From Candidatus Stoquefichus massiliensis AP9 (lineage in GTDB: Bacteria; Bacillota_I; Bacilli_A; Erysipelotrichales; Coprobacillaceae), in contig NZ_HG005288.1 in the NCBI RefSeq assembly GCF_000455285.1, forward strand, positions 249,766 through 293,029: 43,264 bases of DNA, written 5' to 3'. Positions 1 to 43,264 of the stretch are shown piece by piece. The translations under genes were made by a program, and so were the position numbers. Positions within the stretch are counted from its first letter, which is position 1; every line of letters begins with the position of its first letter. The notes under the pieces were generated by a model, which was given only the letters and a program-made list of their open reading frames with translations, was not told where the DNA came from and ran no database searches.

Positions 1-758
1 GCAAAAGTATGTCTGAACATATGTGGTGTTAGATGAATAGGTTGAGATAATCTTTGACCTAATTGTTGAATATATATACGTACTGATTGTTCAGATAATC
101 TTTTATGATATTTATTAATAAAGAAATATTCTGATTGCTCATATTCATTTAATTTCTTATATTTAACCAACATATTAACAACTTGCTCATTCCCTAAATA
201 AATATATCTTTCTTTAGAACCTTTTCCAAATATTTTAATCATTCTTTCTTTTGGATCAATATCTTCATTTTTTAAAGAACATAGTTCTGATATTCTTATC
301 CCAGTAGCAAATAATAATTCAATAATAGCCCCATTACGTATTGCTTGTTTATACTGATAATCATTTTGAGCATCTTTAATATCTATATATAAACAAGTTA
401 ATATCTCATTCATTAAATGAGTGGGTATGACTTTTGGTAATATTTTTGGTTCTTTAATTTCTGTTCTTATTCTTCTAAACGGTGTTACTTCTACAATCTC
501 CTGATACTCTAAATATGTATAAAATGCTTTAATACTTGCTAATTTTCTTTTCACAATTTTAACCTTATCATATATCTTATTTAAATAGTGGATATAATCA
601 TTAATCACATGATAATCTTCTATCTGATAGTTAACATACTCTAAATACTGTTTTATATCTATTCGATATGCTTACAATGTCTTATCATTGAGTTTCTTTC
701 TTAGTTTGCAATCTTCATAATACTTTTTTAATACTTTATTTACAGTTATTTTGTCCAT
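1..758 (-). pseudogene. Tyrosine recombinase (XerD-like), interrupted, 3' end beyond window
   Basis: The minus-strand reading frame starts at the ATG at 758, 10 nt after a GGAGGA ribosome site. It encodes a typical core-binding N-terminus, but an in-frame TAA at 672-674 stops it after 28 codons (residues ...LNDKTL then stop, AYRIDIKQY). The frame then stays open to the window edge and carries the recombinase catalytic domain: ATGIRISEL holds the first active-site Arg and PHMFRHTF the H-x-x-R box. The last His and nucleophile Tyr would lie outside the window. XerC/D-type enzymes resolve dimers or move DNA, but this copy is probably dead unless translation restarts inside. It is distinct in sequence from the intact recombinase at 18499-19443. 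Confidence 0.85.
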
Positions 759-1050
759 AAAAAAATCCTCCTCTATATAATATAACATTACAATGAGAAG
801 GATTATATTTGATATCAACAGTAAACATAACTTTTTCATATAGATAATATATAGTTATATTTTATTAAAACAAATTCAACAATATTATCGTATTAAACCA
901 AACGCATGAAATGCTATTTATATCTCATGTTCAAGTATAAATAGTCAAAAACATATTACATATTATAGATATGTTATATTTATTTACACGATTTTGCTAA
1001 TAAAAAATGGTTTTTATAATTATTATATTGTACCAACTTCTTATAAAAAG
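759..1050. other. Gene-free AT-rich spacer
   Basis: No open frame with a ribosome site is visible between the interrupted recombinase and the terminator of the next gene. The stretch is extremely AT-rich. I looked for inverted repeats like those around the second recombinase and found none. Confidence 0.5.
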
Positions 1051-1087
1051 ATTGCAAAAAACACTAAGTTACTTGTTAACTTAGTGT
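1051..1087 (-). terminator. Intrinsic terminator of the 1076-1900 gene
   Basis: An 11-bp perfect stem, ACACTAAGTTA (1061-1071) with TAACTTAGTGT (1077-1087), encloses a 5-nt loop. On the minus strand it is followed by a run of T (1060-1056). The stop codon lies inside the hairpin. Confidence 0.85.
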
Positions 1088-1900
1088 CATTTCATCTAAT
1101 TCAGTTTTATTTATAAGATGCTTATGAGAAAGTGAACCATTATTAACTACACCCATAAGTGGGTTGAGTTCATCTACTCCAATAAAATATTGATCATATT
1201 TATAAAAATATAATCTTAACATCATCATAGCAAGAATATGATATTGTTTTTCTTCATTACTTAATTCTTCATAATTTTCAAAATAAATCTCATCAATGGA
1301 TACTAAGTACTCAAACATATATAACTTACTATGTTCATAATAATTATCCATAATTTCATCATCATTATCTACATACTCATAAAGATGACCAAAGAACTCA
1401 GGACCATATTTTACTTTTTCAAATATATCATTATTCATTAACTGATCACAAAAAGCATATCCTTTAAAAGAATAATCACATGTAAATCTATATTTAAGAT
1501 AATCTTTATAATTATCTTTATCAGGAATATTAACTTTGTTATTATTAACATACATTTCAATCTCTTGATTATATTTAAATGTTAGTCCATACTCTTTTAA
1601 ATAATTTGAAAAACTATTATTTTCTGTTAGTAATTCTAACAGACTTAAACCATCATTATCAGAACCATTTAATCTTCTAGATATACTATAGAAAGGTACT
1701 TGTTCAATACTATGTTTAAAATTCTTTTTTACTATATTGAAATAACATTCATATAGTTCATCAATATATAATACTTGATGATCTTGTTGAAACATATGAT
1801 ATCCTGAATCTATAATATCAAGAATCACTTGTTCACTTAATTCTAATGCAGAACATAATGACTCTAATATATCTTGATATGATGTCGTTTTAATTTGCAT
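1076..1900 (-). CDS. Hypothetical soluble protein, 274 aa
   Basis: I do not recognise this family. The start at 1900 (MQIKTTSYQD) is preferred because a GGAGGT site lies 7 nt upstream; the frame opens 9 codons earlier, but that ATG has no ribosome site. The product is acidic and rich in Tyr, Asp, Glu and Asn. It has no signal peptide, membrane segment or obvious catalytic motif. It stands alone between a broken recombinase and an insertion sequence and has its own terminator. This setting is typical of accessory cargo such as defence or regulatory genes, but nothing in the sequence proves such a role. Confidence 0.65.
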   Translation of the reverse strand: MQIKTTSYQDILESLCSALELSEQVILDIIDSGYHMFQQDHQVLYIDELYECYFNIVKKNFKHSIEQVPFYSISRRLNGSDNDGLSLLELLTENNSFSNYLKEYGLTFKYNQEIEMYVNNNKVNIPDKDNYKDYLKYRFTCDYSFKGYAFCDQLMNNDIFEKVKYGPEFFGHLYEYVDNDDEIMDNYYEHSKLYMFEYLVSIDEIYFENYEELSNEEKQYHILAMMMLRLYFYKYDQYFIGVDELNPLMGVVNNGSLSHKHLINKTELDEMTLS

Positions 1901-2232
1901 TGTTTCACCTCCAAATTTATTTGACAAGTTTCTTCTCTATTCCATCGCATAGTCAGATATTGAAATTCCATTATCATTATTATTTATTATGTTTATAGTT
2001 ATTCTTACTGGTTGCTCCAGAACTACAAGTTTTAATTAAATTATTTGTTATTTTCCATATAGCAATGAATTTTACATGGATTCTTTATCATTATTGATTG
2101 TTATAACAATCTATCAATAAATCATCAAGTTATTGTTTACCAATACTTAGTACTTGATATACAAACTCTTTTATTAATTCTATCATTGTTGCATCTATAT
2201 CTGTTATATACCTCTCCTCGACATTTTTAATT
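1901..2232. other. Intergenic stretch with decayed coding traces
   Basis: No convincing gene. On the minus strand, 2237 to 2130 reads as a 35-codon frame (MGIKNVEERYITD...), with further protein-like sequence after its stop. It has no ribosome site. It may be the remains of a gene whose start was cut by the neighbouring insertion sequence. Confidence 0.4.
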
Positions 2233-2259
2233 CCCATCTATAAACAAGCATGATCTTTA
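2233..2259. repeat. Left 27-bp target-site duplication of the IS1202-like element
   Basis: These 27 bases (CCCATCTATAAACAAG... ending GATCTTTA) recur exactly at 3812-3838, on the other side of the insertion sequence. The flanking bases differ, so the repeat is exactly 27 bp. That is the unusually long duplication I recall for the IS1202 group. Confidence 0.93.
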
Positions 2260-2345
2260 TGTGAATCAAATATGATAATGTCTTAATATATCAAAGTTAA
2301 AAATGTCCCAAAAGAAATTAAATTATTTATAAATCATGTTATGAT

Positions 2346-2371
2346 GAACCTCTTCTATGAAAGTGAGGTTC
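2346..2371 (+). promoter_or_regulatory. Hairpin that can mask the transposase ribosome site
   Basis: GAACCTC (2346-2352) pairs perfectly with GAGGTTC (2365-2371), which contains the Shine-Dalgarno bases GAGG placed 6 nt before the ATG at 2375. Readthrough RNA from outside the element would form the stem and hide the site. This resembles translational insulation known from other insertion sequences. Confidence 0.6.
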
Positions 2372-2374
2372 CCT

Positions 2375-3712
2375 ATGAGAAAGGTTGAATTAAGAATGAA
2401 TGAACAATATAAATATGATATTATTAAAAATCTTGTTGACAATAATGGCAATAAAAAAAGAGCTGCCAATAAACTCAATTGCTCTATCAGAACGATTAAC
2501 AGACTTATTACGAAATATGAAAATCAAGGAAAAACTGGCTTTATCCATGGTAATAGAGGTCGTATCCCTGCCACTTCTTTTCCTGATGAAACAAAATCTA
2601 AAATCATTGAGCTTTATATGAATGATTATGGTGATGCCAATCTTCGTCATTTCTCTGAAATTGTTCTACAGGATCTTGGTATCTCTGTGAGTGATACAAC
2701 TCTTAATATCTGGCTGAGAAACGAAGGCATTCTCTCTCCCAAGGCTAGAAAAAAGACAAAGAAAAATATGAAGATGCAATTAAAGCTTCAGCTTGACAAT
2801 GTTTCTTCTGAAAAAATTAAAAACAATATCAGAGAGGCTATTGCCATCATTGATAGCCAGGATGCCCATCCCAGGCGTCCCAGATGCAAATATGCTGGTG
2901 AAATGATTCAGATGGATGCAAGCAGCTATAACTGGATTAAAGATGAAATATGGCATCTTCATGTCGCTATTGATGATGCCACTGGTGAAGTTGTTGGTGC
3001 TTATTTTGATGCACAGGAAACACTTAAGGCTTACTATCATGTCTTCTATCAGATTCTTACGACTTATGGTATTCCTGCCCTGTTTTACACTGATAGAAGA
3101 ACTGTCTTTGAATACAAAAGAAAAAACACCGTTTTTGATAACGAGGATACCTTTACACAGTTCTCCTATGCCTGTCATCAATTAGGTGTTGAAATCAAAA
3201 CAACAAGTGCGGCACAAGCCAAGGGCCGTGTTGAACGTTTGAATCAGACTCTACAATCCCGATTGCCCATTGAGCTTAGACGTGCCAACATTACAAATAT
3301 AGAGGATGCCAATGAATTCTTAAAGCACTACCTAAAAGAATTCAATCATCAGTTCGCTCTACATCTGAATAGTACCAGATCTGTATATGAAAAGCAACCA
3401 GATATTGAATTAATAAACAGAACGCTATCCATCATTACACCCAGAAAAATCAATAATGGACATTGCATTAAATATATGAACAATTACTATATTCCTGTAA
3501 ACAGTGATGGATCAAGAGTCTATTTCAAGAATAAGAGCGACTGTATGGTCATAGAAGCATTTGATGGTAGACAATATGTGAATGTGCTTGATCAAATCTA
3601 TATTATGGAAGAAATACCAAACTATGAAGAGTATTCCAGAAATTTTGATTTTGATAGGAAAGCAAAACCAAAGAAAAAGAAGCAGTATATTCCACCAATG
3701 AGTCATCCATGA
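2375..3712 (+). CDS. IS1202-like DDE transposase, 445 aa
   Basis: Catalyses transposition of the surrounding element. The N-terminus has a helix-turn-helix (residues about 26-48, KKRAANKLNCSIRTINRLI) followed by a second DNA-binding part. The DDE catalytic core shows D181 (MIQMDASSYNW), D240 (FYTDRRTVF) and E287 (KGRVERLNQTL), spaced as in rve-type integrase domains. A basic lysine-rich tail closes the protein. The ATG at 2375 is chosen over the in-frame ATG at 2357 because GTGAGG lies just before it. Length is close to known members and there is no frameshift. Placement in the IS1202 group rests on the residue pattern plus the 27-bp duplication. Confidence 0.92.
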   Translation: MRKVELRMNEQYKYDIIKNLVDNNGNKKRAANKLNCSIRTINRLITKYENQGKTGFIHGNRGRIPATSFPDETKSKIIELYMNDYGDANLRHFSEIVLQDLGISVSDTTLNIWLRNEGILSPKARKKTKKNMKMQLKLQLDNVSSEKIKNNIREAIAIIDSQDAHPRRPRCKYAGEMIQMDASSYNWIKDEIWHLHVAIDDATGEVVGAYFDAQETLKAYYHVFYQILTTYGIPALFYTDRRTVFEYKRKNTVFDNEDTFTQFSYACHQLGVEIKTTSAAQAKGRVERLNQTLQSRLPIELRRANITNIEDANEFLKHYLKEFNHQFALHLNSTRSVYEKQPDIELINRTLSIITPRKINNGHCIKYMNNYYIPVNSDGSRVYFKNKSDCMVIEAFDGRQYVNVLDQIYIMEEIPNYEEYSRNFDFDRKAKPKKKKQYIPPMSHP

Positions 3713-3811
3713 AAACATGCTTCCTATCTTAACTATCTTGCAACCATGAAACATCGTCAAGAAAACGCTCATGTTTAGAAAAAATCAGGACATTTTCAAA
3801 ATTGGTTGACA

Positions 3812-3838
3812 CCCATCTATAAACAAGCATGATCTTTA
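3812..3838. repeat. Right 27-bp target-site duplication
   Basis: Exact copy of 2233-2259, directly abutting the right end of the insertion sequence and ending 9 bp before the stop codon of the flippase gene. Confidence 0.93.
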
Positions 3839-3847
3839 ATAACTTTT

Positions 3848-5194
3848 TTATTTTTTTAATACTCTTATGAGACTTGCTAGATTATTTTTCATCAATAATA
3901 AGGTTAAAATAAAGAAAATAAATGAATATATAAAAAAACCAACTACTGAGTTAAATGCAAAAAGTATTATGTAAGTAGTAATAAGCAGTAAAATATATAA
4001 ACTTGTAATTTTGGTGGGGAGTAAATGTTTAAATGAATTTAAATTAATGATCGTCCAAAAAATCATATTTATTACTGTTGCAATTGCAAAAGATTCTATA
4101 AAATTCATTTTTAAATTAAATAAAAAATTTGTAATTATAGATGTTATTATTACTATTATCATTTTAATAATATACTCTTTTTGTAACGAATAACTTTTAT
4201 ATAAATTTACTATAATTGCTGTATTATAGACTAAAAATATTTGGCCAATTAACAATATACGAAATGACATAATAGATGATTTATACGTTGTAAGAAAAGA
4301 TTCTATAAAAAATACTATTGGAAATGAAAAAGATAATACTCCCAACAATATTATTATAAACCCATTTGAGATTATTTTTTCAAACTGCTTACTTTTATTT
4401 TTGCTAAAATAACTAAATAGAGTTAAACCAATAGGTGTTGTAATCATATTCACAGTTGATAGAAGTTGACATGCAAATGAATATATTGCAAAAGATTCAA
4501 TAGGATATAATAATTTAACAAACCACTTATCTATTCCAGAAAAAATTGCATATCCAAAATTACCTATCATTAATAAAAAACCTATCCTAATATTAATTGG
4601 TAACAATGATATGCTACATTTTCTAGTTACTTTCATTTTAAAATATTCTTTATAAAAATCAAATATAGACATGATTAAAATTAAATATAATACAAAACAA
4701 TAAAAAGCTATGTAAATCTTATAATCTCTTATCTTTAAAACAAATAATAATATTGTATTTAATAATAAATCAAAAAAAGAAGTGTTATTTAAAATTCTGC
4801 TATATTTAGAAAAATTACCAATTGACTGATAATACTGAGATAAATATGTTGTTAAAATTGTTGGCACAAAACTGAGTGCCCAAAAAAACACAACAAAATC
4901 CTTTTTTATTATAGCATAAATAAGAATAAAAACTGATAATATCATTTGAAATAAAAACAAAATAAAAAAATCATTTTTTACATTTCCATCTATTTTTTTT
5001 CCTCCAAATTTTATATAAACGGAATCACAATAGCCTAGATGAAATACCCCTATGTAAGAACAATATAACTGATATAATTTAATATAAGCGTAATTATCTA
5101 TAGAGAGTATTTTTGGAATAAAAAAAGTAACTATTAGTGTAGAAAAAACTTTAATAAAATTACTGCGAAACACTTTAATAATGTCATTTTTCAC
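3848..5194 (-). CDS. wzx: Wzx-type polysaccharide flippase, 448 aa
   Basis: An integral membrane protein with about twelve hydrophobic segments. The N-terminus, with small and positive residues before the first helix (NIIKVFRSNFIKVFSTLIVTF region), is typical of the polysaccharide transport (PST/MOP) family. These proteins flip undecaprenyl-linked repeat units across the membrane. It is the last gene of the capsule cluster and follows the polymerase gene after a 640-bp gap that holds an IS remnant. No strong ribosome site precedes the ATG at 5194. The insertion sequence begins only a few bases past the stop, so the gene is intact but has lost its original downstream context. Base composition is very AT-rich, as usual for such genes. 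Confidence 0.85.
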   Translation of the reverse strand: MKNDIIKVFRSNFIKVFSTLIVTFFIPKILSIDNYAYIKLYQLYCSYIGVFHLGYCDSVYIKFGGKKIDGNVKNDFFILFLFQMILSVFILIYAIIKKDFVVFFWALSFVPTILTTYLSQYYQSIGNFSKYSRILNNTSFFDLLLNTILLFVLKIRDYKIYIAFYCFVLYLILIMSIFDFYKEYFKMKVTRKCSISLLPINIRIGFLLMIGNFGYAIFSGIDKWFVKLLYPIESFAIYSFACQLLSTVNMITTPIGLTLFSYFSKNKSKQFEKIISNGFIIILLGVLSFSFPIVFFIESFLTTYKSSIMSFRILLIGQIFLVYNTAIIVNLYKSYSLQKEYIIKMIIVIITSIITNFLFNLKMNFIESFAIATVINMIFWTIINLNSFKHLLPTKITSLYILLLITTYIILFAFNSVVGFFIYSFIFFILTLLLMKNNLASLIRVLKK

Positions 5195-5429
5195 TATAAA
5201 CGTATAATGATACCAGATACTAGGTATTCTTATACTTCCTCTCCTCTCTTTTATTTTTTATAAACTTTGAAAAGATTATATTTTCAAGTTTATTGACTTA
5301 TTTCACTTCTATAAACAATAAAACTTGTAGTTAATAATGAATTAAGTGAACCTATTTATATAATTTTCATTCCTGCATTAACATATAAGTCCTTATATTA
5401 TTAAAATTAATCAATAGCAAAAACAATTA

Positions 5430-5439
5430 AACTATCATT
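5430..5439. repeat. Left 10-bp direct repeat flanking IS1595-like remnant
   Basis: AACTATCATT at 5430-5439 recurs at 5737-5746. It probably represents the target duplication (8 bp in the IS1595 family) plus two chance matches. Confidence 0.7.
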
Positions 5440-5736
5440 CGACTACCCCTATGACATAGGTATCAAAAATCATTTAGTAATTGACTAAATGTCATTGTTG
5501 CAAATATCAAGAATAACATAACAGGAATATATCATGGTATACCAAAAAGAAGTCTGCCATTGTTTTTAAATAAACAGGAATAGCAATTTAATCATAGAAA
5601 TATAGGCAATAATGTCATGAATAGAATCAAACAATATATTTCAATGTCCTTTCCTGTGGCTGAAAAGACATTGACCTATATTTTAGATTTATCAGAACCT
5701 GTTTTTACCAAACCTGTGTCATAGGGGGTAATCAAG
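5440..5736 (+). mobile_element. Internally deleted IS1595-like element, 297 bp (MITE-like)
   Basis: The ends are inverted: CGACTACCCCTATGACATAG on the left and the reverse complement of CTATGACACAGGT... on the right, about 20 matching bases with small gaps. The right half still encodes the C-terminus of an ISXO2/IS1595-type transposase on the plus strand: GIYHGIPKRSLPLFLNKQE, a stop, then FNHRNIGNN and ISMSFPVAEKTLTYILDL, ending at the TAG at 5723. The catalytic core is missing, so the element could move only in trans. It lies inside the capsule operon between polymerase and flippase genes. Confidence 0.75.
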
Positions 5737-5746
5737 AACTATCATT
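5737..5746. repeat. Right 10-bp direct repeat flanking IS1595-like remnant
   Basis: Second copy of AACTATCATT, directly outside the right inverted repeat of the 297-bp element. Confidence 0.7.
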
Positions 5747-5833
5747 AGTATTAATATAAAATAATATATGCCTCAAAATGTACTAAACAAATAAACATTA
5801 TTTATATCACATAAATATTTTAAAAATATATCT

Positions 5834-6889
5834 TTATTTAAATAATATATTATTTTCCATAACTAATTCTAAAAGTGATGGACTATAAGTATATATACAC
5901 GTTCTATAAACCAATATACATAATATCAACAAAACTCCACTTACATTAATCAAATAATTTATCTTCTTACTATTTAAATTTTTAAAAATTAACATATTTA
6001 TTAATATTAATACATTTCTTATAATTCTAAAATAGTCAAAATGAAAAATTAATAATGGGACAAATAAGAAAGTAATAAACATAAATCTATTTTCATAAAT
6101 TATATTAGCTTGCTTTGTTATTAATATTATTTTATCTCTTAACCTAATATTCTTTTTAGAATACAGTATAAAAATAAACAAACAAAAAATCAGTATTACA
6201 AAAGTTATTACTGTTATAAAACTCGTTTTTGTTTGAAAATAACCACTAATTTTTTGTAAATTAAAAATATTAAAATAAATCAAACCTATTAATATACAGT
6301 CACCTAACAGTAGATATTTATATGTTTTTTTGAAAGTATTTTCATTTAAATAGATAAAATTAAAAATCAGATATACTAAAGCTGATGAATGAAATAATGA
6401 AGCAATTAAAATTCCCATATTATATTTAAACACATTTCTATCTCTAAAAATATAATTACACATCACTGATATTACAATACAACTTGCTAATCCATTTCTC
6501 GCCTGTATTACCTCAATAGGAAAAGGATAAATCATATATAATGCCAATAAGACATTAGGTTTATTTGATAATTTATAAATTGATAATGCCATTATAGTAA
6601 ATAAAACCATAAATAATAACATCCTAAAACTTTCAAAACTTAAATTTAAATTATAGGAAATTAATCCTAAATATCTATATCCTACTTCAAAATTCATATA
6701 GTATGAATAATATATATCATTTATATTCCCTGCACAATTGTAGACTCCTCTATAGCCTTCTAAATCCGGGATACCACTAGCATACCCAAAAATAATTGAT
6801 GTAATAACAATAATATATATGGTAACTATCTTATTTTTTTTTGCTAACAATCCAAATATGATTGCAGTAAAGTATAGAAACCAAATCAT
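5834..6889 (-). CDS. EpsG/Wzy-type polysaccharide polymerase, 351 aa
   Basis: A polytopic membrane protein with about ten hydrophobic segments. The pattern of the EpsG family is visible: an early D-x-x-x-Y segment (PDLEGYRGVYN), then E-x-GYRYL with a following F-x-x-F (SFESFRML), and Q-x-RN in QARNGLAS. Members polymerise exported lipid-linked repeat units outside the membrane. The start codon overlaps the stop of the glycosyltransferase gene (ATGA), which implies translational coupling. Together with the flippase it suggests a Wzx/Wzy-dependent polymer. The 640-bp gap downstream is unusual for this tightly packed operon and is explained by the IS1595-like remnant. Confidence 0.8.
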   Translation of the reverse strand: MIWFLYFTAIIFGLLAKKNKIVTIYIIVITSIIFGYASGIPDLEGYRGVYNCAGNINDIYYSYYMNFEVGYRYLGLISYNLNLSFESFRMLLFMVLFTIMALSIYKLSNKPNVLLALYMIYPFPIEVIQARNGLASCIVISVMCNYIFRDRNVFKYNMGILIASLFHSSALVYLIFNFIYLNENTFKKTYKYLLLGDCILIGLIYFNIFNLQKISGYFQTKTSFITVITFVILIFCLFIFILYSKKNIRLRDKIILITKQANIIYENRFMFITFLFVPLLIFHFDYFRIIRNVLILINMLIFKNLNSKKINYLINVSGVLLILCILVYRTCIYTYSPSLLELVMENNILFK

Positions 6890-7839
6890 ATTTTTTTCCT
6901 CTGCTTTGCAAAATCAAGTACTTCATCTTGATAATCCTTAATGAGATTTTTAAACTTTTTATAAAACACTCTGTAATTCTTTTTACTTATACAGAGAATC
7001 AAATACCTCAACTTTCTTATTCTTACTAATAATTTGCACATCATCTTTTTTTCATTTAAATATTCTTTCAAATATAACTGTTCACTATTAACCAAACAAG
7101 TATATGTATATGGTGTCATTCCTCCAGTCGAAACTCCATGCGCATGAATTACATGTGTATTGGGTATAACATAGATATCAAAATTTGCTTTTTCAACTAT
7201 TGATCCAATTATATATTCTTCTTCATATAAAAATGTTCTTTCGTCTAATGGATATAATAAATCTACTCCTTTTTTAGATATCATAAAACAACAACCACTA
7301 ACCCCAAATACTTTTATTGGCAATTTTAAAGATTCTTTTCTGATAAAAGATTTTTCAAATTTCCTAAAAAAGACTTTAAAAGGTGTACTTAACATCATAT
7401 TTTTAAGTTTCCCCACTGCATCTAACCTTTTTAACATATATATATACTGAAATTCATTTTCTGCATTATATATTTCCGGTCCAACTATTAAAGTATTTAC
7501 ATTATCATTCAAATATTCTTTCATAACTTTAATAGAATTATCTACAATTAATATATCACTATTACTTATTAAAAAATATTGACACCCATCTTGCATTGCT
7601 TTTTTAATGCCAATATTATTTCCTGCGGAATATCCCCTATTTTCTTTTGAAAACAATAATGCTATTTTTTCATCCCTTTCATATTCTTCCTTATCTCTAC
7701 TACTTATCTGAATTGTAGAACAATTATCTACAATATATATTTTATAAGTATCTTTTATGCTTACATGACTCTTAATTGAATCTACACATTTTTTTGTTTC
7801 AATCCATGTATTGTAATTCAATATAATAATACCTATCAT
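6886..7839 (-). CDS. Family 2 glycosyltransferase, 317 aa
   Basis: The N-terminus MIGIIILNYNTWIETKKCV and NRGYSAGNNIGI are classic GT2 nucleotide-sugar binding segments. The DxD-like motif is SNSDIL (residues about 92-97), and FLYEEEY near residue 210 carries acidic residues expected in the catalytic base region. The pattern of this subgroup resembles rhamnosyltransferase-like enzymes. It adds one sugar to the lipid-linked repeat unit on the inner face of the membrane. Start and stop overlap the neighbours by 4 nt each, so it belongs to one translationally coupled block with the CapF-like and EpsG-like genes. Acceptor and donor cannot be read from sequence. Confidence 0.85.
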   Translation of the reverse strand: MIGIIILNYNTWIETKKCVDSIKSHVSIKDTYKIYIVDNCSTIQISSRDKEEYERDEKIALLFSKENRGYSAGNNIGIKKAMQDGCQYFLISNSDILIVDNSIKVMKEYLNDNVNTLIVGPEIYNAENEFQYIYMLKRLDAVGKLKNMMLSTPFKVFFRKFEKSFIRKESLKLPIKVFGVSGCCFMISKKGVDLLYPLDERTFLYEEEYIIGSIVEKANFDIYVIPNTHVIHAHGVSTGGMTPYTYTCLVNSEQLYLKEYLNEKKMMCKLLVRIRKLRYLILCISKKNYRVFYKKFKNLIKDYQDEVLDFAKQRKKI

Positions 7840-8570
7840 ATTTTTTCCTCATCCTTATAATATTTATACGTATTATGTAATTGATTTTGCAGTATATCAT
7901 ACTTATCAAACTCATTATTCTTAATCCTTCCTAAGATACTTAATAATTCACCTAATGTCATTTCATATCTTACTGATGGTAATATATAGTCATCACAATA
8001 TATGTCCTTATTTAAATATTGTTTAAAATCCTCATAAAGATCATTGATATATGTAACTGTAATCTTATGACTTGGGTCATTAACGATAATTGGTATATTA
8101 TTCGCTAAATTAAAGCAGAAAGTTGAGATAACACTGTTAAAATTCGGCTTTCCATATTTACCAAATACATGATTCAGTTTAAAAACATACAATCTAGCAT
8201 TTTCTTTCGTGCAATGTTCTCTTAATAATTTTTCAGCTTCTTTTTTGGTCTTTGAAAAAATAGAATTAAACTCTATAGCTGTTGATGTTGAAAAAATAAT
8301 ACTTGACCTATTCTGATGTTTTTCTAAACAATTAATAAGTTTTTGAGTATACAAAATATTTCCTTCAATAAAATTCTTATCATCATCAGAACGTTGAACA
8401 GCAGCTAAATGAAAGACAAAATGACATATCTCGCAGCATTGATTAAGTTTTTCGTCTTCTTCATGAGAAACAGAAAGAACTTCATATCCATCATCTTCTA
8501 AAAATTCTATAAGATTTCTAGCTATAAAACCATTTTTTCCTGTAACTAATATCTTCATTGATCTTCCCAT
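7836..8570 (-). CDS. CapF-like SDR reductase lacking the cupin domain, 244 aa
   Basis: An NAD(P)-binding short-chain dehydrogenase/reductase: KILVTGKNGFIARN (residues 5-18) is the Rossmann motif, and FSTSTAIEFNS with FSKTKKEAEKLL holds the Ser and a Lys of the active-site region (the usual Tyr before that Lys is replaced: SKTKK). The closest family I recognise is CapF/FnlB, the second enzyme after CapE/FnlA on the way to UDP-N-acetyl-L-fucosamine. CapF is about 370 aa because a C-terminal cupin domain epimerises C3 before reduction. Here the protein ends at residue 244, right after the reductase domain, and the next gene starts 4 nt before its stop. The upstream CapE gene overlaps it. The start may be residue 5 (8558); either ATG is plausible. 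Confidence 0.72.
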   Translation of the reverse strand: MGRSMKILVTGKNGFIARNLIEFLEDDGYEVLSVSHEEDEKLNQCCEICHFVFHLAAVQRSDDDKNFIEGNILYTQKLINCLEKHQNRSSIIFSTSTAIEFNSIFSKTKKEAEKLLREHCTKENARLYVFKLNHVFGKYGKPNFNSVISTFCFNLANNIPIIVNDPSHKITVTYINDLYEDFKQYLNKDIYCDDYILPSVRYEMTLGELLSILGRIKNNEFDKYDILQNQLHNTYKYYKDEEKI

Positions 8571-9598
8571 TTTTCCTTTTCTTCAACTATGTCCTTTAAC
8601 GACAATAATTTTTCTACTGTTTCATCAATTGTTAGTAGTTGAGTATTATCACTATTAAATTCAGTTAATCCATTTCTATTGGTACCTTTAGATAAATAGT
8701 TATCATAGTTTAAGTCTCTTTTATCTGCTGGAACTCTGTAGAAGTCTCCCATGTCTATAGCCTTTGAACATTCTTCATTAGTTAAAAGAGTTTCATATGT
8801 TTTCTCACCATGACGAATCCCAATAATTTTATTTTCTTTTTTATAATTGAACACTTCCTTTATTGCCTCTGCTAAAACTTCAACTGTTGTTGCTGAAGCT
8901 TTCTGAACTAAAATATCTCCACTTACTCCATGCTCAAATGCAAATATAACAAGATCTACCGCTTCATCTAATGACATAATAAATCTTGTCATATGAGGAT
9001 CTGTAATTGTCAATGGTTTTCCTTCTTTTATCTGGTTAATAAAAAGAGGTATAACTGAACCTCTTGAACACATAACATTTCCATATCGTGTACACATAAT
9101 ACTTGTTTTTTCTGGATCGACTGTTCTACTTTTTGCAACAATGACTTTTTCCATCATTGCCTTGCTTGTTCCCATTGCATTGACTGGATAGGCTGCTTTA
9201 TCTGTAGATAAGCACACTACCTTTTTAACACCACATTCTATGGCTGCGGTTAATACATTTTCTGTTCCTAAAACATTTGTCTTAACTGCTTCAATAGGAA
9301 AAAACTCACAAGAAGGCACCTGCTTTAATGCTGCTGCATGAAAGATGTAATCTACACCATGCATAGCATTTCTAACTGAGTTTATATCTCTTACATCACC
9401 AATATAGAACTTAATCTTATCAGAGATTGCAGAATATTTTGCTTGATACTCATGACGCATATCATCTTGTTTTAATTCATCTCTACTAAATATTCTTATT
9501 TCCTTTATATCTGTATTTAAAAAACGGTTCAACACCGCATTACCAAATGATCCCGTACCCCCAGTAATTAATAATGTTTTATTTTCAAAATTACACAT
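8555..9598 (-). CDS. capE: CapE/FnlA-like UDP-GlcNAc 4,6-dehydratase/5-epimerase, 347 aa
   Basis: Converts UDP-GlcNAc into a 4-keto-6-deoxy-L-sugar nucleotide. GGTGSFG (13-19) is the cofactor loop. STDKAAYPVNAMGTSK (131-146) contains D133-K134 and the M142-x3-K146 arrangement; this Met in place of the usual Tyr is characteristic of CapE/FnlA and separates it from PseB or FlaA1. RYGNVMCSRGSVIPLF and MTRFIMSLDEAVDL are strongly conserved family segments. Length matches CapE. The gene overlaps the CapF-like gene by 16 nt, as expected for consecutive steps. No CapG/FnlC-type 2-epimerase gene is present in the cluster, so the final sugar may not be L-FucNAc. Confidence 0.9.
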   Translation of the reverse strand: MCNFENKTLLITGGTGSFGNAVLNRFLNTDIKEIRIFSRDELKQDDMRHEYQAKYSAISDKIKFYIGDVRDINSVRNAMHGVDYIFHAAALKQVPSCEFFPIEAVKTNVLGTENVLTAAIECGVKKVVCLSTDKAAYPVNAMGTSKAMMEKVIVAKSRTVDPEKTSIMCTRYGNVMCSRGSVIPLFINQIKEGKPLTITDPHMTRFIMSLDEAVDLVIFAFEHGVSGDILVQKASATTVEVLAEAIKEVFNYKKENKIIGIRHGEKTYETLLTNEECSKAIDMGDFYRVPADKRDLNYDNYLSKGTNRNGLTEFNSDNTQLLTIDETVEKLLSLKDIVEEKEKWEDQ

Positions 9599-9614
9599 AT
9601 TTATATTTCTCCTT

Positions 9615-10424
9615 TTACTCTGTCATAAATTCAAACCCTAATTTTCTTAGTGTTTTCTTGATAGTTCTTTTTATATTACCTGATAATTTTATTGATAAAT
9701 AAACCTTTATATTATATAACATCTCATTCTTATATGTCATAGTTTCCCTTGTTCCCGTATTAATCACTATTCCGTTTTTTTCATAAAATTTAATTGTTTT
9801 TCTTATCCATTTTCCTTGTAACACCCCGTTTTTATACCCAAACAAATCCCTTGTGTCATACTCTATTCCATCAATATATTCATCTGGTTTTCCATTCTTT
9901 TTATATATATTCACAAAAAAGCGCTCAAAGTCCCATGGAGAAATTGCACCTTCTTTATTCATTTTTTTCAGTATAGAAAGAAACTTGAGTCTGTTCCATA
10001 TTGCCAACTGTAAATTGATTGGATATTCAGTATTACTAGGTACTTTAATTTCCTTTTCATTTTGAATAAATCTCTTATTATTAGACAACTGATAAAAAAA
10101 TATTTCTTCATCCTTCATGTGTTGAACTATATGCAATATTTCATTTTCATCAATATTCTTACTAATGAAATAATCTTCTAAAAAAAATATGATATACTCT
10201 TCATCAACTAATTCTAATGCTCTAATTGTTCTATCAAACCAATTTATTTCTTTCCCCATTTTTAAAACAGTAAGATTTTCTTTATTGTAATTATTAAAAT
10301 TACTCACAAGATATGATTTAAAAGATATATTAGCCCAATATTGATTCATAATCTCATAAAATGATGACCAAATATCAGAATATCCATCAAATGAATCTAC
10401 AAATACCGCTATATTTTTTCCCAT
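9615..10424 (-). CDS. Probable glycosyltransferase of the capsule cluster, 269 aa
   Basis: It does not match the common GT2 or GT4 signatures. MGKNIAVFVDSFDGYSDIW looks like the first strand and turn of a nucleotide-sugar binding fold, IIFFLEDYFI (residues about 75-85) could serve as a metal-binding acidic motif in place of DxD, and PWDFERF (about 164-170) provides the W-x-x-E-R type pattern seen near the active site of several capsule glycosyltransferases. Soluble, with a basic C-terminus that may touch the membrane. It lies 16 nt upstream of the CapE-like gene. Function as a transferase is inferred from these weak motifs and from its location. Confidence 0.6.
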   Translation of the reverse strand: MGKNIAVFVDSFDGYSDIWSSFYEIMNQYWANISFKSYLVSNFNNYNKENLTVLKMGKEINWFDRTIRALELVDEEYIIFFLEDYFISKNIDENEILHIVQHMKDEEIFFYQLSNNKRFIQNEKEIKVPSNTEYPINLQLAIWNRLKFLSILKKMNKEGAISPWDFERFFVNIYKKNGKPDEYIDGIEYDTRDLFGYKNGVLQGKWIRKTIKFYEKNGIVINTGTRETMTYKNEMLYNIKVYLSIKLSGNIKRTIKKTLRKLGFEFMTE

Positions 10425-10706
10425 TTTAACCTCACTCCTTAAACAGTTTTTGTCTATAAATATCTTACATGATATAATTAATTCACCTATTTCATACCTA
10501 CAATTAGTACCTTGTTGATTTTGGCCACTTAATTAATTGAAAAATATTTTATTTATAACCGCATATGACTATAATAAAAATCGTATCAACAAAAATAATA
10601 AGCCCAGTTACAATAAAGTCATTTAAATTATAAATCTACTTCTCAAAAAATAATAATTGAATTTTGATTGCTATATAAGTCAGTAAATAATCAATAGTAT
10701 CTTTTT
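10425..10706. other. Gene-free gap inside the capsule cluster
   Basis: No open frame with a ribosome site. It interrupts an otherwise tightly spaced operon. A short minus-strand hydrophobic stretch (NDFIVTGLIIFVDTIF) may be a scrap of a lost membrane-protein gene. Confidence 0.35.
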
Positions 10707-11567
10707 CTATAAGCAATCAATATCTTTTTGTATTTTTAATCCAATATTATTGTATTGCTTATAATCTTTATTATACAAATGGTGTATTACTGCTTTAATT
10801 ACATTATCTAAATTACTTGACTCATCAAAGGAAATATGTTTTTCATCTTCTCCATAAATTATTATTTTCACTGTCTTCTTGGATAACATATCATATGATA
10901 TGATTCCTTTTGTTCCAACAAATTCAATATACCTTCTCTTTGTAGCAGATAATAATGAACAATGTATATGAATATCTATGTTTCCTAATCTCCCAGAATA
11001 ATAATAATTGTTTATTTCTTTGTAGTTATTCATTTTAATTATTTCATTTTTTGTATAATTATTTTCCCTATTAACAATATATCTAAGAACTGAAAACAAA
11101 TGAACACCTATCGTCTCGACAGCATTACCATTAGGGTAAAATTTCCCATACTGGGTTATCTCACCATTGACACTTTTTATAGTTCCAATTAAAGAAACAT
11201 TTTTTTTTATATAATTAATTCCTTGTGAGTAAAGATATGTATAATCAACAAATAACAATAAGTTTCGTTTATATGACAAATCATATAAATCAATCGCTTC
11301 TTCATAGGTTTGTGCTAATATTTTTTCACAAAAAACATGAATATTTTTTAAAAGCAATTTTTTAACAATCGAATAGTGTGTCGCAACTGGAGTGCAAACA
11401 AATGCCAAATCTGCTTCCTCAAGCATCTCTTCTTCTTTTTGCTTAATTGTTCCAATATCGACAATACCTATAATTTTCAATATATAAGAATATGATTTAA
11501 TATGCTGCTGTAATATTTTTGACCAATATCCATTTCCATATATAATTACATGGTAATTTTTTTTCAT
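10707..11567 (-). CDS. Gfo/Idh/MocA-type sugar oxidoreductase, 286 aa
   Basis: An NAD(P)-dependent dehydrogenase probably acting on a nucleotide sugar or sugar precursor. HVIIYGNGYWSKILQQHI is the Rossmann turn, ADLAFVCTPVATHYSIV the second nucleotide-binding segment and CEKILAQTYEEA corresponds to the family E-K-P motif, here EKI. Residues 115-250 form the usual alpha/beta dimerisation domain. At 286 aa it is shorter than the usual 320-350, and the 282-bp gap directly downstream suggests loss of C-terminal sequence. A good ribosome site (AAAGGTG) precedes the ATG. Substrate unknown. Confidence 0.75.
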   Translation of the reverse strand: MKKNYHVIIYGNGYWSKILQQHIKSYSYILKIIGIVDIGTIKQKEEEMLEEADLAFVCTPVATHYSIVKKLLLKNIHVFCEKILAQTYEEAIDLYDLSYKRNLLLFVDYTYLYSQGINYIKKNVSLIGTIKSVNGEITQYGKFYPNGNAVETIGVHLFSVLRYIVNRENNYTKNEIIKMNNYKEINNYYYSGRLGNIDIHIHCSLLSATKRRYIEFVGTKGIISYDMLSKKTVKIIIYGEDEKHISFDESSNLDNVIKAVIHHLYNKDYKQYNNIGLKIQKDIDCL

Positions 11568-11589
11568 TTTCTACACCTTTCATTTAGAA

Positions 11590-12345
11590 TCATATATTTA
11601 AATAATATCTTTTTAAGCTATTAAAAACATACCACCCAAAATAATAGCAGCGTGGAAAAAATGGTATATTCAAAATGTTTTTATATAAATTCCATAACCC
11701 TTTTGCAGCTTTTATCTTATTACTCGATACTGAATTATTATTTACTCTATAATGCATACATACTTCATCCATTCCATGTGCAGTATGCCCTTGTTTTAAA
11801 ATTGGAAATCTTAAAGCTCCATCCCAATTCATGTCCACTTTTTGGACAGGTAATATGTTTATATATTTCCTATCCATAATTACAGTTGAGTTCCCCATAT
11901 TAGTATTTTTTAAAAATGATTCATAAGTTTGAGTTTTAGGAGCTTTAATAATTTTATTTAATGATAATCCATTATCATCTATCCAATCATATGATGTATA
12001 CGTAAATTCATAATTGTTTTTTTTCATATATCTTAATTGTAAAGATAATTTATTATCAGTCCATATATCATCTGCATCTATAAATGCAACATATCTACCT
12101 TGCATATGTTTGAAAGCAGTATTCCAAGCAATTGCTGCTCCCATATTCTTTTCATGTCTAAACACTCTAATTCTAAGATCTTCAAATTCATTAATTATTT
12201 CATATGTATTATCCGTCGAACAATCATCAACAATCAATAATTCCCAATTTTGATAAGTTTGATTTAATACCGATTCTATTGCCTCTCTAATAGTTTTTCC
12301 AGCATTATATGCTGGAGTAATTATAGAAACTAAATTTTCTTCCAT
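11590..12345 (-). CDS. Family 2 glycosyltransferase, 251 aa
   Basis: A textbook GT-A enzyme of GT2: VSIITPAYNAGKTIREAIES at the N-terminus, ELLIVDDCSTDNTYEI with the nucleotide-binding Asp residues, FIDADDIW (about 92-99) with the metal-binding D-x-D, and MDEVCMHYRVN towards the C-terminus. No membrane span. It transfers a sugar to the growing repeat unit in the cytoplasm. It is 3 nt from the preceding glycosyltransferase gene and 22 nt before the Gfo/Idh gene. Donor and linkage cannot be told from sequence. Confidence 0.9.
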   Translation of the reverse strand: MEENLVSIITPAYNAGKTIREAIESVLNQTYQNWELLIVDDCSTDNTYEIINEFEDLRIRVFRHEKNMGAAIAWNTAFKHMQGRYVAFIDADDIWTDNKLSLQLRYMKKNNYEFTYTSYDWIDDNGLSLNKIIKAPKTQTYESFLKNTNMGNSTVIMDRKYINILPVQKVDMNWDGALRFPILKQGHTAHGMDEVCMHYRVNNNSVSSNKIKAAKGLWNLYKNILNIPFFPRCYYFGWYVFNSLKRYYLNI

Positions 12346-12348
12346 TTA

Positions 12349-13239
12349 TTATTCTCCTTTTTCAATATTTTTAATTAAATGGATTTCGTTTTTTATATTT
12401 ATATTTATTAGTGCACGTATATACTGTGTAATTACTACACTAATAATAAATAGTACAAATAAAATCAAACATAAAAAACAAGCATATAAATCACCAATAA
12501 AAAGTACACCACATATTAATGATAATCCTGAAAAAAGCAAACCAATAATCTGAATAGTATTAGTATAAAGAATGAAACTTTCAATTGCCTTATATATTCT
12601 TTCGCGTTTTTCAGTTTTATCATATTTTATTTGCTTAGATAAAGGGATATATTTCTCTCTTTTTACATCCATCCCACAAGACAAGATATTAGATAAATCA
12701 TTGGAATACAATTTTGCAAAATTATTTAATCTATTAATTGCTCTCCTCGAAAGCACTCTAACCGTTACTGGATAAATTTTTTGTGATTTTATAACACCTA
12801 TATTATACAAAGCATAATACATTTTTTGGGATATACTCGATTTTCTACATGGCGAAAATAAGACAATATCATACCCTTGCAATGCAATAGCATACGTCTT
12901 AATAAGTGATTCTAAATCATAGTTTATTATAATCCCATCAAATTCAAACACAAAATCTCCAATAGCAAAGTCAATTCCAGCTGCTATTGCCTCTTCAATA
13001 GATTTACAATAAGCTAAGCTAATAATGTTAAGTGTAACATGTGAAAATTTAGATTTACAAATTGCTTTCAACTTGTCTATTGTACTATCTGTTGATTCAT
13101 TATTAACGCATATTAATTCATAATTTTCAAAATTTTTTTCAAATAGAGGTATTATTTGATTTAAGAACTCTTCTATATATTTTTCATGATTTCTGACCCT
13201 GAAAACAATAGAAATAAATTTTTTTTCTTTTATCATCAT
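12349..13239 (-). CDS. Membrane-anchored family 2 glycosyltransferase, 296 aa
   Basis: The N-terminal 220 residues form a GT2 catalytic domain: FISIVFRVRNHEKYIEEF, then ELICVNNESTDSTIDKL and FVFEFDGII, in which E-x-D replaces the usual D-x-D. Two hydrophobic segments at about 232-272 anchor it to the membrane, an arrangement like that of DPM1/GtrB-type transferases that act on polyprenyl phosphate. The start overlaps the stop of the FAD oxidoreductase gene by 4 nt, which couples the two. The Asp-for-Glu difference in the metal site is notable but occurs in this large family. Confidence 0.78.
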   Translation of the reverse strand: MMIKEKKFISIVFRVRNHEKYIEEFLNQIIPLFEKNFENYELICVNNESTDSTIDKLKAICKSKFSHVTLNIISLAYCKSIEEAIAAGIDFAIGDFVFEFDGIIINYDLESLIKTYAIALQGYDIVLFSPCRKSSISQKMYYALYNIGVIKSQKIYPVTVRVLSRRAINRLNNFAKLYSNDLSNILSCGMDVKREKYIPLSKQIKYDKTEKRERIYKAIESFILYTNTIQIIGLLFSGLSLICGVLFIGDLYACFLCLILFVLFIISVVITQYIRALININIKNEIHLIKNIEKGE

Positions 13240-14372
13240 AGAATTTCCTCCAAATCATATACAGTATTAATTTTCCCAGATAGGACAGAATAAAACATAG
13301 GTTTATCAGAAAATTTTTTTATAACCGTTGGCCTTGAGTCATCAATTTCTGATAACTTTAATATAGGCTTCATTGAATATAAAGAATCTACATACTCAAA
13401 TTCAAAATTGCTTCTTAAATATTTTTTTGCAAGACTTGACATATATATCCATGCAGTCTTTGGTTTATTCATACAATTATTACAATTACCTAGCGATTTA
13501 TAATTACAATAACTTTCATTATCATTTTGACATGAAAAAGTAGGCAAATCATTCATTGATACCTTATGTGGTGTAAATGTTACTGATGTTAACGAATGAT
13601 ATCCTGTTTTCCCAAAAGGCATAATAGAAAAAAAAGGTCCATCCATTACTGTAATTCCTACATTTTTTAGATTTTTATTAATTCTGCACAATATTATTTC
13701 ACACAATTCATATTTAATTTTAAACTTTTCATAACCAATCATATCCAATATTTGGTTAATTGAAGCATAACTAGCATTTAACAGAAATTCTGTTCTATAT
13801 TCTTTATCATTAGCAGAAATATAATAATAATTATCATCTTTTTCAATTGTTTTCACTTCGTGATTACATAAAATATTCACATTACTCATCTCTTGAATTT
13901 TATGTAATAAATCAATTTTTAATTCGTTAGCATCATATGTGTATTCTTTTGTCATAAAGGCACCATCACATACATCATTGTTAAAATAGGTGCTTATTGA
14001 TATTTCGTCACACTGAATTCCTGTGTTTCTGCAAAAATTTATAAATTGTTCTCTATTTGTCCAAGAAAAATTTTTAGAAGTTGCATAAATTTGATTAAAC
14101 TCTGAATATATGGAATTTGGAAATTCATCCACAAATCTATCAAAATAATTCTTTGATTTTATAGCCGTTGAATAAGACCGAGGATAGTGATATCCCATAT
14201 GAACTCTTGCCTGATTAATATATGTTGCTCGTTGAAAAAGATCATCATCTCTTTCTAATACAAGGACTTTTTCTCCTTTTAAGCCACTATACCATGCAGC
14301 ATATATGCCATATAATCCTGCACCTATAATTATTTTGTCATACTTTTGCACATTACTATGTATAAATCTCAT
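13236..14372 (-). CDS. FAD-dependent oxidoreductase with a four-cysteine cluster, 378 aa
   Basis: An FAD-binding (DAO-type) oxidoreductase. KIIIGAGLYGIYAAW (13-27) is the dinucleotide-binding G-x-G-x-x-G and VLVLERDDD the second strand acid. RVHMGYHYPRS follows, and the C-terminus LSGKINTVYD resembles the last FAD contact. An insertion holds C281-x7-C289-x7-C297-x2-C300, which could bind a metal or iron-sulfur cluster. Such an enzyme is not a standard part of capsule pathways. Its coupling to the glycosyltransferase at 12349 and nearness to the Gfo/Idh gene suggest an unusual modified sugar or amino-acid substituent. The exact reaction is unknown. Confidence 0.72.
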   Translation of the reverse strand: MRFIHSNVQKYDKIIIGAGLYGIYAAWYSGLKGEKVLVLERDDDLFQRATYINQARVHMGYHYPRSYSTAIKSKNYFDRFVDEFPNSIYSEFNQIYATSKNFSWTNREQFINFCRNTGIQCDEISISTYFNNDVCDGAFMTKEYTYDANELKIDLLHKIQEMSNVNILCNHEVKTIEKDDNYYYISANDKEYRTEFLLNASYASINQILDMIGYEKFKIKYELCEIILCRINKNLKNVGITVMDGPFFSIMPFGKTGYHSLTSVTFTPHKVSMNDLPTFSCQNDNESYCNYKSLGNCNNCMNKPKTAWIYMSSLAKKYLRSNFEFEYVDSLYSMKPILKLSEIDDSRPTVIKKFSDKPMFYSVLSGKINTVYDLEEIL

Positions 14373-14428
14373 TTATATTTACCCTACCTTTCTATTGTGA
14401 TTTATCCGTATTTGATACTTTATAATTA

Positions 14429-15025
14429 CTACTCACTCAAGTGATATTCATTCATTTTTCTTCCTTGCTTAGTTTCATATGTTCTGCATAATATAAAACC
14501 ATTTTGGCAATAAAACTTATTCACATATTCATTGTTTTTAGCATCTGTTTCTAAAGAAATATATTTGAATTTGTTTAAATCAATATTTTCTTTTAAATAA
14601 CTGATCATCTGTGACCCAATACCCTTACCTTTTTCAGTTGGCATTACACCTATTGATGCCAATTCAATATATTTTTCCGGTCGTTGGACTTCCTCAGATT
14701 TTTTAAATGCTGATAACAATCTTATTAAAACTGTTGGCTTTTTAACAAATGCTATAAATGCATACCAGCCAAAATATAATAATTTTCTTTTCACTAAATA
14801 TTTATAAAATGAACTCATATCTTCTGAATATGCTATAAATCCTAAAACTTTATCATTTTCTAATGCAACAATAATATTAGAATTTTCATGTTCCATAAAT
14901 CCAAGGTATAACTGCTTTAAAAATCCTTTTCCCAAAAATGTTAAAAAGAAGCCATCAAATGTTTGTAGATGAATATGAACTATTTCATCTATATATTTTT
15001 TATCAGTAAGTATTAATATTTTCAT
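14429..15025 (-). CDS. GNAT-family N-acetyltransferase, 198 aa
   Basis: Acetyl-CoA-dependent transferase fold. The key motif A is ASIGVMPTEKGKGIGSQMI (about 122-140), with the G-x-G-x-G/A pyrophosphate loop (KGKGIGS). LETDAKNNEYVNKFYCQNGF (about 155-175) is motif B, with the Asn and Tyr typical of the family. It sits between the sugar transferase and the FAD oxidoreductase genes. Given the DegT aminotransferase two genes upstream, a likely role is acetylation of an amino sugar, as PseH or WecD do, but it could equally modify another group. Confidence 0.82.
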   Translation of the reverse strand: MKILILTDKKYIDEIVHIHLQTFDGFFLTFLGKGFLKQLYLGFMEHENSNIIVALENDKVLGFIAYSEDMSSFYKYLVKRKLLYFGWYAFIAFVKKPTVLIRLLSAFKKSEEVQRPEKYIELASIGVMPTEKGKGIGSQMISYLKENIDLNKFKYISLETDAKNNEYVNKFYCQNGFILCRTYETKQGRKMNEYHLSE

Positions 15026-15033
15026 TCTTCCAC

Positions 15034-15726
15034 CTACACTTTCACTACAGTGTTTATCATCACACTGATATCTTTCATAAAATAAAAAGAAGTCATTGCA
15101 TCTAGATTGTATTTCATCTTTAATGGCAGTACTTCATTGATATAGACTTCATTTGTTTCTCTTCCCTGTGACACATACTTCTCTATAATCTCATCTTCAT
15201 CCTTGAACTGAATACTCGCTAATGATGTGACACCTGCAGGTAATAATAATGTTGCATACATTTCATTTGTATATTGATCTACATACTTCTTAACCTCTGG
15301 TCTTGTTCCTACAAAACTCATATCTCCTATTAAAACATTAAATAGTTGTGGTATCTCATCTATGCGATACTTTCGTATCTTTTCACCTACACGTGTAATT
15401 CTAGAATCATTCTTAGATGTGACTAGATTACCTATTTGATCAGCGTCGCTGATCATTGTTCTAAATTTGAATATTTTAAATATTCTTCCATACTGTGTAA
15501 CTCTTTCCTGTCTATAAAAGACTGTTCCTTTTGAATCTATCTTAATCCATATAGAAAAGAACAGAATAACTGGAGACAAAAGAATAATCAATATGAAGGA
15601 AACAATAATATCAAACAACCTCTTTAATATTAACTGAAACTTCTTTTTTCTTAATATTTCATAATAAGGTCTGACTTCATCAGTTTGCATATATTCAGGA
15701 AGGTCTTCCCACTTCTTTATAAGCAT
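15034..15726 (-). CDS. Initiating sugar-phosphate transferase (undecaprenyl-phosphate type), 230 aa
   Basis: Starts each repeat unit by moving a sugar-1-phosphate to undecaprenyl phosphate. One membrane segment (about 44-62, IIVSFILIILLSPVILFF) is followed by the catalytic segment with RQERVTQYGRIFKIFKFRTM and KYRIDEIPQLFNVLIGDMSFVGTRPE, the strongly conserved DE-x-PQ and GTRPE signatures of the WcaJ/PglC fold (short form without extra N-terminal helices). The start overlaps the aminotransferase stop by 10 nt. The pairing suggests that the aminotransferase product is the first sugar, as in clusters that start with a 4-amino-6-deoxy sugar. Confidence 0.92.
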   Translation of the reverse strand: MLIKKWEDLPEYMQTDEVRPYYEILRKKKFQLILKRLFDIIVSFILIILLSPVILFFSIWIKIDSKGTVFYRQERVTQYGRIFKIFKFRTMISDADQIGNLVTSKNDSRITRVGEKIRKYRIDEIPQLFNVLIGDMSFVGTRPEVKKYVDQYTNEMYATLLLPAGVTSLASIQFKDEDEIIEKYVSQGRETNEVYINEVLPLKMKYNLDAMTSFYFMKDISVMINTVVKV

Positions 15727-16940
15727 TCTAATACTTCCTTAAAGGTATTAGTAATGTATTCAACATCTTCATCAGTGAGATTTGTATGAAGTGGTAATGT
15801 TACCTCATTAACAAATAAATTATAAGTATTGGGATAGTCCGTAATTTCAAAGCCTAAATTCTTATAAGCTGTCAGCATTGGAAGTGGCTTATAATGAACA
15901 TTACATGCAACACCTTTTTCTGCCATCTTTTCTATAACCATATTTCTTTGTTCTGATGTTATATTAGGAATTCTTGTAATATATAAATGTCCACTAGACT
16001 GATGAGCATCACTATAATGATCTAATACTTGTATTCCTAAAGGTATTAATGCTTTATCATACTTGTTGATTATTTCTTTTCTTCTCTTGATCATTTCAGG
16101 ATATCTTTTGAATTGAGCTAAGCCAATACCAGCCATGATATCTGTCATATTGCATTTATACAAGGGAGCAACAACATCATATTCCCAAGCCCCTAATTTT
16201 GTTTTAGCTAAAGCATCTTTAGATTGACCATGTAATGATAATAACTGCAACTGATGATAGATATCCTCATCATCAATACCTGGAATTGTTTTCCATGTAA
16301 GTGCTCCACCTTCAGCAGTTGTCAGATTCTTAACTGCATGAAATGAGAAAGAACTAAAGTCAGCTATTGAGCCAACCATCTGATTGTTCCATGAAGCACC
16401 AAACGAATGAGCTGTATCAGCACATATTGCTATTCTTCCAATTGCTTTTTGAATATCATTAGATGGTTTGAACAAATGTTTCTTCTGTTCTACTATTTCA
16501 TAGAGTTTATCGTAATCACAAGGTATTCCCCCTAGATCTACTGGTATAATAGCTTTTGTCTTTTCATTAATCGCATGAGCCAAAGCATCATAGTCCATCT
16601 CTACGTTATCTTTTTGAGCATCAACAATAACAAGTTTAGCTCCTACATGGCACACTACAGCAGCACTTGCTGTATATGTATAAGCTGGAACAATCACTTC
16701 ATCTCTCTCACCAATACCTAAAATACGCAATGCCATTTCTGCACATGCCGTTTGAGAATTAAGACATACACATTTATTAACACCAACATATTTTGCAATC
16801 TCTTTTTCAAATTCTTTGACTTTGGGCCCAGTTGTAATCCAACCAGATTTTAATGTATCAATCACTTCATTAATTTCATTTTCACCTATGTCTGGTGGTG
16901 AAAATGGAATGACTCTTTTCATAGTTTTGCATTCATTCAT
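15717..16940 (-). CDS. DegT/DnrJ/EryC1/StrS aminotransferase, 407 aa
   Basis: A PLP-dependent nucleotide-sugar aminotransferase that converts a 4-keto sugar to a 4-amino sugar. Seen: the N-terminal PFSPPDIGENEI and GWITTGPKV, ADTAHSFGA (174-182) with the Asp that contacts PLP nitrogen, and SFSFHAVKNLTTAEGGA with K204 as the Schiff-base lysine. The ribosome site GGGGG precedes the ATG at 16940. It is second in the operon, next to the initiating transferase. In capsule loci that make 2-acetamido-4-amino-2,4,6-trideoxygalactose such a pair is found (WcfR/WcfS-like), which makes a zwitterionic polymer possible. No retaining 4,6-dehydratase for the substrate is present in this window. Confidence 0.9.
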   Translation of the reverse strand: MNECKTMKRVIPFSPPDIGENEINEVIDTLKSGWITTGPKVKEFEKEIAKYVGVNKCVCLNSQTACAEMALRILGIGERDEVIVPAYTYTASAAVVCHVGAKLVIVDAQKDNVEMDYDALAHAINEKTKAIIPVDLGGIPCDYDKLYEIVEQKKHLFKPSNDIQKAIGRIAICADTAHSFGASWNNQMVGSIADFSSFSFHAVKNLTTAEGGALTWKTIPGIDDEDIYHQLQLLSLHGQSKDALAKTKLGAWEYDVVAPLYKCNMTDIMAGIGLAQFKRYPEMIKRRKEIINKYDKALIPLGIQVLDHYSDAHQSSGHLYITRIPNITSEQRNMVIEKMAEKGVACNVHYKPLPMLTAYKNLGFEITDYPNTYNLFVNEVTLPLHTNLTDEDVEYITNTFKEVLECL

Positions 16941-16952
16941 TATTTATCCCCC

Positions 16953-17186
16953 TTAAAAGAAACTTGGTTCTTCACCAAACTGTTTCTTATAATCTTCTTC
17001 CCAATCTTTACTATTCTCTTTTAATTCTAAGTTAATAATGATTTGATTATTAACTGCTTTCATAGAATGAATAGAGTAATTGTTTAATAATTGATGATAA
17101 GCATCTTTACCATGTTGGTAATGATATTGCTTATCATCAATTATGCATGTGACTTCTGACTCTATTTTTGTTAATATTTCCAACAT
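16953..17186 (-). CDS. Small hypothetical protein, first gene of the capsule operon, 77 aa
   Basis: Unrecognised. Starts at the ATG at 17186 behind AAGGAG. It is soluble and acidic at the C-terminus (DWEEDYKKQFGEEPSFF). The segment ESEVTCIIDDKQYHYQHG looks like a beta hairpin. Position right after the leader with terminator and only 12 nt before the aminotransferase gene makes it part of the operon. It could be an accessory or regulatory peptide; no function can be assigned. Confidence 0.65.
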   Translation of the reverse strand: MLEILTKIESEVTCIIDDKQYHYQHGKDAYHQLLNNYSIHSMKAVNNQIIINLELKENSKDWEEDYKKQFGEEPSFF

Positions 17187-17208
17187 AATTTCACTCTCCT
17201 TATGCTAA

Positions 17209-17235
17209 TAAAAAAAACAGGTTCATCGCCTGTTT
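17209..17235 (-). terminator. Intrinsic terminator in the capsule-operon leader
   Basis: On the minus strand, AAACAGG, a 7-nt loop and CCTGTTT are followed by a run of T (17217-17211). It sits 25 nt before the first structural gene and after the two NusG-like genes. Transcripts must pass it to reach the capsule genes. Confidence 0.85.
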
Positions 17236-17306
17236 AAGCCTTATTTATATGTGAGAAGATACAGTCTCCCCTACCCCAAATAAACAAGACTCTATGTTCC
17301 AAATTA

Positions 17307-17337
17307 AAGTGTCAGCCAGTTAACCAACGTAACACTT
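17307..17337 (-). promoter_or_regulatory. Leader hairpin, candidate antiterminator recognition element
   Basis: On the minus strand AAGTGT (17337-17332) pairs with ACACTT (17312-17307), with further partial pairing between GTTGGTTAACTGGC bases inside. It begins inside the stop region of the second NusG-like gene and lies about 70 nt before the terminator. LoaP-type proteins are known to bind a leader RNA hairpin; this is the best candidate here. Confidence 0.45.
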
Positions 17338-17833
17338 AATTCTTGCTTTTAATTTCTACACCAAGAACTATCTTTCTATCAAAAAAAGGTAAATCTAACT
17401 GTGCAATACAACTATGTTTAACAACTTTAATAATATGATCTTGATAATTTAATAATGGTCCACTTGTAATAACTGTCTTACCATTTTCTTGATAACCAAC
17501 AGATACTCTCGCAACATATTCATCATCTAATACACTATTAAAGAATTCTATTTCTTTGTCTCTTAATGCTGATACTTCAGCATTTTCTAATTGTTTAATG
17601 AGTCCTTCGTTCTTATCTCTCATAGATAATAAAAGATCATTAAAATCATTTTGATTTAAATAAGATTTTACAAAGATATAATTATTAAACATATCTCTTA
17701 CTGTTTTTTTCTTTGCTTCCCTATGAAAAACTTCACTTTTAGGAATAAAAGCAATAAGTTCTTTTTGTTGATTCAAATTAGAAAGTATTTTATTTGTTTT
17801 ATGACTTAATACATATAAAACATACCAATTCAT
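17336..17833 (-). CDS. NusG-like specialised antiterminator (LoaP-type), second copy, 165 aa
   Basis: An N-terminal NGN domain (MNWYVLYVLSHKTNKIL, then MFNNYIFVKS) and a C-terminal KOW domain (ITSGPLLNYQDHIIKVVKHS). NusG paralogues of the LoaP and RfaH type bind elongating RNA polymerase and keep it from stopping at terminators within long polysaccharide or antibiotic operons. This copy is the more diverged: the KOW segment has lost the RHKR-type basic patch of its neighbour. It overlaps the first copy by 4 nt, so the two are made in coupled fashion. Directly downstream is a hairpin leader with an intrinsic terminator, the expected target. Confidence 0.85.
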   Translation of the reverse strand: MNWYVLYVLSHKTNKILSNLNQQKELIAFIPKSEVFHREAKKKTVRDMFNNYIFVKSYLNQNDFNDLLLSMRDKNEGLIKQLENAEVSALRDKEIEFFNSVLDDEYVARVSVGYQENGKTVITSGPLLNYQDHIIKVVKHSCIAQLDLPFFDRKIVLGVEIKSKN

Positions 17834-18333
17834 GATTTGCTTACAACCTCTAAAGGAACTTTCATGATTCTACCTAATATATTGCAATCCAAAATAGCCA
17901 TTCTTTTATGTCTATCTATTCTTTTAATACTTTTTTCTAGACCAATCAGCGGTCCATCATTTATGATTAAACGAGAATCAGCAATATGTCCTGTAGAATG
18001 TTTTATTACCCCTTGATTATCAAACATCTTTTCCAAAAGAACCTGTTCCATTGAAGTTAATGAAAAAATACTTTCATACTCTAATAATTGAGCAACATGA
18101 TTAATTGAATAAAAGAAATCTTCATATTTCTTCTGAAATTCATCATGTTTTAAAGATGTTCTAATAAAGATATAGTCAGGATACATATAGGATGTCTGAA
18201 ATTCTTTAACTCTAGAATTAGAGAACCATTTCTCCATCTTTGGTAAAAATGCATAAATATTTTGATTATCATTCAAATAATCAATAATTTCTTGACATTT
18301 TCCTGATTTAACATGCACTATATACCAATCCAT
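17830..18333 (-). CDS. NusG-like specialised antiterminator (LoaP-type), first copy, 167 aa
   Basis: NGN domain with DWYIVHVKSGKCQEIIDYL at the start and MYPDYIFIRTS in the central sheet; KOW domain with INDGPLIGLEKSIKRIDRHK (about 125-145), very like LoaP. It acts with RNA polymerase to read through terminators. The ATG at 18333 is preceded by GGGAGGAA at 7 nt spacing. Only 24 nt separate the start from the left inverted repeat of the recombinase segment, and I see no convincing promoter reading leftward across that repeat in the present orientation. Its transcription therefore probably depends on the orientation of the segment. Confidence 0.88.
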   Translation of the reverse strand: MDWYIVHVKSGKCQEIIDYLNDNQNIYAFLPKMEKWFSNSRVKEFQTSYMYPDYIFIRTSLKHDEFQKKYEDFFYSINHVAQLLEYESIFSLTSMEQVLLEKMFDNQGVIKHSTGHIADSRLIINDGPLIGLEKSIKRIDRHKRMAILDCNILGRIMKVPLEVVSKS

Positions 18334-18356
18334 ACGTCATTCCTCCCTGTTTTTAC

Positions 18357-18380
18357 TTCGCAGAACTACTTATTCTAGGA
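18357..18380. repeat. Left inverted repeat and recombinase core site (IR-L)
   Basis: TTCGCAGAACTACTTATTCT (18357-18376) is the exact reverse complement of 19575-19594. As a recombination core it reads TCGCAGAA (arm), CTACTTA (7-bp spacer), TTCTAGGA (arm with two mismatches to a perfect palindrome). Confidence 0.9.
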
Positions 18381-18423
18381 TAAATTACTTGAAAATAAAT
18401 AGATAATTAAAGTTATAAAATAA

Positions 18424-18469
18424 AAGAAAGAGTAAAATCCCTAAATTCATAAGCATTTGACTCTTTCTT
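18424..18469 (-). terminator. Terminator of the recombinase gene
   Basis: AAGAAAGAGT (18424-18433) pairs perfectly with ACTCTTTCTT (18460-18469); an inner AAAT/ATTT adds four pairs. On the minus strand the stem is followed by a T-rich run. It shields the NusG-like genes from recombinase readthrough in the present orientation. Confidence 0.75.
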
Positions 18470-18498
18470 CATCTATCTATATTAAAATAGGTAAGGAA

Positions 18499-19443
18499 CT
18501 AAGACAACATAGGTTTTTCTATTTTATCAACTTGACTCATCTTAAATTTTAATGATGAATGAACATATAAATTAAGTGTTGTTGAAATATTAGAATGACC
18601 TAATATTTCACTTAATGATTTCACATCTACACCAGACATAACACAATTTGTTGCATATGTATGTCTTAATGCATGAAAGTTCATATGAATATCATATTGC
18701 TGACATAATTTATGAAATTTATATTGAACAGTTCTTGGATCAACGAGTTTTAATGAGTTTGATACAACATAATATTGATCATTTTTTTCTTTATTTATAT
18801 TGTAATATTGACAAAGATATTCTTTAAGAAATAAAGGAATTGGTACAATTCTTTGTGATGTTATTGTTTTTGGATCAGATATAATAAGAGTTGTTTTAGA
18901 AGCGTTATTTTCTTTATTTTTAAGTCTTTGAACAGTCTTTTTTATTTCAATTGTTCCTGCTTTTAAATCAATATCTTCCCATTGTAAGGCACAAATTTCT
19001 CCTATTCTAAGTCCTGCATATAATCCTAGTAAAATACATACAGATATTGATTCTAAATGTAATAAACTATATCTTTCTAAATATTGTTTTTCATCATTTC
19101 CTAATACATCACATTTAATTTTACTTTTAGGAAGTTTAAAATAATTTAAATTAATGTGATGAATATGATATTTATCTTCTGCGAATTGAAAAATAGATTG
19201 AATTGTAAATAATATTGTTTTCATAGAACTATTGGATAGTTTTTTACCTTGTAATTCTTCTGTTAGAAAAGTAACAATTAACTTATCATCTATATCATTT
19301 AATATATATTTTTCAAAAAATGGTATTAAATGTAAATAAACAATATTTTCATACTTAGAATAACTGGAATATTTTACATACATCTTTTTTAGATTCAACC
19401 ATTCTTCTGATAAATTTTGAAATGTCATACAATTTTTTTCCAT
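18499..19443 (-). CDS. Tyrosine site-specific recombinase (probable DNA invertase), 314 aa
   Basis: A phage-integrase family enzyme. Residues about 8-95 form the SAM-like core-binding domain (FQNLSEEWLNLKKMYV). The catalytic domain has R146 (LYAGLRIGEI), K192 (DPKTITSQR), H257-x-x-R260 (HALRHTYATN), H283 (ILGHSNISTT) and the nucleophile Y293 (LNLYVHSS), so all catalytic residues are present. The start at 19443 follows AGGAAGG. The gene lies entirely within the 20-bp inverted repeats, each shaped like a core site of this family. That arrangement resembles hin of Salmonella in layout but with a tyrosine, not serine, enzyme. Confidence 0.9.
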   Translation of the reverse strand: MEKNCMTFQNLSEEWLNLKKMYVKYSSYSKYENIVYLHLIPFFEKYILNDIDDKLIVTFLTEELQGKKLSNSSMKTILFTIQSIFQFAEDKYHIHHINLNYFKLPKSKIKCDVLGNDEKQYLERYSLLHLESISVCILLGLYAGLRIGEICALQWEDIDLKAGTIEIKKTVQRLKNKENNASKTTLIISDPKTITSQRIVPIPLFLKEYLCQYYNINKEKNDQYYVVSNSLKLVDPRTVQYKFHKLCQQYDIHMNFHALRHTYATNCVMSGVDVKSLSEILGHSNISTTLNLYVHSSLKFKMSQVDKIEKPMLS

Positions 19444-19538
19444 TCATAGACCCTTCCTTTGTTCAAATATTAAATCAATAATACGACTTATATATATTTC
19501 AATTACATCTTAATAATGAATAAATCTGTCTTTTCAGG

Positions 19539-19566
19539 TTGATTTTTAGCATATATGTGTTATAAT
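19539..19566 (+). promoter_or_regulatory. Invertible outward promoter
   Basis: TTGATT (19539-19544), 16 bp, TATAAT (19561-19566), with TG one base before the -10 box (extended -10). Transcription would start near 19573, at the inner edge of the right inverted repeat, and run rightward, away from the capsule operon. After inversion it would read into the NusG-like genes. Confidence 0.75.
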
Positions 19567-19570
19567 TTTT

Positions 19571-19594
19571 TCGCAGAATAAGTAGTTCTGCGAA
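19571..19594. repeat. Right inverted repeat and recombinase core site (IR-R)
   Basis: TCGCAGAA (19571-19578), spacer TAAGTAG (19579-19585) and TTCTGCGA (19586-19593) form a perfect palindromic core. The spacer is the reverse complement of that at the left site, as required for inversion rather than excision. Confidence 0.9.
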
Positions 19595-19611
19595 AAATAT
19601 TTTTAATAAAC

Positions 19612-19641
19612 AGGTGTTCATTTGGTATGAACACCTTTTCT
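19612..19641. terminator. Bidirectional terminator outside IR-R
   Basis: AGGTGTTCAT (19612-19621), loop TTGGT, ATGAACACCT (19627-19636), followed by TTTTCT. On the plus strand it would end transcripts of the invertible promoter after about 65 nt; on the minus strand it follows gpr. Confidence 0.88.
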
Positions 19642-19666
19642 ATAATTATATTATTTCTTATTGCAA

Positions 19667-20635
19667 TTAATATCTTAAATTATTAATACTTGTTGATAGT
19701 ATCTTTGATATCATTTCTATATCAAAATCTATTTGTTTGTCACTCATGACAAACTGATCCTCTATAGGATTTAAGACTTCATTGAGTAATTGTATTCTTT
19801 TTTGTTCGTCTAATTGTCCGATTTCTCCTAAGATTAAACGTCTTTGGACTTCATTAAGTCTTCCTTCATATCTTTTACGTTTTCCTACTTTTAATGCTGT
19901 TGAGGGATCTAATGATTCTTTAAAGTATCCTTCTAACAGATTATAAACATCACTAACAAGACTTGATACATGAATAACTGTTGGTATTCCTATCGCAATG
20001 ACTGGCACACCCATCGATGTTTCTGTAATACTCTTACGATGATTTCCGATACCACTTCCTGGATATATTCCTACATTATTCATTTGAATCACATGACAGA
20101 TTTTTTCATAACTTTGAGCACACAATGCATCAATGGCAATAATTAAATCAGGACGGTATTCATTCACTAAACAACTCACAATATCTGCTGTTTCCATTCC
20201 TGTATGTGCCATAACACCTGGTGCAATACATAAGCTATCATAATATTGTTGATGATGTCTTTCATCTAATGGATAATGATGTGTTGCTCGTAAGTGTTTA
20301 ATTGTTCTGGGACCAATAGCATCACTTGTTAATGTTTCATTTCCTAAGCCTACAAAGAGAATTAAAGGATCTATTTTCTTTGTTTTTTCTTTAATAAATA
20401 AAGATAATTGTTGTTCAAAATGTTTGGCGATAGTAGAAACATCCTGATAATCTGGAAAACTTATTTCTACATATTGTCCTATTTCATGAGGATAAAGATC
20501 ACTTGTTTGTAATATTTCAAATGTTTCAATTGTAATATTTCCATCTTTTTTCTCGAAACGTTTATAATCTTTATCTTGTGTAGCTAATGCTAAGGATTCT
20601 ATTGCTAAATCACTTCGTGTATAATATTTCTTCAT
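19667..20635 (-). CDS. gpr: Germination protease GPR, 322 aa
   Basis: Degrades small acid-soluble spore proteins when spores germinate; made as an inactive precursor in the forespore. The N-terminal TRSDLAIESLAL matches the propeptide cleavage region, which resembles the SASP cleavage site. Conserved GPR segments are visible: FVGLGNETLTSDAIGPRTI (about 94-112), APGVMAHTGMETADIV, IIAIDALCAQSYEKI and GSGIGNHRKSI. Length is slightly below the usual 350-370. It is good evidence that the organism sporulates. It lies 31 nt from the terminator next to the invertible segment and is divergent from rpsT. Confidence 0.95.
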   Translation of the reverse strand: MKKYYTRSDLAIESLALATQDKDYKRFEKKDGNITIETFEILQTSDLYPHEIGQYVEISFPDYQDVSTIAKHFEQQLSLFIKEKTKKIDPLILFVGLGNETLTSDAIGPRTIKHLRATHHYPLDERHHQQYYDSLCIAPGVMAHTGMETADIVSCLVNEYRPDLIIAIDALCAQSYEKICHVIQMNNVGIYPGSGIGNHRKSITETSMGVPVIAIGIPTVIHVSSLVSDVYNLLEGYFKESLDPSTALKVGKRKRYEGRLNEVQRRLILGEIGQLDEQKRIQLLNEVLNPIEDQFVMSDKQIDFDIEMISKILSTSINNLRY

Positions 20636-20694
20636 GTTCTCACCACATTAAGCATTGACAAATTAAAAAAAAATAATCATTTCACAATAAAACA

Positions 20695-20723
20695 TTGCAT
20701 TTATCGTCTATTTTTGATAGAAT
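20695..20723 (+). promoter_or_regulatory. Promoter of rpsT
   Basis: TTGCAT (20695-20700), 17 bp, TAGAAT (20718-20723), about 35 bp before the start codon of S20. Confidence 0.75.
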
Positions 20724-20758
20724 AACTAGGCGAAAGACAAAAGCGAGGTGAAAGAACA

Positions 20759-21022
20759 ATGGCAAACATGAAACAACAAATCAAACGTTATAAAAACGAT
20801 AACAAAAAACGTGCAATCAACAATTCTTATAAAAGTGCTTTAAAAACAGCAATTAAAAACGTAAGAGCTGCAGTTGAAGCTGGAGATAAAGAAGCTGCTA
20901 TCGTTGCTTACAATGTTGCTGCATCTAAATTAGATGCTTCAGTAAGCAAAGGAATTCATCATAAGAACTATGCTAGCAGACAAAAATCAAGATTAGCAAA
21001 ATTAGTTAATTCTATCGCTTAA
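20759..21022 (+). CDS. rpsT: 30S ribosomal protein S20, 87 aa
   Basis: Primary 16S rRNA-binding protein of the small subunit. The sequence is highly basic and helical: MANMKQQIKRYKNDNKKRAI at the start, SALKTAIKNVRAAVEAGDKE in the middle and GIHHKNYASRQKSRLAKLVN at the end, all typical. Ribosome site GAGGTGAAAG precedes the ATG. Divergent from gpr and with its own promoter and terminator, as in many Firmicutes where rpsT lies next to gpr. Confidence 0.97.
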   Translation: MANMKQQIKRYKNDNKKRAINNSYKSALKTAIKNVRAAVEAGDKEAAIVAYNVAASKLDASVSKGIHHKNYASRQKSRLAKLVNSIA

Positions 21023-21040
21023 TTGTGATAGATTTTTTTT
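21011..21040 (+). terminator. Terminator of rpsT
   Basis: TCTATC (21011-21016) pairs with GATAGA (21027-21032), followed by eight T. The hairpin overlaps the last codons of S20. Confidence 0.85.
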
Positions 21041-21090
21041 GACAAATTATACATACAATTAATGATAAAATAGCATCAAGGAGGGATACA

Positions 21091-21468
21091 ATGCTTTGTA
21101 GTCTCATTGGTGCTTTTTTATTAATTTATGTTGTCGCTATTACTTTTATGAATATTCTTGAATATCCTTTAGCTCATTATATGATTATTATTCCTAAATA
21201 TCTTATTCCACTAAAAAAAGGATATATCATTGCATTTTGTTTACAAATCCTTGCTATTGTATGTATTTTAATAGAAGGACACATTATACAATCTCCTATA
21301 CCCTATCTCTTTATTCATATTATATGCATTATTTATGCATTTATTCTCACAGTTATTACAATATATAACTGTCAATCACATACAGAAGAAAAGAAACAAT
21401 TTATGGCTCCTTTACTTTTCCTTATTACATTATGTTTTTGGCTGACAATCTATAACACAAAATTATAG
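21091..21468 (+). CDS. Small membrane protein, unknown function, 125 aa
   Basis: Four hydrophobic helices fill most of the protein (about 4-24, 41-63, 70-92, 103-122), connected by short loops; CQSHTEEKKQF is the only clearly polar stretch. AAGGAGGGA lies just before the ATG and TTGACA at 21039 is a possible -35 box. I do not recognise the family. It stands alone between rpsT and an Rpn remnant and has its own strong terminator. Confidence 0.7.
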   Translation: MLCSLIGAFLLIYVVAITFMNILEYPLAHYMIIIPKYLIPLKKGYIIAFCLQILAIVCILIEGHIIQSPIPYLFIHIICIIYAFILTVITIYNCQSHTEEKKQFMAPLLFLITLCFWLTIYNTKL

Positions 21469-21499
21469 GTGAACAAAGTATTCAAACTTGTTCACCTAT
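21465..21499 (+). terminator. Terminator of the small membrane protein gene
   Basis: A 12-bp stem, ATAGGTGAACAA (21465-21476) with TTGTTCACCTAT (21488-21499), starts at the stop codon and is followed by TTTATATTC. Confidence 0.85.
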
Positions 21500-21573
21500 T
21501 TATATTCTTACTATTGTTTAAGAATGTCAGTTATCTTCCAAATGTCCATTAACGAATATTAGACTATATTAAA

Positions 21574-21867
21574 TTAAGTTTCACATAACATTTTATCTAG
21601 TTCTTTTAACCTTTCTTCCAATCCTATTTGATATCCTTCTCTTTTCGCTTTGTCAAGTTCAGTATTTATATATCTTACATCACGTTCTATTTGCATAAAC
21701 TTAATACCTGATTCCAAATCAGAATCAGAACTTTCAAGAATGTTTGTGACTATATCACGACATCTTTGATCCATTTCTTCTTCACTTAAATTTTGACCAT
21801 CTTTAAAAAACATATATATTGACGTAATATACGATAAACATGTGTATCTTTAAAATGAATATCCATC
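21574..21867 (-). pseudogene. Frameshifted remnant of an Rpn-type nuclease
   Basis: A GGAGG site precedes the ATG at 21867 (MDIHFKDTHVYRILRQY), but this frame ends after about 26 codons. The following frame (21813 to 21574, starting FFKDGQNLSEEEMDQRC) runs on with the C-terminal features of Rpn proteins: QIERDVRYINTELDKAKREG is close to QMERDRRYVNTEKDKSKREG of the neighbouring intact copy. A one-base shift near 21813 joins the two. The nuclease core is absent, so this is the tail of a deleted copy. Confidence 0.65.
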
Positions 21868-21868
21868 T

Positions 21869-22801
21869 CTATTCCTCCAGTACTTTCTTCTTAAATTCCT
21901 GATAACTAAGGTTATCATATAATAATTCAAATATTTTGTTAATCTGTTGAGATGTACATTGTTCAACCTACTTAGCATCATCTTGATACCTACCTTGAAT
22001 CAACTTTTGTATTTTACTTTTTAATTCCTCATTCTCTTTTGCTAAACCAATTTCTATACCTTCTTCTCTTCCTATTTCTATCCCTTCTTCTTTTCCTTCT
22101 CTTTTAGACTTATCTTTTTCAGTATTGACATATCTGCGATCTCTCTCCATCTGATAATATTTAATAATATCATCAGAATTTAAATATCTTCTATACATTT
22201 CAACTGCTATTTTACAAACAGAATCACTTTGTTCCTCCAAATGATTTTCTTCATTTTCAAACAAATGAACAAACTGATAAAACGAATTCTTTCTTATAAC
22301 ATCCATTGGTAACTCCTCCAATCTTTGTGTCTGTATAATTTGAATATGTATTGGACCATCTTCCAAAATAATACAACTTTCTTTTTCCATAAACTCAATA
22401 TGATGTGTAAAGTGCTTAAATTTTTCAATGGGCTTCCCCGTGTAAATAATCAGCATACGAATACTTTTCACATTATAATTTTCACCTTTTTTTACCTCCT
22501 TCTCCAATAATTGAGATGCATAGCATATAAAACGAACAAGTTCCTCTCTACCAATATCACCATTCTGCATTTCTACATCATAATGATAATCAAGATCATC
22601 GTTAAAAACGACATCTAAAATCATCTTCTTTGCATCATCTGTTGGACCATATTCATCATTTGACAATACATTTGTCCATTGAACAGGATGCTCAGCTAAA
22701 TAATTGCCTATCATCAACCTCACTTCAGCAGAATTATAAAGCAAATAATGGAAAAAATAGTCCTTTGCGAACATAGGAACACAAGAAGTACTCTCTACCA
22801 T
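21869..22801 (-). pseudogene. Rpn-family PD-(D/E)XK nuclease/putative transposase, amber-interrupted near its end
   Basis: The frame from 22801 gives 277 aa to a TAG at 21968-21970. Without that stop it would continue for 33 more residues (VEQCTSQQINKIFELLYDNL...) to a TAG at 21869. The nuclease core is visible: D63 in ILDVVFNDD and the E77-x-Q79 pair in YDVEMQNGD, as in Rpn proteins that promote RecA-independent recombination. A C-terminal coiled segment repeats EEGIEIGREEGIEIG. Because the catalytic part is complete, the protein may still work; only the last helix is lost. It is divergent from pepF. Confidence 0.75.
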
Positions 22802-22944
22802 AAAACCATCCTTTCTAGAGTCTAAAAACTTACTTCTACTTCTATATACGCAAAAATTTTCTATTTTTCTTTTTTTATTTGCAATTTCTTTAAATTATTT
22901 TACAACAAATACAGAATATTTGTAATAAGCAAATATTATCTTTA

Positions 22945-22973
22945 TTGACAAAAATCATTGAAAGACATATCAT
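22945..22973 (+). promoter_or_regulatory. Promoter of pepF
   Basis: TTGACA (22945-22950), 17 bp, TATCAT (22968-22973), about 22 bp before the start codon and just ahead of AAGGAGG. Confidence 0.75.
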
Positions 22974-22995
22974 ATAGAAATATAAGGAGGAAATT

Positions 22996-24771
22996 ATGGA
23001 AAGATCAAGCATTGATAAAAAAGATACATGGGACTTATCATATATTTATAATGATCAACAAGATTTTTATAATGATTTAGATAAAGCCAAAGAATTATTA
23101 AATCAGTTAATCAAACAAAAAGAAACGTTCTTAAATCATACAGATAGTTTCTTAAAATTTCATGAAGATTATATTATGTTATCTCGTTATATTCAAAAAT
23201 TACATTGTTTTGCTCATCTTCATTGTGATGTAGAACCTAACCAACAAGAGTACCAAACAATGTATTCATCTATACTTACATTTTATGATCAAGTCACATC
23301 TTCATTAGACTTTTATACTGTTACGATGATTGCCGAAAGTGAGAAAGTCAACCAATATATTCAAGATGAAAGACTCTCTGATTATCGTTATTCTATTTCA
23401 GAAATTTTACGTCAAAAGAAACATGTTCTTTCACAAGAAATTGAAACATTAATATCTAAAACATCAACGATTTCTGATGTCTCATCTCAAGTTTTTGATG
23501 CTTTAAGATTAGACTATGATCCTGTTCATATTGATGGTGAAGAGAAATTCCTAAATAGTGCAACATTAACTGAGTTTTTAAAGAATAAGAATCCAGAAGT
23601 CAGAAAAGAAGCATATCATCATTTCTTTAAAGAATATAAGAGATTTGAAAATGTTTTTGCGACTACATTATCAGGAGTTATGAAAAAAGATGCTTTTTAT
23701 GCAGATGTCAAGAAATTTGATGATCCACTACAAGCAAGCCTATTTGATGATAATGTACCAACTTCATTATTCTTTAAAATATTACAAAAGGCCAATGAAG
23801 AATATCGTCCTTTATTTCATCGCTATAACGCATTAAAGAAAAGAATATTACAATTAGATTGTATGTATAATTATGATTTAAGTGTTCCTTTAGTGCAATT
23901 TCAAACAAAAAAATATACAATTGATGAATGCTTTGATATTATTCTTGATGTTGTCAAAGTCTTTGGTGATGACTATGTTAATATTATTAAGAAAGCACGA
24001 GATGAAAGATGGATAGACTATTATCCTCATATAGGTAAACGTATTGGTGCTTATTCTAGTGGATGTTATGATACGAATCCATATATTCTTATGAACTTTA
24101 TTGGAGATTATAATTCTTTATCTACAATGATTCATGAACTAGGACATAGTGCACATACTTACTTATCATGTCACAATCAATCACCTGTGAATTGTGATTA
24201 TCGTATCTTTGTTGCTGAAGTTGCATCAACAGTGAATGAAACACTCTTAATCAATTATATGTTAGAACACGCTTCTTCAAAAGAAGAAAAAGCTTACTTC
24301 TTATATGAACTCTTAGAGAATTGTGTTGGCTTAATTTTTAGACAGCCTATGTATGCTGATTTTGAACATATTCTGCATACTTGGGCTAAAGAAGGTAAAC
24401 CTATGTCATCTCAAACGATTACAGATTTATATCACAAAAAAAATGCAGAGTATTATGGATCTGACGTCACTATGGATGAATATGTGGGTTATTCTTGTTA
24501 TTATATTCCACATTTCTACTATAATTATTATGTTTATAAATATACATTAGGAATGACTGTTGCATTAGCTATTGTTTCTCGTATTTTAAATGGTGATGAA
24601 AAACAAAAGAATGCTTATTTACAATTCTTAAAATCTGGTGGCAGCAAGGATCCAGTTGATTTGTTAAAAGATGCTCTTGTAAATCCATTAGAAGATCAAT
24701 TATATGATGATGCTTTCCAATATTTTGAAAAAATATTGAATGAATTTGAAAACATTATTGAAAATACATAG
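22996..24771 (+). CDS. pepF: Oligoendopeptidase F, 591 aa
   Basis: A zinc metallopeptidase of family M3 that degrades short peptides in the cytoplasm. The zinc site H380-E381-L-G-H384 is in STMIHELGHSAHTYL, and the third ligand Glu lies in FVAEVASTVNETLL about 25 residues later. The N-terminal helical domain begins DKKDTWDLSYIY, the usual PepF opening (W-x-L-x-x-I/L-Y), and the C-terminus contains YYVYKYTLGMTVALAI and FLKSGGSKDPVDLLKDA, conserved in PepF. Length is normal (about 600). A strong ribosome site (AAGGAGG), promoter and terminator make it a single-gene unit. Confidence 0.95.
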   Translation: MERSSIDKKDTWDLSYIYNDQQDFYNDLDKAKELLNQLIKQKETFLNHTDSFLKFHEDYIMLSRYIQKLHCFAHLHCDVEPNQQEYQTMYSSILTFYDQVTSSLDFYTVTMIAESEKVNQYIQDERLSDYRYSISEILRQKKHVLSQEIETLISKTSTISDVSSQVFDALRLDYDPVHIDGEEKFLNSATLTEFLKNKNPEVRKEAYHHFFKEYKRFENVFATTLSGVMKKDAFYADVKKFDDPLQASLFDDNVPTSLFFKILQKANEEYRPLFHRYNALKKRILQLDCMYNYDLSVPLVQFQTKKYTIDECFDIILDVVKVFGDDYVNIIKKARDERWIDYYPHIGKRIGAYSSGCYDTNPYILMNFIGDYNSLSTMIHELGHSAHTYLSCHNQSPVNCDYRIFVAEVASTVNETLLINYMLEHASSKEEKAYFLYELLENCVGLIFRQPMYADFEHILHTWAKEGKPMSSQTITDLYHKKNAEYYGSDVTMDEYVGYSCYYIPHFYYNYYVYKYTLGMTVALAIVSRILNGDEKQKNAYLQFLKSGGSKDPVDLLKDALVNPLEDQLYDDAFQYFEKILNEFENIIENT

Positions 24772-24816
24772 CATTTAAAATGGTACCTGTAGAAAAGACA
24801 ACATCTTAACAGTATT

Positions 24817-24841
24817 GAGCACCTTATACAGGTGCTTTTTT
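24817..24841 (+). terminator. Terminator of pepF
   Basis: GCACCT (24819-24824), loop TATAC, AGGTGC (24830-24835), then six T. Confidence 0.9.
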
Positions 24842-24879
24842 ATTGGTGATATTATGAAAAATACACATTATTCAACTAT

Positions 24880-25035
24880 TTATCTACACAATAATGCAAA
24901 AGTTTGTATTTTCCCTTTATACATTAAATCAACAAGAATAATATATGGTCTCTTTCCATTATCATTATGTAAAACTTCATGATCAACTAATTTTATAGCT
25001 TCATAGTATGAGTCTTTTAATTTTTTAAATCTCAT
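24880..25035 (-). CDS. Small protein or N-terminal fragment, 51 aa
   Basis: Open frame MRFKKLKDSYYEAIKLVDHE..., ending in IQTFALLCR. The pattern SYY...LHNDNGKRPYIILVD with a closing TFAL resembles the beginning of a longer protein, with a short beta-strand pair, cut after about 50 codons. A GAGAGG site lies about 10 nt upstream. It might be the start of a ToxN/AbiQ-like toxin, but the match is only to general shape and I would not rely on it. No partner gene or tandem RNA repeats are visible next to it. Confidence 0.4.
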   Translation of the reverse strand: MRFKKLKDSYYEAIKLVDHEVLHNDNGKRPYIILVDLMYKGKIQTFALLCR

Positions 25036-25059
25036 AAAATCCCATCCTCTCTTTAAACT

Positions 25060-25091
25060 AAAAATTCTCCTTCTTAAAAAGGAGAATTTTT
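25060..25091. terminator. Bidirectional terminator-like hairpin
   Basis: AAAAATTCTCC (25060-25070) pairs perfectly with GGAGAATTTTT (25081-25091), with A and T runs on both sides. It lies just upstream of the 51-codon frame and shields it from the operon at 25207-28637. Confidence 0.7.
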
Positions 25092-25206
25092 CATACCAAT
25101 GTGTAAGATTGTTTTTTTATATGTGGCCGTTACACACAGTCCACAGACATAACCATTTTTAGAAGATGAGATAACTAAATCAATCATTATCATAATATTT
25201 CTACTA

Positions 25207-26343
25207 TTATTCTGTTAATTCTGGTCGCCATTTTAGATTATCTAACTGAAAAATTACTTGTTGTTGAGAAATTTTATTTATTTTTCCATATTCATAGTAG
25301 CAAACATTAAATACGAATTCCTCTGAACGATATTTACTTTCCTCTTCAAAGTTTTCCTTATATTGAAGTATAGCTTCAAAAGTATCATCTGAAGGATTGA
25401 TATATATTCGATAACCAGCAAACTGTTGTCCAAAAGTCAAAAAATCATTAGCTCCATTTGAATATCTCTCATCATAGTGATAATTCATTGATCCATTTCC
25501 AAAATAAGCATAATCTAATGAAAGATATCCACCATATGCTCTATAAGGTGGTGTAATCTCAATATAAGAACACTTCTTAGGGAGTTTCCCTTTATAATGA
25601 AATACATAAACATTAGCATTCTCATTATATTGATAAATATCACCTTTCCAGCCATTAGATAAAGTTAATGTATCAGTCAATTGATAATCAACAGTTAACT
25701 CTTGTTTTTCATCTGTATACTTATAAACCAGATATGGCCATATATAAAGCGTTGCAATACTTATAGCCAATCCACCAATCAAGAAAATACTGACCATTTT
25801 ACCAATAGGTATCTTTGATACATTATTTTTTAGTGAACAATGCTCAGCTTCTTTAAGACCTTTATATAACTGATATCCTACAGTGATAATCAATAAAATA
25901 ATGATGAGTGCAAAGACAATGTGGATATTCTCACTTTGGAAAAATATCTTTAAAACAATTAACGTCATTTCACACACCATGACAATAACTAAATTTATTG
26001 ATGGCAAATATAAATGACAGCCATATAAAATTATCAAATTACGAATACTTTGTATTGTAAAAATAATCCATGTTAAACTTAAAGGAATTTGTAATGGTGT
26101 TATATATAAGAGTATTTTAGAAAATATAAACATGAACATGAAAACAATTTGCATAGCATAACTTAATTGAAAGATTCGATTTTCTTTTCTTAAAATATAA
26201 AGTCCAAACAGAAAACACCAAACAGAAAGATATTCCTGGATTTCAGCAATAAAGCCAATCTGAATAATTATTGATGAAAGAATATAACCAGTGATTAAAA
26301 ATTTCATCGCAGATTTCATTGAATGATCTAACATCTTTACCAT
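25207..26343 (-). CDS. Membrane protein with extracytoplasmic domain, paralogue of 26936-28135, 378 aa
   Basis: Residues 1-165 contain about six hydrophobic helices and the phrase LFGLYILRKENRIFQLSYAM; another helix follows at about 185-205 (KMVSIFLIGGLAISIATLYI). The remaining 170 residues are polar and beta-rich (YQLTDTLTLSNGWKGDIYQY) and should face outside. The order, helix spacing and the G-L-x-x-x-RKEN motif match the 399-aa protein further upstream, so the two are paralogues. Function unknown. It is the last gene of an operon begun by a sigma factor, so a signalling or stress-sensing role is conceivable. Confidence 0.7.
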   Translation of the reverse strand: MVKMLDHSMKSAMKFLITGYILSSIIIQIGFIAEIQEYLSVWCFLFGLYILRKENRIFQLSYAMQIVFMFMFIFSKILLYITPLQIPLSLTWIIFTIQSIRNLIILYGCHLYLPSINLVIVMVCEMTLIVLKIFFQSENIHIVFALIIILLIITVGYQLYKGLKEAEHCSLKNNVSKIPIGKMVSIFLIGGLAISIATLYIWPYLVYKYTDEKQELTVDYQLTDTLTLSNGWKGDIYQYNENANVYVFHYKGKLPKKCSYIEITPPYRAYGGYLSLDYAYFGNGSMNYHYDERYSNGANDFLTFGQQFAGYRIYINPSDDTFEAILQYKENFEEESKYRSEEFVFNVCYYEYGKINKISQQQVIFQLDNLKWRPELTE

Positions 26344-26394
26344 CCCTTTCTCTTTCCATTATAGCATATTTCTATTTGAATCTTAAAAATAAAA

Positions 26395-26874
26395 CTAACT
26401 ATAATCAATAAATAAAGGAACATCTGGTGGACAATATGTCCAATAACTAAATATAATGATTATACTTACCAAAATCAATAAGCTAACTTTCCAATTCATA
26501 GTCCAATGAAATTTATAAAACATGATCATCATAATATTTCCTAATAATATCCCAACAAACAATAAGAAAATATCCCCAATCAAACTATTAACACCTAAAC
26601 CACAATGATAGAAATAATAAATCAAAACAATACTCAAACAGCCAACAATGATGCCAATAAGCATTGGTGCAATAGCTGACAAATCTTTATGATAATACTT
26701 ATACCATAAGATAATATCAAATATTAGCATAGGATATAAAACTAACTTTAAATGCTCAAAAATGCTTTCATGAATAGGGGTCAGTATTGCAACAAATGTG
26801 TAAGGAAAAACATTATATGCAAAATGCATAAGTGAGCCTAAAAGAAATTCTAAAAAACTAACTATCCAAACCAC
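26395..26874 (-). CDS. DUF6512-like membrane protein, 159 aa
   Basis: Five hydrophobic helices. The early motif GSLMHFAYNVFPYTFVAILT, followed by PIHESIFEHLKLVLYPML (about 32-50), with conserved His, Glu and His-Leu-Lys, is what I associate with the DUF6512 family of Firmicutes. Function unknown. It lies between two paralogous membrane proteins in an operon headed by a sigma factor, 51 nt before the 378-aa gene. Confidence 0.7.
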   Translation of the reverse strand: MVWIVSFLEFLLGSLMHFAYNVFPYTFVAILTPIHESIFEHLKLVLYPMLIFDIILWYKYYHKDLSAIAPMLIGIIVGCLSIVLIYYFYHCGLGVNSLIGDIFLLFVGILLGNIMMIMFYKFHWTMNWKVSLLILVSIIIIFSYWTYCPPDVPLFIDYS

Positions 26875-26935
26875 ATATTATCACCAATGTATATTATGAC
26901 AAATCCCATCAAAATATAACCCTCCTTTAACATCA

Positions 26936-28135
26936 CTATTCTTCATGATAACCCCAACTTCCATTAATTGAATGAAAACCTCTACTAATACATAGACCTC
27001 GATCTGGGGAATAAGGATAACCAAAACCATTTTGGAAATAGAATACAAAATTATATTCGCTCTGTGTAGAATCTTCATTTTTATTGACTAAAATACTAAT
27101 CGTTATATCTAAATCATGGACAAGAGGTGAGACATCGACAACATAATAATCATTAGCATAACCAAAACTATTAAACTGTGGTGGTAATCTGTGTTCAATT
27201 TCTTTCTCACTTTGAATTTGATATTGTTTATTTCCATCTCCCACCCAGATATCCTGTACAACTTGTTCAGTATTCCCTTGCTGCTGTTCAACAGAAACAA
27301 CGAGTGATGTCATCAGTTGCTGAATATCTGTAAACTGAAAATGATAGACATACAAATAATGATCTTGATCATATTCATAAATGGTTACCTGTTCTTTTTC
27401 CTGAGTTATAAGTGAATCAGAATGACTCCTTTCTTGATAATCTAAAACATGATAAGAAAACTCTGGAACAGTTCTTTCAACATACTCGTAATTCAAAAAT
27501 GGCGAAATAACTGTTATACTCATAACAATTATAACTGTTATACCAATATAACAAAAACTCATAAGTTTTTCACCTATCTTTATAGGTGCTAATTTCAACT
27601 GATATTGATAAGTCACAAGATACTTTTGACATTGTAACAAATGATATAATAATGAAATAAACCCAATCATAAATAAGATTAAAGTTATCTCATTGATATC
27701 TATCCACAAACCTACTTGCATCATCACATAACTTAACAATATATACATTGGATATTTTTGATAAGGAATACATTGTTTCAAGCCAGAACAAATAAGTATA
27801 ACTTGTAAAAATTTAAGAAAGATAAATGTGAAATAAAACACTGAAGGATATTCCATAGTTGTCGCAAGAATCACTGCCTGAATAAAGGTCTTGATCATTA
27901 AAATAATTGTTATGACATAGGCCCAAAAGAATGCTTTATTTTCTTTTCTTACCATTCTCAATCCTAAATAAAAGCAAAGTAATGATACCAATGTACTTAA
28001 TATAGGCAAATAACCAACATCAAACTGAATAGTAGAAACAATAAACCCAACAATAAAGAAGTCAATCACTTTTTGAAATGGACTAATCATATCCATAGCT
28101 TTCATAAGTTCTTTAGATTTATATTCATCCATCAT
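26936..28135 (-). CDS. Membrane protein with extracytoplasmic domain, sigma-factor operon, 399 aa
   Basis: Residues about 20-175 hold six hydrophobic helices with FYLGLRMVRKENKAFFWAYV in the middle. A seventh helix at about 192-215 (KLMSFCYIGITVIIVMSITV) leads to a 180-residue outside domain with many Gln and Tyr. The cytoplasmic N-terminus is about 25 residues (MMDEYKSKELMKAMDMISPF). It overlaps the sigma factor gene by 11 nt, the arrangement usual for a sigma factor and its membrane partner. It could be the anti-sigma or sensor component, but no known anti-sigma domain is recognisable. Confidence 0.7.
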   Translation of the reverse strand: MMDEYKSKELMKAMDMISPFQKVIDFFIVGFIVSTIQFDVGYLPILSTLVSLLCFYLGLRMVRKENKAFFWAYVITIILMIKTFIQAVILATTMEYPSVFYFTFIFLKFLQVILICSGLKQCIPYQKYPMYILLSYVMMQVGLWIDINEITLILFMIGFISLLYHLLQCQKYLVTYQYQLKLAPIKIGEKLMSFCYIGITVIIVMSITVISPFLNYEYVERTVPEFSYHVLDYQERSHSDSLITQEKEQVTIYEYDQDHYLYVYHFQFTDIQQLMTSLVVSVEQQQGNTEQVVQDIWVGDGNKQYQIQSEKEIEHRLPPQFNSFGYANDYYVVDVSPLVHDLDITISILVNKNEDSTQSEYNFVFYFQNGFGYPYSPDRGLCISRGFHSINGSWGYHEE

Positions 28136-28637
28136 AACCCTCCTCTCTAATGAACCTCTGTAATTTCTTTCTTAGTCTATACAAATGACTTTCAGCTGAT
28201 TTATATGTCATTCCTAATTCTAATGAAATTGTCTCAATACTTTGAAAATAATAATATCGACGATAGAAAAGAATCTTTTCTTTATGATTTAATTTCTTCA
28301 AAATATGATCCCAAGGTATTTTCTCATATTGATCATCACTTGCAAAGATATCCATATCTTCATATGATAAAGGATATTGATTCTTTTTTCTGACATAATT
28401 AAGAGCAACCCTACGTGTAATTAATGCAATATAATTCTTTAAAGATAACTGATAATTATATTGATCAATAGAATTCCAAACTTTTAATATAATGTCATTG
28501 ATACATTCTTCATGATCTTGATGATTAAGTGGAAATGATTGAAGGATATAGAGAATAAGTGGGAGGTAAATGTTTTTTAAAAGAACTATTCCAGATTCAT
28601 CATGTTGTTTCATTTTTTCAATAATAAGATTATCCAT
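28125..28637 (-). CDS. ECF-type RNA polymerase sigma factor, 170 aa
   Basis: Region 2 is in HEECINDIILKVWNSIDQYN and LKNYIALITRRVALNYVRKK; region 4, the -35 binding helix-turn-helix, in FQSIETISLELGMTYKSAES HLYRLRKKLQ. The ATG at 28637 (MDNLII) is preceded by GGAGGGG; the frame opens ten codons earlier without a ribosome site. ECF sigma factors direct polymerase to a small regulon, often including their own operon, and are usually held by a membrane partner. Here the partner candidate is the overlapping 399-aa gene. Confidence 0.88.
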   Translation of the reverse strand: MDNLIIEKMKQHDESGIVLLKNIYLPLILYILQSFPLNHQDHEECINDIILKVWNSIDQYNYQLSLKNYIALITRRVALNYVRKKNQYPLSYEDMDIFASDDQYEKIPWDHILKKLNHKEKILFYRRYYYFQSIETISLELGMTYKSAESHLYRLRKKLQRFIREEGYDG

Positions 28638-28778
28638 CCCTATCCCCTCCTTCACTTCTATATACACACCAAAAACAAAAATCCCTCACATTTATTATCC
28701 TTTATAAATAACACAAAAACAATTAATAAAATTTTTTCATCATTTCTATCTTATATCTTTAGGCGTTTTCATAATTTA

Positions 28779-28787
28779 TGGTATAAT
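28779..28787 (+). promoter_or_regulatory. Extended -10 promoter of ispG
   Basis: TGGTATAAT (28779-28787), 23 bp before the start codon; no good -35 box, which an extended -10 can replace. Confidence 0.55.
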
Positions 28788-28810
28788 AAAAAAGGAAATG
28801 AGGTTATATT

Positions 28811-29869
28811 ATGTTAAGAAATCAGACACGTTCATTTAAAGTTGGAAATTTAACACTTGGTGGTAATAATCATGTCATTATTCAATCTATGTGTAATACC
28901 AAAACTAAAGATATTGAAGCAACAGTTCAACAAATTCATCAATTAGAAAATGCTGGCTGTGAAATGGTGAGAGTGGCAGTATTAAATGAAGAAGATGCTC
29001 GTGCTATCTCACAAATCAAACAACACATTCATATTCCATTAATTGCTGATATCCATTTTGATTATAAACTTGCATTAATTGCGATTGAAAATGGTATAGA
29101 TAAAATTAGAATTAATCCTGGCAATATTGGCTCTTTAGAAAAGGTTAAAGCTGTTGTAGAAGCTTGTCAGAAAAAACATATTCCTATTCGTATTGGGGTT
29201 AATGGTGGATCTCTTGAAAAAGATATATTAGAAAAGTATGGAAAACCCACAGCACAAGGAATGATTGAAAGTGCTCAAAAACATATTGATATTTTAGAAT
29301 CGCTTGATTTTCATGATTATGCAATATCACTGAAATCATCAAATACTTTATTAACAATTGAAGCTTATAAACTAGCTAGTGAGACTTTTGATTGTCCTTT
29401 ACATATTGGTGTGACTGAAGCAGGAACTAAACTTGGAGGAACAATTAAATCAAGTTTGGGTCTTGGTATATTGTTATATCAGGGTATAGGAAATACCATT
29501 CGTGTATCACTTAGTGCTGATCCAGTTGAAGAAATCAAGGTTGCAAAAACATTATTAAAAGAGTTGGAATTAATCACAAATGTTCCTACGCTTGTTTCTT
29601 GTCCGACTTGTGGACGTATTCAATATGATTTAATTCCTATAGCAAGTGAAATAGAAGACTTCTTAAATACCATTCATGCAGATATTACAGTTGCTATTAT
29701 GGGTTGTGCTGTTAATGGCCCTGGAGAAGCAAAACATGCTGATATTGGAATTGCTGGTGGTGTGAATGAGGGATTATTAATTAAAAAAGGTGAAATTATT
29801 AGAAAAGTCAAACAAGAAGATATGGTCAAAGTACTTAAAGAAGAGATATTAAAAATGGCAAGCGAATAA
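28811..29869 (+). CDS. ispG: 4-hydroxy-3-methylbut-2-enyl diphosphate synthase IspG, 352 aa
   Basis: Penultimate step of the MEP isoprenoid pathway: reductive ring opening of MEcPP to HMBPP with a [4Fe-4S] cluster. Cluster ligands C264-P-T-C267 (LVSCPTCGR) and C299 ([12 protein letters not shown]), plus the fourth ligand E306, are present. The N-terminal TIM barrel shows [21 protein letters not shown] and [12 protein letters not shown]. Length is that of the short bacterial form. The partner gene ispH is 8 kb away. A downstream hairpin overlaps the stop codon. Confidence 0.97.
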
Positions 29870-29882
29870 CTTGCCATTTTTA
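29853..29882. terminator. Bidirectional terminator between ispG and the ABC permease gene
   Basis: AAATGGCAAG (29853-29862) pairs with CTTGCCATTT (29870-29879), flanked by A and T runs; the ispG stop codon is in the loop. Confidence 0.88.
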
Positions 29883-30527
29883 TTATGAATATTTTCTTTC
29901 AAATATCTTGAGTGAAACAAAATAACTAATGAATAAAGTCAGAATTGTGAATACACAACCTATGAGAAAGAGAATAGTTGAACCTAAACTTAAGAATTGT
30001 TCTACATCAAGTCCTAAGAAAATAAGCAGATAAACAACAATTGATAACCCTACAACCACAAGATAAAGAAAAGTTCCCTTTCTTGCACCTAACCAATGAT
30101 AACCAATAGAATTTAATCCAATTAAGAAAAATCCAAGTAATACGCCAATCACCCATAGTAATAAAGCAACATCAAGTGTTACGATATGCCATAGATAAAC
30201 ATGTGCCAGGGCATAAATAAGAGCAATGAGCATATTAATCATGAGGAAAATAAAGGATGTGATAAATCTTGCTAAAACAATTTCTTTTTTTGTGACTGGT
30301 AAAGAAATAACTCTTTTATCAAAATTAGTTCTTTCTTCTTTTTCCATAACAATCTGGACAAAACCACAACCTCCAATAGGTATAGATAAAACAACAATTA
30401 ACGCTAACCCATAAAGATTTCTAAAAAATAGACCAATGATAATTGCTATTATAGTACTGGATAAAAACGAAAAAATTTGTCCTTTTTGTTTTAATACGAA
30501 CATATCCTTATAAATCAATGCTTTCAT
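29883..30527 (-). CDS. ABC-2 type transporter permease, 214 aa
   Basis: About six hydrophobic helices: IFSFLSSTIIAIIIGLFF, GLALIVVLSIPIGGCGFVQI and so on, to the last helix near the C-terminus ending KIFERKYS. The N-terminus MKALIYKDMFVLKQKGQ and the early EKEERTNFDKRVISLPVTKKE are typical of ABC-2 permeases paired with GntR/YtrA-regulated ATPases (bacitracin- or lantibiotic-type exporters). It overlaps the ATPase gene by 4 nt. Substrate unknown. Confidence 0.85.
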   Translation of the reverse strand: MKALIYKDMFVLKQKGQIFSFLSSTIIAIIIGLFFRNLYGLALIVVLSIPIGGCGFVQIVMEKEERTNFDKRVISLPVTKKEIVLARFITSFIFLMINMLIALIYALAHVYLWHIVTLDVALLLWVIGVLLGFFLIGLNSIGYHWLGARKGTFLYLVVVGLSIVVYLLIFLGLDVEQFLSLGSTILFLIGCVFTILTLFISYFVSLKIFERKYS

Positions 30528-31384
30528 ACTCTTACCCCTCTTACATACATCAACATAATATCTTCTATAGTTGCTTTATCAATGACTAAATCCTGATAAA
30601 CTTTTTCAAAGTCATGACGATTCTCAACTAAAACCTTATACTCAAATTCTTCTTTTTTATAAGCAACAATCTCATCTTTAGGTAAAGCTTCAAATATCTT
30701 TTGACCACATCTAATAATTCCATAATCATTATGAATATCATCATATGTCTTTGTTAATAAGATTTCACCATTATGAATAAAAGTAATATAATCTGCAATC
30801 TTATCTAAATCACTTGTAATATGTGAAGAAATCAAAATCCCATGTTCTTCATCCATAATAAATTCCTGTAAAATTTCTAAGATTTCATCTCTAACAATAG
30901 GATCCAAACCACTTGTCGCTTCATCTAGAATCAGAAGTTTTGGATGATGTGATAGTTCTGCTGCAAAACATAACTTCATCTTCATACCTTTAGAAAATTT
31001 ATCTAAACTTTTATTTTTAGGTAACTGAAATCTTTCAATATACTCTATATATTTTTCCTGATCCCAATTTCTATAAACAAGACTTAACATCTTTCCAACA
31101 TCTTTAACTTTAAATTTTTCATTATAATGACAAGTATCATAGATAATTCCAATGTCTTGTTTAATTTCTTTTTCATGTTCTCGCATATTCTGATGAAAAA
31201 CATAAATTTCACCACTATCTTCTTTTAATAACCCTTCTATAATATTGATAATTGTAGATTTACCAGCACCATTTTCACCAATCAATCCAACAATTGTCCC
31301 TTTTGGCACCTGTAAAGAGACATTCTTCAACTGAAAATCATCAAAACTTTTACATACATTCTTTAACTCTAAAATCATATCCAT
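30524..31384 (-). CDS. ABC transporter ATP-binding protein, 286 aa
   Basis: Energises the neighbouring permease. Walker A GLIGENGAGKSTIINI (about 33-48), signature LDKFSKGMKMKLCFAAEL (S-K-G-M instead of S-G-G-Q), Walker B KLLILDEATSGLDP, and switch His in GILISSHITSDLD. The start at 31384 (MDMILE) is chosen because GAGGGGG precedes it; the ATG five codons earlier lies within that site. It starts 2 nt after the stop of the GntR gene, so the three genes form one operon of the YtrA-YtrB type. Confidence 0.92.
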   Translation of the reverse strand: MDMILELKNVCKSFDDFQLKNVSLQVPKGTIVGLIGENGAGKSTIINIIEGLLKEDSGEIYVFHQNMREHEKEIKQDIGIIYDTCHYNEKFKVKDVGKMLSLVYRNWDQEKYIEYIERFQLPKNKSLDKFSKGMKMKLCFAAELSHHPKLLILDEATSGLDPIVRDEILEILQEFIMDEEHGILISSHITSDLDKIADYITFIHNGEILLTKTYDDIHNDYGIIRCGQKIFEALPKDEIVAYKKEEFEYKVLVENRHDFEKVYQDLVIDKATIEDIMLMYVRGVRV

Positions 31385-31385
31385 A

Positions 31386-31760
31386 TTAATCCCCCTCATA
31401 AAACATTGTCATGATATCAACTAATTGTGATAATTCAATGTCATTTATTTTTGCCTGTTCAACAATATCTTCTATCTTTCCTTCTATTATTCTTAATTGT
31501 TCCTCTTTAATAAAATCCTTATTTTGATTGGAAACAAACGTTCCTTTACCTGCTACAGTTTCAATAAAACCTTCTCTTACCAAATCCTCATAAGCATGTT
31601 GTGATGTAATGACACTAATATGCAATGACTTAGCAAGCATACGCATAGAAGGTAATGCATCACCAGGCTTCAATGTTCCATTCATGATCATTGCTTTAAT
31701 CTGTGATGTAATTTGTTCATAAATTGGTTTTGGAGAACTGTTACTTAATATAATTTCCAA
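31386..31760 (-). CDS. GntR-family regulator (YtrA subfamily), 124 aa
   Basis: N-terminal winged helix-turn-helix: PIYEQITSQIKAMIMNGTLK, GDALPSMRMLAKSLHISVIT and EGFIETVAGKGTFVSN. The C-terminus is the short helical YtrA type rather than a large ligand domain. The likely start is TTG at 31760, 5 nt after AGGAGGGG; an in-frame GTG at 31784 lies upstream of that ribosome site. It presumably represses its own operon with the ABC transporter. Repeated GTACAGTA sites overlap the promoter just upstream. Confidence 0.88.
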   Translation of the reverse strand: MEIILSNSSPKPIYEQITSQIKAMIMNGTLKPGDALPSMRMLAKSLHISVITSQHAYEDLVREGFIETVAGKGTFVSNQNKDFIKEEQLRIIEGKIEDIVEQAKINDIELSQLVDIMTMFYEGD

Positions 31761-31791
31761 TATGCCCCTCCTAACTGTACTCACCTTACAT

Positions 31792-31825
31792 GTACAGTAT
31801 ATACTTTATAAGTACAGTATGTCAA
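31792..31825 (-). promoter_or_regulatory. Promoter and GntR operator of the ABC operon
   Basis: Minus-strand TTGACA (31825-31820), 18 bp, TATACT (31801-31796). GTACAGTA occurs at 31792-31799 and again at 31812-31819, exactly 20 bp apart, and an inverted ACTGTAC lies at 31774-31780. The repeats overlap both promoter boxes. Confidence 0.75.
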
Positions 31826-31904
31826 CAACTATTTTCATAAATATCTTTTTTATAGTCATTATTTTGAGAAAACCTTCATACTTTATAGGTAAGGAGGAAA
31901 GATA

Positions 31905-32165
31905 ATGCGAGATCAAAACAATGAATATATATCAAAATTAAAGTTAGATGATTTTAAGATTCTATTACAAGAATTTGATATTGAACTAGACGAAGACATG
32001 CAAAGACAGGTTTTATCTATTATTAAAAATAATCAATTTGCATTAGTCCATGATCAGTATCAATTTATTATAGAAAATTATATAAAAAAAATGACAAGTG
32101 AATTCACTTGTCAAAAGATAATTATTTTATTAAACAATTATTTTAAACCGTTATTGAAAGTTTGA
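31905..32165 (+). CDS. Small hypothetical protein, 86 aa
   Basis: Unrecognised. An excellent ribosome site (GGAGGAAAG) precedes the ATG. Mostly helical, with acidic first half ([18 protein letters not shown]) and basic hydrophobic end ([12 protein letters not shown]). The last 28 bp overlap the 3' end of the convergent nfo gene. A 22-bp palindrome within codons 63-70 doubles as the nfo terminator. Confidence 0.6.
32084..32113 (-). terminator. Terminator of nfo within the convergent 86-aa gene
   Basis: The perfect 22-bp palindrome TGACAAGTGAA/TTCACTTGTCA (32092-32113) is followed on the minus strand by eight T. It lies inside the coding sequence of the plus-strand gene. Confidence 0.75.
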
Positions 32166-33001
32166 TTGATAAACATTTCAATTTCTTCTTTATAGGGTGC
32201 ATGATCACCAATATAAGGTGTTTCTAAAATCTTAGGAACATCTTTTAATTTAGGATGATGAACAATAGTGTTCAATGTTTCAAAACCAATATATCCATAT
32301 CCAATATTTTCATGTCTATCTTTATGAGCACCTTGCTCATTTTTAGAATCATTCACATGAACAACCAATAAACGATCTATTCCTATTTTTTCATCAAATT
32401 CATTTAATAAATCATCAAATTTTGTTAAATCATAACCAGCATCATGTAAATGACATGTATCTAAGCAAACACCTAATAAATGATTATATTTAACATTTTC
32501 AATCATATATTGAATTTGATCAAAATCTCTACCAAGTTCACTACCTTTTCCAGCCATTGTTTCAAGTGCAATATGTACCTTCTGATTTTCTGTTAATACT
32601 TCATTTAAACCTTTGACAATTTGCTGAAGTCCAGCTTCATCGCCTGCCTTCACATGTGATCCTGGGTGCAAGACAAGTCTAGATACTCCAATCGCTTCAC
32701 AACGTTCAATTTCCTGTTTTAAGAAACGAACTGCTAAATCAAACGTTTCAAGTTTGAGTGTATTAGCCAAATTAATGATATAGGGAGCATGAATCACAAC
32801 ATCATTAATATCAATATTGTTTTGTGACATAAGTTCTTTTGCTTCATCAATACGTAATTGATCTATTGGTTTTCTTGCTGTATTTTGAGGTGCACCAGTA
32901 TAAAACATAAATGTTGTAGAACCATAAGATAATGCCTCTTTTACAGAACCTAACATCATTTCTTTTCCGCTCATAGAAACATGACTACCAATTTTTAACA
33001 T
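32138..33001 (-). CDS. nfo: Endonuclease IV, 287 aa
   Basis: AP endonuclease of base-excision repair; cuts 5' of abasic sites. Tri-zinc active-site segments in order: [12 protein letters not shown] (about 68-79), [56 protein letters not shown] and ILETPY. N-terminus [11 protein letters not shown] is typical. Length is normal. It starts at the stop of the helicase gene with 1-nt overlap (TAATG), giving the cshB-nfo order known from Bacillus. Confidence 0.96.
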
Positions 33002-34374
33002 TAATCTTGAGCCTCTCTTTCACGTTTTTCCCTTTGTGATTGTTTCGCACGTTCTTTCTTTTGGCGTTTAATATCTTGTTTAATAATTGCACGTTTTTCT
33101 TGCTTAACCATTTTCTCAATCACTCTTTTTCTTTTCTTTTTATAACCTGGTTTCACTTTTGTAGGTTTTCTCACAATTGAATTAATCTTCTTTTCTAAAT
33201 CCGTTTGTTGTCTTTCTCTAGATTTACGTTTCTCACGACTCTGAGATTCAACAAATTGATTTCCTCTTAACTCTTTCACTTCAAAAGTGATTCCCTTTTT
33301 CTCTAATGTTTCAACAATATTTTGATTTGTTGTATCATACATACTATAACATTCACCAGTATATTTACCACGTCCACAACGTCCACTTCGATGAATATAG
33401 AAATCTAATTCAGTTGGAAATTCCATATTGATAATATGACTTGCTCCATCAATATCAATCCCTCTAGCTGCGATATCAGTTGCAACAATATATTGATATT
33501 CCATATTCTTAATACGTCTCATCATTTGACGTCTTTCTCTTGGTTCTAAATTACCATGAATTTCCCCAACTTTATAGCCATCTTCTCTTAAGTGATGAGC
33601 AACCTCCGCAACTTCTGTACGTTTATTACAGAAAATCAAACAGATATATGGATCAATAATTTTCATAATATCTTTTAAAACTTCATAACGATTACGATGT
33701 TTTGTTGGAACTAAGTAATGTGAAATATTTCGAGATGTTGTTAAATCATCATCTATTTCAATAATCTTTGGATTATCCATATATTTTTGTAAAAATGGTC
33801 TTAACATTTGTGGTATTGTTGCAGAGAATACCATCATCTGTAAATCTTCTTTCATTTTTCCAAGTACTGCATCTATATCTTCTAAATAACCAAATTCTAA
33901 AGTCATATCTGCTTCATCAATAACAAATTTATCAGCTGTCGTAATCTTTAAGGCATGTTCATCTAAAGATAAATCTTTTATTCTCCCTGGTGTTCCAATC
34001 ACAATATGTGGCTGCACTGATAATTTATCAATAGCTTTTTGTTTATCACTTCCACCAATAATAAGAGATACACGTATCTCTGGATTGTTTTCTACAAATA
34101 ATTTGGCATGTTCATAAATTTGAGTAGCTAATTCACGTGTTGGTGCTGTAATAACAGCCTGAACACAATCTCTATTTATATCTATCATATCCATAATAGG
34201 AATTAAAAACGCATGTGTTTTTCCTGTCCCTGTTTGAGATATTCCAATTAAATCTCGATGCTTATAGACAAGTGGAATAATTTCTTTTTGTATTTTTGTA
34301 GGTGTTTCAAATTTTAAATCTCTTAATGTTTCCTTAACAAAAGGATTCAATTGATATTGTTCAAATAATTTCAT
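33001..34374 (-). CDS. cshB: DEAD-box RNA helicase (CshB-like), 457 aa
   Basis: ATP-dependent RNA unwinding in ribosome assembly or RNA decay, often important in cold. Motifs: Q motif ([14 protein letters not shown]), I ([11 protein letters not shown]), Ia ([10 protein letters not shown]), GTPGRI, II ([10 protein letters not shown]), III (FSATIP), V ([12 protein letters not shown]), VI (HRSGRCGRG). The C-terminal 90 residues are very basic ([17 protein letters not shown]), an RNA-binding tail. The start at 34374 follows GGAGGC. Position before nfo and beside yqfQ matches Bacillus cshB. Confidence 0.93.
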
Positions 34375-34400
34375 AATAACGCCTCCTTTCAAGCCTTTTG

Positions 34401-34429
34401 ATTATACTATAAATGATATGAAATTGCAA
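34401..34429 (-). promoter_or_regulatory. Promoter of the helicase-nfo operon
   Basis: Minus-strand TTGCAA (34429-34424), 17 bp, TATAAT (34406-34401), 27 bp upstream of the start codon. Confidence 0.8.
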
Positions 34430-34606
34430 AATACTTTGCTTAAATAGTCACTTTTTTAATGATACCAATATTATTTGTAAATAAACATAAAAGATTCAGT
34501 GATGAATAAATTTATTAATATATTCCTGTCATTATTTTAGTCTAAACAATTTTTTTCTAATAACATCTTATGAAAAATGACATATATTGGTATAGGAGGT
34601 GTTACT

Positions 34607-34954
34607 ATGTATCCACAATTTCCTCAAGATCCATATTCATATCAGTATTATAATCAACCTATGTATCCTATGATGCCCCAAAAACCATCTTTGTTGCAGT
34701 CGATGAAATATTCAATGAACCAAATGTCTATGTCATCAACCATCCGTACTGCTCAAAAAACACTCTATACAATGAACCAAATCATTCCTATTGTGAATCA
34801 ATTAAGACCTGTATTACACAATGCAAAAACAGCCTTTAGAGTTGTTAAAGCAGTCAAACAATTTGATTTTGATGATATAGATCAAGAAATTGATAACAGT
34901 GTGAATGAGCCAAACCAAGTTTTTGAAAATATGATGCCACAAGAAAAAGCCTAG
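34607..34954 (+). CDS. yqfQ: YqfQ/VrrA-like protein, 115 aa
   Basis: The N-terminal 30 residues are rich in Pro, Tyr, Gln and Met (MYPQFPQDPYSYQYYNQPMY). The rest is helical, with MNQIIPIVNQLRPVLHNAKT and AFRVVKAVKQFDFDD. This layout matches YqfQ/VrrA proteins, known near spore coat or surface functions but poorly understood. The ATG at 34607 follows GGAGGTG; an earlier in-frame ATG has no site. Location between helicase/nfo and ispH supports the identification, although here it is transcribed opposite to the helicase. Confidence 0.72.
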   Translation: MYPQFPQDPYSYQYYNQPMYPMMPQKPSLLQSMKYSMNQMSMSSTIRTAQKTLYTMNQIIPIVNQLRPVLHNAKTAFRVVKAVKQFDFDDIDQEIDNSVNEPNQVFENMMPQEKA

Positions 34955-34967
34955 TTAGGCTTTTTCA
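34944..34967. terminator. Bidirectional terminator between yqfQ and the MutS-like gene
   Basis: AAAAAGCCTA (34944-34953) and TAGGCTTTTT (34956-34965) form a stem with A and T runs on both sides; both stop codons fall in it. Confidence 0.85.
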
Positions 34968-36534
34968 GTTCTTTTATAATTTCTTGGTTAAATCCATAAA
35001 CTTCTAATAATGCAATTGCATTACCAACAGAACATATACCTTTATGAATCTTATAATCACTACAAAGTTCTTCGCCATGAACATAATCATTAAAACAATA
35101 CTTATTTATCTCATCAAAAGTCTTCACAATTGATAAATCATGCGTTGTGACAAAAATTAATGATGAGGATTCAAATAAATATTTTAAAATAACTTTTGCA
35201 ATACATACTCTTTCTTTTTCATTTGTACCTCTTAATATCTCATCAATAAATACAATACATTGTTGTTGCTGTACCTGATCTAAAATATCTTTTAATGTTT
35301 TGATTTCCTTTACATAATAACTATCACCAGACTCAATATCATCCTTCATATGAATTGAACTACAAAGATGATAAGGATAATAAGAAAATGCATCAGCAAA
35401 ACAGGTATGATATGCCTTAGCCAAAATAATATTAACACCTATCATCTTTAGAAAAGTAGACTTACCTGATGCATTAGAGCCTGTAATTATACAAGATGAT
35501 GTTGTTGAAAAAGAGTTTTTTACTGGAACTTCTAACAATGGATGATAACATTCTTCAAATGTTATTCCAAATGTTTGCAATTCTTTAGGAATACATGTTT
35601 GATAACTTTGTCTGATTGACATCATTGATATAGCCATATCTACCATACCAACATACTCATACATTTCCAGATAAGATTTTTTTAATTCATCTTTATGTTT
35701 TAATAAAAGATAACATTGATAAATTGGTAAAGAAAAGATACCCTTAATTAATTCCATCAAATAAAACACGTCAATAATAGCTATCGAATCACATATTTTA
35801 TTGATATATGTATATCGTAATGCCTGATGAGACATTTGGCGAATTTTTTTTGATTCATTTTCTGGATATACATGCAAATTATTGAGGTGATCCAATGTTG
35901 TGACTAAATAACAATAACTTAATGCTTTACTCATGGCATGGTTGGTTTTCTTCGTATAATGGGCATATAACATACCTTGTACTGCTAACCACATAAAAAG
36001 ATATTGTAGAACTTGTAATCCATATATAAAAGATAAACCAATAAGTAAAAATGGACATAAAGATGTCATGATAACAATCAACATATCAAATGAAGATAAA
36101 AATGTCAAATCATCAAATAACTCTAACGATTCACTATAAGTTTGACTTAAGCAATACAATTCATAAATAACATTCTCAAATATCTTTTGCGTACCTAATT
36201 GTTCTATAAGACTTTCTAACAATTCATGATTATGTTCTTTTGTAAATAATTGTGCATACATGTACTCTCTACCAACATCAGTATACGTTCTATTCATCAG
36301 ATTAAAAATTTTATCTAATTCAAAATCATCAGCAGTTGTTTGATTGATATCATATTCAGATAATTTATGAAAATACTCTTTATTTAAATATGAATAACTC
36401 TCATCATTCACTGGATAACCAAATAATCGCATTAACCTTTTAATAACAATCCACTTATGAACAAATCGTGCACATATAATCGCAATAACAAACCCCACTA
36501 AAATCAAAGCAGCAACAAGAAATATCATAATCAT
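34951..36534 (-). CDS. MutS-like ATPase with membrane helices, 527 aa
   Basis: The C-terminal third is a MutS domain V ATPase: Walker A TGSNASGKST (351-360), D-loop region SSIHMKDDIESGDSYYVKEI, Walker B IVFIDEILRGTNEKER and switch FVTTHDLSIV. The N-terminus has a membrane helix (1-25) and two more at about 150-190; the mismatch-recognition domain of true MutS is absent. Such membrane-linked MutS homologues are common in Firmicutes and Bacteroidetes and their role is unknown; mismatch repair is unlikely. Fifty nt downstream of a MerR-type regulator, probably its operon partner. Confidence 0.85.
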   Translation of the reverse strand: MIMIFLVAALILVGFVIAIICARFVHKWIVIKRLMRLFGYPVNDESYSYLNKEYFHKLSEYDINQTTADDFELDKIFNLMNRTYTDVGREYMYAQLFTKEHNHELLESLIEQLGTQKIFENVIYELYCLSQTYSESLELFDDLTFLSSFDMLIVIMTSLCPFLLIGLSFIYGLQVLQYLFMWLAVQGMLYAHYTKKTNHAMSKALSYCYLVTTLDHLNNLHVYPENESKKIRQMSHQALRYTYINKICDSIAIIDVFYLMELIKGIFSLPIYQCYLLLKHKDELKKSYLEMYEYVGMVDMAISMMSIRQSYQTCIPKELQTFGITFEECYHPLLEVPVKNSFSTTSSCIITGSNASGKSTFLKMIGVNIILAKAYHTCFADAFSYYPYHLCSSIHMKDDIESGDSYYVKEIKTLKDILDQVQQQQCIVFIDEILRGTNEKERVCIAKVILKYLFESSSLIFVTTHDLSIVKTFDEINKYCFNDYVHGEELCSDYKIHKGICSVGNAIALLEVYGFNQEIIKELKKPN

Positions 36535-36584
36535 TTCCCCCTTTACACACTTACTTTACTGCTTATCCCTAAGGGGTAGTCAAG

Positions 36585-37160
36585 TTATTTTTGAAATTTC
36601 TCTAGTAAATGAAATATAAAAAGTCTTAATTGAGAAGAATAATAAAGCGCTAAAATCAAACCAAAACATAAACATGCAATGATTTCAAATATTTCATTAT
36701 TTTCTGCTTTCAAAGCAAAACAAAAACCGAATACTGTTAAGCACATAATAACTTTATCAAAATCAATCGAAAGATTTTTAACTGGAGTGACTTTTTTTAA
36801 TGCAAAAATATCATCTAAATCTTGAGCAATTGATGTGATATCTTTTGAAGTTATAATACATTCTTTAACATCATCAATAAATTGAACTGATGTTTCTAAA
36901 TCATACATCTTTTTTTGATATTCATCTTTCTTGATATCAAATATTTGATAGTTTTTATCAATGAGTACTTCTTTAATCTCTTGAACTGTAAAATCAAGAT
37001 TTCTCAGTTGCTTCACTTTTAATAAGGTTTGCTTATCTTCATCTGTATAAACACGATATCCTAATGTATCCCGTTTAGGAAAAATAATTCCTTTTTCCTC
37101 ATAAACATGAATAGCCTTTCTTGACATATTTAATTCTTTTGATATTTCTTGAATATACAT
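36585..37160 (-). CDS. MerR-family regulator with C-terminal membrane helices, 191 aa
   Basis: N-terminal MerR winged helix: YIQEISKELNMSRKAIHVYE, EKGIIFPKRDTLGYRVYTDE, then the coiled effector helix (about 70-110). Two hydrophobic segments at about 140-172 (VIMCLTVFGFCFALKA, IIACLCFGLILALYY) suggest a membrane-bound regulator that senses an envelope signal. It is divergent from ispH and upstream of the MutS-like gene, which it probably controls. The signal is not deducible. Confidence 0.82.
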   Translation of the reverse strand: MYIQEISKELNMSRKAIHVYEEKGIIFPKRDTLGYRVYTDEDKQTLLKVKQLRNLDFTVQEIKEVLIDKNYQIFDIKKDEYQKKMYDLETSVQFIDDVKECIITSKDITSIAQDLDDIFALKKVTPVKNLSIDFDKVIMCLTVFGFCFALKAENNEIFEIIACLCFGLILALYYSSQLRLFIFHLLEKFQK

Positions 37161-37227
37161 AATTCCTAACCTCTCTATTTTTTCTCATTATATACCAATT
37201 ATTTCTTATAAACAATATTCACTTCTG

Positions 37228-37236
37228 TGCTATAAT
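37228..37236 (+). promoter_or_regulatory. Extended -10 promoter of ispH
   Basis: TGCTATAAT (37228-37236), 19 bp before the start codon; no clear -35 box. Confidence 0.55.
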
Positions 37237-37255
37237 AGCAATGAGGTGATAATAC

Positions 37256-38167
37256 ATGGAAGTGAAAGCAATTGTTCCAAGAGGATATTGCAAAGGTGTT
37301 GTGAGAGCTATCGAGATAGCAAAAAAAGCAAGTCAGGAAAAAGAGCCTGTTTATATATTAGGTATGATTGTGCATAATCAATATATTGTTAATGCTTTAG
37401 AAGATTTAGGTATTCATACCATTGATCAAAAAGATAAAACAAGAGAGGAACTTCTTGATCAGATAGATCAAGGAACAGTTATTATTACAGCTCATGGAGC
37501 TGGTGATAATGTCTTTGAAAAAGCAAAGAAAAAAGGACTTCATATCATTGATGCATCATGTCCTGATGTGATTAAAACTCATACTTTAATAAAAGATAAA
37601 TTAAATCAAGGATACGAAATTTTGTATATTGGCAAAAAAGGGCATCCAGAAGCAGAAGGTGCTATTTCTATTGATAGTCAGCATATTCATCTCATTTCTA
37701 ATCAAGATGACATCGATCAAATAGATCCACAAAAATCATACACTATGACCAATCAAACAACTATGTCATTATATGATGTCTATGATCTTTGTGAGTATGC
37801 TAAAGACGTCTTACCCCATGTTGAAATAGAGAAAGAAACATGTACTGCAACAAAAGTTCGTCAGGAAGCCATTCAAAATATTGATGAAGACATAGATATC
37901 GTCTTTATTATTGGCGACCCTCATTCAAATAACACAAAAAAACTTGCTTCCATTGCAGGAAACAAGAAAAAAGTCTATATGATTGAAAGTATCAAAGATT
38001 TAGATATCAATACCTTAAAAGGCAAAAAGAAAGTCGCAGTATCATCAGGTGCTTCAACACCAACATATTTAACAAATCAGGTTATTGAATTTCTCAAACA
38101 GTTTGATGAAAACAAACCTAAAACTCATCAAAAACCGACAATAGATAAAAAACAAATTTTAGGATAG
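37256..38167 (+). CDS. ispH: 4-hydroxy-3-methylbut-2-enyl diphosphate reductase IspH, 303 aa
   Basis: Last step of the MEP pathway; yields IPP and DMAPP with a [4Fe-4S] cluster. Ligands C12 (PRGYCKGVVRA), C102 (IDASCPDVIK) and C196 (EKETCTATKVRQ) are present. Substrate residues are seen in MIVHNQYIV, ITAHGAG, GKKGHPEAEG (with E132) and MTNQTTMS. The ATG at 37256 follows GAGGTGAT. Divergent from the MerR gene. Together with ispG it shows the organism makes isoprenoids, and so undecaprenyl carrier for the capsule, by the MEP route. Confidence 0.97.
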   Translation: MEVKAIVPRGYCKGVVRAIEIAKKASQEKEPVYILGMIVHNQYIVNALEDLGIHTIDQKDKTREELLDQIDQGTVIITAHGAGDNVFEKAKKKGLHIIDASCPDVIKTHTLIKDKLNQGYEILYIGKKGHPEAEGAISIDSQHIHLISNQDDIDQIDPQKSYTMTNQTTMSLYDVYDLCEYAKDVLPHVEIEKETCTATKVRQEAIQNIDEDIDIVFIIGDPHSNNTKKLASIAGNKKKVYMIESIKDLDINTLKGKKKVAVSSGASTPTYLTNQVIEFLKQFDENKPKTHQKPTIDKKQILG

Positions 38168-38184
38168 ATTGCTCTATCCTTTTG
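38161..38184. terminator. Terminator of ispH
   Basis: AGGATAGA (38161-38168), loop TTGC, TCTATCCT (38173-38180), then TTT; overlaps the ispH stop and the last codons of the convergent transporter. Confidence 0.8.
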
Positions 38185-39535
38185 TTGTTTCATATCCGGG
38201 TAACCAATTTACTTTATGATAATAAATAATAAACATAATAGCACATGTTATCCATGTCACTGGCCATCCTAGAAAGACATAGAAAACCTCATTTGTTATT
38301 TGTGTAACAAAGAATAAATAGATTTGTCTTAAAATAACAAAATTAAAAACCATAATATACATTGGTATAGAAGATTTTCCAGCACCTCTTAATACACCAT
38401 TGTAGATTTGTACAATAGGTAAAACAATATAGAATGGAACAAATGCTAACTGCATTGTACGTCCTGCTTGTATGACAGCAGGTTCATTATTGAAAATTGC
38501 TATAAACTCTTCTCCAAAAAAGAACAGTGAAATAGCCATAGCCCCGATAACGCCAACTGTCATCCATAAAGCTGAACGACTTCCTTTTTTAACACGATCA
38601 TATTGTTTTGCTCCAATATTTTGTCCAACAAATGTTGTAATAGCCATATTAAAACTCTGTAATGGTAAATTAACAAAGCCATCAATACGAATGGAAGCAG
38701 AATATCCTGCAACAACATTTGATCCAAAAGCATTAACATATGATTGAACAATAACATTAGATAAAGAAACAATACTCTGTTGAATTCCAGTAGGCAACCC
38801 AATCATAATAATTTTCTTCAGAATTGGAAAATCAAAACGAATCTGTTTCATCTCTAATCGGTGTGATCCATCCGTTTTCATTAATACGATAGTCACCAAT
38901 GCTGCAGCAATTGCCTGGGCAATAAGTGTTGCATAGCCTGCTCCTGCTACACCCCAGTGAAAGAATTTAACAAATAAGAAATCTAAAACAATATTAATCA
39001 AACAGGCAATCACTAAGAAATATAAAGGTCGCTTAGAGTCTCCAATTGCTCTTAATATTCCTGATCCCATATTATAAATTAAATTAAAAGTTATCCCTGC
39101 AAAATAAATTAATAAATATGTAGATGATTCAGGAAAAACATCAGCCGGTATCCCCACAGCATGTAACATTGGATTTGTTCCCAAAAGTCCTATAACCGTC
39201 AATAATAAGGACATCACTAAAGTCAAAGCAGCAGAACTATGGACGGCTTTTTTAAGACGTCCACTATCTTCTGCTCCATAATATTGGGCAATAATAACAC
39301 CTGCACCTGTTGCTAGTCCCATAAAAAAACCAATGAGCATATTAATTATTGGTGAAGATGCTCCCACTGCAGCCAGAGCCTCTTTACCCACATAATTTCC
39401 AACAACATACGCATCTACAGTATTGTATAATTGCTGAAATAAATTTCCAACCAAAAGAGGTATCGAAAACCAAAAAATTGATTTTGCAATACTCCCATGT
39501 ATTAAATCACTAGATTCACTTTTCCTCATAACCAT
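38174..39535 (-). CDS. MATE-family efflux transporter, 453 aa
   Basis: Twelve hydrophobic segments in two halves. The N-terminal half has SIFWFSIPLLVGNLFQQLYN and DAYVVGNYVGKEALAAVGAS, hallmark MATE sequence; the second half repeats the pattern with GLPTGIQQSIVSLSNVIVQS and GYSASIRIDGFVNLPLQSFN. It exports cationic or other small molecules using a sodium or proton gradient; the substrate cannot be told. Single gene, convergent with ispH and divergent from the HAD pseudogene. Confidence 0.93.
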   Translation of the reverse strand: MVMRKSESSDLIHGSIAKSIFWFSIPLLVGNLFQQLYNTVDAYVVGNYVGKEALAAVGASSPIINMLIGFFMGLATGAGVIIAQYYGAEDSGRLKKAVHSSAALTLVMSLLLTVIGLLGTNPMLHAVGIPADVFPESSTYLLIYFAGITFNLIYNMGSGILRAIGDSKRPLYFLVIACLINIVLDFLFVKFFHWGVAGAGYATLIAQAIAAALVTIVLMKTDGSHRLEMKQIRFDFPILKKIIMIGLPTGIQQSIVSLSNVIVQSYVNAFGSNVVAGYSASIRIDGFVNLPLQSFNMAITTFVGQNIGAKQYDRVKKGSRSALWMTVGVIGAMAISLFFFGEEFIAIFNNEPAVIQAGRTMQLAFVPFYIVLPIVQIYNGVLRGAGKSSIPMYIMVFNFVILRQIYLFFVTQITNEVFYVFLGWPVTWITCAIMFIIYYHKVNWLPGYETTKG

Positions 39536-39657
39536 TTCCCCTTACTTAGTCATTATTCTACTCCAATTAAAGAAAAAGAAAAGAATAATTACAGAATATG
39601 AAAATAAATTTATTTTCTTTATTATTTCGTTATAATACAATCACGAGGAGGATAATT

Positions 39658-40508
39658 ATGGAAAAAAGTATTATATTTTTTGATGTTGATGGAACACTTG
39701 TAGATGTAAGACCAGCACGAGAATATGTTCCTGAGTCAACAATTCAAGCTGTTCAACAAGCAAGACAAAATGGTCATCTTTGCTTCTTATGTACAGGAAG
39801 AAGTAAAGCTGAAATATATTCACATATCTTAGAAGTTGGTTTTGATGGTATTATAGGAGCTGGTGGTGGTTTTGTTGAAATTGGTAATGATATGCTCTAT
39901 CATCATATGGTCTCAAGTCAAGCAATCAATCATGTCATTGATTACTTTGAAGAAAATCATTTTGATTACTATATCGAAAGTAATGGTGGTCTCTATGCAA
40001 GTCAAAACCTTATTCCTAGATTAGAATCAATTATATATGGAGATTTAGAAAATGACCCTCAAGCTAGAGAAAAAAAGAAAAAGAACCAAGTCATTTTATT
40101 CCATCATTAAAAACTGGTTATGATATGCATAGATGTGATGTAAATAAAATTTGCTTTTTAGAAAAAGAAGGGTTCCCTTTTATAAATATAAAAAAAGAAT
40201 TTGAGTCAGAATTTAATGTTATTCATTGTACTGTTCCAATGTTTGGTGATGAAAGTGGTGAACTTTCAGTTCCTGGCGTCAATAAAGCATCTGCAATTGA
40301 AGCTTTAATTAAACATTTAAATATTCCTAGAGAAAATACTTATGCTTATGGAGATGGTTTAAATGATATTGATATGTTAGAATACTGCCAATATGGCATT
40401 GCTGTGGGGAATGCGAAACAAGGTTTAAAAGATATTGCTGATGAGGTCATTGGTGATATTGCTGATGACTCAATTTATGAATCTATGAAAAAACATGGAC
40501 TTATTTAA
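39658..40508 (+). pseudogene. Cof-type HAD phosphatase, frameshifted in an A tract
   Basis: The N-terminal part (39658-40110) has IIFFDVDGTLVD, the HAD motif I nucleophile, and LCTGRSKAEIY, motif II. The frame then breaks within the A7/A5 run at 40070-40082. The second part, open from about 40086, continues with PSHFIPSLKTGYDMHRCD, the cap domain, and GDGLNDIDMLEY, motif IV, to 40508. Adding one A restores a 283-aa protein of normal family length. Start at 39658 follows GAGGAGG. Cof-like enzymes dephosphorylate sugar phosphates or cofactors. The shift could be a true mutation or an assembly error in a homopolymer. Confidence 0.88.
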
Positions 40509-40511
40509 AAT

Positions 40512-40547
40512 AATAACGACTATCTTTGTAGGTAGTCGTTATTTTCA
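40512..40547 (+). terminator. Terminator of the HAD gene
   Basis: AATAACGACTA (40512-40522) pairs with TAGTCGTTATT (40533-40543), followed by TTTC. Confidence 0.85.
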
Positions 40548-40642
40548 TATATAGTTGAAATGCATTATTATTCTTGCAAATAACTTCACTTTACATCATG
40601 AATGTACATATAATGTATATTTTTCTCACTTAACATTTTAGG

Positions 40643-40837
40643 TCATTCATTTTTTCTGATATTTATTCTTAAACCAATAACCTGAAAATCGTTTTGTACA
40701 TAATCATATATTTTTTCTATACTTGAAGTGTTTTCTTTTGTATTCAACATTTCTGCTATCATGTTGACTTCTTTTGGATGATCTAGTAGTAATTTTAAAT
40801 GGGATAAATAATATTGTTTAATGACTTCAAGAGTCAT
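40643..40837 (-). CDS. Small hypothetical protein or gene fragment, 64 aa
   Basis: Unrecognised. MTLEVIKQYYLSHLKLLLDH is helical; the end is basic (GLRINIRKNE). Its ATG is only 30 nt after the chimeric sigma remnant and has no good ribosome site. It may be another piece of the decayed region at 40643-41233. Confidence 0.35.
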   Translation of the reverse strand: MTLEVIKQYYLSHLKLLLDHPKEVNMIAEMLNTKENTSSIEKIYDYVQNDFQVIGLRINIRKNE

Positions 40838-40867
40838 TTGTTGTTGATTCTCAATATAAAAGTATGG

Positions 40868-41233
40868 TTACTTTTTCTTTGCTTCTAACGTCAAATCATA
40901 CATACTACTTTTCCATAAACTGATTCCATCAGCAAGTGATAAATCTATTAAATAACTATCAATAGCCATCCATAATACAGTCATATCTATATATGCTTTA
41001 TCAAAAGTTATAGTTACATTAAATTGAGATGAATCTAGTAAATCTTCTATTCCTTTTAGTGTACTTGAACCAAATTCAAATAAATCTTTAGCATCTTCCT
41101 GATTTTGAGTAAAAGATAATGTAAACAAGAACAAAGAACGATAATACTTCTGATACACAATTTCTAATTCATCATTTCTCGCATTTTTCCCTCCCCTCAT
41201 TTTTATAACAATCATATCATATAAAAATGACAA
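40868..41233 (-). pseudogene. Chimeric remnant beginning with an ECF sigma-factor N-terminus
   Basis: Codons about 19-47 (NDELEIVYQKYYRSLFLFTL, then SFTQNQEDAKDL) match region 2.1-2.2 of ECF sigma factors, but the sequence then turns abruptly into unrelated FEFGSSTLKGIEDLLDSS and continues to the stop. The only good ribosome site (GGGGAGGG) serves an ATG at 41184 that is in another frame and stops after six codons, so the sigma part is also out of frame with its start. A deletion that fused two genes plus a frameshift explains this. I cannot identify the second partner. Confidence 0.6.
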
Positions 41234-41239
41234 ATAATC

Positions 41240-41270
41240 AAAAAAAGGATTATCATATTTCGATAATCCT
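41240..41270 (-). terminator. Terminator of the lysozyme gene
   Basis: AGGATTATC (41246-41254) and GATAATCCT (41262-41270) with seven T on the minus strand (41246-41240); it overlaps the stop codon. Confidence 0.9.
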
Positions 41271-42900
41271 AATTAGTCAGATAAGATGAAATAGCATAAA
41301 CTACTTTTCCATTATATTCTATCTTTGACCAGCCATTACTATTCACACCAATACGTTTGACATACTCACCATTTTTAAGTGTATAAACAACTTGGCTTCC
41401 TTCCATTGATGGCTTATCTCGTAAATTTGTTTCTGACTTTGCTGTGACTTGTTCATTGATATCGCTAAATCCATCACTCGGTTTTGACACTTCAGGTTGT
41501 GTTTCAGGTTTTTTGACAACTTCATTACTTAAATAATTTGTTATGGCATATACACTTTGACCATTATAGATCAATCGAGACCAGCCACTACGTCCAATGG
41601 CAGTACGCTCTAAGAATGCTCCACTTTTCAATGTTCCGACAATATCACTTGATGTCGTAGGCAATGAGCGTAAATTGACCTCATCTTTAGCAGTGACTTT
41701 ATCTTTTTTAGCATCAAAAACTTGCCCTGATACAATATCTTCTGTTTCTGTTTTCTTTTCTTTAACAGTTAAATCCGTTGTCAAATAACTGGTAATTGCA
41801 TAAACTGTTTTATTTTTATATTTGAGTTTAGACCAGCCATTTGATCCAACACCAATTCTTGTTATTGATTCTCCATTTTTAAGCGTTGTGACGATATCAC
41901 TTTTTGTTGTAGCAAGTGTTCTTAAATTTGTAACCTCTTTAGCCGTAACCTTTTCATTAACTGATGAATATATTTTATCTTCTTCAGTTAATGGTGTAGA
42001 TACTTTAGGTGTTGAGGCATTGGTGTCCTTAGGAGTTGATTTCTCATTTTTAAAATAACACACAACCATATCTACATTACCACTGATTCCTTTGACTTGA
42101 CCTTTATTTGTATATTGCCATGCATGGCATGTTCCATCATAATCAGGCGTTTGTTTCTTTGGATAGATAACATCTGAATATTGAGCAATCCATATTTTAT
42201 GCTTATTTTTTATATCATTGATATTCCAATGTGATTCTAAATCACTCAATGATGTATAAAACATAGTTTCGTATTTTTCTTTTGCAATTGTATCTAAAAA
42301 TGCAATGGCATTTTTTGTACGTTCATTTGTTGAAAGATTATATGTACGACTTGATGAATGTTTATAACCTTCACAATCATAAACAACAGGATATGAAATG
42401 CTATAACTCTTGATGCATTGCAATGTCCATTTAGCTTCTTCAATAGCTTCCTGCTGATTAACAGCAGTAGAATAAAAATAGACGCCTACAAGAACTCCAG
42501 CTTTTGAGGCTTGTTGAATATTGTAATCAGCATTATCATCCTTATATATGACACCATTCTCACCACGATAGCCAATACGAATAAAAGCAAAATCTATTCG
42601 ATCTTTCTTGACTTGACTCCAGTCGATCTTTCCTTGCCATTTGGAAACATCAATTCCATTACTTTTTCCTTGAACCATATTTAATTGATTAGCTTGAATA
42701 GATTGCCCCTCTTCCATTTCGTCAACATTCTCTGGATCAATAGATGCATCACCAACTAAAGTTGTATCTATCTGTTTTTCATCATTATCTTTTGTTTCAT
42801 GATGAGGTAAAAGAAAGAATAAAGAAACAACTATGAGCATCGTCATACCAGTTAATCCTATCATTAACCATTTCTTATTATTTCTAATAAAGTCCATCAT
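41269..42900 (-). CDS. GH25 lysozyme with three C-terminal bacterial SH3 repeats, 543 aa
   Basis: A membrane-anchored muramidase. Residues about 10-32 are a signal anchor (KWLMIGLTGMTMLIVVSLFF). The linker is acidic. The GH25 barrel (about 81-290) shows GIDVSKWQGKIDW, FAFIRIGYRGENG, YPVVYDCEG with the catalytic D-x-E, and HAWQYTNKGQVKGISGNVD. Three SH3 domains follow, each with a V-T-A-K...NLR opening and a G-W-S-K/R-L/I ending. They bind cell wall. Likely function is wall remodelling or lysis during sporulation or growth. Start codons at residues 1 and 2 are equivalent behind AGGGGGAA. Confidence 0.94.
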   Translation of the reverse strand: MMDFIRNNKKWLMIGLTGMTMLIVVSLFFLLPHHETKDNDEKQIDTTLVGDASIDPENVDEMEEGQSIQANQLNMVQGKSNGIDVSKWQGKIDWSQVKKDRIDFAFIRIGYRGENGVIYKDDNADYNIQQASKAGVLVGVYFYSTAVNQQEAIEEAKWTLQCIKSYSISYPVVYDCEGYKHSSSRTYNLSTNERTKNAIAFLDTIAKEKYETMFYTSLSDLESHWNINDIKNKHKIWIAQYSDVIYPKKQTPDYDGTCHAWQYTNKGQVKGISGNVDMVVCYFKNEKSTPKDTNASTPKVSTPLTEEDKIYSSVNEKVTAKEVTNLRTLATTKSDIVTTLKNGESITRIGVGSNGWSKLKYKNKTVYAITSYLTTDLTVKEKKTETEDIVSGQVFDAKKDKVTAKDEVNLRSLPTTSSDIVGTLKSGAFLERTAIGRSGWSRLIYNGQSVYAITNYLSNEVVKKPETQPEVSKPSDGFSDINEQVTAKSETNLRDKPSMEGSQVVYTLKNGEYVKRIGVNSNGWSKIEYNGKVVYAISSYLTN

Positions 42901-42960
42901 TAAATTCCCCCTTAAATCTATTATAAACGATTCGTTTATAAAAGAGAAGTTTAACTAGAA

Positions 42961-42986
42961 AAGGTTTGTTTTTTGACAAACCCCTT
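42961..42986 (-). terminator. Terminator of the 89-aa gene
   Basis: GGTTTGT (42963-42969) pairs with ACAAACC (42976-42982); on the minus strand the stem is followed by TTTTCT. Confidence 0.8.
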
Positions 42987-43255
42987 TATACTTTCTGTTT
43001 TACAATTTTAATACTGTTAATGAGAGATTTTCTTATAATGATTGTCCTTGTTTTTTCTTTCTTGATTGTTTCAATAAGAACCCACTCATCATCCATTTCT
43101 TTAATGAAACCATTAATTTCATAACAATCATCAAGACTCACAAGCCATTCTTTTAAATCAATCTCACAATATTCTCCAACAAAATCCATCAGTGAATCAT
43201 TAATATGACTATTTTTTTTAACTACTTTTTTCTTATCTTTTTCTCTATCATACAC
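42986..43255 (-). CDS. Small hypothetical protein, possibly partial at the window edge, 89 aa
   Basis: Basic start (MYDREKDKKKVVKKNSHIND), then a beta-rich domain with LMDFVGEYCEIDLKEWLVSL, EINGFIKEMDDEWVLIET and TRTIIIRKSLINSIKIVK. The layout, an Sm-like or KOW-like small beta barrel, suggests a nucleic-acid or protein-binding domain, perhaps a DUF6897-like family, but I am not certain. The frame remains open to the window end, so the true start may lie outside. Confidence 0.6.
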   Translation of the reverse strand: MYDREKDKKKVVKKNSHINDSLMDFVGEYCEIDLKEWLVSLDDCYEINGFIKEMDDEWVLIETIKKEKTRTIIIRKSLINSIKIVKQKV

Positions 43256-43264
43256 AAGATAAAC

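Follow-up and report, generated by a model that had tools for sequence, protein, structure and literature searches.

What do two divergent NusG paralogues, encoded by overlapping genes directly upstream of a capsule gene cluster, control, and what does each of them contribute? The pair, NusG-A and NusG-B, lies on contig 5 of the 3.5-Mb genome of Candidatus Stoquefichus massiliensis AP9, within a stretch of 43,264 nucleotides (NZ_HG005288.1, positions 249,766 to 293,029), which was analysed as a whole and is referred to below as the window (Table 1). The original prediction, made from the letters of the window, described two divergent, overlapping NusG paralogues. Both open reading frames are found at the predicted positions, the start of NusG-B overlaps the end of NusG-A by 4 nt (ATGA), and the two proteins share 26% identity over their full length (E 3e-20). 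As also predicted, the pair is unusual and its copies are long diverged; the same pair is present in other genomes. The prediction saw the pair itself and missed the invertible segment upstream and the attenuator RNA downstream, and it is these two elements that probably show what the two antiterminators control.

Table 1. Features of the NusG-A/NusG-B locus (positions within the window; site letters in lower case depart from the consensus).
Feature	Position	Strand	Description
Capsule/exopolysaccharide gene cluster	5834..16940	-	presumed target; directly downstream
77-aa ORF	16953..17186	-	after the leader; ends GEEPSFF; no Pfam or NCBIfam family
Intrinsic terminator	17210..17235	-	AAACAGGCGATGAACCTGTTT followed by a U-run; separates NusG-B from the capsule genes
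G-rich leader box	17260..17279	-	TTGGGGTAGGGGAGACTGTA; conserved in most leaders
Leader hairpin P1	17307..17337	-	conserved cap GGUUAAC; stem sequence variable
NusG-B	17336..17833	-	165 aa, ATG start; second LoaP-class NusG paralogue
NusG-A	17830..18333	-	167 aa, ATG start; LoaP-class NusG paralogue with basic KOW segment GLEKSIKRIDRHKR
Near recombination site	18357..18381	.	TTCGCAGAA-CTACTTA-TTCTaGgAt; 23 nt before the NusG-A start codon
Segment predicted to invert	18369..19582	.	spacer centre to spacer centre, ~1.2 kb
Tyrosine recombinase	18499..19443	-	within the segment; Pfam Phage_integrase 2.9e-26
Extended -10 promoter	19539..19566	+	TTGATT-16-TATAAT; far end of the segment; near-consensus
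Far recombination site	19570..19594	.	TTCGCAGAA-TAAGTAG-TTCTGCGAA; inverted partner of 18357-18381

The capsule cluster encodes a DegT aminotransferase, an initiating sugar transferase, glycosyltransferases, epimerases and an EpsG-family protein. Six genes of the genome match Pfam NusG, namely: core NusG, the window pair, a second A-B pair (L007) located 185 kb away at another capsule cluster, and one ordinary LoaP (L008) at a third. A profile search adds a divergent LoaP-like gene at a fourth polysaccharide cluster (L027), where a recombinase gene and an inverted repeat lie beside it.

Both members of the window pair match Pfam NusG above its curated cut-off, with 46 bits for NusG-B and 41 bits for NusG-A. 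The best NCBIfam model is LoaP (NF033641) in each case, with scores of 106.6 bits (NusG-A) and 90.4 bits (NusG-B) that lie below the curated cut-off of 125 bits. The UpxY model, for which the cut-off is 100, gives 36.5-49.8 bits; this is clearly under the LoaP scores and places neither protein in the UpxY family. AlphaFold models built from alignments of relatives have an NGN and KOW fold with a mean pLDDT of 85-87, and for both models the nearest solved structure found with Foldseek is 8f5g, deposited as ‘NusG-RNA complex’, which we take to be the LoaP-RNA structure cited in PMC12691694. By profile and by predicted fold, NusG-A and NusG-B are both of the LoaP class.

The two families have kept complementary sets of residues. 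In the 22 NusG-A copies, the basic KOW residues R141 and R144 are present in 90% and 100%, respectively, and the KOW glycine in 77%, while a basic residue of the N-domain is lost. In NusG-B copies, the N-domain arginine R38 is retained in 96% of cases, and the KOW glycine and the second of the basic residues are gone. The earlier claim that the first copy carries a basic KOW segment and the second does not is therefore correct at the level of the families, as judged from these residue counts; the window NusG-B itself is atypically eroded in this region (KVVKHS vs. KVDKHN in most B copies). The residues of both proteins can be placed tentatively, by alignment only, against the RNA contacts of LoaP, which are E40, R41 and I143 (PMC12691694).

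In order to see how the pair is distributed, one may look at the 60 relatives, in which 29 B loci are found. A lies directly upstream of B in 22 of them and is missing at the other 7, and among the same 60 relatives there is no A gene without B, all 22 being placed directly upstream of a B gene. Frequent loss of one copy, which the original prediction had set against itself, is hence seen in part: A is missing at some B loci, but B is never missing beside A. One further A-B pair occurs in a sister family (G074), and outside the order none was detected in samples of 395 genomes of the class and 392 of the phylum at the thresholds used. With an alignment of close B copies as query, the cassette was found in the named carriers Longibaculum muris, Thomasclavelia cocleata, T. 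saccharogumia and Erysipelatoclostridium sp. An173; NusG-A alone as query against genome contigs gave zero matches.

In a tree of 72 proteins, A forms one clade (support 98/94). A joint group of A and B (96/98) is separated from the ordinary single LoaP genes that these genomes also carry; the exception is L087, which sits on a very long, poorly placed branch. The B copies of the two cassettes in the genome (window and L007) are 62% identical and the A copies 43%. Recent duplication is excluded, because A and B differ far more from each other than do these two B copies, and in the tree the A/B split predates the divergence of the cassettes. Across the 22 A-B pairs, pairwise identities average 43% for A and 51% for B, and B is the more similar protein in 200 of 231 locus comparisons: A evolves faster than B. 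The dN/dS ratio between close copies is 0.09-0.31 for both genes, indicating purifying selection, and the reading frames are intact in 22 of 22 pairs. A recent duplicate under relaxed selection, the other outcome that the prediction had named as damaging to it, is ruled out by the separate A clade together with the dN/dS values.

The near recombination site separates the pair from a recombinase gene flanked by inverted copies of the same short site. The sites have the form TTCGCAGAA-N7-TTCTGCGAA with the core AGAA-N7-TTCT, and the spacers of the near and far sites of the window are exact reverse complements of each other, the near site being an imperfect match to the consensus (TTCTaGgAt). The site pattern occurs at just four places in the 3.5-Mb genome, and a reversed control pattern at 0. 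The enclosed tyrosine recombinase contains the catalytic motifs GLRIGE, HALRH, LGH and LY, and homologues occupy the equivalent position in about ten relative cassettes. The promoter lies within the far end of the segment and is directed away from the NusG pair, so that we read the orientation in the window as OFF. When the segment is flipped in silico, TTGATT-16-TATAAT moves to a position immediately ahead of the near site and the NusG-A ribosome-binding site. At 19 loci, outward promoters at the segment ends score above inward controls (Wilcoxon p 1e-4). As in the window, most loci have the promoter at the far end, directed away (OFF); in L097 and L104 it is at the near end, facing NusG-A (ON), and its end is ambiguous in L098, L105, L107 and L113.

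Invertibility seems to go with the presence of A. An upstream site pair is found at 18 of the 22 A-B pairs vs. 1 of the 7 B-only loci (Fisher p 0.003), and A, by this comparison, is tied to the invertible form of the locus. In 10 of the 18 cases, the partner site is 1.0-1.4 kb away with a recombinase inside; in the other 8, the distance is roughly 150-350 bp and the interval contains no recombinase. The spacer is specific to each locus and matched between its partner sites, and in one of the relatives (G001) five paired sites lie upstream of B genes. Both orientations exist among homologous cassettes of different species. The clearest case is L112 vs. L098, in which the segment is inverted over 1.42 kb while the NusG genes are collinear; a recombinase or promoter segment is likewise inverted, with A and B collinear, in L104/L108, L113/L106 and L091/L097. 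From these comparisons between species we infer that the segment also flips in the window strain.

Two rival explanations of the locus can be weighed at this point. According to one, the recombinase and the repeats are the remains of a mobile element, the repeats being its attachment sites, and play no part in regulating the capsule. Tyrosine recombinases often serve to mobilise elements, and this genome has several others, but the sites are inverted rather than direct, their locus-specific spacers match between partners, and the layout recurs at 18 A-B loci, 8 of which have no recombinase between the sites. We reject this reading as very improbable because the sites are inverted and both orientations are seen among the cassettes. 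The other explanation, that one copy of the pair is a decaying duplicate without function, could draw on the absence of A at 7 of 29 B loci and on the eroded KOW segment of the window NusG-B. It is just as hard to uphold, given the purifying selection on both genes, the intact frames of all the pairs and a split that is older than the divergence of the cassettes.

Downstream of the pair, a leader RNA is predicted between the B stop codon and the capsule genes. Its elements follow in the order P1, a GAACATA box, the G-rich box (TTGGGGTAGGGG) and the intrinsic terminator, and the base of P1 overlaps the end of the NusG-B stop codon. In one leader subtype, the G-rich box lies inside the terminator loop. 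Compared with shuffled sequences, the fold of the window leader is better by 3.6 SD. The P1 cap is conserved (GG-UUUA-CC type) and is carried by 13 different outer helices; the 100% pairing of the outer stem is not independent evidence, since the arms were taken from each sequence's own fold. Searched against the 60 whole genomes, a covariance model of the leader gives 15 matches at E < 1e-5, of which 14 are directly behind a B gene and 1 is behind a decayed B remnant. An Rfam scan of positions 14000-21000 did not return the leader, its sole match being an irrelevant miRNA below cut-off, and the G-rich box, used as a stand-alone marker, lacks specificity at 2 mismatches. The leader hairpin does not have the UNCG loop that was reported for the target of LoaP but the GG-UUUA-CC type of cap, and for this reason binding of the leader RNA is proposed by analogy. 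The single match behind a B remnant (L177, about 9848-9925; G021 C29) marks a pseudogenised cassette.

Of the two proteins, it is most likely B that reads the leader. Leader divergence correlates more strongly with that of B than with that of A (Mantel r 0.74 vs. 0.56; partial 0.61 vs. 0.23). Relative to L091, the window is 88% identical in B and 88% in the leader, and 42% in A, while relative to L095 it is 80% identical in A and 40% in B, so that the window itself is a natural A/B chimera. The B-only loci L101, L109 and L115 keep the leader with both elements. The covariation, the chimera and the B-only leaders together therefore point to B as the leader-reading antiterminator, although the co-inheritance of B and leader may be due in part to their adjacency.

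Taken together, we propose, with a probability of about three in four, that the locus controls a phase-variable capsule operon, as a cassette made up of an invertible promoter, two LoaP-like antiterminators and an attenuator leader. The tyrosine recombinase would invert the segment that carries its own gene by means of the two AGAA-N7-TTCT sites. In one orientation, the outward promoter would drive NusG-A and NusG-B; in the orientation found in the window, it points away and the capsule operon would be OFF. In the ON state, the transcript would pass through A and B into the leader with P1, the G-rich box and the intrinsic terminator, and a LoaP-like protein made from the same transcript would act on the leader and so let RNA polymerase pass the terminator into the capsule genes. 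Read-through at this terminator is suggested by analogy with LoaP of B. velezensis. The result would be a tight switch of two steps, namely: promoter orientation and antitermination. A would be an added, faster-evolving partner, acting either as a second antitermination factor or as an enforcer of the expression of one locus at a time.

The latter role can be worded as a mechanism in its own right, in which B serves as antiterminator for the locus that encodes it and A acts in trans as an antagonist of the leaders or B proteins of other loci, so that one capsule is made at a time. It has a precedent in Bacteroides, where UpxY and its antagonist UpxZ are encoded behind invertible promoters (PMC12118408), and it would fit a protein that accompanies the invertible loci, always occurs with B and evolves faster than B, as well as B-only loci that mostly lack a site pair and in several cases keep the leader. 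A nevertheless resembles a full NusG paralogue with its basic KOW residues intact, and is also present in genomes with a single such cassette (G003, G012, G034 and G036); we regard such restraint as unlikely. An obligate A-B heteromer, or a single complex holding two signals (hairpin and G-rich box), is similarly doubtful. Here, each copy would supply one half of the nucleic-acid-binding surface of LoaP, as the complementary retention of the KOW arginines in A and R38 in B might suggest; the overlapping genes hint at translational coupling, and the leader does have two conserved elements. However, some loci with both leader elements have B but no A, and the RNA contacts of LoaP were placed on the two proteins by alignment only. 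A broader synthesis, which we offer tentatively and consider improbable as a whole, is that of a processive antitermination system with two subunits, in which A and B would be co-evolved LoaP-type halves reading a bipartite leader (hairpin and G-rich box), with B providing leader identity and A locus exclusivity, behind a self-inverting recombinase-promoter segment, and the system would have arisen in Bacillota independently of the UpxY/UpxZ logic of Bacteroides.

The proposed phase-variable control cassette shares parts with several known systems. In B. velezensis, LoaP acts through an RNA hairpin of the leader to bring about read-through of a terminator in that leader (PMC12691694). The window resembles this system in the best profile and solved-structure match of A and B, the biosynthetic operon, the leader hairpin and the intrinsic terminator, and differs in having tandem paralogues, scores below the cut-off, the GG-UUUA-CC type of cap in place of UNCG, and an invertible promoter. 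Capsule loci of Bacteroides, several of which occur per genome, consist of an invertible promoter, a NusG paralogue gene, a second regulator gene and the capsule operon (PMC12118408, PMC11892184), and this order is the same as that of the window. Unlike them, the present loci belong to Bacillota, have two regulators that are both LoaP-type NusG paralogues, enclose the recombinase within the inverting segment in about ten cassettes, and have a conserved leader RNA with an intrinsic terminator behind the regulators.

RfaH is likewise a NusG paralogue for surface-polysaccharide operons, but in sequence and fold A and B are much nearer to LoaP. The leader box GGGGTAGGGG resembles the ops element of RfaH (GGCGGTAGCGTG), a likeness that we treat as a lead only; it differs in that the box is part of a terminator loop or a hairpin. 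Tyrosine-recombinase invertons of gut bacteria have the short inverted repeats, the outward promoter and the surface-polysaccharide targets in common with the window. Their median number per genome in Bacillus-like Firmicutes was zero in one defined community (PMC11892184), in contrast to the five paired sites of G001. A search of freely accessible papers returned no paper that joins LoaP with invertible promoters or describes this arrangement, which does not prove that there is none.

If the proposal holds, gut commensals of the Coprobacillaceae type would have a phase variation of capsules that is analogous to that of Bacteroides and built from different parts, and part of the question of how gut bacteria other than Bacteroides diversify their surfaces would be answered. 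The system also offers a compact, conserved RNA target with a linked antiterminator. Since natural variants (B-only and A-B) and natural A/B chimeras exist, the presumed division of labour between the two NusG paralogues is directly testable.

Some further arrangements were observed around these loci. L026 (9375-10498; C10) encodes a recombinase 46% identical to that of the window; a site with the same consensus adjoins its start, and the sequence nearby is masked. An inverted repeat of the TCTAAGA type near another recombinase gene (L028, 4495-4739) is a possible further invertible segment. L027 (3348-5244) and L118 (3167-5074) occupy the same chromosomal position in the two species of the genus. 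Each has one divergent LoaP-like gene together with a recombinase and a short invertible segment, and the polysaccharide genes that follow differ between them; the two represent a third type of switch, behind which the capsule genes have been exchanged. Relatives of the 77-aa ORF follow the leader at L096 and, with a broken frame, at L103. Small homologous ORFs of ~70-82 aa without a clear Pfam match are located between A and B at L105 and L113 (broken in the latter) and in place of A at L096, and possibly encode a third component of the cassette. Finally, L126 and L110 are 97.5% identical from the upstream region through the leader terminator and have different capsule genes beyond it, which we read as an exchange with its breakpoint right after the terminator.
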